Assembly (NCBI RefSeq): GCF_014644295.1
Contig: NZ_BMKK01000002.1
Coordinates: forward strand, 248,001 to 312,000
Length of the DNA stretch: 64,000 bases
Direction of reading: 5' to 3'
Origin: Emticicia aquatilis
GTDB lineage: Bacteria > Bacteroidota > Bacteroidia > Cytophagales > Spirosomataceae
The notes below the pieces were generated by a model. It ran no database searches and was not told the DNA's origin. It saw only the letters and a list, made by a program, of their open reading frames with translations. The position numbers were made by a program, and so were the translations under genes. Positions 1-64,000 of this stretch are shown in pieces (the first letter of the stretch is position 1; each line of letters begins with the position of its first letter).

Positions 1-759
1 ATAATAATGCGAACCAACGTCCGAAATTGGGCTTACAAAGTTGTTATTATATAGGATATTCCAGTTTTGATAAATATTGATTTTCTCATTGAATTTATCA
101 AACTGTCTAATAAATTTATCGGTTTCGAGTCCGATTGTTTTTTTTGCTTTCAAGTTTTGAATCTGAATCGGGGGTTTCTTTGAATGATAAAAATCGGAAA
201 GAGTTTCATAAAAATACAAGGGCATAACCGACTTATTGCTCGAATCCAAGTTTTGATAAGTCGAATAAACCATGTCTTTCATCGAGCCTTTTTTAATGTT
301 TTCTTGTTTCACATTTTTCAAATCTACTTCCGATTTATTATAGACTTCATATTGATAATTATTGAACTTATCAAAATTATTATATCCTTTTCGGGCAACT
401 ACTTTTTTCCACAAGGCTTTTCCAGGGTCTGCATAAGCAGTTACTTTAACTTCATTAAGTTTTGTCAAAGAACTGCTAAGTAGGAAAATGAAGTTTTGAG
501 AAATTTTGCTATCAATGTGCTGACTTTGAGGCAAATATCCAACCATCGAAACTATGATAGAATCTGATGGATGTGAAGTTTTTAAAGAGAAAAATCCATC
601 AAAATTTGCCTGTGTACCTGTTTTTGTGCCTTTGAGTTGAATATTTGCAAATGGTATTGGTTCTTTGCTTGAAGCATCCATTACTTTACCTGTCAAAGTT
701 TTGGTGGTTTGGGCGGTACTTATAATCGTAATTAATAATAATGGGAGTATGTATTTCAT
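1..759 (-). CDS. DUF5686-type outer-membrane protein, C-terminus outside window
   Basis: The frame is open from an ATG at 759 leftwards to base 1, giving the first 253 residues. It starts with a signal peptide (MKYILPLLLITIIS, then AQ), followed by a CarboxypepD_reg-like beta-sandwich at about residues 22-100 (GKVMDASSKEPIPFANIQL, GYLPQS). After it comes the segment KALWKKVVARKGYNN and YEVYNKSEVDL, which I recognise from DUF5686 proteins. Members of that family are large beta-barrel proteins of the Bacteroidota outer membrane with no settled function. The gene is divergent from the two-component system at 938-2865, and the intergenic region carries a tandem repeat that looks like a response-regulator site, so the pair may be functionally linked. 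The family call rests on the N-terminal third only. Confidence 0.75.
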   Translation of the reverse strand, partial: MKYILPLLLITIISTAQTTKTLTGKVMDASSKEPIPFANIQLKGTKTGTQANFDGFFSLKTSHPSDSIIVSMVGYLPQSQHIDSKISQNFIFLLSSSLTKLNEVKVTAYADPGKALWKKVVARKGYNNFDKFNNYQYEVYNKSEVDLKNVKQENIKKGSMKDMVYSTYQNLDSSNKSVMPLYFYETLSDFYHSKKPPIQIQNLKAKKTIGLETDKFIRQFDKFNEKINIYQNWNILYNNNFVSPISDVGSHYY

Positions 760-838
760 TTCTTTGTTGGTTCTTTATTTGCCTTTACACCGAATATATA
801 AGAAAGCGTTGCCTTTGAAGAGAAATAAAATTTTGATG

Positions 839-877
839 CAAACCTATAATTGGATTCTGTATAAAATCTGTATAAAA
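839..877. promoter_or_regulatory. candidate promoter and response-regulator operator
   Basis: On the minus strand, 846-839 reads TAGGTTTG, matching the Bacteroidota -7 element TAnnTTTG and suitably placed for the gene starting at 759. Directly upstream of it lie two perfect head-to-tail copies of TCTGTATAAAA (856-866 and 867-877). OmpR/PhoB-family regulators bind tandem repeats spaced 10-11 bp. A related inverted sequence, GTACAGAATC, sits near 910-919. Binding by the adjacent regulator is inference. Confidence 0.5.
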
Positions 878-937
878 AATATGCTTAATGGTAAATAAAT
901 CCAAAATCAGTACAGAATCTTTTTGCAATTTTGCAAT

Positions 938-1615
938 ATGAAAATCTTACTCATTGAAGACGAAAAGGCTTTGGCGATAACAATTCAGAAGTTTTTGCTT
1001 GATGAAAGCTATGTGTGTGAATGGGTATCGAACTTGCCCGATGCCGAAGACAAAATTGGGGTTTATGAATATGATTGTGTGTTGGTAGATATTATGCTGC
1101 CCAATGGCTCGGGACTTTCGATTGTTGAACAACTCAAAAAACAACAATCTTCAGCAGGAATTATCATTATTTCTGCTAAAAATGCCCTTGATGATAAAAT
1201 TAAAGGACTGGATTTAGGAGCGGATGATTATTTGACAAAACCTTTTCATCTAACAGAACTCAATTCGAGGGTAAAATCGGTACTGAGAAGAAGGCAATTT
1301 GGCGGAAATAGAGAAATTATTTTTGGTGAAATAAAAATCCTTCCCGACTCAAAAGAAGTATGGGTTGGCACAAAAAACATCATTCTTACTCGCAAAGAAT
1401 ATGATTTGTTGATGTATTTTGTAGCAAATAGCAACCGAGTTTTGCCAAAATCAAGTATTTCGGAGCATCTTTATGGCGACGAAATTGACCAATCAGATAC
1501 CTTTGATTTCTTGTATTCTCACATCAAAAACCTAAGAAAAAAGCTCATCGAAGCGTCTTGCCCCGACTACATACAGACTCTGTATGGTGTTGGATATAAA
1601 TTTAGTCTCACATGA
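938..1615 (+). CDS. OmpR-family response regulator
   Basis: This is a 225-residue two-domain DNA-binding response regulator. The receiver domain is residues 1-115, with acidic residues in IEDE, the phosphoacceptor D51 in CVLVDIMLP and the conserved lysine K101 in LTKPF. The C-terminal winged helix (about 125-222) ends with IQTLYGVGYKF, typical of Trans_reg_C. I chose the ATG at 938, giving MKILLIEDE; an in-frame TTG at 923 would add five residues in front of the usual receiver start and is unlikely. The gene overlaps the histidine kinase by four bases (ATGA), so they are co-translated. A direct 11-bp repeat at 856-877 is a plausible binding site. Confidence 0.93.
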   Translation: MKILLIEDEKALAITIQKFLLDESYVCEWVSNLPDAEDKIGVYEYDCVLVDIMLPNGSGLSIVEQLKKQQSSAGIIIISAKNALDDKIKGLDLGADDYLTKPFHLTELNSRVKSVLRRRQFGGNREIIFGEIKILPDSKEVWVGTKNIILTRKEYDLLMYFVANSNRVLPKSSISEHLYGDEIDQSDTFDFLYSHIKNLRKKLIEASCPDYIQTLYGVGYKFSLT

Positions 1616-2865
1616 AACTCATCAATAAAGCTACTCGTTCGTTTCTGATTGCTTGCCTTATGGCCTCTATTGCTGGCGGAGTTTTGTGCTATTTTATATT
1701 AAAAAAAATCTTAGCAGAAGAAGATACCGAGCGACTGTATATTCAAAAAAATAAGTTGGAAGATTTTGTAAAAACAAATGGCAAGTTGCCCGAAAATGAT
1801 TTGCCTTTTTTAGATAGATTTTGGGTTTATCCAACAAAAAATTATAAACCTGTTGAGCTAAAAGACACAGTTTTACGAACCAATCCTCATCACGATGGTC
1901 TTGAAATCAAACAAATTGCATTTTGTGTAAAAACGGCCGACGGTTATTACCAAATCAAAATCCGAAAAGCACTTTATGAGTCCGAAGACCTTATCGAAGC
2001 CTTGCTTGCTGCCTTTGCAGGATTAATGGTTTTGTTGGTTGGAATGTTGTTGTTTGCTAATTATCGCCTTTCTCGTAGCATTTGGAAGCCTTTTTATCAA
2101 TCTTTAGATTTATTACAAACTTTTAAAATCACTCAAAAAGAGGCTTTGGTTTTTGAAAAAAGCAATATTTTAGAGTTTCAAACGCTACAAAAAAATCTAT
2201 TTTCATTGACCGAACAAGTGAGGCGTGAGTACCAAAGTCTTAAATCTTTTACCGAAAATGCCTCACACGAATTTCAAACACCTTTGGCGGTCATTGGCTC
2301 AAATTTAGAGCTTTTATTGCAAGATAATAACCTTGTTGAAAGTCAAATGCAGCAAATTGCTTCGTTGATTGAATCTCTGGGCAAACTTTCAAAGCTCAAC
2401 CAAACCTTATTGCTTTTGACCAAAATCGAAAACCGACAGTTTGAAACTGCAAAAAGTATCAATTTATCAGAAGCTCTTTTTGAAAAACTCAACCTTTTAG
2501 ATGTTTGGATTCAGCATAAAAATTTGGTCTTGGAAAGTTATATTTCGCCAAATATTTCTATCCAAATCAATGAATATTTATTAGATGTTTTGTTGAATAA
2601 TTTGTTGGGAAATGCCATCAAATATAATCTGATTGGTGGCAAAATCAATATTGAACTCAATGAACGTAATCTTATCATAAAAAATACAGGAAACCCACTC
2701 ACAATGCCAACAGAGCAACTTTTTGAACGTTTCCAGAAAGATAGTTCAGCATCTGATTCGCTGGGGCTGGGCTTGGCATTAGTCAAGCAGATTTGTGATA
2801 CTTACAGCTTTCGGCTTAGTTATGTTTTTGAAAATGGTTGGCATATTTTGAGTGTTGTTTTTTGA
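1612..2865 (+). CDS. Sensor histidine kinase, partner of the preceding regulator
   Basis: This 417-residue membrane kinase has a transmembrane helix at about residues 11-30, a periplasmic sensor region of about 95 residues, and a second helix at about 130-150. The HisKA domain has phosphoacceptor H219 in NASHEFQTPLAVI. The HATPase domain has the N box (LLGNAIKYN, near 330) and a glycine-rich lid (DSLGLGLALVKQI, near 385). No clear HAMP consensus is visible. At 417 residues it is close to Bacteroidota kinases of the RprX/CusS size class. The ligand is unknown. Its position opposite the DUF5686 gene suggests envelope sensing, which is inference. Confidence 0.92.
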   Translation: MKLINKATRSFLIACLMASIAGGVLCYFILKKILAEEDTERLYIQKNKLEDFVKTNGKLPENDLPFLDRFWVYPTKNYKPVELKDTVLRTNPHHDGLEIKQIAFCVKTADGYYQIKIRKALYESEDLIEALLAAFAGLMVLLVGMLLFANYRLSRSIWKPFYQSLDLLQTFKITQKEALVFEKSNILEFQTLQKNLFSLTEQVRREYQSLKSFTENASHEFQTPLAVIGSNLELLLQDNNLVESQMQQIASLIESLGKLSKLNQTLLLLTKIENRQFETAKSINLSEALFEKLNLLDVWIQHKNLVLESYISPNISIQINEYLLDVLLNNLLGNAIKYNLIGGKINIELNERNLIIKNTGNPLTMPTEQLFERFQKDSSASDSLGLGLALVKQICDTYSFRLSYVFENGWHILSVVF

Positions 2866-3291
2866 TTATTTCCAAATCAGAATAAGCATACCCACTAAAA
2901 TAAAGCCAGCTCCAATCAAAATTTTTGTAGAAATTGGTTCTTTAAGCAATACAAATGAAAGCAATAGCGTAACCAAAATGCTTGCTTTATCAATACTTGC
3001 TACATACGAAACGGGGCCTTCTTTCATGGCTCGGTAATAAAAAATCCAAGATAAAGACGTTGTAAGACCCGAAATAACTAAGAATATCAAATTGCTTTTT
3101 GGTGCTTGTTTTATCTCATAAAAAGCATTTTTAAACAAGAAAGCATTCATCATAATTATACCAAACACCACAGACGTTCTGATACTTAAAGCGGTATCAC
3201 TGCTTAAATTTTTCATTCCAAATTTGGCTATTACAGACGTTAATCCAGCGAAAATCATTGAAATTATTGCAAATAGTTTCCATTTTTCCAT
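2866..3291 (-). CDS. Single-domain EamA (DMT) transporter
   Basis: This 141-residue protein has four or five hydrophobic helices and a single EamA repeat, half the length of the usual ten-helix DMT transporter. The motif GLTTSLSWIFYYRAMKEGPVS followed by a polar KAS segment and LLKEPIS is typical. Half-size EamA proteins are thought to dimerise. The gene is convergent with the histidine kinase, with no spacer between stop codons. A close paralogue lies at 10960-11379 and shares the central signature almost residue for residue. The substrate cannot be inferred. Confidence 0.85.
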   Translation of the reverse strand: MEKWKLFAIISMIFAGLTSVIAKFGMKNLSSDTALSIRTSVVFGIIMMNAFLFKNAFYEIKQAPKSNLIFLVISGLTTSLSWIFYYRAMKEGPVSYVASIDKASILVTLLLSFVLLKEPISTKILIGAGFILVGMLILIWK

Positions 3292-3324
3292 TGAAATTAT
3301 TTTTTCATGGTTATAAAATCCTTA

Positions 3325-5739
3325 TCAAAACTTACGACTATAACCAAGCCTAATAACCTGTGTTTCGTAATAGTCATTGCTGGTATAATTAAATCCTTGT
3401 CCTTTAATTTCTTTTTTGATAATCATTGTGTTGAGCAAGTCGGTAGCATTAAAAAACAATTCTCCTTTCTTAATTGCCTTTTTTAAGCCAAGGTCTAATG
3501 AAAAACGAGATTTTATTTTGCCTTGCGGAATGATGTCAGGAGCTAAATAAATAGCCATTAATTGGGCATCAATGTTTTTAGCAAAATGAAAACTGTTATT
3601 CAACTTGATGTTTCCAGAAAACAATGTTTGCTTTTCGGCTGAGAATGTGTGCGTTATAGGATATTTATTTTCAACCGTAAAAGCGTCAATTTGATTTCGG
3701 TAAGCGTTTAAATTCACATTAAATGAATATCGTTTAGAGACTTCTTGCGATAAAACCATTTCCAAACCTGTGTTGTAGCTTTTATTAACGTTTTGAAATG
3801 TGGCATAAATCAGGTTGCTGGGTGGCACTATGCTTGATATTCTGGTGATTGTTCCGTCGGCAAATCGGTGATAAAGGGCATTGTACAAACTGCCTTTTTC
3901 CCAATTAGTTTTGTAACCCAGTTCGAGAGAGTTAGTAAATTGAGGTCGCAAAGCAGGATTGCCAACTTTTATAATTTCAGCATCGTCATATTTTGGAAAA
4001 ATCCGAATATCAACTTCATTTGGTCTATCTACTCTTCGGTTATAAAAAACAGAAAGTTTATTGTTGTCATTAATTTTGTAAGCCAACCTTAGGTTTGGAA
4101 ACGGTTGGATATAGTTATAGCCATCACTTTTGTAAACAACATGATTTGGATTTACATCGTATTGGATTTTTACATACTCAACTCTCAAGCCCAGTTCTGT
4201 CTCCCATTTTTTATTCTCAAAGATATAGTTTCCATACATAGCAGGAATCAACTCTTTATAGGTTGCCCAACCGCCCGCATTCACATCCAACACCGAATTT
4301 GCACCTGGAATAAATTGCATATTTGTTGGAATACTCCTATTTCTAAGCTTTACTCCTGTTTCAATTCTTCCATATTTCAATGGTTTTATATAATCAAGAT
4401 TAAAATCATAAACCTGTTCATCCGACAATAGTTTAAAGGCATCTGTTCCTTTTGAAATCGGCAAATAATTATCGTAAAAATACTTTTCATCTTCTCGATG
4501 GAACGTATAATTAAAACCAATATTTAACAAATGACCTGCTTCTTGAAATTTGTGCTGATAATTTGCCGTAGCCATAATGGTGGTTTTCAATTCATCTTCT
4601 AAAAACTGCCAAAGTCTCAATCGTTGCGAGAGTTCGCCATCAAAAAAAGGCTGGTCGCCACGGTCAATGATTTTTTCACTACCAAAAAGCCCAGAAATCG
4701 TGAATGAATTTTGGTCATTTATGGCATAATCAATTCCCGATTTTAAAGTTGTAAAATGGGTATTTCTATTGCGTTTTAACTGAGAATTTATTATTTCTCC
4801 GTTGTCATATTTTCTGGTTACAAACTCATTTTTGTTGAGCGTTTCGATATATAAATAATCGCCTTGAAAAAAAACATTCGCTTTGTTTTTTCTGTAATTG
4901 AGCGAAACATTGGGGTTTATTTTGGGCGTAAAAGTATATTGAGGCCTGATGCTTGGCAAATTTTCTCTTCTTACCCAAAGCGAGCCTAAGCCAGTCGTAA
5001 AACCGATTTTTCCATTAAATCCTTCTTTTTTGTTTTGTTTGTAAATAATATTGATGATGCCCGCATTGCCATTTGCATCATATTTGGCGGAAGGATTATT
5101 GATAATTTCAATTTTTTCTATCGCAGAGGCTGGAATATTATCCAAACCCGTTTGGCTTCCAAAGCCTGTTAAAGCAGTTTGCTTGCCATCAATCAGTACC
5201 GTAACTCTATCACTACCACGCAGTTGCACTTTTCCGTCTTGCACGGTAACGCTCGGCAAATTTTGCATAACCTGCAAGACCGACCCACCACTTTGACTAA
5301 TATTATCTTTTACCGAAAATGTTTTTTTGTCCATTTTCTCACTTATTTCTTCGGCTTTGCCAGTTACTACAACTTCATCTAATTGCTTAGCTCTTTCTTC
5401 CAATTCTACCGTTTTTATGTCTAAATATTCAGTAAGATTACCAACAAATAAGGGCTGTTTTTTGGTTGAATATCCCAAATAAGTAAATTCTAAATAGTAA
5501 TTTCCTGATTTTATTTTTGATAACGAAAAACGCCCATCTTCGTTAGTTGCTGTTCCACTTACAAATGTGCTATCCTTTTCGGTTTTCAAAACTATATTTA
5601 CAAAAGGCAAAGAAGTTTTGGTGTTTTTATCTTTTACAATGCCAGAAATTGTAACCAAAGCCTGTGCATTCGCAGCCGAAAAGATTAGCAACTGCAAAAT
5701 TATTGTGAATAATATTTTTGTTTTTATTATTGATTTCAT
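3325..5739 (-). CDS. TonB-receptor-like outer-membrane beta-barrel protein (1)
   Basis: This 804-residue protein has a signal peptide (residues 1-26, ending ANAQ) and a CarboxypepD_reg-like domain at about 28-115 (GIVKDKNTKTSLPFVNIVL, GYSTKKQ). A plug domain follows at about 140-235 (LRGSDRVTVLIDGKQ, SAKYDANGNAGIINI), then a long barrel of the OMP_b-brl_3 type ending in an aromatic residue (GYSRKF). Such proteins resemble SusC/FecA receptors and may import large or scarce substrates with TonB energy, but the substrate is not deducible. No SusD-like gene is adjacent. The gene lies 39 bp downstream of a second receptor of the same architecture, in the same orientation, and the two may be co-transcribed. 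Confidence 0.88.
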   Translation of the reverse strand: MKSIIKTKILFTIILQLLIFSAANAQALVTISGIVKDKNTKTSLPFVNIVLKTEKDSTFVSGTATNEDGRFSLSKIKSGNYYLEFTYLGYSTKKQPLFVGNLTEYLDIKTVELEERAKQLDEVVVTGKAEEISEKMDKKTFSVKDNISQSGGSVLQVMQNLPSVTVQDGKVQLRGSDRVTVLIDGKQTALTGFGSQTGLDNIPASAIEKIEIINNPSAKYDANGNAGIINIIYKQNKKEGFNGKIGFTTGLGSLWVRRENLPSIRPQYTFTPKINPNVSLNYRKNKANVFFQGDYLYIETLNKNEFVTRKYDNGEIINSQLKRNRNTHFTTLKSGIDYAINDQNSFTISGLFGSEKIIDRGDQPFFDGELSQRLRLWQFLEDELKTTIMATANYQHKFQEAGHLLNIGFNYTFHREDEKYFYDNYLPISKGTDAFKLLSDEQVYDFNLDYIKPLKYGRIETGVKLRNRSIPTNMQFIPGANSVLDVNAGGWATYKELIPAMYGNYIFENKKWETELGLRVEYVKIQYDVNPNHVVYKSDGYNYIQPFPNLRLAYKINDNNKLSVFYNRRVDRPNEVDIRIFPKYDDAEIIKVGNPALRPQFTNSLELGYKTNWEKGSLYNALYHRFADGTITRISSIVPPSNLIYATFQNVNKSYNTGLEMVLSQEVSKRYSFNVNLNAYRNQIDAFTVENKYPITHTFSAEKQTLFSGNIKLNNSFHFAKNIDAQLMAIYLAPDIIPQGKIKSRFSLDLGLKKAIKKGELFFNATDLLNTMIIKKEIKGQGFNYTSNDYYETQVIRLGYSRKF

Positions 5740-5778
5740 CAGTTTTTCTTTCTAAAATTAACAAAGGGTTTTCGTTGC

Positions 5779-8211
5779 TTAATTGCTAAAATCAACATCA
5801 GGTTTATTAAGGCTACGTTCTTTTTTACGGAAATTAGCATCGGGTTTTCCGAGTGGAAGTTGTAGCGTAAGTTTATAAAAACGAATATCACGGCGACTCA
5901 TCGTGGCTTGATAAGTGTTGTTTGTTTCGTAAGTTGTAACAAATTTACGGGAATTAAAAATATCATTGATATTAAAAGCCACACTTGCACGGTTTTGCAT
6001 AAATGATTTTCTGATGGCAAAATCGGCAGCCTTTACGGGCAATCTATACCCTTGCAACGAAGGCGAACGCCCATCACGGTTTACGCTCACTTGTGCCGAA
6101 ATATTGGCAGGAAAACGGTAGCTCACACTCGCTTTGCTTCGAACCGTAAAGGCTTGGTTTGTGCTGGTATTTGTCTGCAACGCTAAACTAAAAACATTGA
6201 TATTTGCCATGACTGATAATGCTCCTGCGGTGTATTTAAAGGTGTTTTCCATACCAGTTTGAATATCGGCTTTTACATTGACAAATGTCGTAACCAAAAT
6301 AGTAGGGTCGGTAGCCAAAGGCTGAATAAATGGCTTGATGGTATGGTCTTCGTAGATGTAATAAAGCGATGCGTACCAACTCAAATTTTTAATGGTTCGG
6401 TTATAATTCAGCTCGGCGGTATTCACAAATTCGGGTTGTACATTCGGATTGCCAATGGTGATATTCTGGCGGTCGTTGGCTTGTATTCCGACAAATAAAT
6501 GTCTAAAATTTGGTCGTCCAACTTTTCTACTCAAACTTAAACCCAACTCTGAATCTTCATTGATTTTTTTCGATACTGAAAAAGACGGAAAAAATGCTTG
6601 AAACCAATTTTTGCCATTTTTTGAAGGATAAGTGTAACCAAAAGAGGCATTATCAAACTTTGAAAGTCCGTGCAAAAACGACTGTTCAACCCTCAAACCA
6701 GCTTCCAAACTAATGTTTTTAGGTAGTTTTTTGCCATAAAGAAAATAGGCTGCATTGATGGTTTCGAGTACATTGGCATTTTGAGAATAATTGACCAAAA
6801 GATTATAGGCTTGCGTATCGTTGTTGAGTTGGTTGAAAAAATACTGCTGGTCACGGTCAAAAGTATAGCTTCTGATACCCATTTCAATTTTGGTAGAATC
6901 GTTTATGGGGTGTATATAATCTAACTGAGCCAAATACTGACTACCAATTTGGCGACCAGTAATTTTGTCTTTTTCAGGAAAACCTACTTGATTGCTCCCA
7001 TTGGCATTTTGGGCAGTCGTGAGCCAATCGGCAAGGTTTGAAACATTGTTTCGAGTATATGAAGTAAGCAAACTTAGTTCACGACCTTTCTTGGCAAAAG
7101 TACGTTTCCAATCAAACTCAGCTCCGATATTTGTATAAGCATTTTGTGGTTGCGTTGTTCGTCCGCCATAGCTTGTAATAAGATTCTCAGCATTGCGATA
7201 TTCGTAATTTTGATTGGTGGCGGTATTAAACTTTCCGCCAACGATGTTTCCTGCAACCGAGAAAACATTGTATTTATTGGGCGAATAGTCAACCACCAAA
7301 CGGCCATTATTGAAGATATTATCCAAACTAATAGCCGTGTTTTGGTTGAAATAATTGCTGGGCGTTCCGTTGGTAAAATTGGTGCGATTAACATAGCCAT
7401 TCAAAGGGTTTTTCGTTGAATTCATGTTATATAGTGCCGTTACGTTCCATTTTCCTTCGTGGTAATCTAAGTTCAGAGAGCCATCAAGTCTTGAATTGTT
7501 ACCTACACCCAGACTTGCGGTGCCATTATAGCCAGTTTTGCGATTTTTCTTTAAAACCAAATTCACAATGCCGCCCGAAGTAGAAGCATCATAGCGTGCC
7601 GATGGATTTGAAATAACTTCGACCGATTCAATCTGATTGGCAGGAATCTGTGCCAAAGTCAGTTGCGTAGGTTTGCCGTTGATATAGATGGTTGTCGCCA
7701 AGTTTCGCAAAGTTGGATTTCCGCTTTCATCCATACTGATTGTCGGCACATTTCTCAATAAAGCTTCTGCCGTTCCACCGACTGAAGTAAGATTTTTCCC
7801 AACATTAAAAACCCGCTTATCCATTCCCATCGCAATGGCATCTTTTTCGGCTTTTACCTGTACTTCTTTGAGTAATGTCGCATCTGGCGATAATTTTATT
7901 ATGCCTAAATCAATCGTATTCTCTGTTAATTCGATGGTCTGGCTCATGGCTTGATAACCAATAAACGAAGTTTTTAGAGTCAATCTGCCCGCTGGAAGGT
8001 TATTTATTGTAAATATCCCTGTTTCGGTAGTGCTTGCACCACCGATAAGAGAATCTTTGGCATTCTGATTTTTGAAAATACTTACCGAAGCAAAAGAAAG
8101 TGGCTGATTGTTAGTCGCATCCGTTATTTTTCCAGTTATTTTTCCTTTGGGCTGTTGTGCAATGGCCACATTTGCCATCAAGGATAGGATAATGAAGAGA
8201 TTTTTAAACAT
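5779..8211 (-). CDS. TonB-receptor-like outer-membrane beta-barrel protein (2)
   Basis: This 810-residue protein has the same order as its neighbour: signal peptide (MFKNLFIILSLMANVAIA), CarboxypepD_reg-like domain (GKITDATNNQPLSFASVSI, GYQAMSQ), plug (TTIYINGKPTQLTLAQIPA, SARYDASTSGGIVNLVLKK) and a C-terminal OMP_b-brl_3 barrel. After the last barrel strand (LTLQLPLGKP) a hydrophilic tail of about 25 residues (KKERSLNKPDVDFSN at the end) extends past the usual aromatic terminus, which is a feature of some members. It is divergent from the PepSY-like gene at 8382 and probably heads the two-receptor transcript. The substrate is unknown. Confidence 0.88.
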   Translation of the reverse strand: MFKNLFIILSLMANVAIAQQPKGKITGKITDATNNQPLSFASVSIFKNQNAKDSLIGGASTTETGIFTINNLPAGRLTLKTSFIGYQAMSQTIELTENTIDLGIIKLSPDATLLKEVQVKAEKDAIAMGMDKRVFNVGKNLTSVGGTAEALLRNVPTISMDESGNPTLRNLATTIYINGKPTQLTLAQIPANQIESVEVISNPSARYDASTSGGIVNLVLKKNRKTGYNGTASLGVGNNSRLDGSLNLDYHEGKWNVTALYNMNSTKNPLNGYVNRTNFTNGTPSNYFNQNTAISLDNIFNNGRLVVDYSPNKYNVFSVAGNIVGGKFNTATNQNYEYRNAENLITSYGGRTTQPQNAYTNIGAEFDWKRTFAKKGRELSLLTSYTRNNVSNLADWLTTAQNANGSNQVGFPEKDKITGRQIGSQYLAQLDYIHPINDSTKIEMGIRSYTFDRDQQYFFNQLNNDTQAYNLLVNYSQNANVLETINAAYFLYGKKLPKNISLEAGLRVEQSFLHGLSKFDNASFGYTYPSKNGKNWFQAFFPSFSVSKKINEDSELGLSLSRKVGRPNFRHLFVGIQANDRQNITIGNPNVQPEFVNTAELNYNRTIKNLSWYASLYYIYEDHTIKPFIQPLATDPTILVTTFVNVKADIQTGMENTFKYTAGALSVMANINVFSLALQTNTSTNQAFTVRSKASVSYRFPANISAQVSVNRDGRSPSLQGYRLPVKAADFAIRKSFMQNRASVAFNINDIFNSRKFVTTYETNNTYQATMSRRDIRFYKLTLQLPLGKPDANFRKKERSLNKPDVDFSN

Positions 8212-8381
8212 AATTATATTTCTTTGATTTTAAGTACTGCAAAATTAGTCGTTGATTCTGTCGTAATTCTGGATTTTTAATAAAAAGTGTGCTATGGTTT
8301 TATTCAAGCATTTTCATTTCTCCAAAATCGCTACATAATTCAATCGTAATGTTGCATCGTTAAACTTAAATAACGAACAAC

Positions 8382-8789
8382 ATGAAACGTAACATTGTAT
8401 TGGTTGCAGTACTCGCAACCACAATTAGTACAGCCGTTTTTGCTCAAAAAATGGCATCATATAAAGTTCCAGTTGCTGTAAAACAGGCTTTTGAAAAGGC
8501 TTATCCAAATGCCAAATCAATCAAATGGGACAAAGAAGGCAATGATTATGAGGCTTCATTTCAACAAGTAAAAGAAGAATTATCAGTTGTTTTTGATGCA
8601 AAAGGTCAAGTTTTAGAAGTTGAAAAAGAAATTGAGTTTTCTGCACTTCCTGCGGCAATCCAGACGGCATTGAAAGGTAAAAAAGTAAAAGAAGCAGCCA
8701 TGATTACCAAAGGTGGAAAGACTATGTATGAAGCCGAAGTTGGTGGAAAAGATTTAATGTTTGATGCTCAGGGTAAAACAATTAAATAA
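8382..8789 (+). CDS. PepSY-like periplasmic protein
   Basis: This 135-residue protein has a clear signal peptide (MKRNIVLVAVLATTISTAVFA) and two PepSY-like repeats, around residues 28-75 (VKQAFEKAYPNAKSIKWDKE, YEASF) and 85-133 (IQTALKGKKVKEAAMITK, YEAEV). This matches the small secreted PF11396-type proteins annotated as putative beta-lactamase-inhibitor-like, which are common near two-component systems and receptors in Bacteroidota. Their molecular role is not established. The gene stands alone and ends at a strong hairpin (8807-8842). It is divergent from the receptor at 8211, so the 170-bp gap carries both promoters. Confidence 0.8.
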   Translation: MKRNIVLVAVLATTISTAVFAQKMASYKVPVAVKQAFEKAYPNAKSIKWDKEGNDYEASFQQVKEELSVVFDAKGQVLEVEKEIEFSALPAAIQTALKGKKVKEAAMITKGGKTMYEAEVGGKDLMFDAQGKTIK

Positions 8790-8806
8790 AGGTTTTCCCT
8801 ATGAGT

Positions 8807-8842
8807 GAAAAGGTAGTGTCGTTAGTTCGACTCTACCTTTTC
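8807..8842 (+). terminator. Intrinsic terminator after the PepSY-like gene
   Basis: A hairpin with arms GAAAAGGTAG..GTCG and CGAC.CTACCTTTTC begins 18 bp after the stop codon. It should separate this gene from the sigma factor downstream. Confidence 0.75.
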
Positions 8843-8915
8843 GTGCTTAAATTATTTATTTTTTAGCACAGGCAACGGTTTATAAAAATAAAGTGTATTG
8901 ATAAATAGACACTAA

Positions 8916-9536
8916 ATGAACAGAAATTTGTTTTTTAATCAGAAAATACCTTTTTCGGAAGATAACCTCGAAAGCATCTTAAAGGCGTGCCTTGAACGCA
9001 ATCAAAATGCCCAAAGTTTATTGTATAAACAGTTTTTTGGATATTCTAAAAGCGTATGTTTGCGGTATTCTTCTAACCAAGAAGAAGCAAAAGAGATTTT
9101 AAATGAAGGGTTTTTGAAAGTATTTAATAATTTAGATAAATATTTGCCCGAATTGTCTTTCAAGGCTTGGTTACGTACAATTATGGTCAATACGGCTATC
9201 AATTATTATCGAGATAATAAAAAGTATAACCAAGAAATTAGCTTTGATGGTGTTGAAGAACCTATTTATGATGAAGATATAATTAATAAAATTTCAGCCG
9301 ATGAAATATTAGTTTTGGTTCAGAAACTGCCGCCGTCGTATCGAACGGTTTTTGTAATGCACGTAGTAGATGGCTATAATCACAGAGAAATTGGCGAAAT
9401 ATTAGAAATAAATGAAGGTACTTCTCGTTCAAATTTTATGAAAGCACGAGTAAAATTACAAAATTTAGTACAAAAAGAATTTCCGCACTTGTATGAAAAC
9501 TATCATCAAGAAATAGACAAACACTCGACAAAATGA
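8916..9536 (+). CDS. ECF RNA polymerase sigma factor
   Basis: This 206-residue sigma-70 family protein has region 2 at about residues 43-106 (LRYSSNQEEAKEILNEGFLKVF, SFKAWLRTIMVNTAINYYR). Region 4 is at about 137-182 (LPPSYRTVFVMHVVDGYNHREI, then GTSRSNFMKARVKL). Region 3 is absent, as in extracytoplasmic-function sigma factors. The stop overlaps the start of the next gene by four bases, so the downstream membrane protein is its likely regulator or co-expressed partner. This resembles many Bacteroidota ECF loci in which no classical ZAS-type anti-sigma is recognisable. Confidence 0.93.
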   Translation: MNRNLFFNQKIPFSEDNLESILKACLERNQNAQSLLYKQFFGYSKSVCLRYSSNQEEAKEILNEGFLKVFNNLDKYLPELSFKAWLRTIMVNTAINYYRDNKKYNQEISFDGVEEPIYDEDIINKISADEILVLVQKLPPSYRTVFVMHVVDGYNHREIGEILEINEGTSRSNFMKARVKLQNLVQKEFPHLYENYHQEIDKHSTK

Positions 9537-10951
9537 ACATAGATAAGTATAATGATGCAATCAAGAAAAAACTTGAAAGCATCGAACCAAAATTTGAGGA
9601 AAACGATTGGGACGAAATGAAGTCATTTATGGCTCTTAATGTTCCGAAAGGTTCGATATGGAGTCGTTATAGTCGTCTATTCCTCTACTCAACAGGTGCA
9701 ATACTTTTACTTTCATCTTTATTTTTCAACATAAAACAAAATTATGATAATACATCTTTACTAAAAATCAATGAACTATTGGTAAATAAAACAGGTACTA
9801 AACAGGCTACTCAAACACAAATAGTTTACCAAACTGATACCGTTTATCTTACAAAATATATAACGAAGTGGCGTACGATTGATAATACTATTGCTCAATC
9901 TGACTTAGATGGAAATTTAAAAACAATTGATGGTCAGCCTTTTATAACTAATAATCAAATTATTGATAAAGAAATGAAAGCTGCTTTGCCAAGCCCAATT
10001 AAAGAAAACCAAACGAACCAAAATACAGTAACTATTAGTAAATTAGGTGTCGAAAATAAAAATAATTTAAGTAAAGATGTAGAAAATATTCAACCTCTAA
10101 GTCAGGCAACAAACGGAATAACCAATCAAATATTAGAGCCTACCAATTTGTCTGAAAACACACTAAAAATAGCTAAAAATGAATTAATTTCTGATAGTAA
10201 AATACAGAATCTTAGTGAAATAAATCGTATTCCGTTCAACCAAAATGTTTATTTATGGACTAAACAAGACCCTAAAATAAATTTCATTACTAAAATGCCT
10301 GTTGATGCACTGGCTCAAAGAAAACACATTACTATAAAGCTACCTTCTATCTCTTTGGTAAATTTAAAATATCGTGTCGGTGTAAGTTTTGATGTTGGCA
10401 ATGAACAAATCGGTGGTAGCCTTCTGAGCGATGTACTATTGAGTAAGCATTGGAGCATGAACGCAGGACTTAGATTCTTGAATATTACAGGAAACAGCTA
10501 TTATACTTCTGAACAATTTTTATTTGTAACCAAACAAGATTTTAGACAACTTTATGCTCCTTATATACCTGTGAATTATGATATTATTAATCTTGATTTT
10601 CAGAATTATTTGTTACAAATCCCATTCGGTATTACTTACCGTTATCCGCTTCGGAATGATATTACTTTGTTGTTTTCAGCGACTACTGACCTTGATTTAT
10701 TCGTGCGTCAATACATCAATTTTGATTATAAAGAGGATAATAGCAAATTTGAACAAGGCACATTTAAATCAACCCTTCCAAAAAGTCTTTTGAGTAACCT
10801 CGAATTTTCGGCAGGAATTGAAAAAAAATATAACCGAATGATTTTTCAGGTACATCCATACATTTCTACTCAACTAAGAGAAACAGTTTATAAAAAAGAA
10901 GAATTTGTATTTGGTGCTAAAATGCGTTTTTTTGTAAACTTGGGTAAATAA
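9533..10951 (+). CDS. Membrane-anchored beta-barrel-like partner of the ECF sigma factor
   Basis: This 472-residue protein starts with a short cytoplasmic segment (KYNDAIKKKLESIEPKFEE, DWDEMKSFM), a pattern seen in Bacteroidota genes that follow ECF sigma factors. One transmembrane helix follows at about residues 45-64 (LFLYSTGAILLLSSLFF). A polar, low-complexity linker spans about 80-270, and the C-terminal 200 residues alternate in a beta-rich way and end in MRFFVNLGK, resembling an outer-membrane barrel. It overlaps the sigma gene by ATGA. I infer that the N-terminus binds the sigma factor while the C-terminus senses the envelope. No named family is recognised. Confidence 0.65.
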   Translation: MNIDKYNDAIKKKLESIEPKFEENDWDEMKSFMALNVPKGSIWSRYSRLFLYSTGAILLLSSLFFNIKQNYDNTSLLKINELLVNKTGTKQATQTQIVYQTDTVYLTKYITKWRTIDNTIAQSDLDGNLKTIDGQPFITNNQIIDKEMKAALPSPIKENQTNQNTVTISKLGVENKNNLSKDVENIQPLSQATNGITNQILEPTNLSENTLKIAKNELISDSKIQNLSEINRIPFNQNVYLWTKQDPKINFITKMPVDALAQRKHITIKLPSISLVNLKYRVGVSFDVGNEQIGGSLLSDVLLSKHWSMNAGLRFLNITGNSYYTSEQFLFVTKQDFRQLYAPYIPVNYDIINLDFQNYLLQIPFGITYRYPLRNDITLLFSATTDLDLFVRQYINFDYKEDNSKFEQGTFKSTLPKSLLSNLEFSAGIEKKYNRMIFQVHPYISTQLRETVYKKEEFVFGAKMRFFVNLGK

Positions 10952-10959
10952 ATAAACTT

Positions 10960-11379
10960 ATGCCTCTTTGGTTGATTTATGCTTTATTAGCAACTTTTTT
11001 TGCAGGACTTACTTCTCTACTTGCGAAGTTTGGTATTAGTAAAATCAGTGCTGATTTGGGATTAGCCATTCGTACAAGTATTGTATTTGTACTGGTTTGG
11101 CTCAATCTATTTGCATGGAGTGGCATAAGAGGAATCGAACAACTCACCTCAAAATCATTGTTGTTTTTGGCTCTTTCTGGTATTACTACAAGTCTTTCAT
11201 GGATTTTCTACTACCGTGCCATGAAATTAGGCACAGTTTCTTACGTAGCCGCTATTGACAAAGGAAGTATTGTAATTACAATTTTTCTTTCTGTTGCTTT
11301 ACTGAAAGAGCCACTTACTCCCAAATTATTTTTTGGAGCTGTTGTTATCTTTATTGGATTAGTGATTTTGATTTGGTAA
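10960..11379 (+). CDS. Single-domain EamA (DMT) transporter, paralogue
   Basis: This 139-residue half-size EamA protein has the signature GITTSLSWIFYYRAMKLGTVS and VALLKEPLTPK. It aligns along its whole length with the protein at 2866-3291 (shared FAGLTS, AKFG, IRTS.VF and SLSWIFYYRAMK blocks). It starts eight bases after the sigma partner gene and may be read through from the sigma operon. It is the last gene I assign to the left chromosomal flank, and its substrate is unknown. The two paralogues could form a heterodimeric transporter, which is inference. Confidence 0.85.
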   Translation: MPLWLIYALLATFFAGLTSLLAKFGISKISADLGLAIRTSIVFVLVWLNLFAWSGIRGIEQLTSKSLLFLALSGITTSLSWIFYYRAMKLGTVSYVAAIDKGSIVITIFLSVALLKEPLTPKLFFGAVVIFIGLVILIW

Positions 11380-11516
11380 ATATAATATTAAGGAAATATT
11401 TTTTGTGTTTTTCATTTTGGACATAACGTATCAAATTTTATTGGATTTATTTATTGAAATATAGATTAGTTTGTTCTAACTAATTTTCTGTGCTATAAAT
11501 CAACCATTGGTTCTAT

Positions 11517-11891
11517 TTATTTTGGTACGAGTTCTGAGTTTTTCATAACACATTTTTCGGAAATATTTTTTATTAGTTCTTCCTGTAATTGTATGACTTT
11601 ATCCTTCAACGCATTATTTTTTTCTAACTGGTCATAATACTTTTCCTTAAAAGTATCAGGTGAGAAAACCTGAATGGTTCTGATTTCTGAGCGGCCTTGA
11701 AGCCAATCCATCGAACAATTATATTCTTCACAAATTCGTAATGCTAAATCCCAGCTTGGGTTTTGCTTACCTTTCTCTATTTGTGAAATTGTGACAGCCA
11801 CTACACCGAACTTCTCGGCAAATGCTGCTTGTGTAAGGTCGCCTCTAAGCTCTTTTAGGCGGTCTTTTACGGTTGTATTATTTGGAATCAT
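11517..11891 (-). CDS. XRE-family repressor with coiled-coil tail
   Basis: This is a 124-residue protein. Residues 8-65 are a helix-turn-helix of the Cro/C1 type (RLKELRGDLTQAAFAEKFGV, TISQIEKGKQNPSWDLALRI). Residues 85-115 form a predicted coiled coil (YYDQLEKNNALKDKVIQLQEEL), as in Bacteroidota repressors that dimerise through the tail. It is divergent from the small genes starting at 12068, and the 175-bp gap between them holds repeated TTACGTAAT-like sites, so it probably represses itself and the rightward cluster. Confidence 0.85.
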   Translation of the reverse strand: MIPNNTTVKDRLKELRGDLTQAAFAEKFGVVAVTISQIEKGKQNPSWDLALRICEEYNCSMDWLQGRSEIRTIQVFSPDTFKEKYYDQLEKNNALKDKVIQLQEELIKNISEKCVMKNSELVPK

Positions 11892-11935
11892 TCTAAATAT
11901 GGGACATTTATGTAACTAATTGGGTTTTTATTATT

Positions 11936-12020
11936 CTTAATAACGTAATACATTATATATTTATAATTAATAAATATATACGTATTATAATTACGTAATA
12001 TTTATTACAGCGTAATTATA
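11936..12020. promoter_or_regulatory. Operator-like region between divergent regulators
   Basis: This AT-rich stretch contains several related near-palindromes: AACGTAATAC (about 11942), TACGTATTATAATTACGTAAT (from about 11979, itself nearly palindromic) and ATTACAGCGTAATTAT (from about 12003). Their position between the XRE repressor and the rightward gene cluster fits repressor operators. Binding is inferred. Confidence 0.5.
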
Positions 12021-12067
12021 CACAAAAAACAAGTATAAATCAAACTGTCTCATTAAAATTCATTCTT

Positions 12068-12349
12068 ATGCTGTCATCATCTATTGCCCAAATCCGTCAA
12101 AAAGAACGTGAAGAAGTTGAAAATCGTAAAAGTGCTATTCACACTTTACTCAAAAAGTTTAGTAAACATAGAGGTTGGAAAAAAGCTTTTCTTGCAAGTA
12201 ATCCAATGTTTAATAATAATGTTGGAATCACTATGATTACGAATGCTCATACAGGCAAAGTATCAAACCAACATTTCTTGGAAGCTCTCAAAGTATTCGA
12301 TGAATCTGTTCAAAATGAGCGACCTGAATGGTATAAAATTACACAATAA
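12068..12349 (+). CDS. Small hypothetical protein
   Basis: This is a 93-residue basic protein whose first 35 residues are highly charged and probably helical (IRQKEREEVENRKSAIHTLL). I recognise no family. It is the first gene of the rightward cluster facing the XRE repressor, 16 bp ahead of the excisionase-like gene, and the two are likely co-transcribed. A role in element regulation is inferred from position only. Confidence 0.55.
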   Translation: MLSSSIAQIRQKEREEVENRKSAIHTLLKKFSKHRGWKKAFLASNPMFNNNVGITMITNAHTGKVSNQHFLEALKVFDESVQNERPEWYKITQ

Positions 12350-12364
12350 AACGCACTTTTTTCA

Positions 12365-12646
12365 ATGGGAACGACTGTTTTAATTCAAATATCACTCGAT
12401 GATTTGCAGGATATGCTTCAAAATGCTATTAAAACTGGTGTTAATGAAGCTCTTCAATCGAAGCAAACGGTAGTTTCTCGAACCAAAATTTCTCGCCAAG
12501 AAGTGGCAGCTATGTTGGATGTAAAACCCGATTATGTTTATCAACTGACAAGTAATAAAGAAATTCCTTTTCATAAACCTGGCAAAGCAGTAATTTTTTA
12601 TAGAGAGGAAATAGAAGCCTATATAGCAGGTAAAAGGATAGTTTAG
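12365..12646 (+). CDS. Excisionase-like helix-turn-helix protein
   Basis: This 93-residue protein has a C-terminal half (about residues 40-90) with the HTH_17/MerR-like excisionase pattern: ISRQEVAAMLDVKPDYVYQL, KPGKAVIFYREEIEAYIAG. Such proteins bind att sites or promoters and often steer excision of integrative elements. No integrase gene is found nearby or elsewhere in the window, so its function here may be purely regulatory. Confidence 0.8.
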   Translation: MGTTVLIQISLDDLQDMLQNAIKTGVNEALQSKQTVVSRTKISRQEVAAMLDVKPDYVYQLTSNKEIPFHKPGKAVIFYREEIEAYIAGKRIV

Positions 12647-12659
12647 AAATCTTGAAATT

Positions 12660-12806
12660 ATGAAAATCAACTACGGATATTTATGTCAGTGGATAATGTT
12701 TTTACCAATTCTGCTACCAATTTTACTCATTGGTGGGTTCGTTAATGGCTTTTTAGGAATCTTAGAGATTATCAAAAGAGATGTTATCGAAACTATAATC
12801 AAATAA
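12660..12806 (+). CDS. Possible 48-residue membrane protein
   Basis: The reading frame MKINYGYLCQWIMFLPILLP continues to a TAA at 12804. It contains one strongly hydrophobic helix (about residues 11-37) followed by a charged tail (IIKRDVIETIIK). It fits exactly into the gap between two genes of the cluster (13 bp after one, 10 bp before the next). No family is recognised and expression is unproven. Confidence 0.4.
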   Translation: MKINYGYLCQWIMFLPILLPILLIGGFVNGFLGILEIIKRDVIETIIK

Positions 12807-12816
12807 AATAACCTGA

Positions 12817-13104
12817 ATGGAAACAAAAATATATAGCTCAGAATTAGAAGATTTTATTCTGGATTTTAGAGAATATAGCATTGATAATGATGAAAATTAT
12901 AAGGCCGCTCAGGTAGATTTTCAATTTTCAAAAAACTGTATTGATGAACTTATAGAGTTAAAAACAGAGGTACTGGATGGTATAAATGAACCTAAACTAT
13001 ATCAAATCACCGAATTTGCCTATGATTTTTTACTTCAATCGTTAACTAAAAAGAATATAACTCTTTTTGGAAACATCGTTGAATATGCTGCAAAAATAGC
13101 CTGA
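12817..13104 (+). CDS. Small hypothetical acidic protein
   Basis: This is a 95-residue acidic protein, predicted mostly helical (SELEDFILDFREYSIDNDEN, ELIELKTEVLDGINEPKLYQ), without signal peptide or membrane segment. I recognise no family. It is the last gene of the rightward small-gene cluster and is followed by a terminator at 13282. Its small size, acidity and position would suit an antitoxin or anti-defence protein, but nothing in the sequence demonstrates that. Confidence 0.5.
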   Translation: METKIYSSELEDFILDFREYSIDNDENYKAAQVDFQFSKNCIDELIELKTEVLDGINEPKLYQITEFAYDFLLQSLTKKNITLFGNIVEYAAKIA

Positions 13105-13281
13105 AACACATAAAATATAAACAATTTTATCACCTATAATCTCCCAAAATATGAAAAAGCACTCCTTGAAAAACTGCAACAGTCCGCCCTCAAAATCATT
13201 TATATCATTGTGTTTTAGAGTTATGTAGCTACGATTCTAAAACATTTAAAGCAAGCTGAAAAACTCAGTGATGAAGTTTTA

Positions 13282-13306
13282 TTGCCCAAAAAATGGGCAT
13301 TTTTTT
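13282..13306 (+). terminator. Intrinsic terminator of the left small-gene cluster
   Basis: TTGCCCA and TGGGCA arms with an A-rich loop are followed by seven T residues. The rest of the 13105-13512 gap holds no convincing gene; its right part carries the repeats listed next. Confidence 0.7.
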
Positions 13307-13366
13307 GAAGCCCGATTTCATGTTATTCGGTTAGGGGCTTCCTCGTCCAAGTCTTTATATATAAAG

Positions 13367-13443
13367 CGTTACTCAAAGAGTACCCTTACTTAAATCGTTA
13401 TCTAAACGTTATTCAGAGTAACGTTATTCAGATTAACGTTAAT
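13367..13443. repeat. Iteron-like CGTTA direct repeats
   Basis: CGTTA occurs at 13367, 13396, 13407, 13422 and 13437. The core is two near-identical 15-bp units, AACGTTATTCAGAGT (13405-13419) and AACGTTATTCAGATT (13420-13434), followed by a truncated third (13435-13443). Spacing of the last three is exactly 15 bp. This could be a replication origin, a partition site or an operator for the gene at 13513. Confidence 0.6.
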
Positions 13444-13512
13444 GGCAAAAAGTTTTTTGTTTTGGGAAAGAAAATGTTTCATTTTTTTAGAATATTTTGA
13501 ACAGAAATAAAT

Positions 13513-14130
13513 ATGAATACACCCATCAGTCAAAAAGAGAAAAAGAGATTTAAGTTTGTCGGCGATAGAGAAAGAGCCACTTATCGTTGTGAGATTTTTC
13601 TTCGCCCCGAACATTGTTACAGCCATAAAGATGGAACTGGAGCAGTGATGTTTGACGGTTATTCGAAACATAAATTCCACGATGAACCAAAGGACAAAGA
13701 AAAATGTCTCACAAATTTTGTTCAACGAATCGTTGCAAATGGTTATTTAGAAAAAGCTTATTACATTGCCTTTTATACGAATAAAAATGTAGGTAAAGAC
13801 CAAGACGAATTATTACTTGAGTTTAATCCTTTACAGTGGAAAAAATTGATTGTTTCCCAGAGAATCATACAAACTTATTTTGTTCTGAATGACTATTTGA
13901 TAAAACTGAATGAGATAAAAATTTCAACGCCTGCATCAAAAGAATTAAAACCCGAATATGCTGAAACTTCTAAAGCATCAGAAATAGAACTTTTTAAGAT
14001 GTATAAACATCGTTTTGTTACAAAAGAGGCTCTTATTCAACATTGCCGAATGTTAAAAGAACGAAAATTCCCTCAAGGAAGGGTTGAAGGATTCTATTTT
14101 GCTTATCTCAATGCTTACCCGTTCTCTTGA
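13513..14130 (+). CDS. Hypothetical protein downstream of iteron-like repeats
   Basis: This is a 205-residue soluble protein with a basic N-terminus (ISQKEKKRFKFVGDRERATY) and scattered cysteines and histidines (C27, H34, C35, H38 and others). These are suggestive of metal binding but do not form a known motif. The C-terminal part is helical (LFKMYKHRFVTKEALIQHCR). I recognise no family. The 15-bp direct repeats end 70 bp upstream of its start, so it could be an initiator or a self-regulated DNA-binding protein, but it lacks the winged-helix patterns of known Rep proteins. Confidence 0.55.
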   Translation: MNTPISQKEKKRFKFVGDRERATYRCEIFLRPEHCYSHKDGTGAVMFDGYSKHKFHDEPKDKEKCLTNFVQRIVANGYLEKAYYIAFYTNKNVGKDQDELLLEFNPLQWKKLIVSQRIIQTYFVLNDYLIKLNEIKISTPASKELKPEYAETSKASEIELFKMYKHRFVTKEALIQHCRMLKERKFPQGRVEGFYFAYLNAYPFS

Positions 14131-14150
14131 ATATATTTTATAGTAATTTG

Positions 14151-14255
14151 ATATTTTCATTTTAAATAAATAAATATTATATTTGAAAATTAATAAATTG
14201 CAAATGCAGGCTTTTCAAGGAATATTTGTAATTAAATATTTTCATTTTAAATAAA
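14151..14255. repeat. Duplicated 20-bp AT-rich sequence with a possible promoter
   Basis: A perfect 20-bp copy of ATATTTTCATTTTAAATAAA occurs at 14151-14170 and 14236-14255. Between them, TATATTTG (14178-14185) matches the Bacteroidota -7 box TAnnTTTG. The 293-bp gap 14131-14423 holds no gene; it probably contains the promoter and leader of the T9SS cargo gene. Confidence 0.45.
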
Positions 14256-14423
14256 AAATACTTAAAAAAGAAAATTTATTTGCTTGCGGTATGTAGAAAT
14301 ACTTATTTTTTAATTAATACAATCAATTTATGAAAAAGCAGAATGTTCCCTATTTCGATTCAAGTTAAAACCTTAAATACTTCAGATTTATATTTTTTTA
14401 TTAGCAAATCAAATTTCAATCAC

Positions 14424-17400
14424 ATGAAAAAAAGACTATATGTTTTACTGCTTTCTTTATTTTCAGTAATTCAAACTCAAGCCCAAATCACCTTTAAATT
14501 AAAAAGTGTGGTAGGGCAACAAAATCCAAGTTCTAATGGCTTGTTTAGTTATGGTACAATAAATAATGGTACTTTTCAATCATTCCCTTATTACGGCGAA
14601 GATGGAACAGGTTCAGGTATTAATATTTCACAAAAAGGATGGACATTTAATGTAGGACAAGAAAGCTACCCATTTTTGGCCTATGAACAATTAAATGCTG
14701 CCGAAGTAACACCCCAACCATTTCCACCGTTTGGTGTTTTTCTCCACCCTGGAGAATCTCCTTCTGTTGTGCGATTAGCTATTCCCAACAATGTGCATAT
14801 TCTCGGAATCACCAATGCCTTACAACGAGCCACTTTTGGCTGTGGTGATAATATTGGTTATACCATTAAAACCGATAATTTGACCATATTTCCACGAACC
14901 ATCATTTCCACCTCGAATAGTCCGACCACTTATAATGTATCAGCAATTGATGTGAGTGCAGGTAGCTATATCTATTTTATTGTCGATAAAGGAGATGATG
15001 GTAGTACCTATTGCGATGATACTGCTTTGGATGTGGAAGTGACTTTGCAATATGATAAAATCGTTACGCCAATTATATCAGGTACTTTGAATTGTGGTGC
15101 AACCAGTGCCACATTTGATGTTGCTTTCCAACAATCAGGTACATTAGAATTATATAGACTTGGTAATCCAAGCCCCATAGCAAGCACCAGTATTTCACAA
15201 GTAGGGAATACTTTTAATGGACAAGGTACATTCACGGGTTTAAATATATCGGCAGGTGGGAGTTATTATGTCATTGCCAAAAATGCAGGGCAAACACAGT
15301 CAGAGCAAAGTGCAGTGATGAATGTAACACCTTGTTGTAGCAATGCCGTTGCACCAAATATCACAGTAAATAGTTTGTCTTTATGTCAAGGTGAAATTGG
15401 TACGCTTACTGCCACAGGCTGCATCAATGGAACAATTACTTGGAATAATGGATTTGTAGGGACGAGTACAACTGTTAATGAAGCGGGAACATATATGGCT
15501 ACTTGTAAGGTATTGGCAACACCTCCTTGTGCTGATGCAACAAGTACAGCTTCGGGAGTAGTTACCATTAACACCTTACCAAACCTTACCATTGGCGGAA
15601 CAACTTGTAGTGCAGATTTACTGACTTATTCCATCAATTTTACAAGTAATGACATAATTACAAGTTCCGCAGGCACAGTTTCGGGAAATACAGTAATCAA
15701 TATTCCCGCTGGATTAGATGTCCAATTGACTGCTATCAATAGTGTAGGTTGTGTGGTAACTAAAACTGTCAATTCGCCTACTTGTAATTGCCCTGTCATT
15801 AATGCACCCGTTAGTGGCGGTAATAAAAGTATTTGTCAAGGACAAACACTCCCAAGTTTAAGCGTGAGTGTTGGAACAAACGAAACATCAGATTGGTATG
15901 ATGCCAATCTAATATTAGTAGCCAGTAGTACATTAAGTTACAGGCCTACTACCATTGGTACATATTATGTTCAAGCTCGAAATCTGCAAAATAGTTGTGT
16001 GAGTGCAACTCGAACACCAATAAGTTTAGCTATCAATGACTTACCAACTTTAAGCGTAGGAACAGCTATATGCTCAGCAGATTTATTGACTTACTCCGTA
16101 TCTTTTACAAGTAATGGCGTAGTTACAAGCTCCGTTGGTATAGTATCAGCAGCGGCTGCCGCAGAAGGTATCGTTTCAGGTATTCCAACTGGTACAAATG
16201 TCGTCTTGACTGCCTCAAGTAATTCTGGTTGTGTTACCACGCAGACAGTAAATTCACCCTCTTGTACTTGTCCAACAGTCAATGTTCCTATTAGTACGGG
16301 TGATAAAACCATTTGTGCAGGTCAAGCTATTCCTACTTTATCTGTTAGTATTGGAAATAATGAGGTAGCGGAATGGTTTGATGCTTCAAATGGTGGAAAC
16401 CTATTGGCAACGGGTGTAAATTTCACGCCCAGTTCAGAAACCTTAAACAATGGTCTTTTCTACGTTCAAGCAAGGAATACTACTAATAACTGCACGAGTA
16501 ATGGAAGAATTTTGGTCAAATTAATCATTAACTCAAATGGTGCTACTCCGACAATTTTGGCTTCTAAAAATCCTTTAATTTTAGGAGAAATAGCTACCTT
16601 GAATATTTCAAATTGCAATGGGATTATTTCTTGGAATACGGGTGAAAGTACCAGTAGTATTGCTGTAACTCCAAAAGCAAGCACTGAGTATTCAGCTACT
16701 TGCACCGCCAACGGTGGTTGTATTGGAGGAAATGGAAAAATAAGAATTGAGGTAAATGCTCCAAAAATTACAATAAAAGCTTCTCCAAATATCGTTTGTG
16801 TAGGTAGCTCAACAACTTTAAGTATGAGTGGCTGCCCATCAAATAATATTTATTGGACTTCCCCAGAATATGGTCGTAGGAATGAAATTTCTCCAATGTA
16901 TAACGGAATAGTTCAAGCGGTTTCATTCACGGGGCATTGTGTTACATCAGCGGGCGAAGCTACCGAAACTATTGGAGTAACTATCAGACAACCGCAGGAT
17001 TTTCAAATTATTGCTTCAAAAAATCCAATTGTTTTAGGAGAATCAACGATTTTAAGTACGACTGGTTGCGATGGTGTGGTCAGTTGGCAAAATGGACAAG
17101 CGGAAGGGAATCCAATCACCGTTTGGCCTACTAATAAATATACAGAATACGTGGCAGAATGTTTAAGTCCGAATGCTTGTGGTGGGAAAGGTAAGATTAC
17201 AATCGAGGTAAAACCTCCCGTGATTCAGGCTAATGGAAAAGATGTTTGTTGGGGTTCTACGGCTACCCTTGGCCAAAGTGGCTGTTCTACGACATTTTAT
17301 TGGGTGGTTTGGCACAAGGATGATTTTACAGACGCCAAACCTATTGAGAATCCTAATTCATACCCAATTACGAAGAAAACTAATTTCAGAGTTATGTGTT

Positions 17401-19133
17401 CAACTTCAGTTGGTGAAGGTGCTGGAGATATTACGATAAATCCAATTTCATTGCCCACCAAACCTGACATTGGCAGTGAAAAAACGACTTATTTTTTAGG
17501 CGAAACAGTAAGAATCGGTACTGGTGGCTGTAATGGTTCTATTAGATGGTCAACAGGTGAGAATGATGTAAATACCATTGAAGTAAAACCCAGAAGAAGT
17601 ACAAAATACACCGTTACTTGTGTGGGGGGCTATGGTTGTACCAACTCAAACGAGATTGAAATTACAATGAAAACACCATCACCAACAGCTAAAGACCAAA
17701 CTATCTGCTACGGCGATAATGTAAAATTGGTCAGTGGCTGCATGAATGGCACGGAGGTACATTGGACAAAAAATTGGATGGATATTCCAAATAGGGTGGA
17801 AGTGCCAGAAGGATTTCAAGAAAGATTGACCGAATCAAGCACTTATGCCGTATCATGCTATGATGCTGAAACTGGCTGGAGTGAAGCGGTGGCTATCAAA
17901 GTTACTGTCAAAGTTCCAATAGCTCCGCCAACAATTACAGCCAAAGGTGTTGAAAAAGCTGCAATTATTGTCAAAGGTGAAACAATTGAGTTATTGGCCG
18001 ATGCTTGTAACCGTACTGAATGGAAAGCAGAAAATATTTTACTGGCTGATACGTTGAATAAAATTCAAGCAAAACCCTTACAAACAACTACTTACTATTC
18101 TCAATGTTTTTTCGATGGTTGTTACAGCAAATGGAATCAATTTAAAGTTTATGTAAGACCCAAAAAGCCTATTGTGAGTGCCAGTTCAGACACTTTGTGT
18201 ATCGGTACATCAACAACTATTACAGCAAAAAACTGTGAAGATGGCGGTAAGTTGGTTTGGTTAGATAATCGAGATTTAAAAGAACTCTCATTTACAGTTT
18301 CACCAAAATCTGATAGTATTTACAAAGCTATCTGCGTAGGGTTAGACTCCTTGGTTTCTGATACCACCACCATTTTTATCAAAGTTTACCAAACTCCCCA
18401 AAAACCAGCTATTAGTGGAAATTTGATTATCCTTGAAGGTGAGAAAACCACACTAACCGCCAGTGCTTGTAATGAAAACTTACGTTGGAACATAGGAGAA
18501 AAATCGCAAAGCATTGTAGTAAGACCAGAGAAAAATACGGTTTACTCGGCTACTTGTGGCATTTGGCATTGTATTTCTGATACTGCATCGGTCAAAGTTC
18601 GAGTAAGGCCACGCCCAATTGAGATTGAAACGAGTAACGGTATTCGTGGTTATTCAATCACCGATACACTTTGTTTGAATAAGCAATTAATCCTATCTAC
18701 TCTTACTCAATGTAATGGTACAATTGTCTGGTCAAACGGTCAAAGTAGTGAAAAGATTGAGGTAACAGGAACAAAGGTTGAAACACAAAAATATAGTTTG
18801 TACTGCATCAATGCCGATAATGAAAAATCCGATGAATCAACAGTAAGCATCACAGTCTTAGATTATAACATCAGCGAGGCAATAACCTATCCAAATCCGA
18901 CTTCGGGGAAATTATACATCAAATCGAAAGGCTGCATTGATGGGGCAAAACTTATTCTTTACAGCCAACGTGGAGAAGTTCTCTATGAAGGTGGTGGACA
19001 AGAACGCTATTTAGATAGCATCGTACTCGACTTATTTAATTTACCATCCGAGACCTACATTTTGTATATCGTTGGTACAGATGGGAATAAACCAATTACC
19101 TTGAAAAAACGCATTGTAAAAGTCAATAACTAA
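14424..19133 (+). CDS. Giant T9SS-secreted surface protein with Ig-like repeats
   Basis: This is a 1569-residue protein. The start is the ATG at 14424, which gives a proper signal peptide (MKKRLYVLLLSLFSVIQTQA); the longer frame from 14343 would bury it. An N-terminal domain (about 20-230) is followed by about 14 beta-sandwich repeats of 75-95 residues. Their recurrent marks are ICQGQ or VCVGSSTTL, a tryptophan core (ISWNTGES, IRWSTGEN, LRWNIGEK) and paired cysteines. The C-terminal 75 residues are a type A T9SS sorting domain (TYPNPTSGKLYIKSKG, ILYSQRGEVLYEGG, YILYIVG, ending KKRIVKVNN). The protein should be exported by Sec, cross the outer membrane through T9SS and be anchored or released. 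SprB-like adhesion is possible. The gene directly downstream is a PorV homologue, arguing for a dedicated cargo-shuttle pair. Confidence 0.88.
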   Translation: MKKRLYVLLLSLFSVIQTQAQITFKLKSVVGQQNPSSNGLFSYGTINNGTFQSFPYYGEDGTGSGINISQKGWTFNVGQESYPFLAYEQLNAAEVTPQPFPPFGVFLHPGESPSVVRLAIPNNVHILGITNALQRATFGCGDNIGYTIKTDNLTIFPRTIISTSNSPTTYNVSAIDVSAGSYIYFIVDKGDDGSTYCDDTALDVEVTLQYDKIVTPIISGTLNCGATSATFDVAFQQSGTLELYRLGNPSPIASTSISQVGNTFNGQGTFTGLNISAGGSYYVIAKNAGQTQSEQSAVMNVTPCCSNAVAPNITVNSLSLCQGEIGTLTATGCINGTITWNNGFVGTSTTVNEAGTYMATCKVLATPPCADATSTASGVVTINTLPNLTIGGTTCSADLLTYSINFTSNDIITSSAGTVSGNTVINIPAGLDVQLTAINSVGCVVTKTVNSPTCNCPVINAPVSGGNKSICQGQTLPSLSVSVGTNETSDWYDANLILVASSTLSYRPTTIGTYYVQARNLQNSCVSATRTPISLAINDLPTLSVGTAICSADLLTYSVSFTSNGVVTSSVGIVSAAAAAEGIVSGIPTGTNVVLTASSNSGCVTTQTVNSPSCTCPTVNVPISTGDKTICAGQAIPTLSVSIGNNEVAEWFDASNGGNLLATGVNFTPSSETLNNGLFYVQARNTTNNCTSNGRILVKLIINSNGATPTILASKNPLILGEIATLNISNCNGIISWNTGESTSSIAVTPKASTEYSATCTANGGCIGGNGKIRIEVNAPKITIKASPNIVCVGSSTTLSMSGCPSNNIYWTSPEYGRRNEISPMYNGIVQAVSFTGHCVTSAGEATETIGVTIRQPQDFQIIASKNPIVLGESTILSTTGCDGVVSWQNGQAEGNPITVWPTNKYTEYVAECLSPNACGGKGKITIEVKPPVIQANGKDVCWGSTATLGQSGCSTTFYWVVWHKDDFTDAKPIENPNSYPITKKTNFRVMCSTSVGEGAGDITINPISLPTKPDIGSEKTTYFLGETVRIGTGGCNGSIRWSTGENDVNTIEVKPRRSTKYTVTCVGGYGCTNSNEIEITMKTPSPTAKDQTICYGDNVKLVSGCMNGTEVHWTKNWMDIPNRVEVPEGFQERLTESSTYAVSCYDAETGWSEAVAIKVTVKVPIAPPTITAKGVEKAAIIVKGETIELLADACNRTEWKAENILLADTLNKIQAKPLQTTTYYSQCFFDGCYSKWNQFKVYVRPKKPIVSASSDTLCIGTSTTITAKNCEDGGKLVWLDNRDLKELSFTVSPKSDSIYKAICVGLDSLVSDTTTIFIKVYQTPQKPAISGNLIILEGEKTTLTASACNENLRWNIGEKSQSIVVRPEKNTVYSATCGIWHCISDTASVKVRVRPRPIEIETSNGIRGYSITDTLCLNKQLILSTLTQCNGTIVWSNGQSSEKIEVTGTKVETQKYSLYCINADNEKSDESTVSITVLDYNISEAITYPNPTSGKLYIKSKGCIDGAKLILYSQRGEVLYEGGGQERYLDSIVLDLFNLPSETYILYIVGTDGNKPITLKKRIVKVNN

Positions 19134-19144
19134 CACATTCACCA

Positions 19145-19173
19145 ATACCTTGTCAGTCAAACTGGCAAGGTAT
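19145..19173 (+). terminator. Intercistronic hairpin between cargo and PorV-like genes
   Basis: ATACCTTG.CAG and CTG.CAAGGTAT arms lie between the two genes without a long T run. It may be an attenuator or RNA-stability hairpin rather than a full terminator, adjusting the ratio of cargo to PorV-like partner. Confidence 0.5.
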
Positions 19174-19189
19174 TTAAACATAAAATCAG

Positions 19190-20353
19190 ATGAAAAATTT
19201 AAAAATGGTTGGCTTGTTATTTTTAGCAAGTCTTCAAAGTATGGCACAAGTTTACACACCCGTAAACGAGAATAGAATTTTAGTTGGAGCATTTCCGTTT
19301 CAAAACTTTACGTATGATGCTCGAAGTGCAGCATTGGGCGAAGCAGGAATTGCGATTTCTCCCGATGGAAATAGTGCTTTGATGAACCCTGCGAAATTGG
19401 TGTTTTTAAACAATACGAGGATTAAGGATAGCACTGAAAAAGCAAAAAATAATGGTATATCGTTGCATTATACACCCTATTATAGAAACCTCATTCAAGG
19501 AATGAACTTGTACGCCTTAAATCTATTTCAAGCCAAAGGAAAGACAGCTTTTGGGTTTAGTGCAAAATATTTTGACGCTGGCAGTGTAGAAATATATGGA
19601 GATAATAGAGTGTTTATCCAAAACTTCCAATCAAAAGAGTTATCAATCAATGGCTTTTATAGCCTCAAACTTCGTCGTAATAATAGCTTTTCAGTTGGTT
19701 TAAAATATATTTATTCCAATTTATCGGCTCGTTCAACCACTCGAAATGTAACTACCAGACCAGTCAATGCTATTGCTGGTGATTTGCACTTTTACCACGA
19801 TGGCAGAAATACAAAAAAGCGTTGGTTAAATTATGGTGTGTCACTATCAAATATTGGCGGTAAAGTGTCTTATGGCGATTATAACAAGCGGACTTTTCAA
19901 CCAACGTTACTAAAAATTGGGGCGGCTCAAAACTTTATTTTTGGGAAAAAGCAAAATGTATTGATGTTTACTGTTGATGCTAATAAGCTACTTGTACCAA
20001 CTCCATCAGTTCGTAATAGCAACAATGAAATTATTACAGGGCGAAATGAAGAAAACATCACAGGAATTGGCACAATTTTTCAATCGTGGGGTACTGCACC
20101 CAATGGTTTGCGTGAAACCATGAGAGAAATTACTTTTTCATTCGGCACAGAGTTTCGGTTTCGAGAGTCCCTTTATGCTCGTGCGGGCTATTACACTCAG
20201 AATAAGCGAAAGGGAGATATACACTACTTCACGCTTGGTTTAGGTGGAAAGTTTAAGGGTTTTGGACTTGATTTAGCTTATTTGATTCCAAATAAACGAA
20301 ATAAGGTCTTGTCGAATACCTTCCGAGTTTCTTTGAATTATTCTCTTTTTTAA
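19190..20353 (+). CDS. PorV-like outer-membrane protein of type IX secretion
   Basis: This 387-residue protein has a signal peptide (KMVGLLFLASLQSMAQ) and the PorV/LptO signature near residues 44-70 (YDARSAALGEAGIAISPDGN, then ALMNPAKLVF). It also has the typical C-terminal blocks FTVDANKLLVPTP, FQSWGTAPNGL, EITFSFGTEF, YARAGYYTQNKRKG and LDLAYLIPN. PorV is the outer-membrane shuttle that collects T9SS cargo from the SprA translocon and delivers it to the attachment complex. This copy is encoded 56 bp after a giant T9SS cargo within a mobile element, so it is probably a cargo-specific extra copy and not the chromosomal porV. I withhold the symbol for that reason. Confidence 0.87.
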   Translation: MKNLKMVGLLFLASLQSMAQVYTPVNENRILVGAFPFQNFTYDARSAALGEAGIAISPDGNSALMNPAKLVFLNNTRIKDSTEKAKNNGISLHYTPYYRNLIQGMNLYALNLFQAKGKTAFGFSAKYFDAGSVEIYGDNRVFIQNFQSKELSINGFYSLKLRRNNSFSVGLKYIYSNLSARSTTRNVTTRPVNAIAGDLHFYHDGRNTKKRWLNYGVSLSNIGGKVSYGDYNKRTFQPTLLKIGAAQNFIFGKKQNVLMFTVDANKLLVPTPSVRNSNNEIITGRNEENITGIGTIFQSWGTAPNGLRETMREITFSFGTEFRFRESLYARAGYYTQNKRKGDIHYFTLGLGGKFKGFGLDLAYLIPNKRNKVLSNTFRVSLNYSLF

Positions 20354-20377
20354 GAGTTTATTTGTTTTTTCATTTTT

Positions 20378-20409
20378 AAAAATAGCCCTGCTTATGTATG
20401 GCTATTTTT
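20378..20409 (+). terminator. Terminator after the PorV-like gene
   Basis: AAAAATAGCC and GGCTATTTTT arms are followed by T residues, 25 bp past the stop. It also faces the convergent ArdA gene. Confidence 0.75.
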
Positions 20410-20485
20410 TTTGATACTATTTGTGCGACATAATCTTAACAAATTTTTGATAGCCATTTCACAAAAAAGGGGTTTCCCCCTAATT

Positions 20486-21043
20486 CTATCTTCGGAAAAC
20501 ATGACCATCATGCTCAACAAAATCGTTGATGAATAAGTCATTTGCATAAGCTTTATAGTCGAAATAATATTGTAGATGTTCTGGCATCTCATTTAGAATC
20601 CCTTGCTCTTCAATATACTTATAGGCAAATTCAACTTCTGTTCCTTCTGAGCCATCGTAATAGCCTTGATACTCGTCGCTAAACTCTTGCATCAATTCTT
20701 CAAAATCAGTATCCTTATTGATGTCTTTATCTTCAATAAATAAGCCCAGTGCTTCGATGGTTTCGTCTTCCATATCCTTTATGGCTTCAATGTAATCGAA
20801 TAATTTATCGCTTACTGAGCATTCCGAAATCAACTTTTCAGGGATATTTTCATAGTCTTGAAACATAAACTCTGCATCGTCTTCATCGCAATGCAGCTCT
20901 TTGCAATACTCAAAGAAAGAATCTTTTGTATCGTAAATTTCTAAATCAACCCATTCGCCTGCGATAGAGCCGTTACGGTGGCCGCTGCCATTGTATTTAG
21001 CGTAAGTACCAACATAAATTTGAGGTGTTTGTGAAGTTTTCAT
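20486..21043 (-). CDS. ArdA-like antirestriction protein
   Basis: This 185-residue, strongly acidic protein starts at the ATG at 21043 (MKTSQTPQIYVGTYAKYNG); an upstream extension in the same frame is basic, unlike the family, and is rejected. The N-terminal pattern (P-IYVGTYAKYN, GEWVDLEIYD) and acidic body (HCDEDDAEFMFQDYENIP, IEAIKDMEDETIEALGLFIE) match ArdA, a DNA mimic that occupies type I restriction enzymes. It would protect the incoming single-stranded element after transfer. It lies beside the element's own restriction-modification gene, so some interplay is likely. Confidence 0.82.
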   Translation of the reverse strand: MKTSQTPQIYVGTYAKYNGSGHRNGSIAGEWVDLEIYDTKDSFFEYCKELHCDEDDAEFMFQDYENIPEKLISECSVSDKLFDYIEAIKDMEDETIEALGLFIEDKDINKDTDFEELMQEFSDEYQGYYDGSEGTEVEFAYKYIEEQGILNEMPEHLQYYFDYKAYANDLFINDFVEHDGHVFRR

Positions 21044-21495
21044 TGTAAAAATGATTAAAATTAAGTAGCCCAGCACTCGCACGAGCAATCGCCGATTCCA
21101 ACACGAGAATAGAATGACAGGGCGACCGCCCGTAGCGACGGCCACCCCTTGATTGCAAGCCCATTTGATGGTTTACGGTGCGTTGGGTTTTGTGAAAAGC
21201 TAAAAAAACAAATGACGTAGTGAAGGCTTGCAGTTGTCAGGCTATTTCTCGTAATTTTCGATGCACAGTGTGAAAAAAATGTGCGTGGGGAAAACGTAAT
21301 GATGACCGCTTCTCGCTGGAGCATGGGTGAAAAGGCTCTTTGACAATTTGCTTTTCTGCAAGCTGGTAATGTACCTTTTGTGTGGGTCAGTTCAGTGATT
21401 TATGAATTAGGGAGGGAGTAAATTTTATTTATGTGGTAAACTGAGTGCTAATAGTTTGACAGATGAATAAGGTTTACAGTGTTATTTTCAGAAAA
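21044..21495. other. Gene-free, relatively G/C-rich interval
   Basis: By eye the part 21061-21330 is clearly richer in G and C than its surroundings and includes an interrupted palindrome GGGCGACCGCCC near 21121. Frames across it are short and encode basic, low-quality peptides. It may hold an RNA gene, an origin of transfer or the ArdA leader. I cannot assign a function. Confidence 0.3.
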
Positions 21496-21530
21496 AAAAC
21501 TCTCCAAGATAGAAGTTGTGGAGAGTTTTT
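21496..21530 (-). terminator. Terminator of the toxin-antitoxin-chaperone operon
   Basis: Reading leftwards, AAAAACTCTCCA and TGGAGAGTTTTT arms end in a run of T. It follows the stop of the SecB-like gene by about 25 bp. Confidence 0.78.
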
Positions 21531-21554
21531 GTCAAATTAATATCGAAATAATAG

Positions 21555-21992
21555 TTAGTCAAAAGATACTATTTCTGGTAGTAATGATGTAACATCAAAC
21601 GGCGGAAAGATATATTGACTAAAAGGCGTATTTTCTGTTTTAGCATGAAGTACACCTCTCAAAGTGCCTACTGTAAGCATCGCCAAATGTACCCCCAAAT
21701 CTTTAGGTAGCACAATTCTTTCAGAATCTGGCACTTGTAGTTTAGCCCAATCTTCTGAAACAATGAAAAAGTGGCAAGCAACTGCAATTATCAAAAAAGG
21801 ACTACTATCAGGGTGTTGAAAACGTGCTAATTTTCGCACATAAATTCGTTTGTTTTCCTTGTCAATTCCAAAATTCAATTCGTGTTGAATTTGAGCGGCT
21901 TCACCAATTTTATGTGCTTCGGGAATAATGGCAAATTGCTCTGTTGCAATTTGATTGATTCCAAAACTGATTAATTCATTTGTATTTTCCAT
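21555..21992 (-). CDS. SecB-like chaperone of a putative TAC system
   Basis: This is a 145-residue soluble protein. Its layout follows SecB: antiparallel strands in the first half (AAQIQHELNFGIDKENKRIY, LIIAVACHFFIV), then LPKDLGVHLAMLTVGTLRGV, a helix at the place of SecB's long C-terminal helix. The end (FPPFDVTSLL) parallels the SecB motif P-x-N-F-DAL-F. Solitary SecB-like genes fused to toxin-antitoxin pairs form TAC modules, in which the chaperone protects an aggregation-prone antitoxin. The start overlaps the antitoxin stop (TAATG), so translation is coupled. The assignment is by motif pattern only; identity to SecB is low. Confidence 0.62.
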   Translation of the reverse strand: MENTNELISFGINQIATEQFAIIPEAHKIGEAAQIQHELNFGIDKENKRIYVRKLARFQHPDSSPFLIIAVACHFFIVSEDWAKLQVPDSERIVLPKDLGVHLAMLTVGTLRGVLHAKTENTPFSQYIFPPFDVTSLLPEIVSFD

Positions 21993-22468
21993 TAGGCTGC
22001 CATTGCATAAGATGTATTTCCTGCCTGAACTTGGTGTGTTTGGCTCGTATCAGTTATTTTTTTGGTTGTATTGATTATATAACCGCCATCATTTGTCGGA
22101 ATATATGAGGTAATAGCATCAAATGAGGTGTCAGCTTTCACTACATAAGTTTGTTTAAGGTCTATCAATTGAATTTTTAGTGCATTTTCCAACTGAGCGA
22201 TTGTTTCAAGCGTAAGGTTTTCGCCACCTTTCACGATTCTATTGATTCGTGGCGGTGTGCAATCCATGAGGTCAGCCAATTCTTTTTGGGAACAGGGGTA
22301 TTGCCCAGCCAAACGGTTTTGGCGTAATGTGGTAAGTATTTTGATGGCAATTTTAGCCGAACGGTCGAGCCATTCTTTGTTCTCTTGACGCATTTCGGCT
22401 TTTTGTTGCCAAGTAGTATCTTGTGTAGCTAATTTGTCTAAAATTTCGGAGGCTGTTAGAGGGTTCAT
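21992..22468 (-). CDS. HTH antitoxin with C-terminal extension
   Basis: This 158-residue protein has a XRE/HigA-type helix-turn-helix at about residues 50-98 (LRQNRLAGQYPCSQKELADL, DCTPPRINRIVKGGENLTLE, IAQLENALKIQL). The last 55 residues after the HTH are hydrophilic, poor in regular helix and contain isolated aromatics (YVVKADTSFDAITSYIPTND). This resembles the chaperone-addiction (ChAD) tail that SecB-like chaperones recognise in TAC antitoxins. It lies between the putative toxin (five bases upstream) and the SecB-like gene (overlapping). It probably represses the operon and neutralises the toxin. Confidence 0.75.
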   Translation of the reverse strand: MNPLTASEILDKLATQDTTWQQKAEMRQENKEWLDRSAKIAIKILTTLRQNRLAGQYPCSQKELADLMDCTPPRINRIVKGGENLTLETIAQLENALKIQLIDLKQTYVVKADTSFDAITSYIPTNDGGYIINTTKKITDTSQTHQVQAGNTSYAMAA

Positions 22469-22473
22469 GTGTC

Positions 22474-23061
22474 TTAAATTTCGAGATAAACAAAATCGAA
22501 GTCTGAATTGTTCGTAAAATAATTTCTTTTTAATTCACTTGCTACATTCTGTAATTTATCTAATTCTTGTTGGGTGTGTAGGCGGTCTTGCATTTTACCT
22601 GTAAGTTTAATTGCACCGCCTGTTATGATATAAGTATCTTCTATTTTGATGGCATAAATGCGTAACCAACTACTTTTTGTTGTTCCGTATGCTTTGTAGG
22701 CAGCATCAAATTTTGAATTAAACGTCCCATCTTTTAGTAGATGTACGAAAAGCCTATCCAAATTATTTTCATTTTGTGTAGTGTTTCTTTTAGCAAGGTC
22801 CAAAATTCGCTTCTCTATTTTTTCTGCATGGTCAAGTGTTACGTCAATTGCTTCATCTACCGAAATAGTTCTATCAAAAACTGTCTGCCAAAAATCATTT
22901 TGTAAATCTAAAATATTGTCATGGAAGAAATCGAAAAGGTACTCAATATCGTTCCAATCATCGAATAACTGCTCAAAAGCGTGTGGTGTATCTTCTTCAA
23001 ATTGAACAGAAAAAAGTTTTTCACGTACTTTTTTAAGTGCAAAAATATTGCTAATCCTCAT
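22474..23061 (-). CDS. Putative toxin of a TAC operon
   Basis: This 195-residue acidic protein has a helical first half (FEQLFDDWNDIEYLFDFFHD) and a conserved-looking second half, about residues 130-165: SWLRIYAIKIEDTYIITGGA, then IKLTGKMQDR. The latter resembles the core strands of RelE/HigB-like proteins encoded next to XRE antitoxins. It is the first gene of a three-gene leftward operon with a HTH antitoxin and a SecB-like chaperone. The order toxin-antitoxin-chaperone is that of HigBA-SecB TAC modules. The biochemical activity (mRNA cleavage or otherwise) is not shown by the sequence. Confidence 0.55.
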   Translation of the reverse strand: MRISNIFALKKVREKLFSVQFEEDTPHAFEQLFDDWNDIEYLFDFFHDNILDLQNDFWQTVFDRTISVDEAIDVTLDHAEKIEKRILDLAKRNTTQNENNLDRLFVHLLKDGTFNSKFDAAYKAYGTTKSSWLRIYAIKIEDTYIITGGAIKLTGKMQDRLHTQQELDKLQNVASELKRNYFTNNSDFDFVYLEI

Positions 23062-23174
23062 AAAATAAACATATAAATTTATTTATTTAACAAAAGTACA
23101 AACTTTAAGACTTTCTACTTAAGTTTTTGAAAATATTTTATGCAGTAAATGGTAATATTATTAGCTTTTTCATT

Positions 23175-24152
23175 TTAATTTCGACTGACTCCAAATGTTA
23201 AATATAACTCATCTAACTGTTGGCTCATTAATGGCCATTTATTTACAAATGAATGTCTATGATTAAAAAAGAGATACACAACTAACAAAAAAACAGGTTG
23301 TGTTGGAAGATAATTTTTGGGTTTTTTAATCGCATAGTCAATAGATACTCTATTTTTTTGATAAATTTCTTTTATTGCATCAATTGAAATGTCGTAATCA
23401 TCTAAAAAATTAAAAAAAATCTCAGTTAGCTCTCTATCAAGGGTTTCATTCTTAAAATTAGGGTCTATTGTCTTATATATGTTGATTAATTCAAGCGTAA
23501 AATTATGAACCTTACGAGTTTCATCTGCAATCATTTCAAATATTGAACAAAAATAATCATCAGTAGCTTCCATTAATGCCATTGATTTTGATAGCTTCCG
23601 AGCTATTTCTTTGTCCTTTTTAAAAGGTCCTTTATAGGTGCTATCATGACTTATTTCAGAATAAGCATGTTGCAAAAGGGTTCTTAGTTGTATTTCACAA
23701 GTTAAATCTTTTATATCATGTGTATAGCCGTTTTGTTCTTTTGGATGTACAACTACGTGAATTGACTGATAACCAAACTTTTCAGGGTCTTTTTCTGATA
23801 TTTCATCATATTTTTTTGTGATTTTAGCAATCCATAAATCCGATTCTAACACTAAGTCTGAAGCTTTTTTTACATCAATTGAAAAAAGAAATACTACTCT
23901 CGTTCCTATTTTATCTTCAATTTCAGTTAGTGGATTAATATATGGTTTGTCACGTTCACGCCATAAAGCCTTTGATATATATGACCTCTCTTCTTTTAGT
24001 CTAAATGATGGTTTGATTTTAACTTTATAATTATCTACTAAGTTTTTCAAGACAATAGTTGAAAGTGATTCATCGACAAACTTTCCCCACTTCTTTAAAT
24101 CGGGTTCAAGTGCCTTAAAATCAGCTAATACTTTGTCTTCTATTTCACTCAT
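23175..24152 (-). CDS. RelA/SpoT-domain nucleotide pyrophosphokinase
   Basis: This is a 325-residue protein. The synthetase motifs are intact: R51-x-K53-x3-S57 (RLKEERS), D80 in IEDKIGTRVV, Y128 in FGYQSIHVVV, E153 in CEIQLRT and H169 in AYSEISHD. No HD hydrolase, TGS or ACT domain is present. About 115 helical residues follow the catalytic domain. It therefore resembles small alarmone synthetases or toxic SAS/CapRel-type enzymes, which make (p)ppGpp/(p)ppApp or pyrophosphorylate tRNA ends. Its ATG lies eight bases inside the end of the NA37-like gene, so both are translated together. Its location in a defence island beside a type ISP enzyme suggests an abortive anti-phage role, which is inference. 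Confidence 0.78.
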   Translation of the reverse strand: MSEIEDKVLADFKALEPDLKKWGKFVDESLSTIVLKNLVDNYKVKIKPSFRLKEERSYISKALWRERDKPYINPLTEIEDKIGTRVVFLFSIDVKKASDLVLESDLWIAKITKKYDEISEKDPEKFGYQSIHVVVHPKEQNGYTHDIKDLTCEIQLRTLLQHAYSEISHDSTYKGPFKKDKEIARKLSKSMALMEATDDYFCSIFEMIADETRKVHNFTLELINIYKTIDPNFKNETLDRELTEIFFNFLDDYDISIDAIKEIYQKNRVSIDYAIKKPKNYLPTQPVFLLVVYLFFNHRHSFVNKWPLMSQQLDELYLTFGVSRN

Positions 24153-25233
24153 TATGATATGGTTTGCCTGCTATTTTTAGAATAGTATAAGTTGTACTTT
24201 CAATATCATTTTGACTTAAATCTGATAAATTAGTAACAACAACAACAGAATCGTTGAATTTTTGTTCTGGGCCTGAAATTGTAATGTTATTTTTAAACCT
24301 CATACTCCTTTTTTCTAATCTCGCTTTTATTAATATAGTATCCTTAGAAAATGTTGAAGGAAGATTATCAACAACCTCTGTTTTAAAAACATCTAAGAGA
24401 TTCTCATCGCTAAATAGTGCTGTTGCAAATTTTGTAGGCTGTATTAATGGGTTCTTATCTACTAAAAAAAAGTTTTTTAGATAACTCAAATACTGTGATT
24501 TTTCAACATAACCATTTATATGTTTTTTTATAAATTCGTCGGTTTTATCATAAAGCCGTTGGGTTTGAATTTTGTCATTTTCATCAATTGAAAACCCTAA
24601 AAAGTCTTTATAAAAGTAGGCTGCTGGGGTTAATTCTGCTCTAAATTGACTATCAAACAACAACCCTATGTAATTTTTAGCATCAATTTTACCATCTAAA
24701 ACATCAATGTCTTTTTCAATAATTACACCAATTTTGAATAATTTTTGAGCTGGGCTTAAAAATACTTTTTCCAATACTTCTATTACTGATTGATTATTTG
24801 CATTTGAATGTTTTAATGCTTCTTGAAGTTCGGCTTTTATAACGATTGCAATACTTTTTTTAGTAATATCATTATATCCATCTATTACTAATAAGTATGC
24901 CCCTGATAAACCCATTTTTTTTTGATTTTCAGCTAATAACTCTGCAATATCTACACTTATTTTAACAAAATCTTTCTCAGCAGCTTTATTTAATTTTGTT
25001 GCGTAATCAAAGAATGTTCCATCGGAGGTTTCTTTAATACCCATTATAAATGCGTTACTTTCTTTGCCTGCTGCCGAAATAATTCTTTTAAAAAGTATTT
25101 CTTCGGCTTTATTATCTAAGTTGATGATTTGGCTTTCTGGCTCTACTGTTGCAGAAGGCTGAGAAGGTACTCGTTCTATAATCCTATGAACTATTAATCT
25201 CTTTATTTTCAAAAACTGTATTCCTAAATCCAT
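24145..25233 (-). CDS. NA37/NdpA-like nucleoid-associated protein
   Basis: This is a 362-residue protein. The start (FLKIKRLIVHRIIERV), the middle (LLAENQKKMGLSGAYLLVID, KSIAIVIKAELQEAL, KNYIGLLFD) and the C-terminal block (YLSYLKNFFLVDKNPLIQPT) follow the 37-kDa nucleoid-associated family (YejK/NdpA, PF04245). Members bind DNA, and homologues recur in phage-defence islands. It is co-encoded with the RelA/SpoT protein (8-base overlap) and starts 32 bases after the type ISP enzyme on the same strand. It may be the sensor or antidote of its partner. Family assignment is by pattern and is moderately sure. Confidence 0.65.
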   Translation of the reverse strand: MDLGIQFLKIKRLIVHRIIERVPSQPSATVEPESQIINLDNKAEEILFKRIISAAGKESNAFIMGIKETSDGTFFDYATKLNKAAEKDFVKISVDIAELLAENQKKMGLSGAYLLVIDGYNDITKKSIAIVIKAELQEALKHSNANNQSVIEVLEKVFLSPAQKLFKIGVIIEKDIDVLDGKIDAKNYIGLLFDSQFRAELTPAAYFYKDFLGFSIDENDKIQTQRLYDKTDEFIKKHINGYVEKSQYLSYLKNFFLVDKNPLIQPTKFATALFSDENLLDVFKTEVVDNLPSTFSKDTILIKARLEKRSMRFKNNITISGPEQKFNDSVVVVTNLSDLSQNDIESTTYTILKIAGKPYHNE

Positions 25234-25265
25234 AATATATTAATTAAAGTTGTTTTCTAATTACT

Positions 25266-28200
25266 TCAAAATTTAACCTTCGGCAAACCTTTAACTATTT
25301 CAACGGTTTGCAAAGAAACGTTAATAATACTCAATAATAAATCTAAAATATATCTCGGATTACCGACTTCATCTGCCCAATCGTTCGGGTCGTTTTTGAT
25401 TTGGCTTTCTTTGTGTACCGTTATTTGGTAACGCTCCATTATCCATTCAATGGCAGATTTGCCGTTTACTACATATTCGTATGCTTCGACAGGAATATTT
25501 TCGACTGTGATTTTGCTATTGAAAAGTATCTTGCTTTTATCGTCTTTGCTTTGGAAACGCATTTTTTCAACTTTGAAAAATTCACCATCTGCTCCTTTGA
25601 CAATTACACCTTCGGCTGGTGGTACGTTTTCATAATTTATGTGTAATTCTGCTAATTTGCGACCTGCTTTACTGAATGCCCAAAAGTCTTTCATTTCATC
25701 TACTAATGGCAAACGTGGTAACATTTTTTTAAGGTCTGCCGCAAATATTTCTTTATACTCAGGGCTATGCAGAAAGCCATAAACATAATAAAAAATATCT
25801 TCCTTGCTTACATTTTTACCATAAGACCTTTGTGCTTGTTGCAAGATAAAATCAGAAACGCCATCACGTCGAATGTATTTATCTTTATTTTCCTCAAATA
25901 AACTTACTTGCTTTTTTTCATTTTCTTCATAATAATATAATGGGAAACACTGACCATTAAATTGCAATTGTACATCTGGAATACAATCTGTAATTATGGT
26001 TGAAAAATCTTTGCTCCCACCAATTCCCGAAAGACTTATGATAACATTCTTAGAGTCAGAACTTGGGAAAAAAGAATCCATTCTTGAAACAACATTATTA
26101 AATTCTCTACTAAAATATAAATGTTGCTTGAAAAATGGGCGATAAAACCCAACTCTTAAATTCTGAATATCAAACTTTTTTTCTTTTCCATTATTAGCTT
26201 CTGCTAAAAAAGCACGAGTCCAGTTAATTTTTAAATCGTCATATTCTACAAAATCTTCAATTTTTAATTTTTCATGTTTAACCCGCTCTTCTAAAAAAAA
26301 TATAGTTTGTTGATTATAAAAATTTATTGACTTTGATACATTATGGCTTAAAATATCAATATTTGAATTATAACACCACGTATCACGAGAAGTTTCTAAA
26401 CCCCTACAATATAACCCATTAACAAAAAATGTTTTTTTCTCATCCTTAATTCCTAACGGTATGAAAGTTTCAAAAACACTATTCCTAACACTAATCCAAT
26501 CACCATGTTCATTAGGTGAAAGTATTTGCCAATCTATTTTTTCATTATTTACCGATTTGAATTTTGTAATAATATTTAGTTTATCTTCTCGGCTTAGATA
26601 ATCCCCAATATCGTGATAATGAATAACCGCTTTATCGGTTTTAAAATTTTGATTTTTAACTAAAAAAGTAATAGCAATGGGCGTTCTTGAACCTGAGCCA
26701 AATATTTTTCCACCTTCTTTTCTCGAAAGTTCGCCACTGGTTCGCTGATTTCCTCTTAAATTAAAAACATAAATAGCTGTAAACTCTTTTTCTAAACACT
26801 TGCGAAAGCCTTCTGTACTATTTCCATCTATCCAAGCTCCATTTGAAACGAAGGCTATCATTCCACCATGTTCTTTGTCTAAACGGTCTGTACTCCATCT
26901 AAATGCCTTTATATAAGAATCATATAGTGAGTTTTTATTTGTTGCTTGTGTTTCTACTGCATAAGTCTTTGCTATTCGGCTATCTAATTTCTCATAGCTT
27001 TGATTTTGTGCGTTATCATTGGCTGATTTTTGACCAACTGAGTAAGGAGGATTTCCCATAATAACACGCAAAGGGGCTTTCTTTTGAGCAATTACACGGC
27101 TTGAGTTTTGTGGAAACATTTCAGAAAACATTTTTTCACTGGCATCTGATTCGCCTAATTGGAAAGTATCTGTTAAACAAATACCCTCAAAAGGTTTGTA
27201 TTCGACGCTTCCATTTCGGCTAGGCTCAATGTCCGTTAATAGGTCATGGTAAGTATTTTCGATATTGATGGCAGCGATATAATAAGCTAATAATACAATT
27301 TCGTTGGCATGAAGTTCTTGGGTATATTTTCGTTCTAAATCTTCTTTTTTGATTAAACCACTTTGTAACAATCGGGTCATAAATGTACCTGTGCCTGTAA
27401 ATGGGTCGAGAATATGAATGTTTTCATCTGAGATTGAACGCCCAAATTCTTTTTTCAGAATATCATCCACCGACTTAATCATAAAATCTACGACTTCAAC
27501 TGGCGTATAAACAATACCCAATTTTTCAACCATTTTTGGAAATGCTGACTTGAAAAATTTATCGTATAATTCAACTATTATTTTCTGTTTACCTTCTGCA
27601 TTGTCAATGCCACCTGCACGAGATTTTACAGATTCATAGAATTTTTGTAGTGTTTCGGTGTCTTTATCAAACGATTGGTCTTCCAATAAATCAAGCATTG
27701 TTTGCATCGAAACCGAAATCGGGTTATTCTTTACAAACGAATAACCTTCAAAAAGTGCTTCAAAAACTGGCTTAGTTATGATATGCTGCGAAAGCATTTC
27801 AACGGCTTCTTCCTGCGAAATTGACGGATTGATGTTTTTTTGTAAACCACTTAAAAAGTTCGCAAAAGCTTGGTTATGCTTGGTATCTTCATTAATCAAG
27901 CGATTGATACGCTCAATGTATCGTTCGGCAATTTGTGCAACATCTTTTGCCCACTGCTCCCAATAACGGCGGTCGCCGACTTTCGTAACCATTCGAGCAA
28001 AAACAACACTTTGTAATTGCTCAAACTGGATTGCCATTTGTCGGTTTAATTCGGTATTGGCTTGGCTATTGGTTGAATTATCATCACTATTGCCATAATC
28101 TGGTCTGCCTACCAAAATTTGTTCGGGGCGTTTTTTGTTGAGTTCAATTTTATTTACAGTAGCATTAAAACGGTCGTCATGGGCCCGAAGGGCATTTAAA

Positions 28201-30134
28201 ACAGTCCAAACAACTCTATAACGGTCGTTATCATCGAGAGCTTTATCGGCTTCAACATTTGAAGGAATCACCACAGGAATAATAATATAACCATACTTTT
28301 TGCCAGGGGATTTTCGCATCACACGTCCAACCGATTGCACCACATCAACTTGTGAATTTCGAGCCGATAAAAACAAAACAGCATCTAACGATGGAACGTC
28401 CACCCCTTCGCTCAGGCATCGGGCATTGGTCAAAACTCTGCATTCTCTTGGGCCTTCGGGCGTATCTTTCAACCATGCCAATTCTCGATAACGGTCAGTT
28501 ACTGACATTGCACCATCAACGTGCTTAGAAGCGATTGATACTAATTGCTCACGTTTTTCGGCAGGTAATGAATCGGAATAAGTATCACGAGTATCGTTGA
28601 AAATGCTTGTAATTTTCTTTGATTCTTTGATATTTTGGCAAAAAGCTACTGCTCTTCGCATTGGTTCGGGGTCGGTTTCTTTTAATAATCCAGCATCGCC
28701 CAAAATTTGTTTTGATAGTGCATTGATACAACCAATTAGCTTTGAAGCATCATCAGTATTGATTTCGTTGCTATCATCAGCTATCATTTGCTGAATGGCA
28801 ATTGGCATATCGCTTTCGCTCAATGTCAATACAAGAACCTTATAATCAGATAATAAACCTTCTTCAACTGCTTTGCCAAAACCTATTCTATAAATTTCTT
28901 CACCATAAACTGCCACATCATCCATCGAACAAAGTTCTGCGTCTGCCTGTGCTGCTCTTGATTTGGCGTTATCATCAAAAAGCCTTGGTGTGGCAGTCAT
29001 GTAAACTCTTTTCTTTGCTTTCAAAAACTCATTATCATGCACTTTTACAAAAGCTGATTCATCGCCACCAGAAAGTGTTACGCCTGTGGTTCGGTGGGCT
29101 TCATCACAGATAATTAAATCAAAAATTCCAAACGGGTTTTCTTTATCTTTTGCTAATAAACCTTTTTGTGCATTTGAAATGACTTCGATTGACTGATATG
29201 TAGAAAAAACAACCGTCATTCCTTTGTTTGGCGATTGCTTAAAATATTCAAATTGGCGTAAAATATTCGTTACGCTCGTTGATGCTGGCAAAGCTAAATC
29301 GGTAGTGCCTGTATTATCACCATCATCATTTTTTTTACTAACTCCTGAATCTGAACATATACAAATTGCATTAATTGGCTCGTTTGCTTCGGCTGTCCAT
29401 TCTCTTAATGTTTGACCTAATAAGGCAATTGAAGGAACTAAAAACAATATTAAACCTTTGCCATTGGTTTCATTTTCAGCGATTTTTAAAGAGGTAAATG
29501 TTTTGCCTGTGCCACAAGCCATAATTAATTTACCTCTATCAGCGGTTTTAAAATGGTCTTTTGTAGCGTTTATTGCTTGTAATTGGTGTGTACGAGGGCT
29601 TTTTCTTGCTAATCTTGCTTTCTCACCAAATACACCATTTTCGAGTTTTTCCCAATCAACAGGAGCTTGTTCTAAATCATAAAGACTTAAACGAGAAACT
29701 GGCGGATTTTGATTTTTGATGGCCTCCTGTGCATTTACCCCCCAATAATTGGTGGTAGAAATCCATAGCCGATGAGCAAAACTAACCTTACTATTATTTT
29801 CATCAGTAAAAGTTCTACTGGATGTCGAAAGAAAAGAATCAACTTCTGGTTTATCAATTATGGCTTTTTCTTGATAACATTTGCATTGAATCGCCCAATA
29901 ATCACCCTCATTTGTCAGTGCAACTAAATCAATACCAGTATCTTTTCCACCAAAATCTTTACGAGCAGGAAAATCATTCCAGAGCCAAACAGATTTGAAT
30001 TTATAAGCATAATTTGGGTCAGTTTGAAGAAAAGCCTTCATTGTTCTTTCAAACTTATCTCCTTTATCACGTTCGGAGAATGCCGCTTTACGAAGTTTAT
30101 TAAGTACAGTTTGAAAAGTTGTTTTTTCGTTCAT
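25266..30134 (-). CDS. Type ISP single-chain restriction-modification enzyme
   Basis: This 1622-residue protein has four parts in the order of LlaGI/LlaBIII. An Mrr-like PD-(D/E)xK nuclease lies at about 20-165, with D69 in TGIDLVA and Q83-C-K85. A superfamily 2 helicase/translocase spans 180-620, with ACGTGKT at 206-212, DEAHR at 344-348, TATPR at 380-384 and QSVGRVMR near 600-607. An N6-adenine methyltransferase spans about 860-1200, with TPVEVVDFM, DPFTGTGTF at 910-918 and NPPY at 1028-1031. A C-terminal target-recognition region extends to 1622. The length is within the usual 1500-1650. All catalytic motifs look intact. It modifies one strand of an asymmetric site, translocates on unmodified DNA and cuts. 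It heads a leftward series with the NA37 and RelA/SpoT genes. Confidence 0.93.
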   Translation of the reverse strand: MNEKTTFQTVLNKLRKAAFSERDKGDKFERTMKAFLQTDPNYAYKFKSVWLWNDFPARKDFGGKDTGIDLVALTNEGDYWAIQCKCYQEKAIIDKPEVDSFLSTSSRTFTDENNSKVSFAHRLWISTTNYWGVNAQEAIKNQNPPVSRLSLYDLEQAPVDWEKLENGVFGEKARLARKSPRTHQLQAINATKDHFKTADRGKLIMACGTGKTFTSLKIAENETNGKGLILFLVPSIALLGQTLREWTAEANEPINAICICSDSGVSKKNDDGDNTGTTDLALPASTSVTNILRQFEYFKQSPNKGMTVVFSTYQSIEVISNAQKGLLAKDKENPFGIFDLIICDEAHRTTGVTLSGGDESAFVKVHDNEFLKAKKRVYMTATPRLFDDNAKSRAAQADAELCSMDDVAVYGEEIYRIGFGKAVEEGLLSDYKVLVLTLSESDMPIAIQQMIADDSNEINTDDASKLIGCINALSKQILGDAGLLKETDPEPMRRAVAFCQNIKESKKITSIFNDTRDTYSDSLPAEKREQLVSIASKHVDGAMSVTDRYRELAWLKDTPEGPRECRVLTNARCLSEGVDVPSLDAVLFLSARNSQVDVVQSVGRVMRKSPGKKYGYIIIPVVIPSNVEADKALDDNDRYRVVWTVLNALRAHDDRFNATVNKIELNKKRPEQILVGRPDYGNSDDNSTNSQANTELNRQMAIQFEQLQSVVFARMVTKVGDRRYWEQWAKDVAQIAERYIERINRLINEDTKHNQAFANFLSGLQKNINPSISQEEAVEMLSQHIITKPVFEALFEGYSFVKNNPISVSMQTMLDLLEDQSFDKDTETLQKFYESVKSRAGGIDNAEGKQKIIVELYDKFFKSAFPKMVEKLGIVYTPVEVVDFMIKSVDDILKKEFGRSISDENIHILDPFTGTGTFMTRLLQSGLIKKEDLERKYTQELHANEIVLLAYYIAAINIENTYHDLLTDIEPSRNGSVEYKPFEGICLTDTFQLGESDASEKMFSEMFPQNSSRVIAQKKAPLRVIMGNPPYSVGQKSANDNAQNQSYEKLDSRIAKTYAVETQATNKNSLYDSYIKAFRWSTDRLDKEHGGMIAFVSNGAWIDGNSTEGFRKCLEKEFTAIYVFNLRGNQRTSGELSRKEGGKIFGSGSRTPIAITFLVKNQNFKTDKAVIHYHDIGDYLSREDKLNIITKFKSVNNEKIDWQILSPNEHGDWISVRNSVFETFIPLGIKDEKKTFFVNGLYCRGLETSRDTWCYNSNIDILSHNVSKSINFYNQQTIFFLEERVKHEKLKIEDFVEYDDLKINWTRAFLAEANNGKEKKFDIQNLRVGFYRPFFKQHLYFSREFNNVVSRMDSFFPSSDSKNVIISLSGIGGSKDFSTIITDCIPDVQLQFNGQCFPLYYYEENEKKQVSLFEENKDKYIRRDGVSDFILQQAQRSYGKNVSKEDIFYYVYGFLHSPEYKEIFAADLKKMLPRLPLVDEMKDFWAFSKAGRKLAELHINYENVPPAEGVIVKGADGEFFKVEKMRFQSKDDKSKILFNSKITVENIPVEAYEYVVNGKSAIEWIMERYQITVHKESQIKNDPNDWADEVGNPRYILDLLLSIINVSLQTVEIVKGLPKVKF

Positions 30135-30476
30135 GGTTTTGTTACGCTGTAATTTCTATTAAGTAGCAATTACGCCAATTATTGAACACAAAGCAATACG
30201 ACCAATAAAGAAATAATCGGGTGGGGTGCGTAGTCAAAAGGCGTGCCTAACCTAAATGTGCGATGGAAAAGCCTAATATCTGTGTGCGGTTGCGATTCCT
30301 TTGCAGGAAGGAACGACCGATAAGGAATGGCAGTAAGCCTGTGCAGAGCCTCCAACAGATTTTAGGCTGTGCGGAAAGTATTTAGAGTTAGGCAAAGTCT
30401 TGTGCGGCTGGTGGGTGGGACTATAATGATACCTTATACTCGGTTGCATCAAATGCAACATCACGAATGAACACAA
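30135..30476. other. Gene-free interval beside the mobilisation module
   Basis: It is richer in G and C than its flanks, with no convincing frame. It contains GGGTGGGGTGCGTAG (30219-30233), whose complement recurs as the spacer of the octamer array at 34662-34682, and an inverted pair around 30296-30313 (GATTCCTTTGCAGGAAGGAA). Its position between the type ISP gene and the relaxase operon makes it a candidate for part of an origin of transfer, or for a small RNA. Nothing proves either. Confidence 0.35.
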
Positions 30477-30656
30477 TCAATCATATTTTCCTGTATAATT
30501 TCCTTTTTCTTCCACTTCTTTGTAATAGCCCTTTGATGTTTTATTTGAGCTACCTACAAAAATCTCTATGAAAAAGGCGAGAATCTTCATTGCAATAGCA
30601 AAAATCATCAAAACTGCATAAAAAATAAATTTTAAGATTTTAAGAAAAGTGTCCAT
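30477..30656 (-). CDS. Small membrane protein of the mobilisation operon
   Basis: This is a 59-residue protein, MDTFLKILKFIFYAVLMIFA and on, with one long hydrophobic segment (about residues 5-35) and a charged C-terminus (YYKEVEEKGNYTGKYD). It starts 27 bp after the coupling-protein stop on the same strand and ends at the border of the non-coding interval. Good codon periodicity and tight spacing support it as a gene. It may assist the coupling protein in the inner membrane. No family is recognised. Confidence 0.6.
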   Translation of the reverse strand: MDTFLKILKFIFYAVLMIFAIAMKILAFFIEIFVGSSNKTSKGYYKEVEEKGNYTGKYD

Positions 30657-30682
30657 AACATTTGGTGGTTTTAGGTATAAAT

Positions 30683-32593
30683 TTACGAAATTCTAAGCAT
30701 TTTTTTACAATCTTCGGCAATTTTATTCATCATTACTTCCATGTCAACAGGCTGATTAAAACTCGGTATAGGCTTGCTATGTGTTTGAAATGAACCATCT
30801 TTTTTATATTCCCCATTCATGCCATCAATAGTTTTAAAAATCTCTCTTATGACTTTCATTTTAAATGTAGGAATGATAGTACCAACCTTAATGTCGCTTG
30901 GCTCAATGGCTCTTATGCCTACAATCTCGCCCGCTTGAAGATTCAAAACATCTTGGGGTTTTACAGCACGCTTTTCAATTTCTGAAAAATTCTTTCCTAT
31001 TGAATTATTGGTTGAGTTTAACCCCTTTGAACTATGACTCTGATTTTCACTTTTAGTAACTAATTTAGTTTCGCCAATCATCCTTGAAATATACTCTGCC
31101 GTTGAAAATACAGTTGTACGTGTAAAAAACTGGTAATTTAAGTTGGCTAATAGTGATTCAGCTTCGGGTTTTCCATATTTATCTTCGATTTGCGTTAAAT
31201 TTTGTGCCATGAATATTACTGAAAGTTTATTGCTTCGGCAAGTGGCTGGTACATTTGATAATCGAGGAATGTTGATTTGGGCGGCTTCATCGAGCAAGCA
31301 AAAAGAATGGTGTTTACCTTGCTCATTCATTTGTTTGAGTGCTACCGAAAATATCAATGAAATAATCGGAGAAAGTGCTGCCGCAATATGATTATCAGTT
31401 CCTACACAAATGACCTTTGGATACTTAGGGTCATTGATATTCAAATCAAAATCATCGCCCGATAAAACATATATCAAATTGGGGTCGTTTAAGGTCGCAA
31501 AATCAATTTGTAAGGAGCTAACAACGCCTGATAATTGATTTCCAGCTCGTTCATCTCGTGCTGTTAGCACCGACCGAATGATTTTGGCACATTCATCGTC
31601 AGTTTCGAGCATCGCCATTGTATCTCGGTACGAAAAGCCAGTAATGATACTTACTAAATGTGGAATGGTACAAAAAAGAGGATGATGTTTTTTTAGAAAC
31701 CAGATAATAGCCGTCAAAAAAGCAGTAGAAGATTTCACCCAAAAGTCAGATTTTTGATTCGATTCAGTGTTAAAATTCACGACTAATGCCTTAGCAAACT
31801 CAGTGGCATAAATCTGACTTTTCAAGTATTTTGGGTTCAAAGGGTTGAAGCGGTGCGATTTACTAATATCTGAAAAACTGACTACAAAAAAAGTAGGCTG
31901 TAATTCACCTTTATTCGATTCTTTCTTGGCTGAAAAATGCAGATAGGCAATATCAGATAAAGTAGGGAATTTGTAATCATAGATGATTCCTGCATAATTT
32001 TTTCGTGCAAACTGTTCGATGAATGGCTCGGCAGTTGAAACTGTCTTACCACCACCATTTGAGCCAATAACCAAAATTCCACGAAATGGATTGGTGATGT
32101 TTACTTGTTTTTGATTATCTCCTTTCAGATGTAAAGAATAGTTGGTTTCATTCTTTTTTCGGTCAGTCTGCACTCTTTCAATTTCTTTTTCAGGAAAATA
32201 CGAGAAAAGAAAGCCAAGCGTAACAATCGCTACATAAATAAAAAGTGTTAAAAACGAGAATGGTAGATAGATAATAAATAACCCTAATGTCGCACACAAA
32301 ACATAGGTGATTATTATATATTTACGGTGCTTTTCATTCAAAACTTTTCTTGGAGTAAAGCCATATCGTTCGGCAAGCGATTGTTTTCGGCTTATATAAA
32401 AGAATAGCCAAAGTAAAGAAAATGCCATTAATCGAACTAAAAAACCATAGTAATTATAGTACGTAGCATAGCGAACTAAAAACCATCGGGGCATATTTTC
32501 TGCTTTTATCCAATAGCGAATAAAGGCTTCACCAAAGATAAAAGTCATTAAAATTGAAATAATAGTCCATGTTAATAGTTTTTCTTTTTTCAT
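30683..32593 (-). CDS. Type IV coupling protein (VirD4/TraG-like, MobC type)
   Basis: This 636-residue conjugation ATPase has three or four N-terminal membrane helices (about 8-25, 50-68, 92-112, 114-133) and the Walker A sequence GSNGGGKT at 177-184. Walker B lies in SFCLLDEAAQINIPRL (about 430) and a TraM-recognition-like region (YGKPEAESLLANLNYQFFTRTT) follows. Bacteroidota homologues are annotated as MobC or YWFCY-domain coupling proteins. It brings the relaxase-DNA complex to the transfer channel. It is 40 bp downstream of the relaxase gene on the same strand, as usual. Confidence 0.92.
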   Translation of the reverse strand: MKKEKLLTWTIISILMTFIFGEAFIRYWIKAENMPRWFLVRYATYYNYYGFLVRLMAFSLLWLFFYISRKQSLAERYGFTPRKVLNEKHRKYIIITYVLCATLGLFIIYLPFSFLTLFIYVAIVTLGFLFSYFPEKEIERVQTDRKKNETNYSLHLKGDNQKQVNITNPFRGILVIGSNGGGKTVSTAEPFIEQFARKNYAGIIYDYKFPTLSDIAYLHFSAKKESNKGELQPTFFVVSFSDISKSHRFNPLNPKYLKSQIYATEFAKALVVNFNTESNQKSDFWVKSSTAFLTAIIWFLKKHHPLFCTIPHLVSIITGFSYRDTMAMLETDDECAKIIRSVLTARDERAGNQLSGVVSSLQIDFATLNDPNLIYVLSGDDFDLNINDPKYPKVICVGTDNHIAAALSPIISLIFSVALKQMNEQGKHHSFCLLDEAAQINIPRLSNVPATCRSNKLSVIFMAQNLTQIEDKYGKPEAESLLANLNYQFFTRTTVFSTAEYISRMIGETKLVTKSENQSHSSKGLNSTNNSIGKNFSEIEKRAVKPQDVLNLQAGEIVGIRAIEPSDIKVGTIIPTFKMKVIREIFKTIDGMNGEYKKDGSFQTHSKPIPSFNQPVDMEVMMNKIAEDCKKMLRIS

Positions 32594-32633
32594 AATTTTT
32601 GTATTAAAATGAAAATATCTTATACAAGAAAGT

Positions 32634-33722
32634 TTATAAAGACAAGTCTTGATTTAAATTGCGTTTCTTTTTGCGTTTCGCAGAAGGGTTTATTTGATTT
32701 TTACTAAATTCGTCTGTGCTTAGATGCTCAAAAATGCTCTGAAAACTTTTAAATTCAGCCATGAATGATTTGTTTGTTGATGGTAGCTCTAAATCAGTTT
32801 GGATTTTAAAAGGCGTGGTATTTTCCAATAATTTCATTTGCTCAGATGAAATTGGAATATTCTTTTGCTGCTGTTGGCTATTCTTAGAACTTTTATTTGC
32901 CCTTACTTCTTTTATAACCATACCTAAATTTTTCCGAAAATCAGTGCTATTGTTTTTGATTTTTGCAATGTTTCTGATTTCAGTAATTTGCTTGTCTGTG
33001 ATACCCAACTTCTCCAATAGATGTAATTTCTTTTCAGTCCAAAGAATAAAATAGGCAGTTTTATCTTTGGATTTAGGTATTTCCTTGGGGTCAGGTTTAA
33101 AATCAAATTGTTGGTTAAACTGTCGTTGATTGGCTTCAAACCAAGTTGTCATTTTGAACCTTTGTTTATTAGATGTATTTGGATTTAGCGTAATTTTCTG
33201 CTCCTTATCTCGTGCTGAAACTACTACGTGAATATGTGTCTGTAAACCTTTTTTCAAATCGCCCGATTTCTTTTCACCGTTCAAAACTTCTACATCTGTA
33301 CCTTTGTAGGCTCTGTTTTGGTGAATGGTAGCATACCAAACTAAATCTTTTTCAGAAAGCTTTCTGCCTGTATTTAACGGAGTACCGCCCAGATTGAAAT
33401 TAGCTGCATATTTTTCCATACAAGCGATAGTAAATGCCTTCAATTTTGAATGGTCATTGCCTATATGCTCCAACTCTTTTGCTGACGGAGCAATGACCAG
33501 CGAATGAAATTTATCATCTTTTTGGGTCAAGCCTTTTACATTATTATCAATGGCTTCCAACATTTGTTTTTTATCAAAATCGCCCAAAGAATTAAAGAAA
33601 ATACCTTTTTCTTCGTTCGTTGATGGTTCTTTATTGAGATAATTACCCAATCGAGCGGCACTACTTTTATTGTCATAAACTATGTTGCCATGCTTGGTAG
33701 GGTTAATTATTTTTGAATACAT
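32634..33722 (-). CDS. DUF5712/MobB-type relaxase
   Basis: This is a 362-residue protein. Its start (MYSKIINPTKHGNIVYDNKS, SAARLGNYLNKE) and the block AIDNNVKGLTQKDDKFHSLV are typical of DUF5712 proteins of Bacteroidota mobile elements. The metal-binding histidine motif lies at H163 and H165 (QTHIHVVVSARDK), and an upstream Y or N-terminal tyrosine would be the nucleophile. The C-terminal 110 residues are basic and end in RKKKRNLNQD. It should nick oriT and pilot the strand through the coupling protein. It lies between the BfmA/BtgA-like accessory gene and the coupling protein in a four-gene leftward operon. Confidence 0.87.
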   Translation of the reverse strand: MYSKIINPTKHGNIVYDNKSSAARLGNYLNKEPSTNEEKGIFFNSLGDFDKKQMLEAIDNNVKGLTQKDDKFHSLVIAPSAKELEHIGNDHSKLKAFTIACMEKYAANFNLGGTPLNTGRKLSEKDLVWYATIHQNRAYKGTDVEVLNGEKKSGDLKKGLQTHIHVVVSARDKEQKITLNPNTSNKQRFKMTTWFEANQRQFNQQFDFKPDPKEIPKSKDKTAYFILWTEKKLHLLEKLGITDKQITEIRNIAKIKNNSTDFRKNLGMVIKEVRANKSSKNSQQQQKNIPISSEQMKLLENTTPFKIQTDLELPSTNKSFMAEFKSFQSIFEHLSTDEFSKNQINPSAKRKKKRNLNQDLSL

Positions 33723-33737
33723 AGATTCGATATTTCT

Positions 33738-34298
33738 TTATTCCTCTAAATGTTTGAAAGCTTCTTTATAAAATAAATCAAGCCTTGCCTTAATGGCTTC
33801 AACTTCATCTTTAGTCATATCTAATGTTTCAAAGAAAAGTGTGGTAAATGATACCAAATACGCTAAAGTCTGCCTCGAAATTTGCTTGTTTTCGTTGATT
33901 AACTTATCAGTTTCTCTTTTCTTTAATTCTGCCAAAACAGTATTAATTGGCATAATATGTTGGCGTTCTTGCACCTGCAAAAAAGAAAAAATCTGATTTC
34001 GTAAGCGTACTACTTGGTTAGCTATTGAATCATTATCATCAAAAAATCGAGGGTCTATTTTGTGTTTAATAAAGTAGTTTAAAGCAGTTTCGGTAAACAT
34101 TTTCATGGATAATTTCTCAACTTTTTGCGTTAGCTTACCATTAACGAAGACCGATTTTAGATGAGTTTTATCTTTTTCTGAGAGTGTTGGAATGATAGCA
34201 TCGCCATTGATTTTGTTTAAATTTTCAACGGTTACTCTTACATTTTTGACAATCTCTTCATCAATCTTAATTTTGGCTATTCGCACTTCTTTTTCCAT
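33738..34298 (-). CDS. BfmA/BtgA-like mobilisation accessory protein
   Basis: This is a 186-residue helical protein. The central segment (FTETALNYFIKHKIDPRFFD, SIANQVVRLRNQIFSFLQVQ, ERQHIMPI) follows the pattern of BfmA/BtgA proteins, small DNA-binding factors that assist MobB-type relaxases at oriT. It is the first gene of the leftward mobilisation operon, only about 230 bp from the octamer array at 34526-34779, which may be its binding region. The name is based on pattern and position. Confidence 0.7.
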   Translation of the reverse strand: MEKEVRIAKIKIDEEIVKNVRVTVENLNKINGDAIIPTLSEKDKTHLKSVFVNGKLTQKVEKLSMKMFTETALNYFIKHKIDPRFFDDNDSIANQVVRLRNQIFSFLQVQERQHIMPINTVLAELKKRETDKLINENKQISRQTLAYLVSFTTLFFETLDMTKDEVEAIKARLDLFYKEAFKHLEE

Positions 34299-34525
34299 AT
34301 TTTTGTATATCGGGGTACTTTATACTGTTTTAATTCATTGATAATCAATGACTTGCATTTACTTTGGGGTACTTTGTTTTTTATAATCCTCTGATTATAA
34401 ATGAATTAGCTCTGCTAACCTCACCCTTCTTGCTAAACCCTATTCTACGTAGTATTAACGAAATCTTAAATATAAATATTTTCAAATAAAATAAATAAAT
34501 ATATAAAATGAATTATATATTTGTG
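34299..34525. promoter_or_regulatory. AT-rich leader between mobilisation operon and octamer array
   Basis: A short tandem duplication occurs here: TTTGGGGTACTTTG-like and CGGGGTACTTTATA segments near 34311 and 34364 share GGGGTACTTT. Two ATTGATAATCAATGA-like palindromic segments also occur. It should contain the leftward promoter of the mobilisation genes. No gene is visible. Confidence 0.35.
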
Positions 34526-34779
34526 TCAGAATTACAGAAATAGGATAAAACAGAAAGACAGATTTACGGTAAAACAGATATACGGTAAAACAGAAAAATA
34601 GAAATACTGGAAAGCAGAAGTACAAAAATACAAGAATACAGAAAAGCAGAAGTACAGAAATAGATTACGCACCCCGCTCATGACAGAAAAACAGTATTAC
34701 AAAAAATCAGAAATACAGATTAACAGAAATACAGAATCACAGATACCTGTTCAATACAGAATTACTAAAAAACAGAAAT
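34526..34779. repeat. Array of 28 degenerate 8-bp repeats (ACAGAAAT) with a 21-bp spacer
   Basis: From 34526 the sequence divides exactly into octamers of consensus ACAGAAAT. There are 17 consecutive units to 34661, a 21-bp unrelated spacer containing ATTACGCACCCCGCTCATG (34662-34682), 8 units to 34746, 9 unrelated bases, and 3 more units to 34779. Most units begin with ACAG. The array sits between the divergent mobilisation operon and parA. Regular 8-bp phasing implies an array of protein-binding sites, such as a partition centromere or oriT accessory region. Confidence 0.85.
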
Positions 34780-34805
34780 AGTATAAATTTTAAAACAATC
34801 AATCA

Positions 34806-35525
34806 ATGACAACACAAACAAGAAACAACAACGGTTCTCTGTCCGCTCGAATTATTTCAGTAGCAAATCAAAAGGGTGGCGTTGGAAAAACCACGATTAC
34901 AGCTCTATTGGCAAATATTTTGGGAAGCACTTATCAAAAGAAAGTTTTGGTAATTGATGCCGATTTACAAGCAACAATTGCTATGACACGAGTAGCTGAT
35001 TATGAGAAAAAGGACGAAGGTTTTGTTTTTCCCTACGAAATCATCAGTATTGAAGAAACCGATACATTGCACGAATTGGTACAAGAAAACCAAAATTTAT
35101 TCGATTTTATATTCATTGATGCTCCACGATTGACTAACAAAGACGACATTATCAAAGATGCCATCAATATTTTTGCTCCCTGCGATAGTATCTTAATTCC
35201 GACCCAAAGCAGTAGTTTTTCTACGGATTCAATGTTTCAATTTCTACCTGTAATTAAAGAAATTGAAAAACAACGAACTGATTTAGACCTTGATTTTTAC
35301 TTTTACGCCTTTTTGAATCAATCTCGTTCGACCAATAATGACAAAGAGGTGCTGGAGTTGATGAAACAAAACGAAGAAGTACCATTTTTTGACACTCCTT
35401 TATCCATGCTCGAAGTGTTTGTTATCAAAGATTCTTACACGTCGATTTTTGATAAAAAGGGCGGTAAAGAGAAGTTTGAGCCTTTTTTCAAGGAATTTAT
35501 TGAGAAATTTAAGATTGAACTATGA
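34806..35525 (+). CDS. parA: ParA-family partition ATPase
   Basis: This 239-residue protein has the deviant Walker A sequence KGGVGKTT (about residues 22-29), the A' region VLVIDADLQATIAM and the switch sequence FDFIFIDAPRLTNKDD. Members move or position plasmids and integrative elements, and ParA genes are regular parts of Bacteroidota conjugative elements. It begins 26 bp after the octamer array, which is a likely centromere. The next gene starts one base after its stop and should encode the DNA-binding partner. Confidence 0.93.
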   Translation: MTTQTRNNNGSLSARIISVANQKGGVGKTTITALLANILGSTYQKKVLVIDADLQATIAMTRVADYEKKDEGFVFPYEIISIEETDTLHELVQENQNLFDFIFIDAPRLTNKDDIIKDAINIFAPCDSILIPTQSSSFSTDSMFQFLPVIKEIEKQRTDLDLDFYFYAFLNQSRSTNNDKEVLELMKQNEEVPFFDTPLSMLEVFVIKDSYTSIFDKKGGKEKFEPFFKEFIEKFKIEL

Positions 35526-35526
35526 T

Positions 35527-35883
35527 ATGGAAAATCAGAAAGGTAAGCCAATGACAATGGAAGAAAAACAGCAGCTCATGCGTGAACGCTTGGGTAGAAA
35601 TATTGGTAAAATGTACGATAAACCTGTTGAAATTACAACCAATGAGACTTTGGAAGTAGCAACAAAGCCTGTCGATAAACCCAATAAAGTAGTCAAGGGG
35701 AAAGAAAAAGTACTTGAAGCGACTGACAAAGTTTGGAGGATTGAATTAAAAATTGCTTCGGTCAAACTGCTCTACAAACTTGAAATAATATCAAAAATGA
35801 AAGGTAAGTCTAAGCAACAATACTTTTTAGGACTCTTGGAAAAGGATTTAGCTGCTAATGCCGACCTGTTTAAGAACATCTAA
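35527..35883 (+). CDS. Small partner protein of ParA, possible centromere binder
   Basis: This 118-residue basic protein starts at the ATG at 35527, one base after the parA stop; a longer upstream frame overlaps parA and is not credible. The N-terminal 55 residues are charged and probably disordered (KQQLMRERLGRNIGKMYDKP). The C-terminal 50 (WRIELKIASVKLLYKLEIIS, SKQQYFLGLLEKDLAAN) could form a ribbon-helix-helix-like dimer domain. Position and size suit a ParB-like or DUF3408-type protein, although no ParB motif is seen. Confidence 0.6.
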   Translation: MENQKGKPMTMEEKQQLMRERLGRNIGKMYDKPVEITTNETLEVATKPVDKPNKVVKGKEKVLEATDKVWRIELKIASVKLLYKLEIISKMKGKSKQQYFLGLLEKDLAANADLFKNI

Positions 35884-35950
35884 GATGAATTGATTTCAGT
35901 GAACAATTAGTAAATAGGACTATGCCATTCCAAAAACTTTAAAATAACGA

Positions 35951-35974
35951 TTGGGCGAAGCCCAAAATTTTTTT
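35951..35974 (+). terminator. Terminator of the parA operon
   Basis: TTGGGC-GAA-GCCCAA stem with an ultra-stable GNRA-like loop, followed by a T run. Confidence 0.8.
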
Positions 35975-36020
35975 GGACAAATTGGATTTGTGTCATTTAG
36001 GTAAAAAGTACAAGGAAATT

Positions 36021-36061
36021 AAAATTAGGGTTGTAAGCATTTGCACCTGCAACCCTAATTT
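36021..36061. terminator. Terminator facing the DUF932 gene
   Basis: AAATTAGGGTTG and GCAACCCTAATTT arms touch the DUF932 stop codon and can serve both strands. Confidence 0.7.
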
Positions 36062-36874
36062 TTAGGCATTTATTAACTCCGTACAGAATTTAAAAGCAGT
36101 TTGATTGAGTTCGTTTGACGAACCAAACGGATTGCCAAAGGTGGCATTTTTTGTGTTTTTAATGTGGGTAGTGTAGTGCGTGATGCCATTAAAAAGTCCA
36201 AAAGCATTATCACCCAAATCGGCACATTCTCTGTCAATTGAAGAATTGAGATTAGTTATAATATTTCTTTTTCGGGTCGATAATTCATTGCCGAGTTTTT
36301 CTTCGTCATTCATTCGGGTTAATCGCTCAACCAAAGCATCTTTGATGGAATCATCAATTTTTACCCAAGAAAGTTGCTCCATTTTTTCAAATAATTGGGT
36401 GCGTTGCTTCATAAACATATCAAAGTATTGTACTAAACCATCAATGCGGAGACTGTTATTTTTAGTGTGGTTTACTTGGAGTTGACGAAAATTTCTTGAA
36501 AAACGGTTGGAACATCTGACCATAATATTACTATTTCCAATAAAAAAGCCCGTTGAACCATCAAAACTATTGCCTATCATCAAATAATCTTTAAACTCAT
36601 GCCCGCAAACCTGCATTGTGTCGGTACATTTGAGAAATGATAAAACCTTTTTTCCTCCATCCACATCGTAATAATTTTCAATCGGAAAACCTGTAATAGC
36701 GTGTAGTTTTTCGGTTACTTCGATAAATTTTTCGTTGTGTGTGGGGGTGTAACTGGATTTGGCAATGTTTAATAATTGCCCATTATCGTTGCGAAAAATA
36801 CCTTTATAGCCTAAAACTTGCTTATTGTTGGCAAAAATCGGTTTTTCTATAATATCCCATTCTAAAGATTCCAT
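36062..36874 (-). CDS. DUF932-domain protein
   Basis: This is a 270-residue protein. The blocks GYKGIFRNDNGQLLNIAKSS, YTPTHNEKFIEV and SFDGSTGFFIGNSNIMVRCS, and the late segment NNS..IDGLVQYFDMF, follow the phage/plasmid DUF932 family (YfjQ-like, TIGR03299). Its function is unknown, but it is frequent on conjugative plasmids and phages, where it may act in replication or anti-defence. It follows a 151-residue gene, with a terminator between, so it has its own promoter. Confidence 0.82.
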   Translation of the reverse strand: MESLEWDIIEKPIFANNKQVLGYKGIFRNDNGQLLNIAKSSYTPTHNEKFIEVTEKLHAITGFPIENYYDVDGGKKVLSFLKCTDTMQVCGHEFKDYLMIGNSFDGSTGFFIGNSNIMVRCSNRFSRNFRQLQVNHTKNNSLRIDGLVQYFDMFMKQRTQLFEKMEQLSWVKIDDSIKDALVERLTRMNDEEKLGNELSTRKRNIITNLNSSIDRECADLGDNAFGLFNGITHYTTHIKNTKNATFGNPFGSSNELNQTAFKFCTELINA

Positions 36875-36908
36875 TGAATTAAATTTTGAGTTTTAAAAAT
36901 TGATTTGA

Positions 36909-36940
36909 AGAAAGCCCAACCCTAAAATTGGGCTTTCTTT
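36909..36940 (-). terminator. Terminator between the 151-residue gene and DUF932 gene
   Basis: AAGAAAGCCCAA and TTGGGCTTTCTT arms form a 12-bp perfect stem with T-rich ends on both strands. Confidence 0.85.
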
Positions 36941-36945
36941 GTTTG

Positions 36946-37401
36946 TTAGATAGTGAAATTGACAATTTCAGTTTCTAAGGCTTTGAGGTGGGTTTTGCCT
37001 GTTTTTACCAAATTATTGACAAAATCCAAAATCATGGCTACATTCTGAATTTGAATGTTTTTGTTTGTTCCTACATTTGAAATAGTCATAACTAAACCTT
37101 CATCACCGTAATCTTTTGAAAAATCCTCAAATTCGCCTACTCGTTCTTTGGCTTTGTTGAATTGTTCTTTCATTTTTAACCCTTCATCCAAACGGTCAAA
37201 AACGGCATTGGCTGATTTTAATTCAATTACCTGAAGTTGTGCAGAAACTTCAATCGGCTTTTGCTCTTCGGTAACAATCGGCTCTGTACCGTTGATTTTG
37301 CTTTTTTCGGCCACTGTTTCAGCCTTTGCAGGTGCAACTGGTGTACCGTGCGATGGACTGCCGTTGCTGTTTTTTGTTGGAGTGTTTACTGGATTTGTCA
37401 T
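36946..37401 (-). CDS. Hypothetical element maintenance protein
   Basis: This is a 151-residue protein. The first 55 residues are low complexity (Thr, Pro, Ala, Glu rich) and probably unstructured. The rest is helical (SANAVFDRLDEGLKMKEQFN, VAMILDFVNNLVKTGKTHLK). No signal peptide is present and no family is recognised. It lies 73 bp downstream of ssb, and the strongly hydrophilic N-terminus makes a cytoplasmic accessory role likely. Confidence 0.55.
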   Translation of the reverse strand: MTNPVNTPTKNSNGSPSHGTPVAPAKAETVAEKSKINGTEPIVTEEQKPIEVSAQLQVIELKSANAVFDRLDEGLKMKEQFNKAKERVGEFEDFSKDYGDEGLVMTISNVGTNKNIQIQNVAMILDFVNNLVKTGKTHLKALETEIVNFTI

Positions 37402-37474
37402 TGTATTTAGAAATTAATTGATTTGATAAGCCGATGAAAGGGGGCTTTTTCCCTTATATTATTATTAAAATAAT

Positions 37475-37936
37475 TTAGAATGGTAAATCACCTTCATTTT
37501 TACCTGCTTCAAAAGCAACATTGCTTTCTTTGGTTTCTCCAAGTAAAGGTTTTTTCTTGTTTCCTTTGGGGTCTTGTTTAGCTTCTTGCTCTGCCTTTGC
37601 TTCAACTTCTTCTCTGCGTTTGCCCAATAATTCAATGCGGTCAACTCTGATTTTTACAGATGTTCGGGCGTTGCCGTCTTTGTCTTCCCATTTTTCAGTT
37701 CTGATTTTTCCTTCGATGCAAATACGGTCTCCTTTTTTTATAATCGTTTCAGCTACGTTGGCTAAATTGCCCCAAACTTCCAAGCGATGCCATTCCGTTT
37801 GCTCTACTTTTGTGCCGTCTTTCTTGGTATAATTTTCATTCGTTGCCAAAGAAAAAGTAGCTACTTTTGAACCACTATCAAGGGTCTTAACTTCGGGTGT
37901 ACCGCCCACATTTCCGATTAAAATTGTTTTGTTCAT
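37475..37936 (-). CDS. ssb: Single-stranded DNA-binding protein
   Basis: This 153-residue protein starts at 37936 (MNKTILIGNVGGTPEVKTLD). The OB-fold occupies about residues 1-105 (FSLATNENYTKKDGTKVEQT, EWHRLEVWG, KGDRICIEGKIRTEKWED). A lysine/glutamate-rich linker and the acidic protein-interaction tip ending in DLPF follow. It would coat the transferred strand in the recipient. Element-borne SSBs are common beside primase-like genes, here the Toprim protein upstream. Confidence 0.95.
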   Translation of the reverse strand: MNKTILIGNVGGTPEVKTLDSGSKVATFSLATNENYTKKDGTKVEQTEWHRLEVWGNLANVAETIIKKGDRICIEGKIRTEKWEDKDGNARTSVKIRVDRIELLGKRREEVEAKAEQEAKQDPKGNKKKPLLGETKESNVAFEAGKNEGDLPF

Positions 37937-38120
37937 TGCTGTATAAATCAAAGATAAAAATGAATGTTTTAATGAGATAATGTGCTGATTATTAGCTCAT
38001 TATCTCCTTGTTTGATAGTATAAAGATACGGCAGAAAGGGTGTTTTTTGAAGTAAATGAGATAGAATCGACAAACAAGATTCATCCTTTTTTCCCCTTAA
38101 CAAAAACTCTTTTAGGTATA

Positions 38121-38153
38121 AAAAAGCCCTCCAAAAACTTAACTTTGAAGGGC
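38121..38153 (-). terminator. Terminator after the Toprim gene
   Basis: Reading leftwards, GCCCTTCAAA and TTTGGAGGGC arms are followed by TTTTTT, 26 bp past the stop. Confidence 0.8.
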
Positions 38154-38178
38154 ATAATTAAACACAATACATTTTGTT

Positions 38179-40344
38179 TTACAGACTTATTTCTATCGTT
38201 TCTGGTTCTTGTTTTTGATTATATCCATTGTCTCTTTCATCGGTAGATTTATCTAATTCTTCTCGGATAACCAAGCTATCTAATCCATCTTGATTAATTT
38301 TTTCAAGGTCAATTTTTTCAATTTTATGTACCGATATTTCACCATCTTTTTTCACTTTGACTGAATAATCAGCAATGGCAAGTATTTCGCCTTGTGTATC
38401 AGTTATGGTAATTTCTTTCAAGTTCAAATCTTTTTTCAACAATTCCACTTTACTTGTGTTATCCATTTTCTCAATGTTTTGCTCATTACGTTCTACAAAC
38501 TTCTCTCCCAACAATAGACTTTCATGCAAAACTGGAACTGAAAGGAGTGTTATGCTATCTTGTTTAAAAACAACAGAACATTTATCTGTGGAAGCAGCAT
38601 TAATCTTATCCATGAATGCAGTATCATTACTAACCATTGCTTGTAATGGTGTTTTACTAACCGTTTGGAATCTACATTCCAACGAATTATCTTCTCTGTG
38701 GTGCGTTGATAGCAAAACCAGTTCGTTTTGTTTGAATATAGTATCAGTAATCGAAATGGCTATTAACTTCTGTTTTTCTAAGGCTTGTTGTTCTTGGAAT
38801 TGTTTTTGACTGGTGGCAATATCTTTCTTGAAGGTTTCATTCCTAAATTCAATATCCTTATTTTTAATCGTCGCTACCAATTCGGGAGCTTCATATTCTT
38901 GATAGGCTGTATATTTCTCCAGATAAATATTGGCTACTTTACTATTTTTTGTATCCAAACTTTGGGCATACGCTAACGCCTCGATAGGTCGAGCGAAGCG
39001 ATTCATAGCCAGTTCAATAATCTTAGATTCTTTGGTAAGTGTTTCTTGGCTTACTACAAAAGGTTTATTTCTGCATATTTCCAAGTTATAATCTTTTTGT
39101 TTTGGATGTTCTAAGGAGATGGTACCTTCTAAGCCTTTCATGGCTACCAAACCTTTTTCGGCTTCGATAAGATAATTTTTGTGGTAAGGAAACCTAATTT
39201 CTATCTGTTGATGATGGGCTGAATCAGATAAAATACTGTACTTAATGGTATCTTCACTTCCTTGATAAATTTTACTTTCTAAGGGTTTTATCAGTTTATC
39301 TTCTACCTGTTTTTGTTGAGTTAATTTATCCTCAGCATTGATAATTGGCATTTGAAGTCTCAAAACGACCTCTTTTTTGTGAATACATGAAAAATCACCT
39401 TTGATAAGCTCAGAGGTTGGTGCGTTTGGGTGAGAAATCTGACCAATGATATTCAAGCTATGCCGATACCCACCATTGTCATTATCAAAAGCAAGGATTA
39501 TTTTTTCGGGCTGGGTTTGGTTAATTACTTTTTGAAGGGTAGCATAAGCCGCATTGGCTGGTGTACCTGCGGTGGCAATATAAATGTTGCCTTCTTGTTT
39601 TTCTCGAATAGGTTTGTGGTGTAATTCAAGATAAGAAAGTGTATCTATTGGACTTTCTGCAATGATGAGTTTATCAATCTTTTTTGAACCGAAAATATCC
39701 AAATTAGAAATGTGCATTGCACCGTCCCGTTCATTCGTTAACCTATTCCACTGTTCTTTTCGATAACCATTTTGTTCATCACTTCGATTAATAGCACACA
39801 CAAAGGCTTCATCGGTTCGTAATGGGAAGCTTATATTTTTCCAACCATAAACTCTACTATTGAATATTTGACCTTGAAATTCGGGAGAATGAAAAGAATT
39901 TTCAGTCAATCCACGACTTTCCAAATATCGGGTGTCAGTCAATGGATTCATGTTTAGGTGAAAAGAATCTACCTGCTTTTGTAAATCCTTATCGGGTTTG
40001 GGTGGTGAGGGTGGCAGTTGTACATGGGTAGCATTACCCATATAGTTGTTCAAATGAGCAAATATTTTTGCCCAATCTTCTTTTTCAACAATAGAAAAGT
40101 TTTCTTTCTTTACCAAAAAATCGACAATTGTTCCTCTGTCTGATGGGTCGCCATCTGTGATGTAGCGATAACCTTTTTGGTTGTCTTTACGAACCAAAAT
40201 TGTTTCAACACTTCTGCCGTCTTCTAAACGTTGAACGACTGTGCAGTTTTTATCACTTTTACTTTGGTTGATTTGCCAACCTTTCGATACTGCATAAGAT
40301 GCAATGTTAATTTCTTGCCTAAATCTACCTAAATTATTTTCCAT
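38179..40344 (-). CDS. Toprim-domain primase-like protein
   Basis: This 721-residue protein starts at 40344 (MENNLGRFRQEINIASYAVS). Residues 10-90 match a DUF3991-like zinc-less primase N-terminus (SKGWQINQSKSDKNCTVVQR, GTIVDFLVKKENFS). A Toprim domain follows, with E230 (KLIIAESPIDTLSYLEL) and D287/D289 (KIILAFDNDNGG). The remaining 400 residues are helical and repetitive, without a helicase Walker motif. Such proteins are thought to prime replication of the transferred strand. It is divergent from the transfer operon, with both promoters in the 100 bp at 40345-40448. Confidence 0.75.
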   Translation of the reverse strand: MENNLGRFRQEINIASYAVSKGWQINQSKSDKNCTVVQRLEDGRSVETILVRKDNQKGYRYITDGDPSDRGTIVDFLVKKENFSIVEKEDWAKIFAHLNNYMGNATHVQLPPSPPKPDKDLQKQVDSFHLNMNPLTDTRYLESRGLTENSFHSPEFQGQIFNSRVYGWKNISFPLRTDEAFVCAINRSDEQNGYRKEQWNRLTNERDGAMHISNLDIFGSKKIDKLIIAESPIDTLSYLELHHKPIREKQEGNIYIATAGTPANAAYATLQKVINQTQPEKIILAFDNDNGGYRHSLNIIGQISHPNAPTSELIKGDFSCIHKKEVVLRLQMPIINAEDKLTQQKQVEDKLIKPLESKIYQGSEDTIKYSILSDSAHHQQIEIRFPYHKNYLIEAEKGLVAMKGLEGTISLEHPKQKDYNLEICRNKPFVVSQETLTKESKIIELAMNRFARPIEALAYAQSLDTKNSKVANIYLEKYTAYQEYEAPELVATIKNKDIEFRNETFKKDIATSQKQFQEQQALEKQKLIAISITDTIFKQNELVLLSTHHREDNSLECRFQTVSKTPLQAMVSNDTAFMDKINAASTDKCSVVFKQDSITLLSVPVLHESLLLGEKFVERNEQNIEKMDNTSKVELLKKDLNLKEITITDTQGEILAIADYSVKVKKDGEISVHKIEKIDLEKINQDGLDSLVIREELDKSTDERDNGYNQKQEPETIEISL

Positions 40345-40448
40345 AAGAATAGATAATGTTTGTAAATGAAAACACAAATGTTGTAAAAATACTATCATAT
40401 ATTTTCATTAAACATAAAAAATATTTGTTTATGAAAATATAAATATTT

Positions 40449-41051
40449 ATGTTTGTACCCAAAGTATTCTTATTTCATTTAAAAATGGTCGAATGGGAGC
40501 GTAAAGAAATAATACTATTAGCCAAAGGGTTAGGACTTTTTTCAATAGGCATTTTTCTTATAGCATGGTTTGGAAACTGGGCTATTTATTTTTGGATGAA
40601 TGATGTTACGACACTTCCAATCAAAGAGTTGAGAGGTGTATTGTTAGGGCTTTCATGCTTCTTTTTGGGTATAGGGTTCATCTTTGGGTCAGTTTTTATT
40701 TTTGAAAAAACAGTAAAATACAAACGGTCGGCGTTCCGAGAGGCGGTATTCCTATGGACAGTACTTAGACATTGGACACTGGAGTGGGTAGGCATAAAAC
40801 AAAAGGAAGAAATATTAGCGGTAGAATGGCAACATTTCAAAGTCAAAGAATTAACCAAAGAAACTAATAATCCTGAGAAAAATATCCTTAAAGTTATTGA
40901 CGAACAAAAAACTTCACCTAAACCTCAAATGCTAACAAGGTCAAACAAGGAGATAATCAAGACCACCCAAGCAACCGCAGTATTGAATGAGGAAGACGTT
41001 GCCAAAATCAAAATCAGTTTAAATTTTACAAACATCAATTCAAAATTATGA
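40449..41051 (+). CDS. Membrane protein, first gene of the transfer operon
   Basis: This 200-residue protein has two hydrophobic segments (about residues 25-50, LGLFSIGIFLIAWFGNWAIY, and 60-85, LRGVLLGLSCFFLGIGFIFG), then a cytoplasmic hydrophilic C-terminus. The start may be the ATG at 40485 (MVEWERKE) instead. It overlaps the DUF4134 gene by four bases. It carries a GC-rich repeat (40725-40766) that encodes RSAFREAVFLWTVLR, closely resembling the peptide made by the copy at 45833. No family is recognised, but the position suggests a TraD-like or assembly role. Confidence 0.6.
   Translation: MFVPKVFLFHLKMVEWERKEIILLAKGLGLFSIGIFLIAWFGNWAIYFWMNDVTTLPIKELRGVLLGLSCFFLGIGFIFGSVFIFEKTVKYKRSAFREAVFLWTVLRHWTLEWVGIKQKEEILAVEWQHFKVKELTKETNNPEKNILKVIDEQKTSPKPQMLTRSNKEIIKTTQATAVLNEEDVAKIKISLNFTNINSKL
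40725..40766 (+). repeat. GC-rich in-gene repeat, copy 1
   Basis: A 42-bp segment beginning CGGTCGGCGTTCCGAGAGG aligns without gaps with 45833-45874 (about 25 identical of 42 by hand count). In this frame it reads RSAFREAVFLWTVLR. Confidence 0.6.
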
Positions 41052-41398
41052 AAACACTAAAACTTCGTGTAACCAATCAAAACTTACAATTGTTTAGCAT
41101 CTACCTAATTCTGAGCATCATTTTTTCTGTGTTGCCAAATGAAGTCATGGCACAAGGCGTTGTTGGCGGCTTAAAAAATATTAGTAAAACGGTGCAGCTT
41201 GTAGTAAATGTTGTTTTCACGATTGCTATTGTCCTCGGACTTATTTCTGTCATTATTGGATTCATCAGTGATAGCCCCAATAAAATCATGCGATTGGTTT
41301 ATTTGATAGTGGCGGTTCTGCTTTGGTTCGGATTTACGTTTGTTTTTGAGCAAATCAAAACCGATGTGGGCGGACAAGGTGGCTTTAATGGTAATTGA
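41048..41398 (+). CDS. TraE-like DUF4134 protein (VirB2-like)
   Basis: This is a 116-residue protein with a signal-like first segment ending VMAQG. Two hydrophobic helices follow (VVFTIAIVLGLISVIIGFI and LVYLIVAVLLWFGFTFVFEQ), together with the GGLKNISKTVQ block of DUF4134. In Bacteroidota elements this is TraE, corresponding to a pilin/VirB2-size membrane subunit. It overlaps both neighbours (4 and 11 bases), showing tight translational coupling in the transfer operon. Confidence 0.85.
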   Translation: MKTLKLRVTNQNLQLFSIYLILSIIFSVLPNEVMAQGVVGGLKNISKTVQLVVNVVFTIAIVLGLISVIIGFISDSPNKIMRLVYLIVAVLLWFGFTFVFEQIKTDVGGQGGFNGN

Positions 41399-41729
41399 GG
41401 TGAATATCAGAAAATCATTAGAAAAACCAACCCTTATTGCAGGAGTAGAAATGAGTGATTTGATGCTATTTCTTATTACAAGTTTTGGGTTTGTAATTGT
41501 GCTTAGTATCATGCGTACATTTTTGCCGATTCCTTCATGGGTTAATATGGTTTTGTTGGGATTACTGATAGCAGGTTTTATTGCTTTACGAAAAATAACA
41601 GCGAAGAAGCACGCCACATTTTTGAAAAGTCTAATCTATTGGTATTTGTCTGCTCCCAAAAAAGTAGAAATGTCTAAACCTAAATTATTCAGAGAGTATC
41701 ATTCTAAATTTCTAAAATCAAACCAATGA
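41388..41729 (+). CDS. TraF-like DUF4133 protein (VirB3-like)
   Basis: This 113-residue protein starts at 41388 (MVIEVNIRKSLEKPTLIAGV), overlapping the previous gene by 11 bases; a later GTG is possible. It has two membrane helices (LMLFLITSFGFVIVLSIMR, WVNMVLLGLLIAGFIALRK) and then a basic tail, as in DUF4133/TraF proteins that parallel VirB3. It overlaps the VirB4-like ATPase gene by four bases, as VirB3 and VirB4 genes usually do. Confidence 0.8.
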   Translation: MVIEVNIRKSLEKPTLIAGVEMSDLMLFLITSFGFVIVLSIMRTFLPIPSWVNMVLLGLLIAGFIALRKITAKKHATFLKSLIYWYLSAPKKVEMSKPKLFREYHSKFLKSNQ

Positions 41730-44233
41730 TAGACCAGCACAGAAATTTCGAGCAAGTGTTTCCCTATTTCGCTTTTGAAGACAATCTATTGATAATGTCT
41801 GATGGAAGAGTGGGAATTGGCTACCGTGTGCAAGGTGTTGAAATAGAGCGATTAAGCACGGGTGAATATAACAAGATTGGTGAAAATGTTTCGCAAGTCT
41901 TGAAAAGTTTAGAAATCGGTGCTTGTGTTCAAATGATGGGTTTTTATTATTATGACCAAGCTAATCTTTCGATGAAGGATAAAAACTATTACGAGCAGCG
42001 TTTCATTCATTCTTTTGGTGAAAGACCTATTCAACGCCACGAACAATACTTGTTTATCAGTTTTGGGGAAGAAAAAAACAAGGATTATACCTTGACCAAT
42101 AATTGGTTTGGTCGGGGCGGTCGGGTCTTTGAAAATACATTTAAAGACATCTCATCGTACAAAAGAAAAATAGAAACGATTGCCAATCATTTTATTTCGA
42201 TTGTCAGCATAGGCGATTTGAGCTACCAACGCTTGACTGAAGATGAGGTAATGAAAGTTCTTTGTCAATATTTCAACCTTGATTTTACACCTGACCAATA
42301 TACTATCTTCAAAACCTTCACACCCGATAAAGAACGCTTGATTTTGGGAACGGATACTGTCAATATCATCAGTATGTCGGGGCAACCTACGAATGTCAAT
42401 AATGACATGGATAATGGTTATAATGTCTCTTCTCCACAGTTGTATGCCTTGATGAATGAGTTAGAAATTCCTCATGTGCTGAGTGTTACATTCAAACCTT
42501 TGGATACCCAAAAGGCATATAACAAGATTGAATTTGAAGCAAAGAACATTGCTCGTCTGGATTTTTTGATGTCGGAACAGCACCGTGCCAAAAGTAGAGA
42601 TATGTTCGAGTTCTTGAATGAGATTACAACCAATGGCAATTCTTTGTTGAATGTCTCTGTGCAATGTTTGGTTTGGAAGCCTTCGGGCGGTATGCCGCCC
42701 AGCGGCGTTCCACACAAACAAATAGAAGATTCCATTCAAAAAGTAATGAAAGCCTATCGAGAAATCGGAGCGGAATCTTATTTAGAAAATTTGGATACTA
42801 CTAACCTTTTTGTCAGTAATGCCCCTTGTAATTCGTATCAGAATTTTCGTTGGTTATTAATGGATAATATGGTGGCAGCTTGTTATTTCACTACGACTGC
42901 CTTACTAAAAAGCGACAAGAAAGGTGATTTATTGTGCGATAGAATGGGCAATCCACTATTGGTTGATTTTTACGATACGATAAGATTTGAAAACAATAAT
43001 TCTTTGACAATTGGGGTGCCAGGTTCGGGCAAAAGTTTCACGATGGGTAATTTGATTTTACAAAGATTTTATAGAGGTGAAAGACAAATAATTATTGATG
43101 TGGGTGGTACGTATCTTTCTATCTTTTATGCCATTCCGCCTGATAAATGCCGCTATTACGAGTACGACCCCGAAAAGCCATTAAGGTATAACCCTTTTTT
43201 AGTAAACTATGACGAAATCTCTGGCGAGTTCAGATTGACAGAAGCAAAAATGGAGTTTTTGATTAATTTGATTGCTACGATTTGGCGAGGTAATTCAAAT
43301 CTTACTAATGCTGAAAGGAGTATTCTGAACAAGTTTTTGAATCAATACTTCGACGAGTATAACCAACAAAAACAAAGTACAATGCCTTGTATTTGTGGCT
43401 TTTATGATTTTTTAAATACTTTTCAGCAAGAAAACGATGGGAAAGATGTATATACAAAGATTGAAAAGAGTCTCAATATAGATGAATTACTCATCACTTT
43501 AGAACCCTTTGCAGTTGGGAGTTATCAAGCAATTTTGAATTCTGATAATAACTTCGACTTAGAACAACCGATAGCCTCTTATCCATTGATTTGCTTCGAT
43601 TTAGCCAAAATAAAGGCTAACCCTACATTATATCCAGTTGTCGGAATGCTCATCATTGAACTATCCTGCGATATTATAGATAAATATCCCAAAGTAATCA
43701 AACGCATTTATATTGATGAAGCATGGTCGATGTTAGATGGTTTGTTGGGTGGTTTTATAGAATATATGTATCGAACTGTTAGAAAATGTGAGGGGACAAT
43801 AAGCATCATTACCCAAGGCATTTCGGAAATCCAAAACTCTTCCATTGGTACTGTTGTCAAAGATTTATCTTCAACAGTTTTCATCCTTCGACATACCGAT
43901 TCCAACATGATTGATAAAAACGTCAAATTCTTTGGATTGAACAAACACGCCGAAGACTTATTGAAGTCTTTACGAAAAGATGCCGCTGATAAATGGCGAG
44001 AAATTTTTGTCAAAAGAGCAGATTTAATCAATGTTTATCGGGTAGAAGTGCCGTCGAAAATTATCCCATTGCTTACCTCTCGTGCAGAAGAGCGTAACAA
44101 AATTCGAGAAATGGCAGAAGGTGGAAAATACTTTGATTATGCTATTAACCGCTTCGTAGAAGAATGGGAAGCAGAATACCATCCAGAGTGGCGATTCCCG
44201 ACGGAACGCCGCCCGAAAGAACATGAAATTTAA
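41726..44233 (+). CDS. traG: TraG conjugation ATPase (VirB4-like)
   Basis: This is an 835-residue protein. The N-terminal half has the TraG/VirB4 pattern (VFPYFAFEDNLLIMSDGRVG, ERLSTGEYNKI). Walker A lies at residues 430-437 (GVPGSGKS), Walker B is in RIYIDEAWSML (about 673), and the arginine-finger segment IITQGISEIQ follows. It powers pilus and channel assembly. Two GC-rich repeats are embedded: one gives the glycine-proline insert SGGMPPSGVP at 320-329, in a loop where I would expect none; the other forms part of the C-terminal tail (WRFPTERRPKEHEI). Confidence 0.93.
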   Translation: MIDQHRNFEQVFPYFAFEDNLLIMSDGRVGIGYRVQGVEIERLSTGEYNKIGENVSQVLKSLEIGACVQMMGFYYYDQANLSMKDKNYYEQRFIHSFGERPIQRHEQYLFISFGEEKNKDYTLTNNWFGRGGRVFENTFKDISSYKRKIETIANHFISIVSIGDLSYQRLTEDEVMKVLCQYFNLDFTPDQYTIFKTFTPDKERLILGTDTVNIISMSGQPTNVNNDMDNGYNVSSPQLYALMNELEIPHVLSVTFKPLDTQKAYNKIEFEAKNIARLDFLMSEQHRAKSRDMFEFLNEITTNGNSLLNVSVQCLVWKPSGGMPPSGVPHKQIEDSIQKVMKAYREIGAESYLENLDTTNLFVSNAPCNSYQNFRWLLMDNMVAACYFTTTALLKSDKKGDLLCDRMGNPLLVDFYDTIRFENNNSLTIGVPGSGKSFTMGNLILQRFYRGERQIIIDVGGTYLSIFYAIPPDKCRYYEYDPEKPLRYNPFLVNYDEISGEFRLTEAKMEFLINLIATIWRGNSNLTNAERSILNKFLNQYFDEYNQQKQSTMPCICGFYDFLNTFQQENDGKDVYTKIEKSLNIDELLITLEPFAVGSYQAILNSDNNFDLEQPIASYPLICFDLAKIKANPTLYPVVGMLIIELSCDIIDKYPKVIKRIYIDEAWSMLDGLLGGFIEYMYRTVRKCEGTISIITQGISEIQNSSIGTVVKDLSSTVFILRHTDSNMIDKNVKFFGLNKHAEDLLKSLRKDAADKWREIFVKRADLINVYRVEVPSKIIPLLTSRAEERNKIREMAEGGKYFDYAINRFVEEWEAEYHPEWRFPTERRPKEHEI
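42682..42715 (+). repeat. GC-rich in-gene repeat, copy 2
   Basis: It contains the perfect palindrome GGGCGG-TATG-CCGCCC followed by AGCGGCGTTCC. It is related to the copy at 47036 and encodes SGGMPPSGVP in TraG. Confidence 0.6.
44174..44215 (-). repeat. GC-rich in-gene repeat, copy 3 (inverted)
   Basis: Read on the minus strand it starts CGGGCGGCGTTCCGTCGGG and aligns closely with the plus-strand copy at 45833. The antisense peptide would be RAAFRRESPLW, while the sense frame gives the TraG tail. Confidence 0.7.
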
Positions 44234-44244
44234 ACTAAATAATT

Positions 44245-45183
44245 ATGACAGACACTATTTTGCAAGTTACCATTAGTGGTGATGCCTTATTTAAAACGGC
44301 TCAATTACTCGCCACCAAAGCAAAAGGAAATTGCTTAGAATTAGCAGGAATCATGCTATTCATTCATTTTGCTTATATGCTATTCAAGGTCTTAGTTTTT
44401 GGCGAATCTTATGGTTCAAATGTATTGAATCTAATTCGTGTCGTGGCATTAATGTTTCTGATTGGTTATTACAATGAATTGATGGGCTTGGTGGTTGGTG
44501 CAATCAATGAATTAGCCAATACCTACACGAAAGTTGATGACATATTGGCTCAAATGAAAAAGGTTTCAGGCGATGCCAACAATCCTTCTACCGAAGCAAG
44601 CGGTTGGGATTTATTAACAATGGATTTTGGAAAACTAATCAATGTAGTGCTGACCGCTATTCAGAATGGTTTATCTATGATTATTAGGCTTTTGTTAGAA
44701 AATGTCAAAAATGTGTTAGTCGCATTTACTTACTCGGTAGGTATTTTTGCCACTGCCCTCAGTACCGTTCCAGGTTTAGGAGGAACAATTACACATTGGT
44801 TTCGCTCAATGCTGAACATTCTCTTTTGGACACTTACGCTATCTGTTTTGGACAACTTGGTGGTTGGTTTATCAACCACAATTCAAACCACAACACAAGG
44901 AAGTGATATTGTCAATATGTTGGTTATCAACCTTGCTTTGATTCTGATGTATCTCGGAGTTCCGCTTTTAACCACACTTTACATTGGCTCTTCGGCGATT
45001 GGTGGCATTATCAGAAGTATTCAAGGAGTAACAGGGGGCATGGTCGCTGCTGGGGCAAGTGTAGCAGGAAAGTCAGTTTGGGAAAAATCAGCAGGAGCAA
45101 GAACCAAAGCATGGGAAGCAACTAAACAAGGCTTTTCAGATGTTTTTAGTAGAAATAACACTACAAATCGTACAAAACCATGA
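44245..45183 (+). CDS. traJ: TraJ-like polytopic membrane protein (VirB6-like)
   Basis: This is a 312-residue protein with about six hydrophobic helices (for example LAGIMLFIHFAYMLFKVLVF, VLNLIRVVALMFLIGYYNEL, VLVAFTYSVGIFATALSTVP). An alanine/glycine-rich membrane end and a hydrophilic tail (KSAGARTKAWEATKQGFSDV) follow. Topology, size and place directly after TraG and before TraK match Bacteroidota TraJ, the VirB6/TrbL equivalent of the inner-membrane channel. It overlaps TraK by four bases. Confidence 0.85.
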   Translation: MTDTILQVTISGDALFKTAQLLATKAKGNCLELAGIMLFIHFAYMLFKVLVFGESYGSNVLNLIRVVALMFLIGYYNELMGLVVGAINELANTYTKVDDILAQMKKVSGDANNPSTEASGWDLLTMDFGKLINVVLTAIQNGLSMIIRLLLENVKNVLVAFTYSVGIFATALSTVPGLGGTITHWFRSMLNILFWTLTLSVLDNLVVGLSTTIQTTTQGSDIVNMLVINLALILMYLGVPLLTTLYIGSSAIGGIIRSIQGVTGGMVAAGASVAGKSVWEKSAGARTKAWEATKQGFSDVFSRNNTTNRTKP

Positions 45184-45812
45184 TAGCGAAAACCCAAACG
45201 GCGATTAGGCATTTCTTTGCCGTTAATGATGTCAATAAATACATTGATAGACTTTTTAACCTTTTGAAAGCGAGTATGTTTCTATTGCTTCTTTCAAATA
45301 TTCTTTGGGGAACTTTGTTTTGGGATGCTACTAAAAACTCAGACCAAAAGGTATTTGTACGTTCGGGCAAAGAAATGTTTGCCGCTTTATTAGCTGATAA
45401 CGATACTCGCAACATCGGACAGGTAAGAGGCTTGATAAACACATTTGCCAAATTGTTTTTTGAAAGCGATGCAAAATCATTTAGTGAACGACTCAATGAA
45501 GGTTTTTGGCTACTAAACAAGCAAGATGCACAGGCCATTTACAAGAACTTTATTGATGAAAAAGTACAAGAAAATTACACCAAGTTCAATGCTTATTCCA
45601 AGATAAAAATAGATAGCATGGGTGTAGATATGTCGGTTGTACCTTACAAATGTACCTTACTTTTCAAACAAGCTATCTATTTCAATGAACAAGAAAAAAT
45701 AAGCAACGTAGGGGCAATTTTTGAATTACAGCCAGTACCATATTCAGAAAAGAACCCATATGGATTACAAATTCAAAATTTTAACTATATCGAGTATAAA
45801 CCAAAACTATAA
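45180..45812 (+). CDS. traK: TraK conjugation protein (VirB8-like)
   Basis: This 210-residue protein has a short cytoplasmic N-terminus (TAIRHFFAVNDVNKYIDRLF), one membrane helix (ASMFLLLLSNILWGTLFW) and a periplasmic NTF2-like domain. That domain includes the TraK segment LINTFAKLFFESDAKSFSER and LNEGFWLLNKQDAQAIYKNF. It nucleates the envelope-spanning channel. The order TraK-TraN-TraM here mirrors VirB8-VirB9-VirB10. Confidence 0.88.
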   Translation: MIAKTQTAIRHFFAVNDVNKYIDRLFNLLKASMFLLLLSNILWGTLFWDATKNSDQKVFVRSGKEMFAALLADNDTRNIGQVRGLINTFAKLFFESDAKSFSERLNEGFWLLNKQDAQAIYKNFIDEKVQENYTKFNAYSKIKIDSMGVDMSVVPYKCTLLFKQAIYFNEQEKISNVGAIFELQPVPYSEKNPYGLQIQNFNYIEYKPKL

Positions 45813-45817
45813 AAATT

Positions 45818-46672
45818 ATGAAAAAGCTATTACGAGCGGCTTTCCGTCGGGAGTCGTCACTCTGGACAGCATTCCGCTTTTCTTTGTTATTCATCTCATT
45901 TGCTATCTTTTCTCAAAAAAAGATAGACACCATTTATGTTAATGCTACATCAACAACTTACTTGATTTTTGATGATGCCATTACTCTTGTCAATTTGGGT
46001 AATACTGATTATCAAGCACAACCCGCATCAACCAATCAATCAAGTGTAGCTACACAAGTTCTGTTTTTAAAGGCGAAAAATACGAGTGCCAAGCCAACAA
46101 CTTTACTTTTGACACACGGGAATCAGATTTATGAAGCATACCTAAACTACCAAGAACCCTTATCAAAAGCCTTTTATGATTATAGAGGCTTAGAGAAAAG
46201 AGTAGAAACGCTCAAAATAAAGGACGATAATATGCTACTGAATGATAAGTTTAAAAAGTTAGCATCTCTTAGTCCCAACATTTTATTTAAAGGCTATCAA
46301 TCGGGTATTGCTGTTAAATGTGAAAACCTTCACAATGATGAAAATGGTACTTATCTTAAATTCTTGGTGAAAAATGAGAGTTCCATTACCTATGAAATAG
46401 ATAATGTTTCCTTTTCATACATATCCAAAATGAAGAAAAAAGCTATTAATCGCTTACAATCATTAGGTATTGAGGAAGTAAATGCCTTGAAAAGTATTGA
46501 ACCAACCAAAACCATTTCCCCACAAAAGCAGATTACCTATCTCTATTATGTGCCACTCTATGCAACAACCGACAATGGTTATTTACAAGTGATTTTCAGA
46601 GAAAAGAATGGTTTACGCAATGTAAGTATAGATATTCCTTTCAAAAAAATATTAAAAGCTGAAATGCTCTAA
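45818..46672 (+). CDS. traN: TraN DUF4138 protein (VirB9-like)
   Basis: This 284-residue protein has an unusually long basic N-terminus before the hydrophobic signal (MKKLLRAAFRRESSLWTAFR, then FSLLFISFAIF). That region is encoded by a GC-rich repeat copy. The mature part (KIDTIYVNATSTTYLIFDDA, VNLGNTDYQAQPAST, QVLFLKAKNTSAKPTTLLLT) is the DUF4138/TraN domain, a VirB9-like outer component. The C-terminal beta domain (YLYYVPLYATTDNGYLQVIF) is complete. It starts five bases after traK. Confidence 0.88.
   Translation: MKKLLRAAFRRESSLWTAFRFSLLFISFAIFSQKKIDTIYVNATSTTYLIFDDAITLVNLGNTDYQAQPASTNQSSVATQVLFLKAKNTSAKPTTLLLTHGNQIYEAYLNYQEPLSKAFYDYRGLEKRVETLKIKDDNMLLNDKFKKLASLSPNILFKGYQSGIAVKCENLHNDENGTYLKFLVKNESSITYEIDNVSFSYISKMKKKAINRLQSLGIEEVNALKSIEPTKTISPQKQITYLYYVPLYATTDNGYLQVIFREKNGLRNVSIDIPFKKILKAEML
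45833..45874 (+). repeat. GC-rich in-gene repeat, copy 4
   Basis: It starts CGAGCGGCTTTCCGTCGGG and encodes RAAFRRESSLWTAFR at the N-terminus of TraN. It is the closest match to the inverted copy at 44174-44215 and aligns with copy 1. Confidence 0.75.
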
Positions 46673-46684
46673 TGACAAGCAAAA

Positions 46685-47830
46685 ATGGAAACTGCGAATC
46701 AAAATGAAGGTGTGAAAGAAGAAACTAAAGCATTAACTTCTCCTGCAAAAAAAGCAAGCGGACGGCGTTCCGTTTTCAGTGAAAAGATGTTGAGCTTGTT
46801 TAGTAAAAACAGACTTGTCTTCATTTTAATAGGCTTGTTTTTACTACTCATTGTTTTCTATAGTGTGTCAAAATACGTTCGTCAAGAGATTGTTAAAAAC
46901 ATGACTTTTTCGATGCCCAAAATTGATGTAAGTCAAGATAATGAAAGGGCGGCTCTCCACAATAACGGCAAGAAGGATACTTTTGGTGATATGCTTGATG
47001 AAGTGAAAAAATCAGTTGATGAAGATAAAACTTCATCGGGCGGAGTTCTGTTGGGCGGCACTCCGCTAAAAGTCAATGACAAAGGTTTGAAAAACTATGG
47101 TGTGGGTAATGTATTCAAAGAAAATACATCAGAAACGAATAATTCATCTGAAATAACAGCCTCAAATTCACCTTTGACTCCTAATGTAATTGAGCAAGTT
47201 TCAGTCCCAAAAATAAGAAAAGAAGGTTATGGGGAAAGAAAAAGAATTGTAAAGTCTCGTGAACCTATCAAAGTAGCCACAGGAGAAAATCCATTTAATA
47301 CGATTGTTTTGGAAAACACTACCAATAAAGTCCGTAACACACCGATTCATAAAAAAGAACTCGTCAAAGCAGCTATTTATGGTACGCAAGTGGTGCGAAA
47401 TAATTCATCGGTCAGAATAAGATTATTAGAACCAATGATAATTGATGGTATTATCATTCCTGCCAACGCTCTATGCAGTGGCATAGCCATGATGGGCGGA
47501 AATCGCTTGATAATTATGATAACGGCTATCAAATCAGGAACTGAATTTATTCCTACAAAAATGGTGGTTTATGATAGTAACGATATGTTGCCAGGCATTG
47601 CGTATCTAAGTGATGATACCAAAGGGCAAATTCGTCAGCAAAATAATCAAGCAATTGATAACATTGACAATGCAGTTTATAACATTGGCAGTGCAACAGG
47701 AGTAGTTGGGCAAGTGGGGGCTGGCGTGGTAAGTGGTATTTCTCGGTCATTGCGTTATGGTGGTGTTCAGAAAAAAGCAGGAGAAATTGAGTTAAATGAA
47801 GGTTATAAAATATTCTTAAAACAAAATTAA
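46685..47830 (+). CDS. traM: TraM conjugation protein (VirB10-like)
   Basis: This 381-residue protein has a cytoplasmic N-terminus, one helix (LVFILIGLFLLLIVFYSVSK, about residues 38-57) and a periplasmic linker rich in Ser, Asn and Gly. The C-terminal TraM/VirB10 domain includes IYGTQVVRNNSSVRIRLLEP, IIPANALCSGIAMMGGNR and PGIAYLSDD. It spans the envelope and passes energy from the inner-membrane ATPases to the outer ring. Two GC-rich repeat copies lie in the N-terminus (SGRRSVF) and linker (SGGVLLGGTPLK), both positions that tolerate insertion. Confidence 0.88.
   Translation: METANQNEGVKEETKALTSPAKKASGRRSVFSEKMLSLFSKNRLVFILIGLFLLLIVFYSVSKYVRQEIVKNMTFSMPKIDVSQDNERAALHNNGKKDTFGDMLDEVKKSVDEDKTSSGGVLLGGTPLKVNDKGLKNYGVGNVFKENTSETNNSSEITASNSPLTPNVIEQVSVPKIRKEGYGERKRIVKSREPIKVATGENPFNTIVLENTTNKVRNTPIHKKELVKAAIYGTQVVRNNSSVRIRLLEPMIIDGIIIPANALCSGIAMMGGNRLIIMITAIKSGTEFIPTKMVVYDSNDMLPGIAYLSDDTKGQIRQQNNQAIDNIDNAVYNIGSATGVVGQVGAGVVSGISRSLRYGGVQKKAGEIELNEGYKIFLKQN
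46756..46772 (+). repeat. GC-rich in-gene repeat, copy 5 (partial)
   Basis: AAGCGGACGGCGTTCCG, a half unit shared with copies 1 and 3; it encodes SGRRSV in the cytoplasmic tail of TraM. Confidence 0.5.
47036..47067 (+). repeat. GC-rich in-gene repeat, copy 6
   Basis: Two successive half units (TCGGGCGGAGTTCTG and TTGGGCGGCACTCCGCT) match the layout of copy 2 in the same relative reading frame, giving SGGVLLGGTPL. Confidence 0.6.
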
Positions 47831-49228
47831 ATGATGAAAAAACTATTACGGGTGGCATTCCGCCTAAGTTGTTTGTTGTGCATGAATCTTGACGTTCAAG
47901 CCCAAGTATCTATTGACCCAACAGCAATAGAGCGATTAATTCAGTTAAAAAATTTGGTAGATAAAGCCAAAACTCAGATTGCACAATTAAAAAGTGTAAC
48001 TAAACAAGGTGCTGCAACAAAGGCTAATACTACTGGTATTTTGGAAACAGGTTCAAAAATTGAAGACCTCCTGCGAAGCCCCGATGAGTATCTGAAACTG
48101 GCTTACCATTCAATGATGTACAACGATGCCACCGCCATCATGAAGTTGAATAGTGCTTTAAAAGGTTCTTTTACCTCTAACTTGAATACCAATTTTAAAA
48201 TCTCAGATTTAACACCCTATATGGATGGTAAAAACTATTCCGATAAAAGTGGTTCAACTTTATACGACCTTGTAATGAAGGGAACAACCATTGATAACAA
48301 AAATGGTGTTCAGTCATTCAGTAATTTTTTGAGTAGTCAAAAATCCTTTATGAGTCGCCAATATGCTCTACAAACTGCTCTGCAAAAAAAGAAAATGCAG
48401 CAAGCCATGACTTACTATCAAATGGCCGAAGAATTAGAAAACAAAGCGATGGCAATTAATGATGGTGTAAAAAGCCGAAACAATGGCACGGCTTTTCGAT
48501 TGAGTAATCAAGGCGTATTTGGCGATATAGGTAGCGATTTGGGCGGAGATTTATTTGGAGATTTGTTTTCTTCGGAGGGAATTTCAATGCCTTCCTTTTC
48601 ATCGGGAACAATGACTGTCAATGGGAAAAATTATGTCATGGATGCGGTAGGCAATGTTTATGATGCTAACGGCACATTAATTACGAAAGATTTAAGTTTT
48701 GGGGCAAAAGAACAAGCATTAGATGCATTTCTAAAAGATAATCCTAATCTAAAAACGACACTGGGCAATGCTTTTAATGATTTTATGTCTAATCCTTTTG
48801 GGGCAATTGGGGCATTATTCAAAGGAGGTCCCAAAACACCACAAGATTATTTGGACGAAATTATGAAACAAAGATTAACAACTTTGAAACAAAACGAAGC
48901 CAATGCCATTCAAAATGAGATTTATAATAATATTATTAAAAATGCCTTCGCTGCAAAAAGTGATGATTATTCATCTTTGGCTAATAGTTTTGATGCAAGT
49001 CCCATCGGTAACTTATCAGGAATGTCAGCGGGACTACGAATGAACACTGGCGAACGAATACTGCTCAATAAAGCAAGCATTGATTTACTGACCAAAGCCC
49101 AAGAGCTACGAGAAAAAGGCGATAAGTTGATGTTGGAAGCCTTAGACCGTACCGAAACACAAAAACGCTTGGACGGTATTTGGTCAGCACAAATGTTTAG
49201 AAATACACTTTCTAACATTAAAATCTGA
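47831..49228 (+). CDS. Periplasmic conjugation protein, VirB5/TraI-like position
   Basis: This is a 465-residue protein. A signal peptide (LSCLLCMNLDVQAQ) is preceded by MMKKLLRVAFR, which is nearly the same 24 bases as the start of traN (repeat copy 7). The mature protein begins with a coiled coil (IERLIQLKNLVDKAKTQIAQ, LKSV) and is largely helical (YQMAEELENKAMAINDGVKS; LTKAQELREKGDKLMLEAL). A glycine/phenylalanine-rich central segment follows (GSDLGGDLFGDLFSSEGISM). This resembles TraI-type or VirB5-like periplasmic helical proteins in Bacteroidota operons. It starts one base after traM and overlaps the lipoprotein gene. Confidence 0.6.
   Translation: MMKKLLRVAFRLSCLLCMNLDVQAQVSIDPTAIERLIQLKNLVDKAKTQIAQLKSVTKQGAATKANTTGILETGSKIEDLLRSPDEYLKLAYHSMMYNDATAIMKLNSALKGSFTSNLNTNFKISDLTPYMDGKNYSDKSGSTLYDLVMKGTTIDNKNGVQSFSNFLSSQKSFMSRQYALQTALQKKKMQQAMTYYQMAEELENKAMAINDGVKSRNNGTAFRLSNQGVFGDIGSDLGGDLFGDLFSSEGISMPSFSSGTMTVNGKNYVMDAVGNVYDANGTLITKDLSFGAKEQALDAFLKDNPNLKTTLGNAFNDFMSNPFGAIGALFKGGPKTPQDYLDEIMKQRLTTLKQNEANAIQNEIYNNIIKNAFAAKSDDYSSLANSFDASPIGNLSGMSAGLRMNTGERILLNKASIDLLTKAQELREKGDKLMLEALDRTETQKRLDGIWSAQMFRNTLSNIKI
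47848..47864 (+). repeat. GC-rich in-gene repeat, copy 7 (partial)
   Basis: ACGGGTGGCATTCCGCC, at the same codon position after the start (MKKLLR then VAFR) as copy 4 in traN; the identity extends back through the start codon. Confidence 0.55.
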
Positions 49229-49668
49229 TGCAGAAATTCATTTTTATAGGGCTAATTGCTTGTTTCTCATCTTGTCAAAATTCAAGTAACCATCTTTCCA
49301 CTAATCCTCAAAAAGTAGCAATTGCTTATTGTCAGTTAGGCAATGAAGGTATCAAAGGCGATACGGCAAAATACAATTTGTATCGTAAAGGGTATCTTCA
49401 AGATAACATTACTCAAAAAGATATTTTCGGTGCGATGCTCATTTACAGTACTGCAAAAATGACTAAGAAAGGAACTGTTATAAGTTTTAAGAATCTGGAA
49501 GAACAGGAACTTAAAAAAGATGCTTCTGGACGTAAGGTCGAAGTAGAAGAGAAAATTCTGTTCATTTTTGAGAATAGATTAATGGATACTGTCGTAGTAA
49601 AACTTGTGTATGACAAAAATGTTTGGCGTTTAAAGTGGCAAAATATGGATGATTTAGAAAGAAAATAA
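49228..49668 (+). CDS. Putative lipoprotein, end of the transfer operon
   Basis: This is a 146-residue protein with a short hydrophobic leader and a lipobox-like FSSC at residues 14-17 (MQKFIFIGLIACFSSCQNSS). Lipidation at C17 and outer-membrane anchoring are likely. The rest forms a small alpha+beta domain (KVAIAYCQLGNEGIKGDTAK, EEKILFIFENRLMDTVVVKL). It overlaps the preceding stop (TGATG). It may have a VirB7-like or entry-exclusion role, inferred only from being an operon-terminal lipoprotein. Confidence 0.6.
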   Translation: MQKFIFIGLIACFSSCQNSSNHLSTNPQKVAIAYCQLGNEGIKGDTAKYNLYRKGYLQDNITQKDIFGAMLIYSTAKMTKKGTVISFKNLEEQELKKDASGRKVEVEEKILFIFENRLMDTVVVKLVYDKNVWRLKWQNMDDLERK

Positions 49669-49761
49669 ATGATACGTCTTGCTTTTCTATTTTCAAATTA
49701 AGTAATAGATTTGTGTAATTGAAAAATACGCTGTAAATATATTTTAATACACAAAATAGAA

Positions 49762-50175
49762 ATGGAACGAAACAAGCAAGCATATTTAGAAACGATTGAT
49801 AATTACGCCCAAATCATTGCTGAACTCCCCCAGTTTTTAGACAATGCTGATGATACAATACATGAAATTGCGAGTAAGATTGATATTTCGTTTTCGGCAC
49901 TAAGCAATAAAAAACACGGTCGCCGAGATTGGAAATATGAAGAAGTCAATAAATTAATGGAATTACTTGGCAATGAAAAGCAGAAGGAAGTAGCTAAAAA
50001 CTATATTTTAATAGTCAATGATATTTTGCCCATCATTCAAGAAAATGGTATTCGATTCAGCTTTATCTTTGAAAAAGCTGGTATGACAGTAGGGAATTAC
50101 CAAGTCAGAAGCAAATCAATTTCAGCGTGGGATGTTTCAGAAGTTCGGCGAATCATTGATGCTTTGAAGTTTTAA
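49762..50175 (+). CDS. HTH-like regulatory protein
   Basis: This is a 137-residue soluble protein. Residues 30-65 (IHEIASKIDISFSALSNKKH, RDWKYEEVNKLMELLG) resemble a helix-turn-helix, and a second similar helix pair occurs at about 95-132 (FIFEKAGMTVGNYQVRSKSI, WDVSEVRRIIDAL). It could be two degenerate HTH units. It stands alone 94 bp behind the transfer operon and ends at a strong terminator. It may regulate transfer; the exact family is unknown. Confidence 0.55.
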   Translation: MERNKQAYLETIDNYAQIIAELPQFLDNADDTIHEIASKIDISFSALSNKKHGRRDWKYEEVNKLMELLGNEKQKEVAKNYILIVNDILPIIQENGIRFSFIFEKAGMTVGNYQVRSKSISAWDVSEVRRIIDALKF

Positions 50176-50191
50176 ATTGCATATCAAAAAC

Positions 50192-50233
50192 AATAAAGCC
50201 TGATAATCATATTGTAGATTGTCAGGCTTTATT
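50192..50233. terminator. Strong bidirectional terminator, edge struck by the IS
   Basis: AATAAAGCCTGA.AATC and GATT.TCAGGCTTTATT arms form a stem of about 16 bp. Its last six bases, TTTATT, are the left copy of the IS target duplication. Confidence 0.85.
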
Positions 50234-50258
50234 GGGGTCAATCTGAAAAGTTGGGGGA

Positions 50259-51228
50259 TTAGGCATAAATTTTTGAAAGCCTAAACAGGAAAAAGTTGAC
50301 ATTTCGTACCCCTCTAAACTGGTTTCTGAAAGCCTTTATCTTAGCATTGAAAGATTCTGCTGAAGCGTTTGTACTTCTATTGTCAAAGAAATTCAAAATT
50401 TTCTCATAATTATTCTCAATGGTTTTGGCAATAGTATTGAACGATTTGAAGCAAGCTTTTTCAACATCATTGTACCAAAGAGCCAATTTTTTAAAGGCAA
50501 CAATTCTTTCTTTTGAATGAGTAAAAATATCAGATAGCATTCTGCTAAGTTGATAGGCTTGTTGTAAATCAGGATATAATCGAAATAAGATTTCTGCTCT
50601 ATGCACTTGCGAAACTGACCAATCTTTCGGAGTGCCGAACCAGTTGTTTTTTGAAGAGTAAATAGCGACTACGTGCTAATAACTGCTTCAAAGTATCTCC
50701 ATTAGCAAGTACATCTGCTATAAATGGTACTTTAGCTTCCTTAGCCAGTTCCATTTCTTTATTTTCTTGCTCAATAGCTTGCCATCTGTGGTCAATTCTG
50801 ATTTTTTGAACAGCATCGCTGGCGAGCTGTTGAACGTGGAATCTATCGGCTACCATCTTAGCTTTAGGAAAACTTTTCTTTACAATTCTTTCCATTGTAG
50901 GTGCTAAATCCAAAGTTACTTCCTTTACCTTTTTTCTAACAGATTCTGACATTTTCAGCAAAATATCAATTACTTTATCACTTTCCGTACCTTTTATCAT
51001 AGCTATCAAAGCTCCCTTGCGACCTTTACCAGATTTATTGGTGAGAATTGTGTAGAGTTCACCCTGTGATAAACTTGTCTCGTCAATTGACAAATATTCA
51101 CCCATATTCTCTGGAAATAATAGCCAATCTTCTGCGTGGTCTGCCTCTTTCCAACTACTAAAATCACTCAAATGTGCGGCATACTGTTCTTGAAGTCTTT
51201 TACCATCTAAACCGTAGATTTCTCCCAA
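50259..51228 (-). pseudogene. ISAon1-like transposase, frameshifted
   Basis: The catalytic part is in two frames. The upstream piece (51228-50599) contains LSIDETSLSQGELYTILTNK, the second acidic block VTLDLAPTMERIVKKSFPKA and DRFHVQQLASDAVQKIRIDH, and runs into nonsense after LLARSRYLLFKKQ. The downstream piece (to 50259) continues NNWFGTPKDWSVSQVHRAEI and contains the third acidic residue in STNASAESFNAKIKAFRNQF. The junction is a run of six A (T on the plus strand, 50647-50652) and needs a +1 shift, consistent with a one-base gain or two-base loss. Upstream of the TTG at 51228 the frame is open back to about 51275 and includes the expected QYLDNTPIS, so the true start is unclear. Confidence 0.8.
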
Positions 51229-51250
51229 TATTTTGCAACTTATAGGGGTA

Positions 51251-51595
51251 TTATCTAAGTACTGCTTTTAAAAAAGTGGCGAATTCCTTCGTCATTCGAG
51301 TGCCATTTGCTACTAATTCCCAGTTTCGGTAAACTATTTTTCCAGTCTCTTCATTCAACCATTTTCTGCGTTTGATTTTTAGATAACACGCTTTGCCTCG
51401 AAGTGGGAAGTCTCGTACGGTTTCTTCATCAAAGAAACCCTTAGATTGTAGCTTTTGACCAGTATATTCTTTAGGATGAATATTCTTTTCAGATAAATAA
51501 AACGTGTAAGAATCACTCGTTTTCTGAGCATCGGTTAGTTCAAAATATTCCTGTAATTCTTCGGGTAGTATGAATTGTAGTAGGTTCGTTTCCAA
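51251..51595 (-). CDS. ISAon1-like transposase N-terminal protein (orfA)
   Basis: This is a 114-residue protein (METNLLQFILPEELQEYFEL, LPLRGK-type block FPLRGKACYLKIKRRKW, YRNWELVANGTRMTKEFATF). It matches the small first reading frame of ISAon1-family elements, which carries the DNA-binding region. It ends just where the orfB frame opens, in a TTTTTTAAAA context, so the two proteins may be made separately or as a fusion by frameshift. Confidence 0.82.
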   Translation of the reverse strand: METNLLQFILPEELQEYFELTDAQKTSDSYTFYLSEKNIHPKEYTGQKLQSKGFFDEETVRDFPLRGKACYLKIKRRKWLNEETGKIVYRNWELVANGTRMTKEFATFLKAVLR

Positions 51596-51715
51596 ATCAT
51601 TTATTTTTTCTGCAAGATAAATGATTTTTTACCTTTCCCCCAACTTTTCAGATTGACCCCTTTATTGTTAAAATATAATTTTTGAAAATGTTATTTTACA
51701 CTCAAATGCAATTGT

Positions 51716-51736
51716 GTATTGCATATTGTATTGCAT
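51716..51736. repeat. Direct repeat GTATTGCAT at the element's right end
   Basis: GTATTGCAT occurs at 51716-51724 and 51728-51736 (12-bp spacing), with an inverted ATGCAAT at 51706. It lies between the IS and the tRNA terminator and might be recombinase or regulator sites. No counterpart was found at the left end. Confidence 0.35.
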
Positions 51737-51765
51737 GTAGTCAATTAGCGAAAAGAGTATAAATT

Positions 51766-51801
51766 AAAAAAGCCTCATAATCTGTTGATTATAAGGCTTT
51801 T
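51766..51801 (-). terminator. Terminator downstream of tRNA-Asn
   Basis: AAAAAGCCT.ATAATC and GATTAT.AGGCTTTT arms lie eight bases beyond the 3' end of the tRNA, with a T run in the leftward direction. Confidence 0.85.
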
Positions 51802-51808
51802 AACTCTG

Positions 51809-51882
51809 CTCCCGAAGCTGGGCTCGAACCAGCGACCCTCTGATTAACAGTCAGATGCTCTAACCGACTGAGCTATTCGGGA
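51809..51882 (-). tRNA. tRNA-Asn (anticodon GTT)
   Basis: This 74-nt cloverleaf on the minus strand has an acceptor stem TCCCGAA/TTCGGGA, D-arm GCTCAGTCGGTTAGAGC, anticodon arm TCTGACTGTTAATCAGA with anticodon GTT, a five-base variable loop, a T-arm with GGTTCGAGC and discriminator G. CCA is not encoded. It lies right beside the conjugative element, but its 3' end is not duplicated at the other end of the element, so use as an attachment site is not supported. Confidence 0.97.
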
Positions 51883-52023
51883 AACTTTTTTCGGTTATAA
51901 TTTCGTTCTTTATTTCTTCGTTCCGAAATCATAATGCAAAGGTAAGGGATTTATTTTTTGTTGTCAATACCTAAGTGAAATATTTTTTAACTTTTTTTGA
52001 AGTTTTTTTTAGTGTATTGATAA

Positions 52024-52308
52024 TCAATGCCTTGCACGTTCGAGAATTAATTCCTTTACTTTACGAGCATCGGCCTTGGCAAAGTTTCTAATTAAAATTT
52101 CTTGTTCTCTTGCTCTTGCCTTGATTCTGATAGTTGAAAAAAAGATACCAGAGTCGATTTCTACACCTGCGATGTCGTTGTAGAAAACAAAGTTTTCGGT
52201 ACTACTGAATACTTTTCGTTCTTTAAATGTTACGCCTTTTTCGCTGAAGATAACCTCGTCAGGTAATAAGGGATTTTTTAAGGTACTTGCTGAAAATCTT
52301 TCGTTCAT
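52024..52308 (-). CDS. Small PH-like protein
   Basis: This 94-residue protein starts at 52308 (MNERFSASTLKNPLLPDEVI). The alternation of strands (GVTFKERKVF, FVFYNDIAGVEID, STIRIKARAREQEIL) followed by a C-terminal helix (KADARKVKELILERA) suggests a bacterial PH-like fold. No precise family is named. It starts 26 bp after the rsmG stop on the same strand and is probably co-transcribed. Confidence 0.6.
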   Translation of the reverse strand: MNERFSASTLKNPLLPDEVIFSEKGVTFKERKVFSSTENFVFYNDIAGVEIDSGIFFSTIRIKARAREQEILIRNFAKADARKVKELILERARH

Positions 52309-52334
52309 ATCTGTAAAATATTTAATAGTCAAAA

Positions 52335-52964
52335 TTAGAATGGTACATAAACTACTTTCTTGGTCTCAAAGAATTCTTCGGCAAAGTGGTCGGATAAGTT
52401 GTATAACGAGTATTTTCCACCGAATTCTTCCAATTCTTCGGTTAAATCTCCGCCTTTTAGATACAAAATTCCATTTCTAAGGTCATTAAATTGATTCTTT
52501 GTTACTTTGTCTTTAATCCAACCGTAAAATGGTTTTAAACGAGTTACTGCACGACTCACGATGAAGTCATAGTCACTTGCTACGTTTTCTGCACGTTCGT
52601 GTTGAGCGGTTAAATTGGTTAGGCCGATTGCCTGTGAGACTTCTGTAACAACTTTTATTTTCTTGCCAATTGAATCAACTAAATGAAACTGGCAATCTGG
52701 AAATAATATTGCCAGTGGGATTCCGGGGAATCCACCACCAGTACCTACATCTAAAATTTCCGTGCCAGGCTTAAACTTCATCACTTTAGAAATACCAAGC
52801 GAGTGAAGTACGTGTTTTTCGTAAAGATTTTCAATATCCTGACGAGAAACCACATTAATCTGTGAATTCCAAAAACTATATAGTTCTTGCAACTGCCCAA
52901 ACTGGTGTAATTGTTTTTCTGTAAGGTTTGGAAAATATTTTGTAATTAAGGAAACGTCTGACAT
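52335..52964 (-). CDS. rsmG: 16S rRNA (guanine527-N7)-methyltransferase RsmG
   Basis: This is a 209-residue class I methyltransferase. The ATG at 52964 (MSDVSLITKYFPNLTEKQLH) is preferred over a TTG two codons upstream. The N-terminal segment FGQLQELYSFWNSQINVVSR and the SAM motif ILDVGTGGGFPGIPLAILFP are diagnostic of GidB/RsmG. The later block YDFIVSRAVTRLKPFYGWIK is also typical. It methylates G527 in 16S rRNA; loss gives low-level streptomycin resistance in other bacteria. It is the middle gene of a leftward trio with the glycosyltransferase and the PH-like protein. Confidence 0.96.
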   Translation of the reverse strand: MSDVSLITKYFPNLTEKQLHQFGQLQELYSFWNSQINVVSRQDIENLYEKHVLHSLGISKVMKFKPGTEILDVGTGGGFPGIPLAILFPDCQFHLVDSIGKKIKVVTEVSQAIGLTNLTAQHERAENVASDYDFIVSRAVTRLKPFYGWIKDKVTKNQFNDLRNGILYLKGGDLTEELEEFGGKYSLYNLSDHFAEEFFETKKVVYVPF

Positions 52965-52979
52965 ATACAACTTACGGGC

Positions 52980-54194
52980 TTAACGCCATTTAATTTTCTT
53001 GGGATTTGAAAATAAAGTAATTAGACCAAAAATCAAGTAATAACCCGCATACAACATATCATAATACGGAATCTTCCATGAACTAACGGTATTATTGAGT
53101 TTTTTATTGGCTTTTGCCAGCACAATCCAACGAATAAATAGCCAGAAGAAAAAGACAAATGTAATCAAACGCATCCAATCATTATATAAATAAAAGTCCT
53201 GTAGGTTATAATCATCTAATAGATAAGTTGGAATACGTGACCACTCTGGTGCTTCAAACCATTCAGGTTTAATGAAAAATACAGGTAAAAACCAAAACCA
53301 ACAGATAAGATGGCTGGCCGCTAAAAGCCCCAATGAGATTTTATCACGTAATTTATAGCGTTTACCTACTGAAAGGTGACGACGCTTTTGTGTTATCCAT
53401 TCGCTCCATGTTTTCTTCGGAACAGAAATAATGTGTGCTTCTGGCTCAATACAGATTGCCACATTTTCTTGATTTGATGCTTCATTAACAAATAAATCAT
53501 CATCTCCACCCAAAAGCCCATGATGACTTGCAAAGCCATTTGTTACCCAAAAGAGTTCTCGGCGGTACATCAAATTTCTACCAATACCCATATAAGGCAT
53601 TTTTGATAAGGCGTACGAGAAATATTGGAGAGCCGTTTGAAAGGTTTCATAGCGAATTAATGAATTCAATCGACTATCGGCATATTCATAAGGCGAAAAT
53701 CCTAACACAATATCTTTGCCTTGGGTCATTTGGGCAACCATATAATCAATCCAGTGTGGACTGGTTGGGCGACAATCGGCGTCGGTCAGCAAGATTATTT
53801 CTTTGGTAGCTTTCTTTATACCCATCGTTACTGCGTATTTTTTTGCAGTAAAGTGAGCAGGAAGACTCTCAATCCTTACAAAATTTACCTTTTTGTAGCC
53901 TCCTTCATTGAAAAGTAAATAATCGTAAGTTCCATCAACCGAGCGGTCATCTGAAACAATGATTTCAAAATTTGGATATTCTTGTGCTTCGAGTAGAGGA
54001 AGGAGTTCCTTCAGATTCTCAAGTTCATTCCACGCTGCTACAACAATCGAAACGCTTGGTTTCTTTTTTTGTTCGGCATCTGGCTCATTATCGTAGTGCG
54101 AAAGCAAACGAGTAAAAATCCCCAAGATATAAATGAGTTGGATAACTAAAGCAGTAAAAAATATGAACGGTAGTAAATAGTGCCAAAACACCAT
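52980..54194 (-). CDS. Membrane glycosyltransferase, family 2
   Basis: This is a 404-residue protein; the start at 54194 (MVFWHYLLPFIFFTALVIQL) places a membrane helix first. The GT-A catalytic domain contains SIVVAAWNELENLKELLPLL, SDDRSVDGTYDY, the metal-binding TDADCRP and the late QKRRHLSVGKR motif that parallels QxxRW of processive enzymes. Three membrane helices follow, near LGLLAASHLICWFWFLPVFF, WMRLITFVFFFWLFIRWIVL and the C-terminus. It probably adds sugars to a lipid-linked or extracellular glycan. It ends 15 bp before rsmG. Confidence 0.9.
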   Translation of the reverse strand: MVFWHYLLPFIFFTALVIQLIYILGIFTRLLSHYDNEPDAEQKKKPSVSIVVAAWNELENLKELLPLLEAQEYPNFEIIVSDDRSVDGTYDYLLFNEGGYKKVNFVRIESLPAHFTAKKYAVTMGIKKATKEIILLTDADCRPTSPHWIDYMVAQMTQGKDIVLGFSPYEYADSRLNSLIRYETFQTALQYFSYALSKMPYMGIGRNLMYRRELFWVTNGFASHHGLLGGDDDLFVNEASNQENVAICIEPEAHIISVPKKTWSEWITQKRRHLSVGKRYKLRDKISLGLLAASHLICWFWFLPVFFIKPEWFEAPEWSRIPTYLLDDYNLQDFYLYNDWMRLITFVFFFWLFIRWIVLAKANKKLNNTVSSWKIPYYDMLYAGYYLIFGLITLFSNPKKIKWR

Positions 54195-54320
54195 GCAAAT
54201 GCGGTTTAGGTGAAACTTTGTGCAAATATACAAACCTTCAATGAAACCAATAGAAAGTTATTGCTAAAAATCAGTGAATAAATACTTGTATTAGCCAAAA
54301 TGAAGGGTGAAATTTGCTGT

Positions 54321-55451
54321 ATGAAATACGAATTACACAAAACAGACTCACAGTCGAAGGCCCGTGCTGGGAAAATCACGACTGACCACGGCGAAATTCT
54401 AACGCCGATTTTTATGCCAGTTGGAACAGCTGCAACCGTAAAAGCAGTGCATCAACGAGAGTTGGCTAATGATATTAAAGCTCAAATTATCTTAGGAAAT
54501 ACTTATCATTTATATTTACGCCCAGGTTTGGATATACTTGAGCGTGCAGGCGGACTTCATAAATTTAATGGTTGGAGTGGGCCAATCCTGACCGATTCTG
54601 GTGGTTACCAGGTGTTTTCACTGAAAGATATTCGTAAAATTTCGGAAGAAGGCGTGAAGTTTCAGTCGCACATTGATGGGTCGAGACATTTGTTTACGCC
54701 CGAAAATGTTATGGATACTCAGCGAACTATCGGAGCGGATATTATCATGGCATTTGATGAATGTGCTCCGTATCCGTGCGATTATAATTATGCTAAGAAA
54801 TCAATGGAGATGACCCACCGTTGGCTAAAACGCTGCATCGACCGTTTTGATTCTACCGAAGGCAAATATGGTTATTCGCAAGCGTTGTTTCCGATTGTAC
54901 AAGGAAGCGTTTATAAAGATTTACGTATTCAATCGGCAGAATTTATTGCGGAACAAAACCGTGAGGGAAATGCTATTGGAGGCTTAGCGGTAGGAGAGCC
55001 TGCCGAAAAAATGTACGAAACCATTGATTATGTCAATGATATTTTGCCGAAAGATAAACCTCGTTATTTGATGGGTGTCGGTACGCCAGAGAATATTTTG
55101 GAGGGAATTGCTCTCGGAATTGATATGTTCGACTGCGTAATGCCAACTCGAAATGCCCGAAACGGAATGCTATTTACAACGCAAGGTATTATCAATATCA
55201 GAAATGAGAAATGGAAAGATGATTTTACAGCGATTGATGAAGCACTCGGCGGTTATGTGAGTACGTTTTATTCAAAAGCCTATTTGCGTCATTTAGTAAA
55301 ATGCGATGAGATTTTGTCAGCTCAAATTGCCAGTGTGCATAATCTGACTTTCTATTTGTGGCTCGTCGGGCAAGCCCGTGAACATATTTTGGCAGGTGAT
55401 TTCTTGACTTGGAAAAACGCAATGGTGAAGCAAGTAATGCAAAGGTTATAG
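54321..55451 (+). CDS. tgt: Queuine tRNA-ribosyltransferase
   Basis: This is a 376-residue enzyme that exchanges guanine 34 for preQ1 in GUN-anticodon tRNAs. The start ATG at 54321 gives MKYELHKTDSQSKARAGKIT; an upstream ATG at 54300 would add seven unusual residues. Motifs are TLATNTYH-like LGNTYHLYLRPG, TDSGGYQVFSL (catalytic Asp region), GNAIGGLAVGEP and DMFDCVMPTRNARNG. Where most bacterial Tgt proteins carry the zinc ligands C-x-C-x2-C before YSRAYLRHL, this one reads ALGGYVSTFYSKAYLRHL, so the structural zinc site is absent. I believe this also occurs in other Bacteroidota. Confidence 0.96.
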   Translation: MKYELHKTDSQSKARAGKITTDHGEILTPIFMPVGTAATVKAVHQRELANDIKAQIILGNTYHLYLRPGLDILERAGGLHKFNGWSGPILTDSGGYQVFSLKDIRKISEEGVKFQSHIDGSRHLFTPENVMDTQRTIGADIIMAFDECAPYPCDYNYAKKSMEMTHRWLKRCIDRFDSTEGKYGYSQALFPIVQGSVYKDLRIQSAEFIAEQNREGNAIGGLAVGEPAEKMYETIDYVNDILPKDKPRYLMGVGTPENILEGIALGIDMFDCVMPTRNARNGMLFTTQGIINIRNEKWKDDFTAIDEALGGYVSTFYSKAYLRHLVKCDEILSAQIASVHNLTFYLWLVGQAREHILAGDFLTWKNAMVKQVMQRL

Positions 55452-55460
55452 ATAAAAAGA

Positions 55461-55503
55461 GGAAGTCTTCGCTCAAAGCGAATGTCGCCCAGCGAAGACT
55501 TCC
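55461..55503 (+). terminator. Terminator after tgt
   Basis: A 13-bp perfect stem (GGAAGTCTTCGCT and AGCGAAGACTTCC) starts ten bases after the stop codon. It also serves the convergent glycosylase gene. Confidence 0.88.
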
Positions 55504-55518
55504 TTAAAAAATGTCTAT

Positions 55519-56097
55519 TCACTTCCTACTCACAAACTTATTCCCCTCAATATAAAACCGATAAGGCAAATCTGCTCCTTGTGTAATGCCGATTCGGGTA
55601 GTGGTAACGATTGAAAAATCATTATTGGTTGATGCAAGACAATGAAATTCTTCTGAATCGAGTGTTAGAAAATTAAAATCAAGCGTAATACCCATTGCTT
55701 GAACCAATTTAGCTGGGCCGCTGCATAGGTTCTTTAAATCATTGGTTTTTCGGCGTTTTTGCATCAATTCAATGCCTTCTGTGGGTTCTAAGGCCCGAAT
55801 TAGCACGGCTTCGCCAATATCTTTTGCTCCGCTCGAAATATTTACACAATAGTGCATTCCATAAATCAGATACACATAGCACGTTCCTGGTCTTTCAAAC
55901 ATGGGTGCATTACGAGTTGATTTTTTCCGATAAGCATGGCAGGCTGGGTCGCCTTGAAGGTATCCTTCGGTTTCTACAATGATTCCTGCTGTACGTCCTT
56001 CTGGGCTTTCATGTACCAAAGTACAGCCCAAAAGTAGCTTAGATAAAGTCAATGTATCATGTTTTTCATAAAATTCTTTGGGAAGAATATTTTGCAT
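55519..56097 (-). CDS. DNA-3-methyladenine glycosylase (AAG/MPG family)
   Basis: This is a 192-residue base-excision enzyme. The family blocks are complete: LAKLLLGC-like LSKLLLGCTLVHE, IVETEGYLQGDPACHAYRKK, TRNAPMFERPGTCYVYLIYG, MHYCVNISSG and EAVLIRALEP. The catalytic glutamate lies in VETEGY and the intercalating tyrosine in the YLIYGMHYC region. It removes alkylated purines and hypoxanthine. It stands alone, convergent with tgt and divergent from the glycosidase gene (30-bp gap). Confidence 0.94.
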   Translation of the reverse strand: MQNILPKEFYEKHDTLTLSKLLLGCTLVHESPEGRTAGIIVETEGYLQGDPACHAYRKKSTRNAPMFERPGTCYVYLIYGMHYCVNISSGAKDIGEAVLIRALEPTEGIELMQKRRKTNDLKNLCSGPAKLVQAMGITLDFNFLTLDSEEFHCLASTNNDFSIVTTTRIGITQGADLPYRFYIEGNKFVSRK

Positions 56098-56127
56098 CTG
56101 TACTTTTGGTAAACTTTAAGTTATTGT

Positions 56128-57000
56128 ATGAAAAAAAACCTCTTTTTTGTTCTCTTGTCGCACTTTTGCATGGCACAAGATGATGTTGCAATTATCAAAA
56201 ATGCTAACTGGGAAACTACGAAGTTGGGAAAAAAGTTTTATTGGAAACGAATACATTTTAAGCAAAAAGAGCTTTTTAGTGCCAATCAGTCCATCAATAT
56301 TTTGGAGATTTCGCTCAATAATAAAAAAGTAAAGTTTGGTTTCGCAACCGTCGATTCGATGAAAACCGACCCACAAATCAAGCGTTCATTACAAAAAACA
56401 AGTAAAATCGCAGCCGATTTAGGAGCAAGCGCCGCCGTAAATGCAGGTTTTTTTGATATGAAAAATGGTGGTGCAGTTGATTTTTTGAAAATTGGAGGAA
56501 CCGTAATAGACACAACTCGACTATCAAATGTTGCTCGTCTGCCTTTTCATTCTATTTCGGGTGTAATTATCGAAAATAATAAGGTAAGCATCATAAAAGG
56601 AGAACAAAAAGCGGGTTGGGAGAAAAACCTAACGCAAGAAAATGTTTTATTGACTGGACCTTTGTTAATGTATAATGGCGGAATGGAAGAGTTGGCCAAA
56701 ACGCCTTTCAATGATAATCGTCACCCTCGTACGTGTGCTTGTGTAACAAATGATAAAAAATTGTTGTTGATTTCGGTAGATGGACGTTCTGCTGAGTCTT
56801 TTGGTATGACTTTGGCTGAGTTAAGTACATTGGCAAAGGCTCTGAATTGTAAAGATGCTATTAATTTTGACGGTGGAGGCTCAACAACAATGTATATCAA
56901 AGGCCAACCCGAAGGTGGTGTGGTGAATTATCCATCAGATAATAAATTGTTCGACCACGCAGGCGAACGTCCTGTGAGTAATATTTTTTATATAAAATAA
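56128..57000 (+). CDS. Phosphodiester glycosidase family (NAGPA-like) protein
   Basis: This is a 290-residue secreted protein with a signal peptide (MKKNLFFVLLSHFCMAQ). The PF09992 fold is marked by ASAAVNAGFFDMKNG, LTGPLLMYNGGM, NRHPRTCACVTN and KDAINFDGGGSTTMYI. Homologues include the uncovering enzyme of mannose-6-phosphate and bacterial exopolysaccharide-linked proteins, which hydrolyse N-acetylglucosamine phosphodiesters. The bacterial substrate is uncertain. Confidence 0.88.
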   Translation: MKKNLFFVLLSHFCMAQDDVAIIKNANWETTKLGKKFYWKRIHFKQKELFSANQSINILEISLNNKKVKFGFATVDSMKTDPQIKRSLQKTSKIAADLGASAAVNAGFFDMKNGGAVDFLKIGGTVIDTTRLSNVARLPFHSISGVIIENNKVSIIKGEQKAGWEKNLTQENVLLTGPLLMYNGGMEELAKTPFNDNRHPRTCACVTNDKKLLLISVDGRSAESFGMTLAELSTLAKALNCKDAINFDGGGSTTMYIKGQPEGGVVNYPSDNKLFDHAGERPVSNIFYIK

Positions 57001-57013
57001 GATATTGGATTTT

Positions 57014-57048
57014 AGACAAGAGATTATGGCCTCTCAAATCTCTTGTCT
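57014..57048 (+). terminator. Hairpin between glycosidase gene and nuoD
   Basis: A perfect 12-bp stem (AGACAAGAGATT and AATCTCTTGTCT) lies 13 bp after the stop and 26 bp before nuoD. It lacks a clear T run; it may be a terminator or a structured leader of nuoD. Confidence 0.55.
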
Positions 57049-57074
57049 CTTGTCTTACTTCTCATGTCTCAAAA

Positions 57075-58289
57075 ATGCAACAAGTACAATATAAATATCG
57101 CCCCGAAAACCTGACTATTTCAGAACCGAATAAGTACAAACCCGAAGATTTATATTCGGAAGAAATGGTACTGAATCTTGGTCCACAACACCCATCTACG
57201 CATGGTGTTTTGCGTTTGGAAGTGCTTACTGATGGCGAAATTGTAGTTGATGTTGTATCTCATTTAGGCTATTTGCACCGATGTTTCGAAAAGCACGCCG
57301 AAAGCTTGCCATTCAATCAAATTATTCCTTACGTTGATAGAATGGATTACGTGGCGGCCATGAATTCTGAGCTGGCGTATGTGATGGGGATTGAAAAAAT
57401 GCTCGGAATCGACAAAGATTTGCCTAAAAGAGTTGAATATATTAGAGTTTTGGTGGCTGAATTAAACCGTTTGGCTTCTCATTTTATTGCAATCGGTACT
57501 TATGCACTTGATATTGGTGCAGCAACGCCGTTTCTTTGGATTTTCCGTGACCGTGAACACATTATGCGTATGCTCGAATGGCTTTGTGGTGCCAGAATGC
57601 TCTATAATTATGTTTGGGTAGGGGGCTTGTTTTATGATTTGCCAGTTGGTTTTGAAGAGCGTTGCCGAGAATTTATTGATTATTTGAAGCCAAAACTCGT
57701 TGAATTACAACAGCTTGTTATCGAAAATCATATTTTTATCAATCGTACGGCAAATATTGGTGTTTTGCCTTTGCCAATGGCCATTAATTATGGTTGTACG
57801 GGGCCAGTTTTGCGTGGTTCGGGACTAAAATGGGATTTACGCAAGGTTGACTCTTATTCTGTTTATGGTGAAATTGATTTTGACATTCCAGTCGGGAAAG
57901 GTGAAATGGGAAAAGTGGGGGATTGTTGGGATAGAAATAATGTGCGGGTGCTAGAATGTTGGGAATCAGTGAAAATAATTGAGCAATGTCTGGAAAAACT
58001 GACGAAAGAACATAAACGAACCACTGATTTCGACCCACAAGCACTCGTTCCTAAGAAAATCCGTCCACCGAAGATGGATTTTTATTGTCGTGCTGAAAAT
58101 CCGAAAGGAGAACTGGGTTTCTTTTTCCGTACCGATGGCCGTTCGGATATTCCAACGAGAGTCAAAGCCCGTGCTTGTTCGTTTAATAATTTGTCAGTTT
58201 TACCCGAATTATCTCGTGGTGGAATGATAGCTGATTTAGTGGCAGTTATTGGCTCGCTTGATGTGGTGATGGGGGAGGTGGATAGATAA
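57075..58289 (+). CDS. nuoD: NADH-quinone oxidoreductase subunit D
   Basis: This is a 404-residue 49-kDa-type subunit of complex I. It has the motifs LNLGPQHPSTHGVLRLEVLT, HLGYLHRCFEKHAESLPFNQ, PYVDRMDYVAAMNSELAY, GCTGPVLRGSGLKWDLRK and DVVMGEVDR at the C-terminus. It lines the quinone-binding pocket together with NuoB. It stands alone here: the flanking genes are a glycosidase and, convergently, a surface protein. Complex I genes nuoA-C and nuoE-N must lie elsewhere, or this is a detached or extra copy. Confidence 0.96.
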   Translation: MQQVQYKYRPENLTISEPNKYKPEDLYSEEMVLNLGPQHPSTHGVLRLEVLTDGEIVVDVVSHLGYLHRCFEKHAESLPFNQIIPYVDRMDYVAAMNSELAYVMGIEKMLGIDKDLPKRVEYIRVLVAELNRLASHFIAIGTYALDIGAATPFLWIFRDREHIMRMLEWLCGARMLYNYVWVGGLFYDLPVGFEERCREFIDYLKPKLVELQQLVIENHIFINRTANIGVLPLPMAINYGCTGPVLRGSGLKWDLRKVDSYSVYGEIDFDIPVGKGEMGKVGDCWDRNNVRVLECWESVKIIEQCLEKLTKEHKRTTDFDPQALVPKKIRPPKMDFYCRAENPKGELGFFFRTDGRSDIPTRVKARACSFNNLSVLPELSRGGMIADLVAVIGSLDVVMGEVDR

Positions 58290-58306
58290 AGTTTAAAACA
58301 AAACTT

Positions 58307-58342
58307 GAAAAAGGTAGAAAATAAACATCAACTACCCTTTTC
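58307..58342 (+). terminator. Terminator after nuoD
   Basis: GAAAAAGGTAG and CTACCCTTTTC arms (one mismatch) begin 18 bp after the stop. Confidence 0.65.
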
Positions 58343-58420
58343 ATTGTTTTGAGTTACTATTTGGGATTACGAAACATAAAGATTGTTAGTTGCTAAAATA
58401 TATAATATTTCAGCGAATTT

Positions 58421-59476
58421 TTACTCTTGATAAGTAATAAATACTTTATACGGTTTATTCAAAATAACAGAGCTACTGGCGGCTGTATTACGGATGTAAA
58501 CACTACCGTTTTCAACAAAAAAACTGTACTGAAGCCCAGCCACAGGATAACTTGGGGGAACATGTGTCTGACTTGCCGAAAGAGATACAACTAAAACTGT
58601 TACACTCACTATTTTGGCATCTGATAGCCCATGAGCTTGACTAACAAGTCCGCCTTCGGTAGTTGCGGTATTCCCTGTTAATAATTTGTGTTTGATAGCA
58701 GGGGCATCAGACCCCAGTTTAGTAAAACCATTTACCTCTAAGTCTGTTGTTGGTGCGGTTGTACTTATGCCCACATTTCCACTATTGGTGATGCTTAGGC
58801 GGCTGGTCCCGTTTGTATAAAAATCTAATCCCCAACGGTTTCCATTCAATGTTCGTTTAGAAGAAATACCTTCACCCGATGTAGAACCTCCGAAGATTAA
58901 AGCATTTGAAGTGAGATTGCCACTATTGCTTTCGGCAAAATCTATAGAAACTCTACCACTTCCTGCTATTCTGAAAAGCTCTTTAGAAGAATTTTCATTT
59001 ATTGCAGAGTAAAAAACGTGGTCGCCCCATGGAGCATCTGTTTGGTAGCGGAGAACACCCCCATTGATGCCAAAACCATAATATTGGTGATTGTTGTTAC
59101 CACCTTCATACAAAACAATTTTTCTGTTTTCCCAATTATTTGAAAACTGCAATGGTGCATTCGGGGATGAAGTTCCAATGCCGATATTACCGTTCCCTTT
59201 AATTCTGAATAATTCTCGTGAAGAGGTTGAGTTTATCCCAGAAAAAAACACATGGTCTGACCAAGTTGTATCAGTCTGGTACCTTAGCATAGCTCCGTTT
59301 ATACCCAAACCAAAAAATTGATGGTCATTATTTTTTTCTCCCCATAACACTAATTTTTTATTGGCTATGTTACTTCCATACTGTATTCGTCCACCTGGTG
59401 TAATCGTAACAGATTGTTGAGCTTTCAAGGAATGAAAAATCAAAATAGTTAAGGCTGTAAATATTAGTTTTCTCAT
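58421..59476 (-). CDS. Secreted fibre-like protein with duplicated 68-residue unit
   Basis: This 351-residue protein starts at 59476 (MRKLIFTALTILIFHSLKAQ, a signal peptide). Two consecutive units of about 68 residues are alike: NIANKKLVLWGEKNNDHQFF..LRYQTDTTWSDHVFF and NWENRKIVLYEGGNNNHQYY..LRYQTDAPWGDHVFY. Phrases such as NGNIGIGTSSP and NVGISTTAPTTDLEVNG are typical of Bacteroidota fibre or tail-like repeats. No peptidase S74 chaperone domain and no T9SS sorting domain is visible. It is probably a surface or extracellular protein. Confidence 0.7.
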   Translation of the reverse strand: MRKLIFTALTILIFHSLKAQQSVTITPGGRIQYGSNIANKKLVLWGEKNNDHQFFGLGINGAMLRYQTDTTWSDHVFFSGINSTSSRELFRIKGNGNIGIGTSSPNAPLQFSNNWENRKIVLYEGGNNNHQYYGFGINGGVLRYQTDAPWGDHVFYSAINENSSKELFRIAGSGRVSIDFAESNSGNLTSNALIFGGSTSGEGISSKRTLNGNRWGLDFYTNGTSRLSITNSGNVGISTTAPTTDLEVNGFTKLGSDAPAIKHKLLTGNTATTEGGLVSQAHGLSDAKIVSVTVLVVSLSASQTHVPPSYPVAGLQYSFFVENGSVYIRNTAASSSVILNKPYKVFITYQE

Positions 59477-59684
59477 GAAAATAAGGTTTATTTGTTTGAA
59501 AATCAATCTATTAATGGAATATTCGATACATCAGAAAAGTATTATAAGTACCTCAAAATTTGGAGATTAATAGACATTACAAATAAACCTTTGTGTATAA
59601 ATAAAACCTATTTTACAGCATAGACAAAAGGCTAAAATAGCGTGGACAATTTTTTAGAAAGGCTCAAATGAAACAGAAAATGTA

Positions 59685-61340
59685 TTAAAAATCATTTTCA
59701 TCAGCAATCTGGGATAACGTTAAGTCTGGGTATTTGCGACGTAACCGGTATCGAGTTTTGCGAATAGAGGCTGGTAAAATACCAAGCATATTACCCATGA
59801 CTTTACTTGATAAATTGAGTTTTTCAAGAGCTAAAAGTCTTATTTCTGAAGAGGTTAGGTCTGGATATTTTCCAGAAATGTCTTTGAAGAAATTAGGATA
59901 TAACTGCTCAAACAGTACTTTGAACTCGTCCCAATCATCTTTGGTTAAGATAACACTTTGATGTAATTCAGCTAAATAAATATTTTTTTCATCAATTCCC
60001 ATTGAGCTGTTTTCTTCATTACTTTTTTCGAGCTCCCTGCTTATTCTTTCAATTTGCTCGTTTTTTTCTTTAATCACTCGTAAATAAGACTCCATTTCAA
60101 TTTTGGCTTTTTCCAAAGAGTCAGAGAGTTTTTGTTGGTTTTGTTTGCGTTTTTTGTTCATCAATGAAACAACAACTCCAAAAAGTACCAAAAGTAGGGT
60201 AAAGAGTAAACTTCGGATATGGCTTTTATACTCAAAAGCCTTTCTTTCATGTTCAATCTTTAGATTACTCTCCATTACTATCAATTTTTTAGAATCAAGC
60301 TTGACTTTCAGAGTTTCCTTCAAATTCAGCAAAGAATCTTTGTACATGCCTCCCTGTCTAAAATCTCTAACCTTATCGTAATACATCGCCAGAGTTTCAA
60401 ATTTTATTAAGTCATAGTTTGGGTATGACCAAACAGGCATTTTGAATTTTGGTGGAGCAATAAATTGCTTAGCTTTGTCCACCGAATCGGTCATTATAAG
60501 ACATTGAGCAATATATAAACGAGAGATTACAGCATTTTCTGGAATAAATTTGTCATTTATCTGAGCGTCGGCATAAAGAGGCGGGAGTGCTTCCTTGTAT
60601 TGACCTTGCAAACGATGAAGATTACCTAAATTTCCAAGTACCAGTGCTTCAAAATTCTTGTAATTCCTTTTTCGACTGGCAAGTATCCCATTTTTAAAAG
60701 CTTTTTCTGCTTTTTTGTATTCTTTGAGTTTTATATAGCATAACCCCAAATTATTATAATAACCATAGTGTGAATATAAATCTAAATCAGGCTTTTTTAG
60801 GGCTTTTTCGCAAAATTCGGCAGCGGTTTTGAAATCTTCAAAATAATAATAAACATCAAAAAAATGATTATAAAAATAGGTAGCATAAGGCAGACTATCG
60901 TAGGAGGCTTCTTCTAAAAGGCTTTTTGCTTGCAAATAAAAAGGCAGACTTTCGGCAAACTCTTTTTCTCCAAAAGCAAATTGCCCTCGAAGAATGTAAT
61001 AGAAACCTTTTATTTCTGCGAATTCGGTTTCATTAAAAATTCTGCGAAGTTGACTGAGGTATTTATCTTTCGCTGCTAACGTCTTAGCGGTTTCAAATAA
61101 ATGTTGTGCTTTTACTAATTGCAAATACTCTGATGCCCGAGCATCTTTCAAATTATCTGATACCCTTTGTAAACTATCTAAAATTTTGGGATAAATCGTT
61201 TTTTCACTATCTCTATGATAGCTATTAAGGGTAGCATCAATTAATTTATCAGCAGGTGAAAGTGATATTTGGGCATTTGTTTCAAAAATAGTGGCTATAA
61301 AAAAACTTATAATGTAAAGGGCTTTCAGCAAATTGGTCAT
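59685..61340 (-). CDS. TPR sensor with membrane helix and HTH output domain
   Basis: This is a 551-residue protein. A signal peptide or helix (residues 1-22) precedes about seven tetratricopeptide repeats in the periplasm (YGYYNNLGLCYIKLKEYKKA, EALVLGNLGNLHRLQGQYKE). A transmembrane helix lies near 375-392 (SLLFTLLLVLFGVVVSLMNK), followed by a coiled coil and a C-terminal LuxR-like HTH (LTSSEIRLLALEKLNLSSKV, ILPASIRKTRYRLRRKYPDL). This one-component design is common in Bacteroidota regulators that read the envelope state. Its target genes are unknown; it is divergently placed from nothing obvious. Confidence 0.85.
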   Translation of the reverse strand: MTNLLKALYIISFFIATIFETNAQISLSPADKLIDATLNSYHRDSEKTIYPKILDSLQRVSDNLKDARASEYLQLVKAQHLFETAKTLAAKDKYLSQLRRIFNETEFAEIKGFYYILRGQFAFGEKEFAESLPFYLQAKSLLEEASYDSLPYATYFYNHFFDVYYYFEDFKTAAEFCEKALKKPDLDLYSHYGYYNNLGLCYIKLKEYKKAEKAFKNGILASRKRNYKNFEALVLGNLGNLHRLQGQYKEALPPLYADAQINDKFIPENAVISRLYIAQCLIMTDSVDKAKQFIAPPKFKMPVWSYPNYDLIKFETLAMYYDKVRDFRQGGMYKDSLLNLKETLKVKLDSKKLIVMESNLKIEHERKAFEYKSHIRSLLFTLLLVLFGVVVSLMNKKRKQNQQKLSDSLEKAKIEMESYLRVIKEKNEQIERISRELEKSNEENSSMGIDEKNIYLAELHQSVILTKDDWDEFKVLFEQLYPNFFKDISGKYPDLTSSEIRLLALEKLNLSSKVMGNMLGILPASIRKTRYRLRRKYPDLTLSQIADENDF

Positions 61341-61531
61341 CTTATTATACTATCAAAAATACTTTCATTCTAACTATGGCAAATTTATGGAGGTTGTTAA
61401 AGTGGAGTAGCTCAGATGCAGTTTTGTATTTTTGTAAATATAATAAAATTTACGATTTGGTGGCAATACCTTAGAAAGATTATCTCAAGAAATTTAGAGG
61501 CACAAGAACATTTTAATAGTAATGCCAAAAA

Positions 61532-62914
61532 CTACTCTTTTTTCCTCCAAAAAATATAAAAAGGAATGCCAGTCGCAATCAAACCCAAGCCCATTAAGGC
61601 TTCATTGGGTTGATTGTAGATGGTGATGATAAGTAGAGATATGCAGAAAACTACAAAAAATGCGGGTACAAACGGGTAACCAACTACTTTGTACTTCCTT
61701 TCGATGTTTGGACTTTTGATTCTAAGAATAATTACTCCCAAAGCTGTACTTCCGTAATAAATAAACGATGCGAATACAAGCATATCAGTCAGTTGGTCGA
61801 AACTGCCAGACCATATTAAAAGTATTGACCATATTGCTTGTATAAAAAGTGAAAAGTCGGGTGTTTGAAATTTCGGGTGAATGGAAGATGCTTCTTTGAA
61901 AAATAAACCATCTCTCGACATGGCGTAGAATATACGTGCTGACATCATAATTGAGCTGTTTGTGGCATTCAGCGTTGTTACAAGTATCAAACAACCTACA
62001 AAAAGCACCCCGATTTTGCCAAGAATTTGATTTGCAACTTCAATTGCGGCTATTTTATTAGGTGTTTCATTGAGTTGAATGAAGTAATCTATTGGTAGAA
62101 TATAAACGAAAACGATGTTGAGCAATACGTAAATCAAAATCACGATTCCTGTTCCAAAACCCAAAGCGAAAGGCAAGTTTCGTTGCGGATTTTTGACTTC
62201 TTCGCCAATATAACCGATATGATTCCAGCCTTCATAACCCCAAAAAGCCCCAAGACTTGCCAACATCATAGCTTTTGCTAAGCCCCAACCTTCGAGCGAG
62301 CCATTATTGAAATGACTACTTTTTTGTGTGAGATTTTCAAAACTTCCGTGTGAAGAACTCAACCCAAAGGTAATTAGTAGTAAAACCGCCCCAAACATCA
62401 GATAAGTAAGTACACTACTCAAACTCTCGGCTACCGTAATTCCTCGATAATTGAGCAGACTCAGTAAAATTACCAAGCTCGACGCCAGTATTTTGATAGA
62501 AAAATTATCAAGAATATTTACGCCCAAAACGATAAAACTAAGATTAAAATCAGCGAGTGGAACAAGGCTATTGAATGATTGTGCAAAAATATAAGCCAGA
62601 GCCGCAATTGAGGCGGTTTTCATAACCGTAAAGTTCCCCCAACCATACAGAAAAGCGAAAAATCTACCATAAATCTTCTGAAAATAGGCATATTCACCAC
62701 CAGAATCAGGATACATACTCGCCATTTCAGCAGTTGATAATGCTCCTGCTAAACTGATGATTCCTGCCAAAACCCAACATAAAATCACCAAAATTGGTGA
62801 ACCTAATTCGGCCGACATTGGAGCGATTTTTTTGAATACCCCAGAGCCAACAATTACACTCACTACTAAGATAGTAGCGGCTTGTAATCTAATTTTAGGT
62901 GTTAGTTTCGACAT
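61532..62914 (-). CDS. APC-family amino-acid permease
   Basis: This 460-residue protein starts at 62914 (MSKLTPKIRLQAATILVVSV). It has about twelve membrane helices. The first helix contains VSVIVGSGVFKKIA, the unwound substrate site of the LeuT-like APC fold, and SMYPDSGGEYAYFQKIYGRF follows, as in YfnA/SteT-like transporters. It probably exchanges or symports amino acids. It ends about 190 bp from the TPR regulator and starts 47 bp downstream of the epimerase gene on the same strand, suggesting an operon for peptide-derived amino acids. Confidence 0.9.
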   Translation of the reverse strand: MSKLTPKIRLQAATILVVSVIVGSGVFKKIAPMSAELGSPILVILCWVLAGIISLAGALSTAEMASMYPDSGGEYAYFQKIYGRFFAFLYGWGNFTVMKTASIAALAYIFAQSFNSLVPLADFNLSFIVLGVNILDNFSIKILASSLVILLSLLNYRGITVAESLSSVLTYLMFGAVLLLITFGLSSSHGSFENLTQKSSHFNNGSLEGWGLAKAMMLASLGAFWGYEGWNHIGYIGEEVKNPQRNLPFALGFGTGIVILIYVLLNIVFVYILPIDYFIQLNETPNKIAAIEVANQILGKIGVLFVGCLILVTTLNATNSSIMMSARIFYAMSRDGLFFKEASSIHPKFQTPDFSLFIQAIWSILLIWSGSFDQLTDMLVFASFIYYGSTALGVIILRIKSPNIERKYKVVGYPFVPAFFVVFCISLLIITIYNQPNEALMGLGLIATGIPFYIFWRKKE

Positions 62915-62960
62915 AGTAGAGCAAGTTTCCAACTTGCGAGAGGTTTGTTAAAAATAAAAA

Positions 62961-64000
62961 TTACGCAATTTTCTCATATCCAAAACCCGCTTTCTGATTT
63001 ATTTTAAGAAAACCATTTTCCAAAGTAAAACCAACAGTAACTAAATCTTCAGCCAAATCGAAACTACCATCAAGGTCGAGGTAGCGAGTGTTTTTGCACG
63101 AATATGCCACATGAAGAGCGGCAGTTATACTGGCAATACTTTCATCATTGCAACCCCAAAATAAATCAATATTGGCTTGTTGGGCTATATTGGCAATTTC
63201 TAATGCTCCCAAAATACCACCACATTTCATTAACTTGATATTAAAGATACCGAAAGGCTGATGAATAGCACTAAATGCCAAAGCAGATTTTGCATTTTTT
63301 AAAGATTCATCGGCAGCAAGTAATCTACACTCGTACGAACTGAGTGCGAATAACTCTGATTCTTTACCAACTTTTAGTGGTTGTTCGATTAATTCTAAGT
63401 TAGTTTTTGTGGTTTCGGTCAGAAATTTTTTTAATTGTTCTAAAGTATAACCCTGATTGGCATCGACTCTAATTTTTAGATTATTTTTATAAATTTCGTG
63501 CAGACGAATAATTCTTTCAATGTCTTCGTCAACGTCAATTCCTGTCTTTACTTTTATTACCTTGAAACCTAATTGAGCATAATTTTTAGCTTCTTCAAGG
63601 GTTTCATTCACACCCATAATGCCGATTGTTACCGAAGTGGGTAGAAACTTTATTTTTTGTCCATAAAAATCAATGATTGGAATATCTAAAAACTTCCCAA
63701 AAGCATCATGCAGTGCCAAGTCGATGGCCGCTTGTGTACCAGCCAGCAATGGAAAATGTTGATGGGTTTCAAAAATAATTTGTCGGAAATATCGAATATC
63801 TCGCCCAACAAAACTTTGTACAAAATCAGATTGCAAGTTTTGTAAGGTTTGCTGAGAATTTTCACCAATTACTTCTTCGGCTGGGCTGGCCGAACCTAAA
63901 CCTACGATGCCATTTTCAAGTTCGATTTCCAGAAAAACTAACTCTACATCATAAAAAGTACTGTATGCAATCGTATAAGGCTTGGTTAAAGCCAGTTTTT
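62961..64000 (-). CDS. Dipeptide epimerase (enolase superfamily), N-terminus outside window
   Basis: The frame is open from 62961 to the window edge; 346 residues are present. The start (KLALTKPYTIAYSTFYDVEL, LGSASPAEEVIGEN) is the enolase N-terminal domain. The barrel has the K-x-K acid-base motif (GFKVIKVKTG), metal ligands in RVDANQGY, ELIEQPLK and LAADESL, and the second lysine in NIKLMKCGG. The C-terminal D-x-D (YLDLDGS) is typical of L-Ala-D/L-Glu epimerases (YcjG/YkfB). It would recycle murein peptides or convert other dipeptides, consistent with the permease downstream. An internal TTG at 63836 is not the start. Confidence 0.88.
   Translation of the reverse strand, partial: KLALTKPYTIAYSTFYDVELVFLEIELENGIVGLGSASPAEEVIGENSQQTLQNLQSDFVQSFVGRDIRYFRQIIFETHQHFPLLAGTQAAIDLALHDAFGKFLDIPIIDFYGQKIKFLPTSVTIGIMGVNETLEEAKNYAQLGFKVIKVKTGIDVDEDIERIIRLHEIYKNNLKIRVDANQGYTLEQLKKFLTETTKTNLELIEQPLKVGKESELFALSSYECRLLAADESLKNAKSALAFSAIHQPFGIFNIKLMKCGGILGALEIANIAQQANIDLFWGCNDESIASITAALHVAYSCKNTRYLDLDGSFDLAEDLVTVGFTLENGFLKINQKAGFGYEKIA

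Follow-up and report, generated by a model that had tools for sequence, protein, structure and literature searches.

MITEs are small and non-coding, and are moved in trans if they are mobile. Rickettsia palindromic elements, which are ∼150 bp long (PMC10969869), lie in frame within unrelated protein genes. REPs are 20–50 nt long, carry a tag of the GTAG type and have TnpA-REP as their partner (PMC8266576), and REP copies inside genes are known (PMC3733652). Yeast mitochondrial GC clusters are mobile GC-rich palindromes of an AT-rich genome that occur within genes (VAR1), singly or in tandem (PMC4464245).

The repeat described here is a 15-nt unit, CGGGCGGCGTTCCGC, which consists of CGG followed by a GCGG-CGTT-CCGC hairpin and is found either singly or in head-to-tail blocks with a 15-nt period. 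As with Rickettsia palindromic elements, palindromic repeats lie in frame within unrelated protein genes and are tolerated there; however, the unit is ten times smaller, falling outside a length of ∼100–150 bp, occurs in two phyla and forms 15-nt tandem blocks. With REP/RAYT systems (REPtrons and REPINs) it shares a short GC-rich hairpin, an interspersed distribution and the presence of some copies in genes. It is, however, an untagged 15-mer with CGG before the hairpin rather than a tagged palindrome of 20–50 nt, it forms a separate 15-nt piece inside REP loops, and the Emticicia loci scanned showed no TnpA-REP partner for it. The likeness to yeast mitochondrial GC clusters, a dispersed GC-rich palindrome in AT-rich DNA in single and tandem form, is one of analogy only; here a single conserved 15-mer is carried across phyla, by bacterial chromosomes and conjugative elements. 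Unlike MITEs, the unit has no target site duplication (its empty sites differ by +15 without one), no matching transposon was found between the one pair of units whose ORFs were read, and it is far below the size of a MITE.

An earlier note on this DNA had listed seven related segments in the transfer region of the window (the whole 64,000-nt stretch analysed) and read them as ∼42-nt repeats resembling Rickettsia palindromic elements. The seven segments are real, starting within 0–3 nt of where they had been placed, and the inverted copy, the differing frames and the quoted peptides are all as reported. The resemblance holds in effect, with mobile repeats entering genes in frame at loops or termini, but fails on size, and the supposed ∼42-nt unit is in fact a tandem of two or three 15-nt units that have decayed. 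The copies are as follows.

Copy 1, 40725–40769, plus strand: three decayed units at 40725, 40740 and 40755, the first with 2 mismatches, in frame within ORF 40449–41051 (KRSAFREAVFLWTVLR).
Copy 2, 42684–42713, plus strand: units at 42684 and 42699 with 3 mismatches each, in TraG/VirB4, peptide SGGMPPSGVP.
Copy 3, 44171–44215, minus strand: three units, the first at 44215–44201 with 1 mismatch.
Copy 4, 45833–45877, plus strand: three units near the N-terminus of a TraN-like DUF4138 protein (Pfam), MKKLLRAAFRRESSLWTAFR.
Copy 5, 46759–46773, plus strand: a single unit with 2 mismatches near the N-terminus of TraM (Pfam).
Extra weak unit, 46946–46960, plus strand: 4 mismatches, in TraM, additional to the seven segments listed earlier.
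Copy 6, 47037–47066, plus strand: two units with 3 mismatches each in a TraM linker, peptide SGGVLLGGTPL.
Copy 7, 47849–47863, plus strand: a single unit with 2 mismatches in the signal-peptide region of ORF 47831–49228.

Within the window, GGCGGNNTTCCG is matched 11 times with at most one mismatch, where shuffles predict 0.85, and all but one of these matches fall within 40727–47862. In the transfer region the 15-mer has 10 matches at ≤3 mismatches, among them two in copy 2 that overlap on opposite strands, whereas 40 dinucleotide shuffles average 0. At ≤4 mismatches it has 12 matches, and the shuffles 0.175. Summed over the five multi-unit copies, an offset of 15 gives 51 matches; the next best offset gives 35, and the mean offset 19.4. 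Copies 3 and 4 are 78% complementary over 59 nt.

As insertions, two of the seven sites, both in TraG, are backed by empty homologues, two are backed in part and two are not. Copy 2 corresponds to 30 nt (10 residues) that are missing in the homologous element of genome G074, and to 9 columns missing in nine more distant homologues; a gap of 9–10 columns is found at this internal site in 10 of 10 aligned homologues other than the near-identical L231. Read on the plus strand, copy 3 encodes the C-terminal tail of TraG, which is missing in all 12 homologues read to the stop codon (L232–L243), L231 again being the exception. TraG homologues without these residues are thus what was found where homologues sharing them would have spoken against insertion. 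AlphaFold gives a weak model of TraG (mean pLDDT 60), in which the insert of copy 2 is predicted to form a coil at 318–330, flanked by a strand and a helix, and that of copy 3 would lie in a tail past residue 818. At copy 4 the G074 homologue has a shorter N-terminus with boundaries that are not clean, and at copy 6 it is ∼18 nt shorter, not 30. Copy 1 is identical in G110 and has no alignable homologue in G074. Copies 5 (46759) and 7 (47849), which had also been taken for insertions, draw no such support from G074: partly similar sequence stands at the place of copy 5, and no unit-sized length difference was seen at copy 7, so that both are doubtful as insertions.

The earlier note had described the repeat from conjugation genes, and had made its reading depend on further copies elsewhere in the genome. 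Such copies were found, and the unit is no speciality of conjugation genes but genome-wide, family-wide and also present in Pseudomonadota. The genome itself holds 42 copies with ≤2 mismatches against 0 for a reversed-pattern control, and in 800 kb of its sequence no 12-mers exceed expectation more strongly than those from the unit (14 against 0.02 expected, 20 of the 40 stretches counted having been chosen around matches). Exact copies are present in 59 of 200 family genomes, at 0–17 per genome, with 0 control matches in 200 of 200. Long ORFs contain 44 of 113 distinct exact copies, in all six frames. Copies in long ORFs are rarer than at random (14 of the 30 loci examined among the 42 copies of the genome itself, against 75% of random positions). 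IMG/VR viral contigs gave two candidate stretches. Outside the family, single matches occur in nine Bacteroidota genomes and control matches in eight, and these are therefore at chance level. Searching at the DNA level with 101 bases that span copy 4 gave 42 matches; other than the query itself and the inverted copy, these lie on a common gene start, ATGAAAAAGCTATTACG (one of them on positions 79–99), and not on the repeat.

That these copies arose by chance or convergence in coding DNA of high GC content, or as functional motifs built by point mutation, is extremely improbable. Such an origin would fit the lack of a unit-sized length change at copies 5 and 7 relative to G074 and the near-equal match and control counts in other Bacteroidota, but not the counts of zero or close to it in shuffled and reversed controls, empty sites of 15 nt or the use of six frames. 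For the family of copies overall, copies 5 and 7 excepted, this reading is refuted.

Empty sites are clearest in MurE, where the unit is present in 2 of 11 genus genomes and missing in 9. Seven of the unit-free genes are shorter by exactly 15 nt, and those of G085 and G027 have one extra codon just upstream. The unit is unmutated and at the identical position in two separate clades (G110 and G123) although nearer relatives of each are without it, and it may have returned here to the same nucleotide. Clean 15-nt gaps were also found at the DNA level at L175, L185, L188, L196, L193 and L102 (an IS256-like transposase), and MetH of Arcicella has a net 5 residues relative to the three relatives compared. 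DNA comparison of 103 copies gave 17 gapped alignments, comprising six clean gaps of 15 nt, one of 14 and ten that were longer or unclear. At the protein level, a homologue with a net gap of at least 3 residues was found for 19 of 44 in-gene copies: for 11 the net gap was 5 in at least one comparison (including the weak matches L171 and L198, at 32% and 44% identity, the paralogues L173/L174, and L189, where the difference is an extra unit and not an empty site), and for 8 it took other values (3 to 16). Clean sites have gained 15 nt with neither target duplication nor loss of flanking DNA, and the reading frame is therefore kept.

The in-gene hosts include MurE, PrmC, Def-, PheT- and DnaG-like proteins; MurE, PrmC and other hosts are presumably essential. 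Such hosts argue for direct insertion of 15 nt. The constant short sequence at many sites would also fit a footprint left by a larger element that inserted and was then excised, but this is very unlikely: a large intermediate should kill when it lies in MurE, PrmC and the other presumed essential genes, target duplication is absent, and the ORFs between paired units in G094, which do not look like transposases, speak weakly against it. A larger transposon between paired units was itself sought, by reading the ORFs of one pair and scanning three regions for units alone, and none was found.

Tandem blocks comprise 1 to 3 units of 15 nt, and multiples of 15 nt are also seen in Marinobacterium and in one Spirosomataceae MAG. 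Together with the absence of target duplication, these multiples would suit a telomerase-like templated addition, in which a short template is copied at a break, by a polymerase or a reverse transcriptase, into one or more 15-nt units. However, the units of one block have unequal mutation counts, which points to separate events or long decay, and we consider templated addition quite unlikely. The newest unit is not consistently at one end of a block, and no other complete three-unit copy turned up when the retrieved loci were searched for the second and third units of that form. The ends of the unit are ambiguous by one base across sites: MurE and most REP cases need the fewest changes if WCGGGCGGCGTTCCG was inserted before a C, and L102 if CGGGCGGCGTTCCGC is the inserted piece. 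Folding of a lone 18-mer is not above that of its own shuffles (z −0.65). An Rfam search of five loci found three tRNA genes and nothing else, with no match covering an intact unit, and a tRNA scan of selected loci gave tRNAs alone.

In Pseudomonas and Stutzerimonas, the units sit in the loops of REP hairpins, which are 37 nt long when filled and mostly 22 nt when empty (lengths of 21, 23, 34 and 36 were also found). Pseudomonas has up to 18 exact copies per genome. A GTRG tag precedes 22 of the 23 copies examined in the two genera, against a random rate of 3.6%, and in Pseudomonas these tags are part of the host REP and not of the unit. The preference for hairpin loops rests on Pseudomonas, because flanking stems of at least 6 bp are not enriched in low-GC loci (4 of 53, against ∼17% of random positions). 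There was a modest preference for 7-mers common to both flanks: 17% of random positions have them, compared with 7 of 15 copies in Arcicella and 20 of 50 in Emticicia. The Emticicia 20 take in L189, a tandem copy, and L121, a locus of G062.

The unit could be a REP element reduced to a minimum, with a Y1/RAYT (TnpA-REP) transposase of the same genome as its mover. Its short hairpin, the absence of target duplication and its place in Pseudomonas REPs would agree with this, as would the Y1_Tnp genes in 11 of 11 Emticicia genomes and the action of TnpA-REP on single-stranded hairpins (PMC8266576). Such an origin is nonetheless unlikely, as the unit has no GTAG tag and Y1_Tnp genes are also present in G027 and G085, both without an exact copy. 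Moreover, at 30 of the 57 Y1_Tnp matches in the 11 Emticicia genomes, the surroundings (±∼1.5 kb) held the MurE copy as the sole unit with ≤3 mismatches; no RAYT/REP partnership was seen there, although a RAYT might act from a distance. The analysis as a whole turned up no moving enzyme or partner gene.

On balance, the window segments appear to be mostly old, mutated copies of a 15-nt mobile unit, CGGGCGGCGTTCCGC. An enzyme that acts in trans on folded single-stranded DNA would join the short hairpin (CGG + GCGG-CGTT-CCGC) directly into exposed DNA, one unit adding 15 nt without target duplication. Targets would often lie before TT, and would be REP hairpin loops in Pseudomonas and AT-rich stretches in Emticicia and Arcicella. 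Since 15 is a multiple of three and CGGGCGGCGTTCCGC has no stop codon in any of its six frames, an insertion within a gene would add five residues, mostly SGGVP, AERRP or SGTPP, which would be tolerated in a loop, linker or terminus. Tandem blocks may arise by insertion beside an old copy or by later duplication. We infer the single-strand route and the trans-acting enzyme; a benefit to the host is conceivable and would not be needed. More tentatively, the 15-nt piece could itself be the transposition unit, moved in trans by an enzyme, passed between Bacteroidota and Gammaproteobacteria and keeping the frame of the genes it enters.

A cleanly inserting piece of 15 nt would be shorter than any other mobile element of which we are aware. 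The repeat was not described in the titles and abstracts searched in open-licence PubMed Central, and the literal 12-mer GGCGGCGTTCCG occurs there in one unrelated paper. If true, clean 15-nt insertion would be a natural counterpart of five-residue linker scanning, for example in MurE and MetH. The unit joins two puzzles across phyla, palindromes within genes and odd REP loops. With an exact unit, empty sites and species that carry 10–18 copies, the enzyme that moves it can be searched for by comparative genomics and in vitro.

All seven GC-rich segments described in the earlier note are present in the window and the repeats are real, but the longer segments proved to be tandem blocks of a 15-nt unit rather than copies of one of ∼42 nt. 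When 15-mers were compared at each offset past the first unit, pooling the five multi-unit copies, an offset of 15 scored best (51 matches summed, against 35 for the next best and a mean across offsets of 19.4). The five blocks are:

40725, plus strand: three-unit block, 15 nt each (copy 1)
42684, plus strand: two-unit block, 15 nt each (copy 2)
44215, minus strand: three-unit block, 15 nt each (copy 3)
45833, plus strand: three-unit block, 15 nt each (copy 4)
47037, plus strand: two-unit block, 15 nt each (copy 6)

Two- or three-unit blocks at one site also occur in a gene common to genomes G000, G110 and G074, in Marinobacterium nitratireducens and in a Spirosomataceae MAG.

The dominant sequence, CGGGCGGCGTTCCGC, has 13 exact copies in the 6.75-Mb Emticicia aquatilis genome, in which the window is part of contig 2. 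Allowing up to two mismatches gave 42 copies, against 0 for the reversed control; four of these lie in transfer genes (40725, 44201, 46759 and 47849). A simple pattern matched 11 times in the window with up to one mismatch (0.85 expected from shuffles) and 31 times in the genome (6 for the reversed pattern). The predicted DNA fold is CGG followed by a GCGG-CGTT-CCGC hairpin, although shuffled versions fold just as well as a unit on its own. A second palindromic repeat, CCCCTAAAGGGG, was seen 11 times in 800 kb of the same genome (L061–L100; 0.01 expected). Units also stand directly before tRNA-3′-end-like fragments (TTCGATTCCC...) at locus L131 of this genome (1501) and at L108 of G077 (1501–1730), the latter comprising four tandem repeats of ∼70 nt that adjoin a tRNA-Arg gene.

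The exact 15-mer was found in 59 of 200 Spirosomataceae genomes and 21 of 36 genera, at 0–17 copies per genome, with no reversed-control match in any of the 200. Its presence in a cultured strain, Arcicella aurantiaca DSM 22214 (G052, identical to G602), shows that the 15-mer does not arise from faulty metagenome bins. In a sample of 395 Bacteroidota genomes, 12 had a match, three of them within the family; the nine outside it equal the eight with control matches, and are thus at chance level. In the Emticicia genome G062, all 17 exact copies fall within 0.57 Mb of a 5.18-Mb contig (L160–L170, G062:C1:2796960-3366742), each directly after AG (14 at AG^TG) and mostly where 8-nt words, for example TGAATTAG/TGAATGAG, form arrays. 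The G062 sample L449–L464 is strongly enriched in a different family of GC-rich repeats, GCAGAGTCCCCTTGCCG with its variants.

Comparison with empty sites pointed to clean gains of 15 nt. In MurE, the unit is present in two of 11 Emticicia genomes (G110 and G123); in seven of the nine genomes lacking it the gene is exactly 15 nt shorter, and the other two also have one extra codon just upstream. The carriers fall in separate groups of the MurE tree, G123 with G074 (support 1.00) and G110 with G128 and G000 (0.994), which means that the unit either inserted twice at one nucleotide or inserted once and was then lost exactly several times. In G000, G074 and G123 (L428, L421 and L436), murE is followed closely by a Y1_Tnp gene. 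Among 103 copies compared as DNA with other genomes of the genus, 17 gave gapped alignments: six show a clean gap of 15 nt, one a gap of 14 nt, and ten have gaps that are longer or unclear. Closer alignment gave a 15-nt difference at L193, where the two proteins share 95% identity, and at L102, presumably an IS256-like transposase gene. Arcicella MetH differs by five residues from the three relatives listed. When proteins were compared, 19 of 44 copies lying in genes gave a homologue whose net gap is at least three residues. For 11 of the 19 it is five; among these, L171, L198 and L173/L174 make up four weak or indirect cases, and L189 represents one more unit. The insertion ends carry a one-base uncertainty, and no target duplication was seen at the sites compared.

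Those 44 are the copies, out of 113 distinct exact ones in the fetched Spirosomataceae loci, that fall in ORFs of 180 codons or more and are flanked there by 20 codons in both directions. They are read as SGGVP (16), AERRP (11), SGTPP (9), RAAFR (5), GRRSA (2) and RNAAR (1). From their sequences we take the hosts to include MurE, PrmC, MetH and DnaG-like primase, Def-like and PheT-like proteins. PrmC is a host in two species, with the unit in opposite orientations; it occupies orthologous loops in E. aquatilis (L135/L049) and G128 (L123), and in the latter in-frame AT-rich word repeats (HQTSNIKHQT) lie beside it. Copies lie in long ORFs less often than random positions do, at 14 of 30 E. aquatilis loci examined against 75%, as expected if selection removes most coding insertions.

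For the transfer genes, the earlier proposal of in-gene insertion held in part. An almost identical element (98% across positions 38001–47013 of the window) is present in G110 with copies 1–5, the G110 contig ending before the places of copies 6 and 7. The homologous element of G074 lacks both 30 nt within TraG and the TraG tail; none of the 12 homologues followed as far as the stop codon has the tail, L231 being an exception outside that count. At copy 4 (DUF4138, TraN-like) and copy 6 (TraM), G074 is shorter, by ∼18 nt at the latter, without clean borders, and nothing in the comparison with this element marks copies 5 and 7 as insertions; copy 1 has no alignable counterpart there. A weak AlphaFold model of TraG (mean pLDDT 60.2, 12 sequences) has coil at the internal insert and puts the second insert within the tail. 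By eye, three consecutive minus-strand ORFs at 50259–51595 resemble fragments of one broken transposase.

A W-15mer-TT pattern run over 84,980 species gave at least 115 stretches; those listed include chance-like matches in GC-rich genomes but also at least 23 Pseudomonas and Stutzerimonas loci. Exact copies reached 18 in a Pseudomonas MAG, 16 in P. otitidis DSM 17224 and 10 in P. carbonaria, among 20 whole genomes picked for already having a match (control matches at most one in each). A GTRG tag lies 9–13 nt before the unit in 22 of the 23 listed loci (random rate 3.6%), the other having GCGG there, and in those 22 the unit occupies the loop of a hairpin resembling a REP (repetitive palindrome). 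Empty REPs at these loci are mostly 22 nt (GTAGGGTGGGCTTCAGCCCACC) and filled ones 37 nt (GTAGGGTGGGT-15-TTCAGCCCACC); REPs with GTRGGAGCGG-type stems have the same two lengths, and among them 21, 23, 34 and 36 nt were also found. A single 15-nt unit thus occurs in two phyla and has entered REPs with differing stems. Two 36-nt Pseudomonas REPs (L302, 4860, minus strand; L383, 4068, plus strand) have other GC-rich loops (GGGGGACGCCCAG / GGGGGCGCCTAG), perhaps another loop insert.

A direct 15-nt gain, lacking duplication and lying within genes generally regarded as essential, such as MurE, argues against a large intermediate and a standard DDE transposase. In Pseudomonas, entry into the loops of hairpins points to single-stranded DNA in a folded state. 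At low-GC loci long flanking stems were not enriched. T is favoured on the right flank: outside G062, 43 of 70 have it at +1 and 43 of 70 at +2. We favour insertion of the unit as a single-stranded hairpin by a putative trans-acting enzyme, the order of steps being conjectural. Templated addition of the unit is a rival; another is that a cryptic REP system moves it, although no RAYT (the Y1 transposase of REPs) partnered with the unit was seen among the 30 of 57 Y1_Tnp matches scanned in Emticicia.

Both REPs and Rickettsia palindromic elements are already known within genes, as described in PMC3733652 and PMC10969869, and the closest analogue is the GC clusters of yeast mitochondria (PMC4464245). 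Searches of open-licence full text found no description of the 15-nt repeat. A frame-neutral 15-nt unit common to two phyla is, to our knowledge, new.
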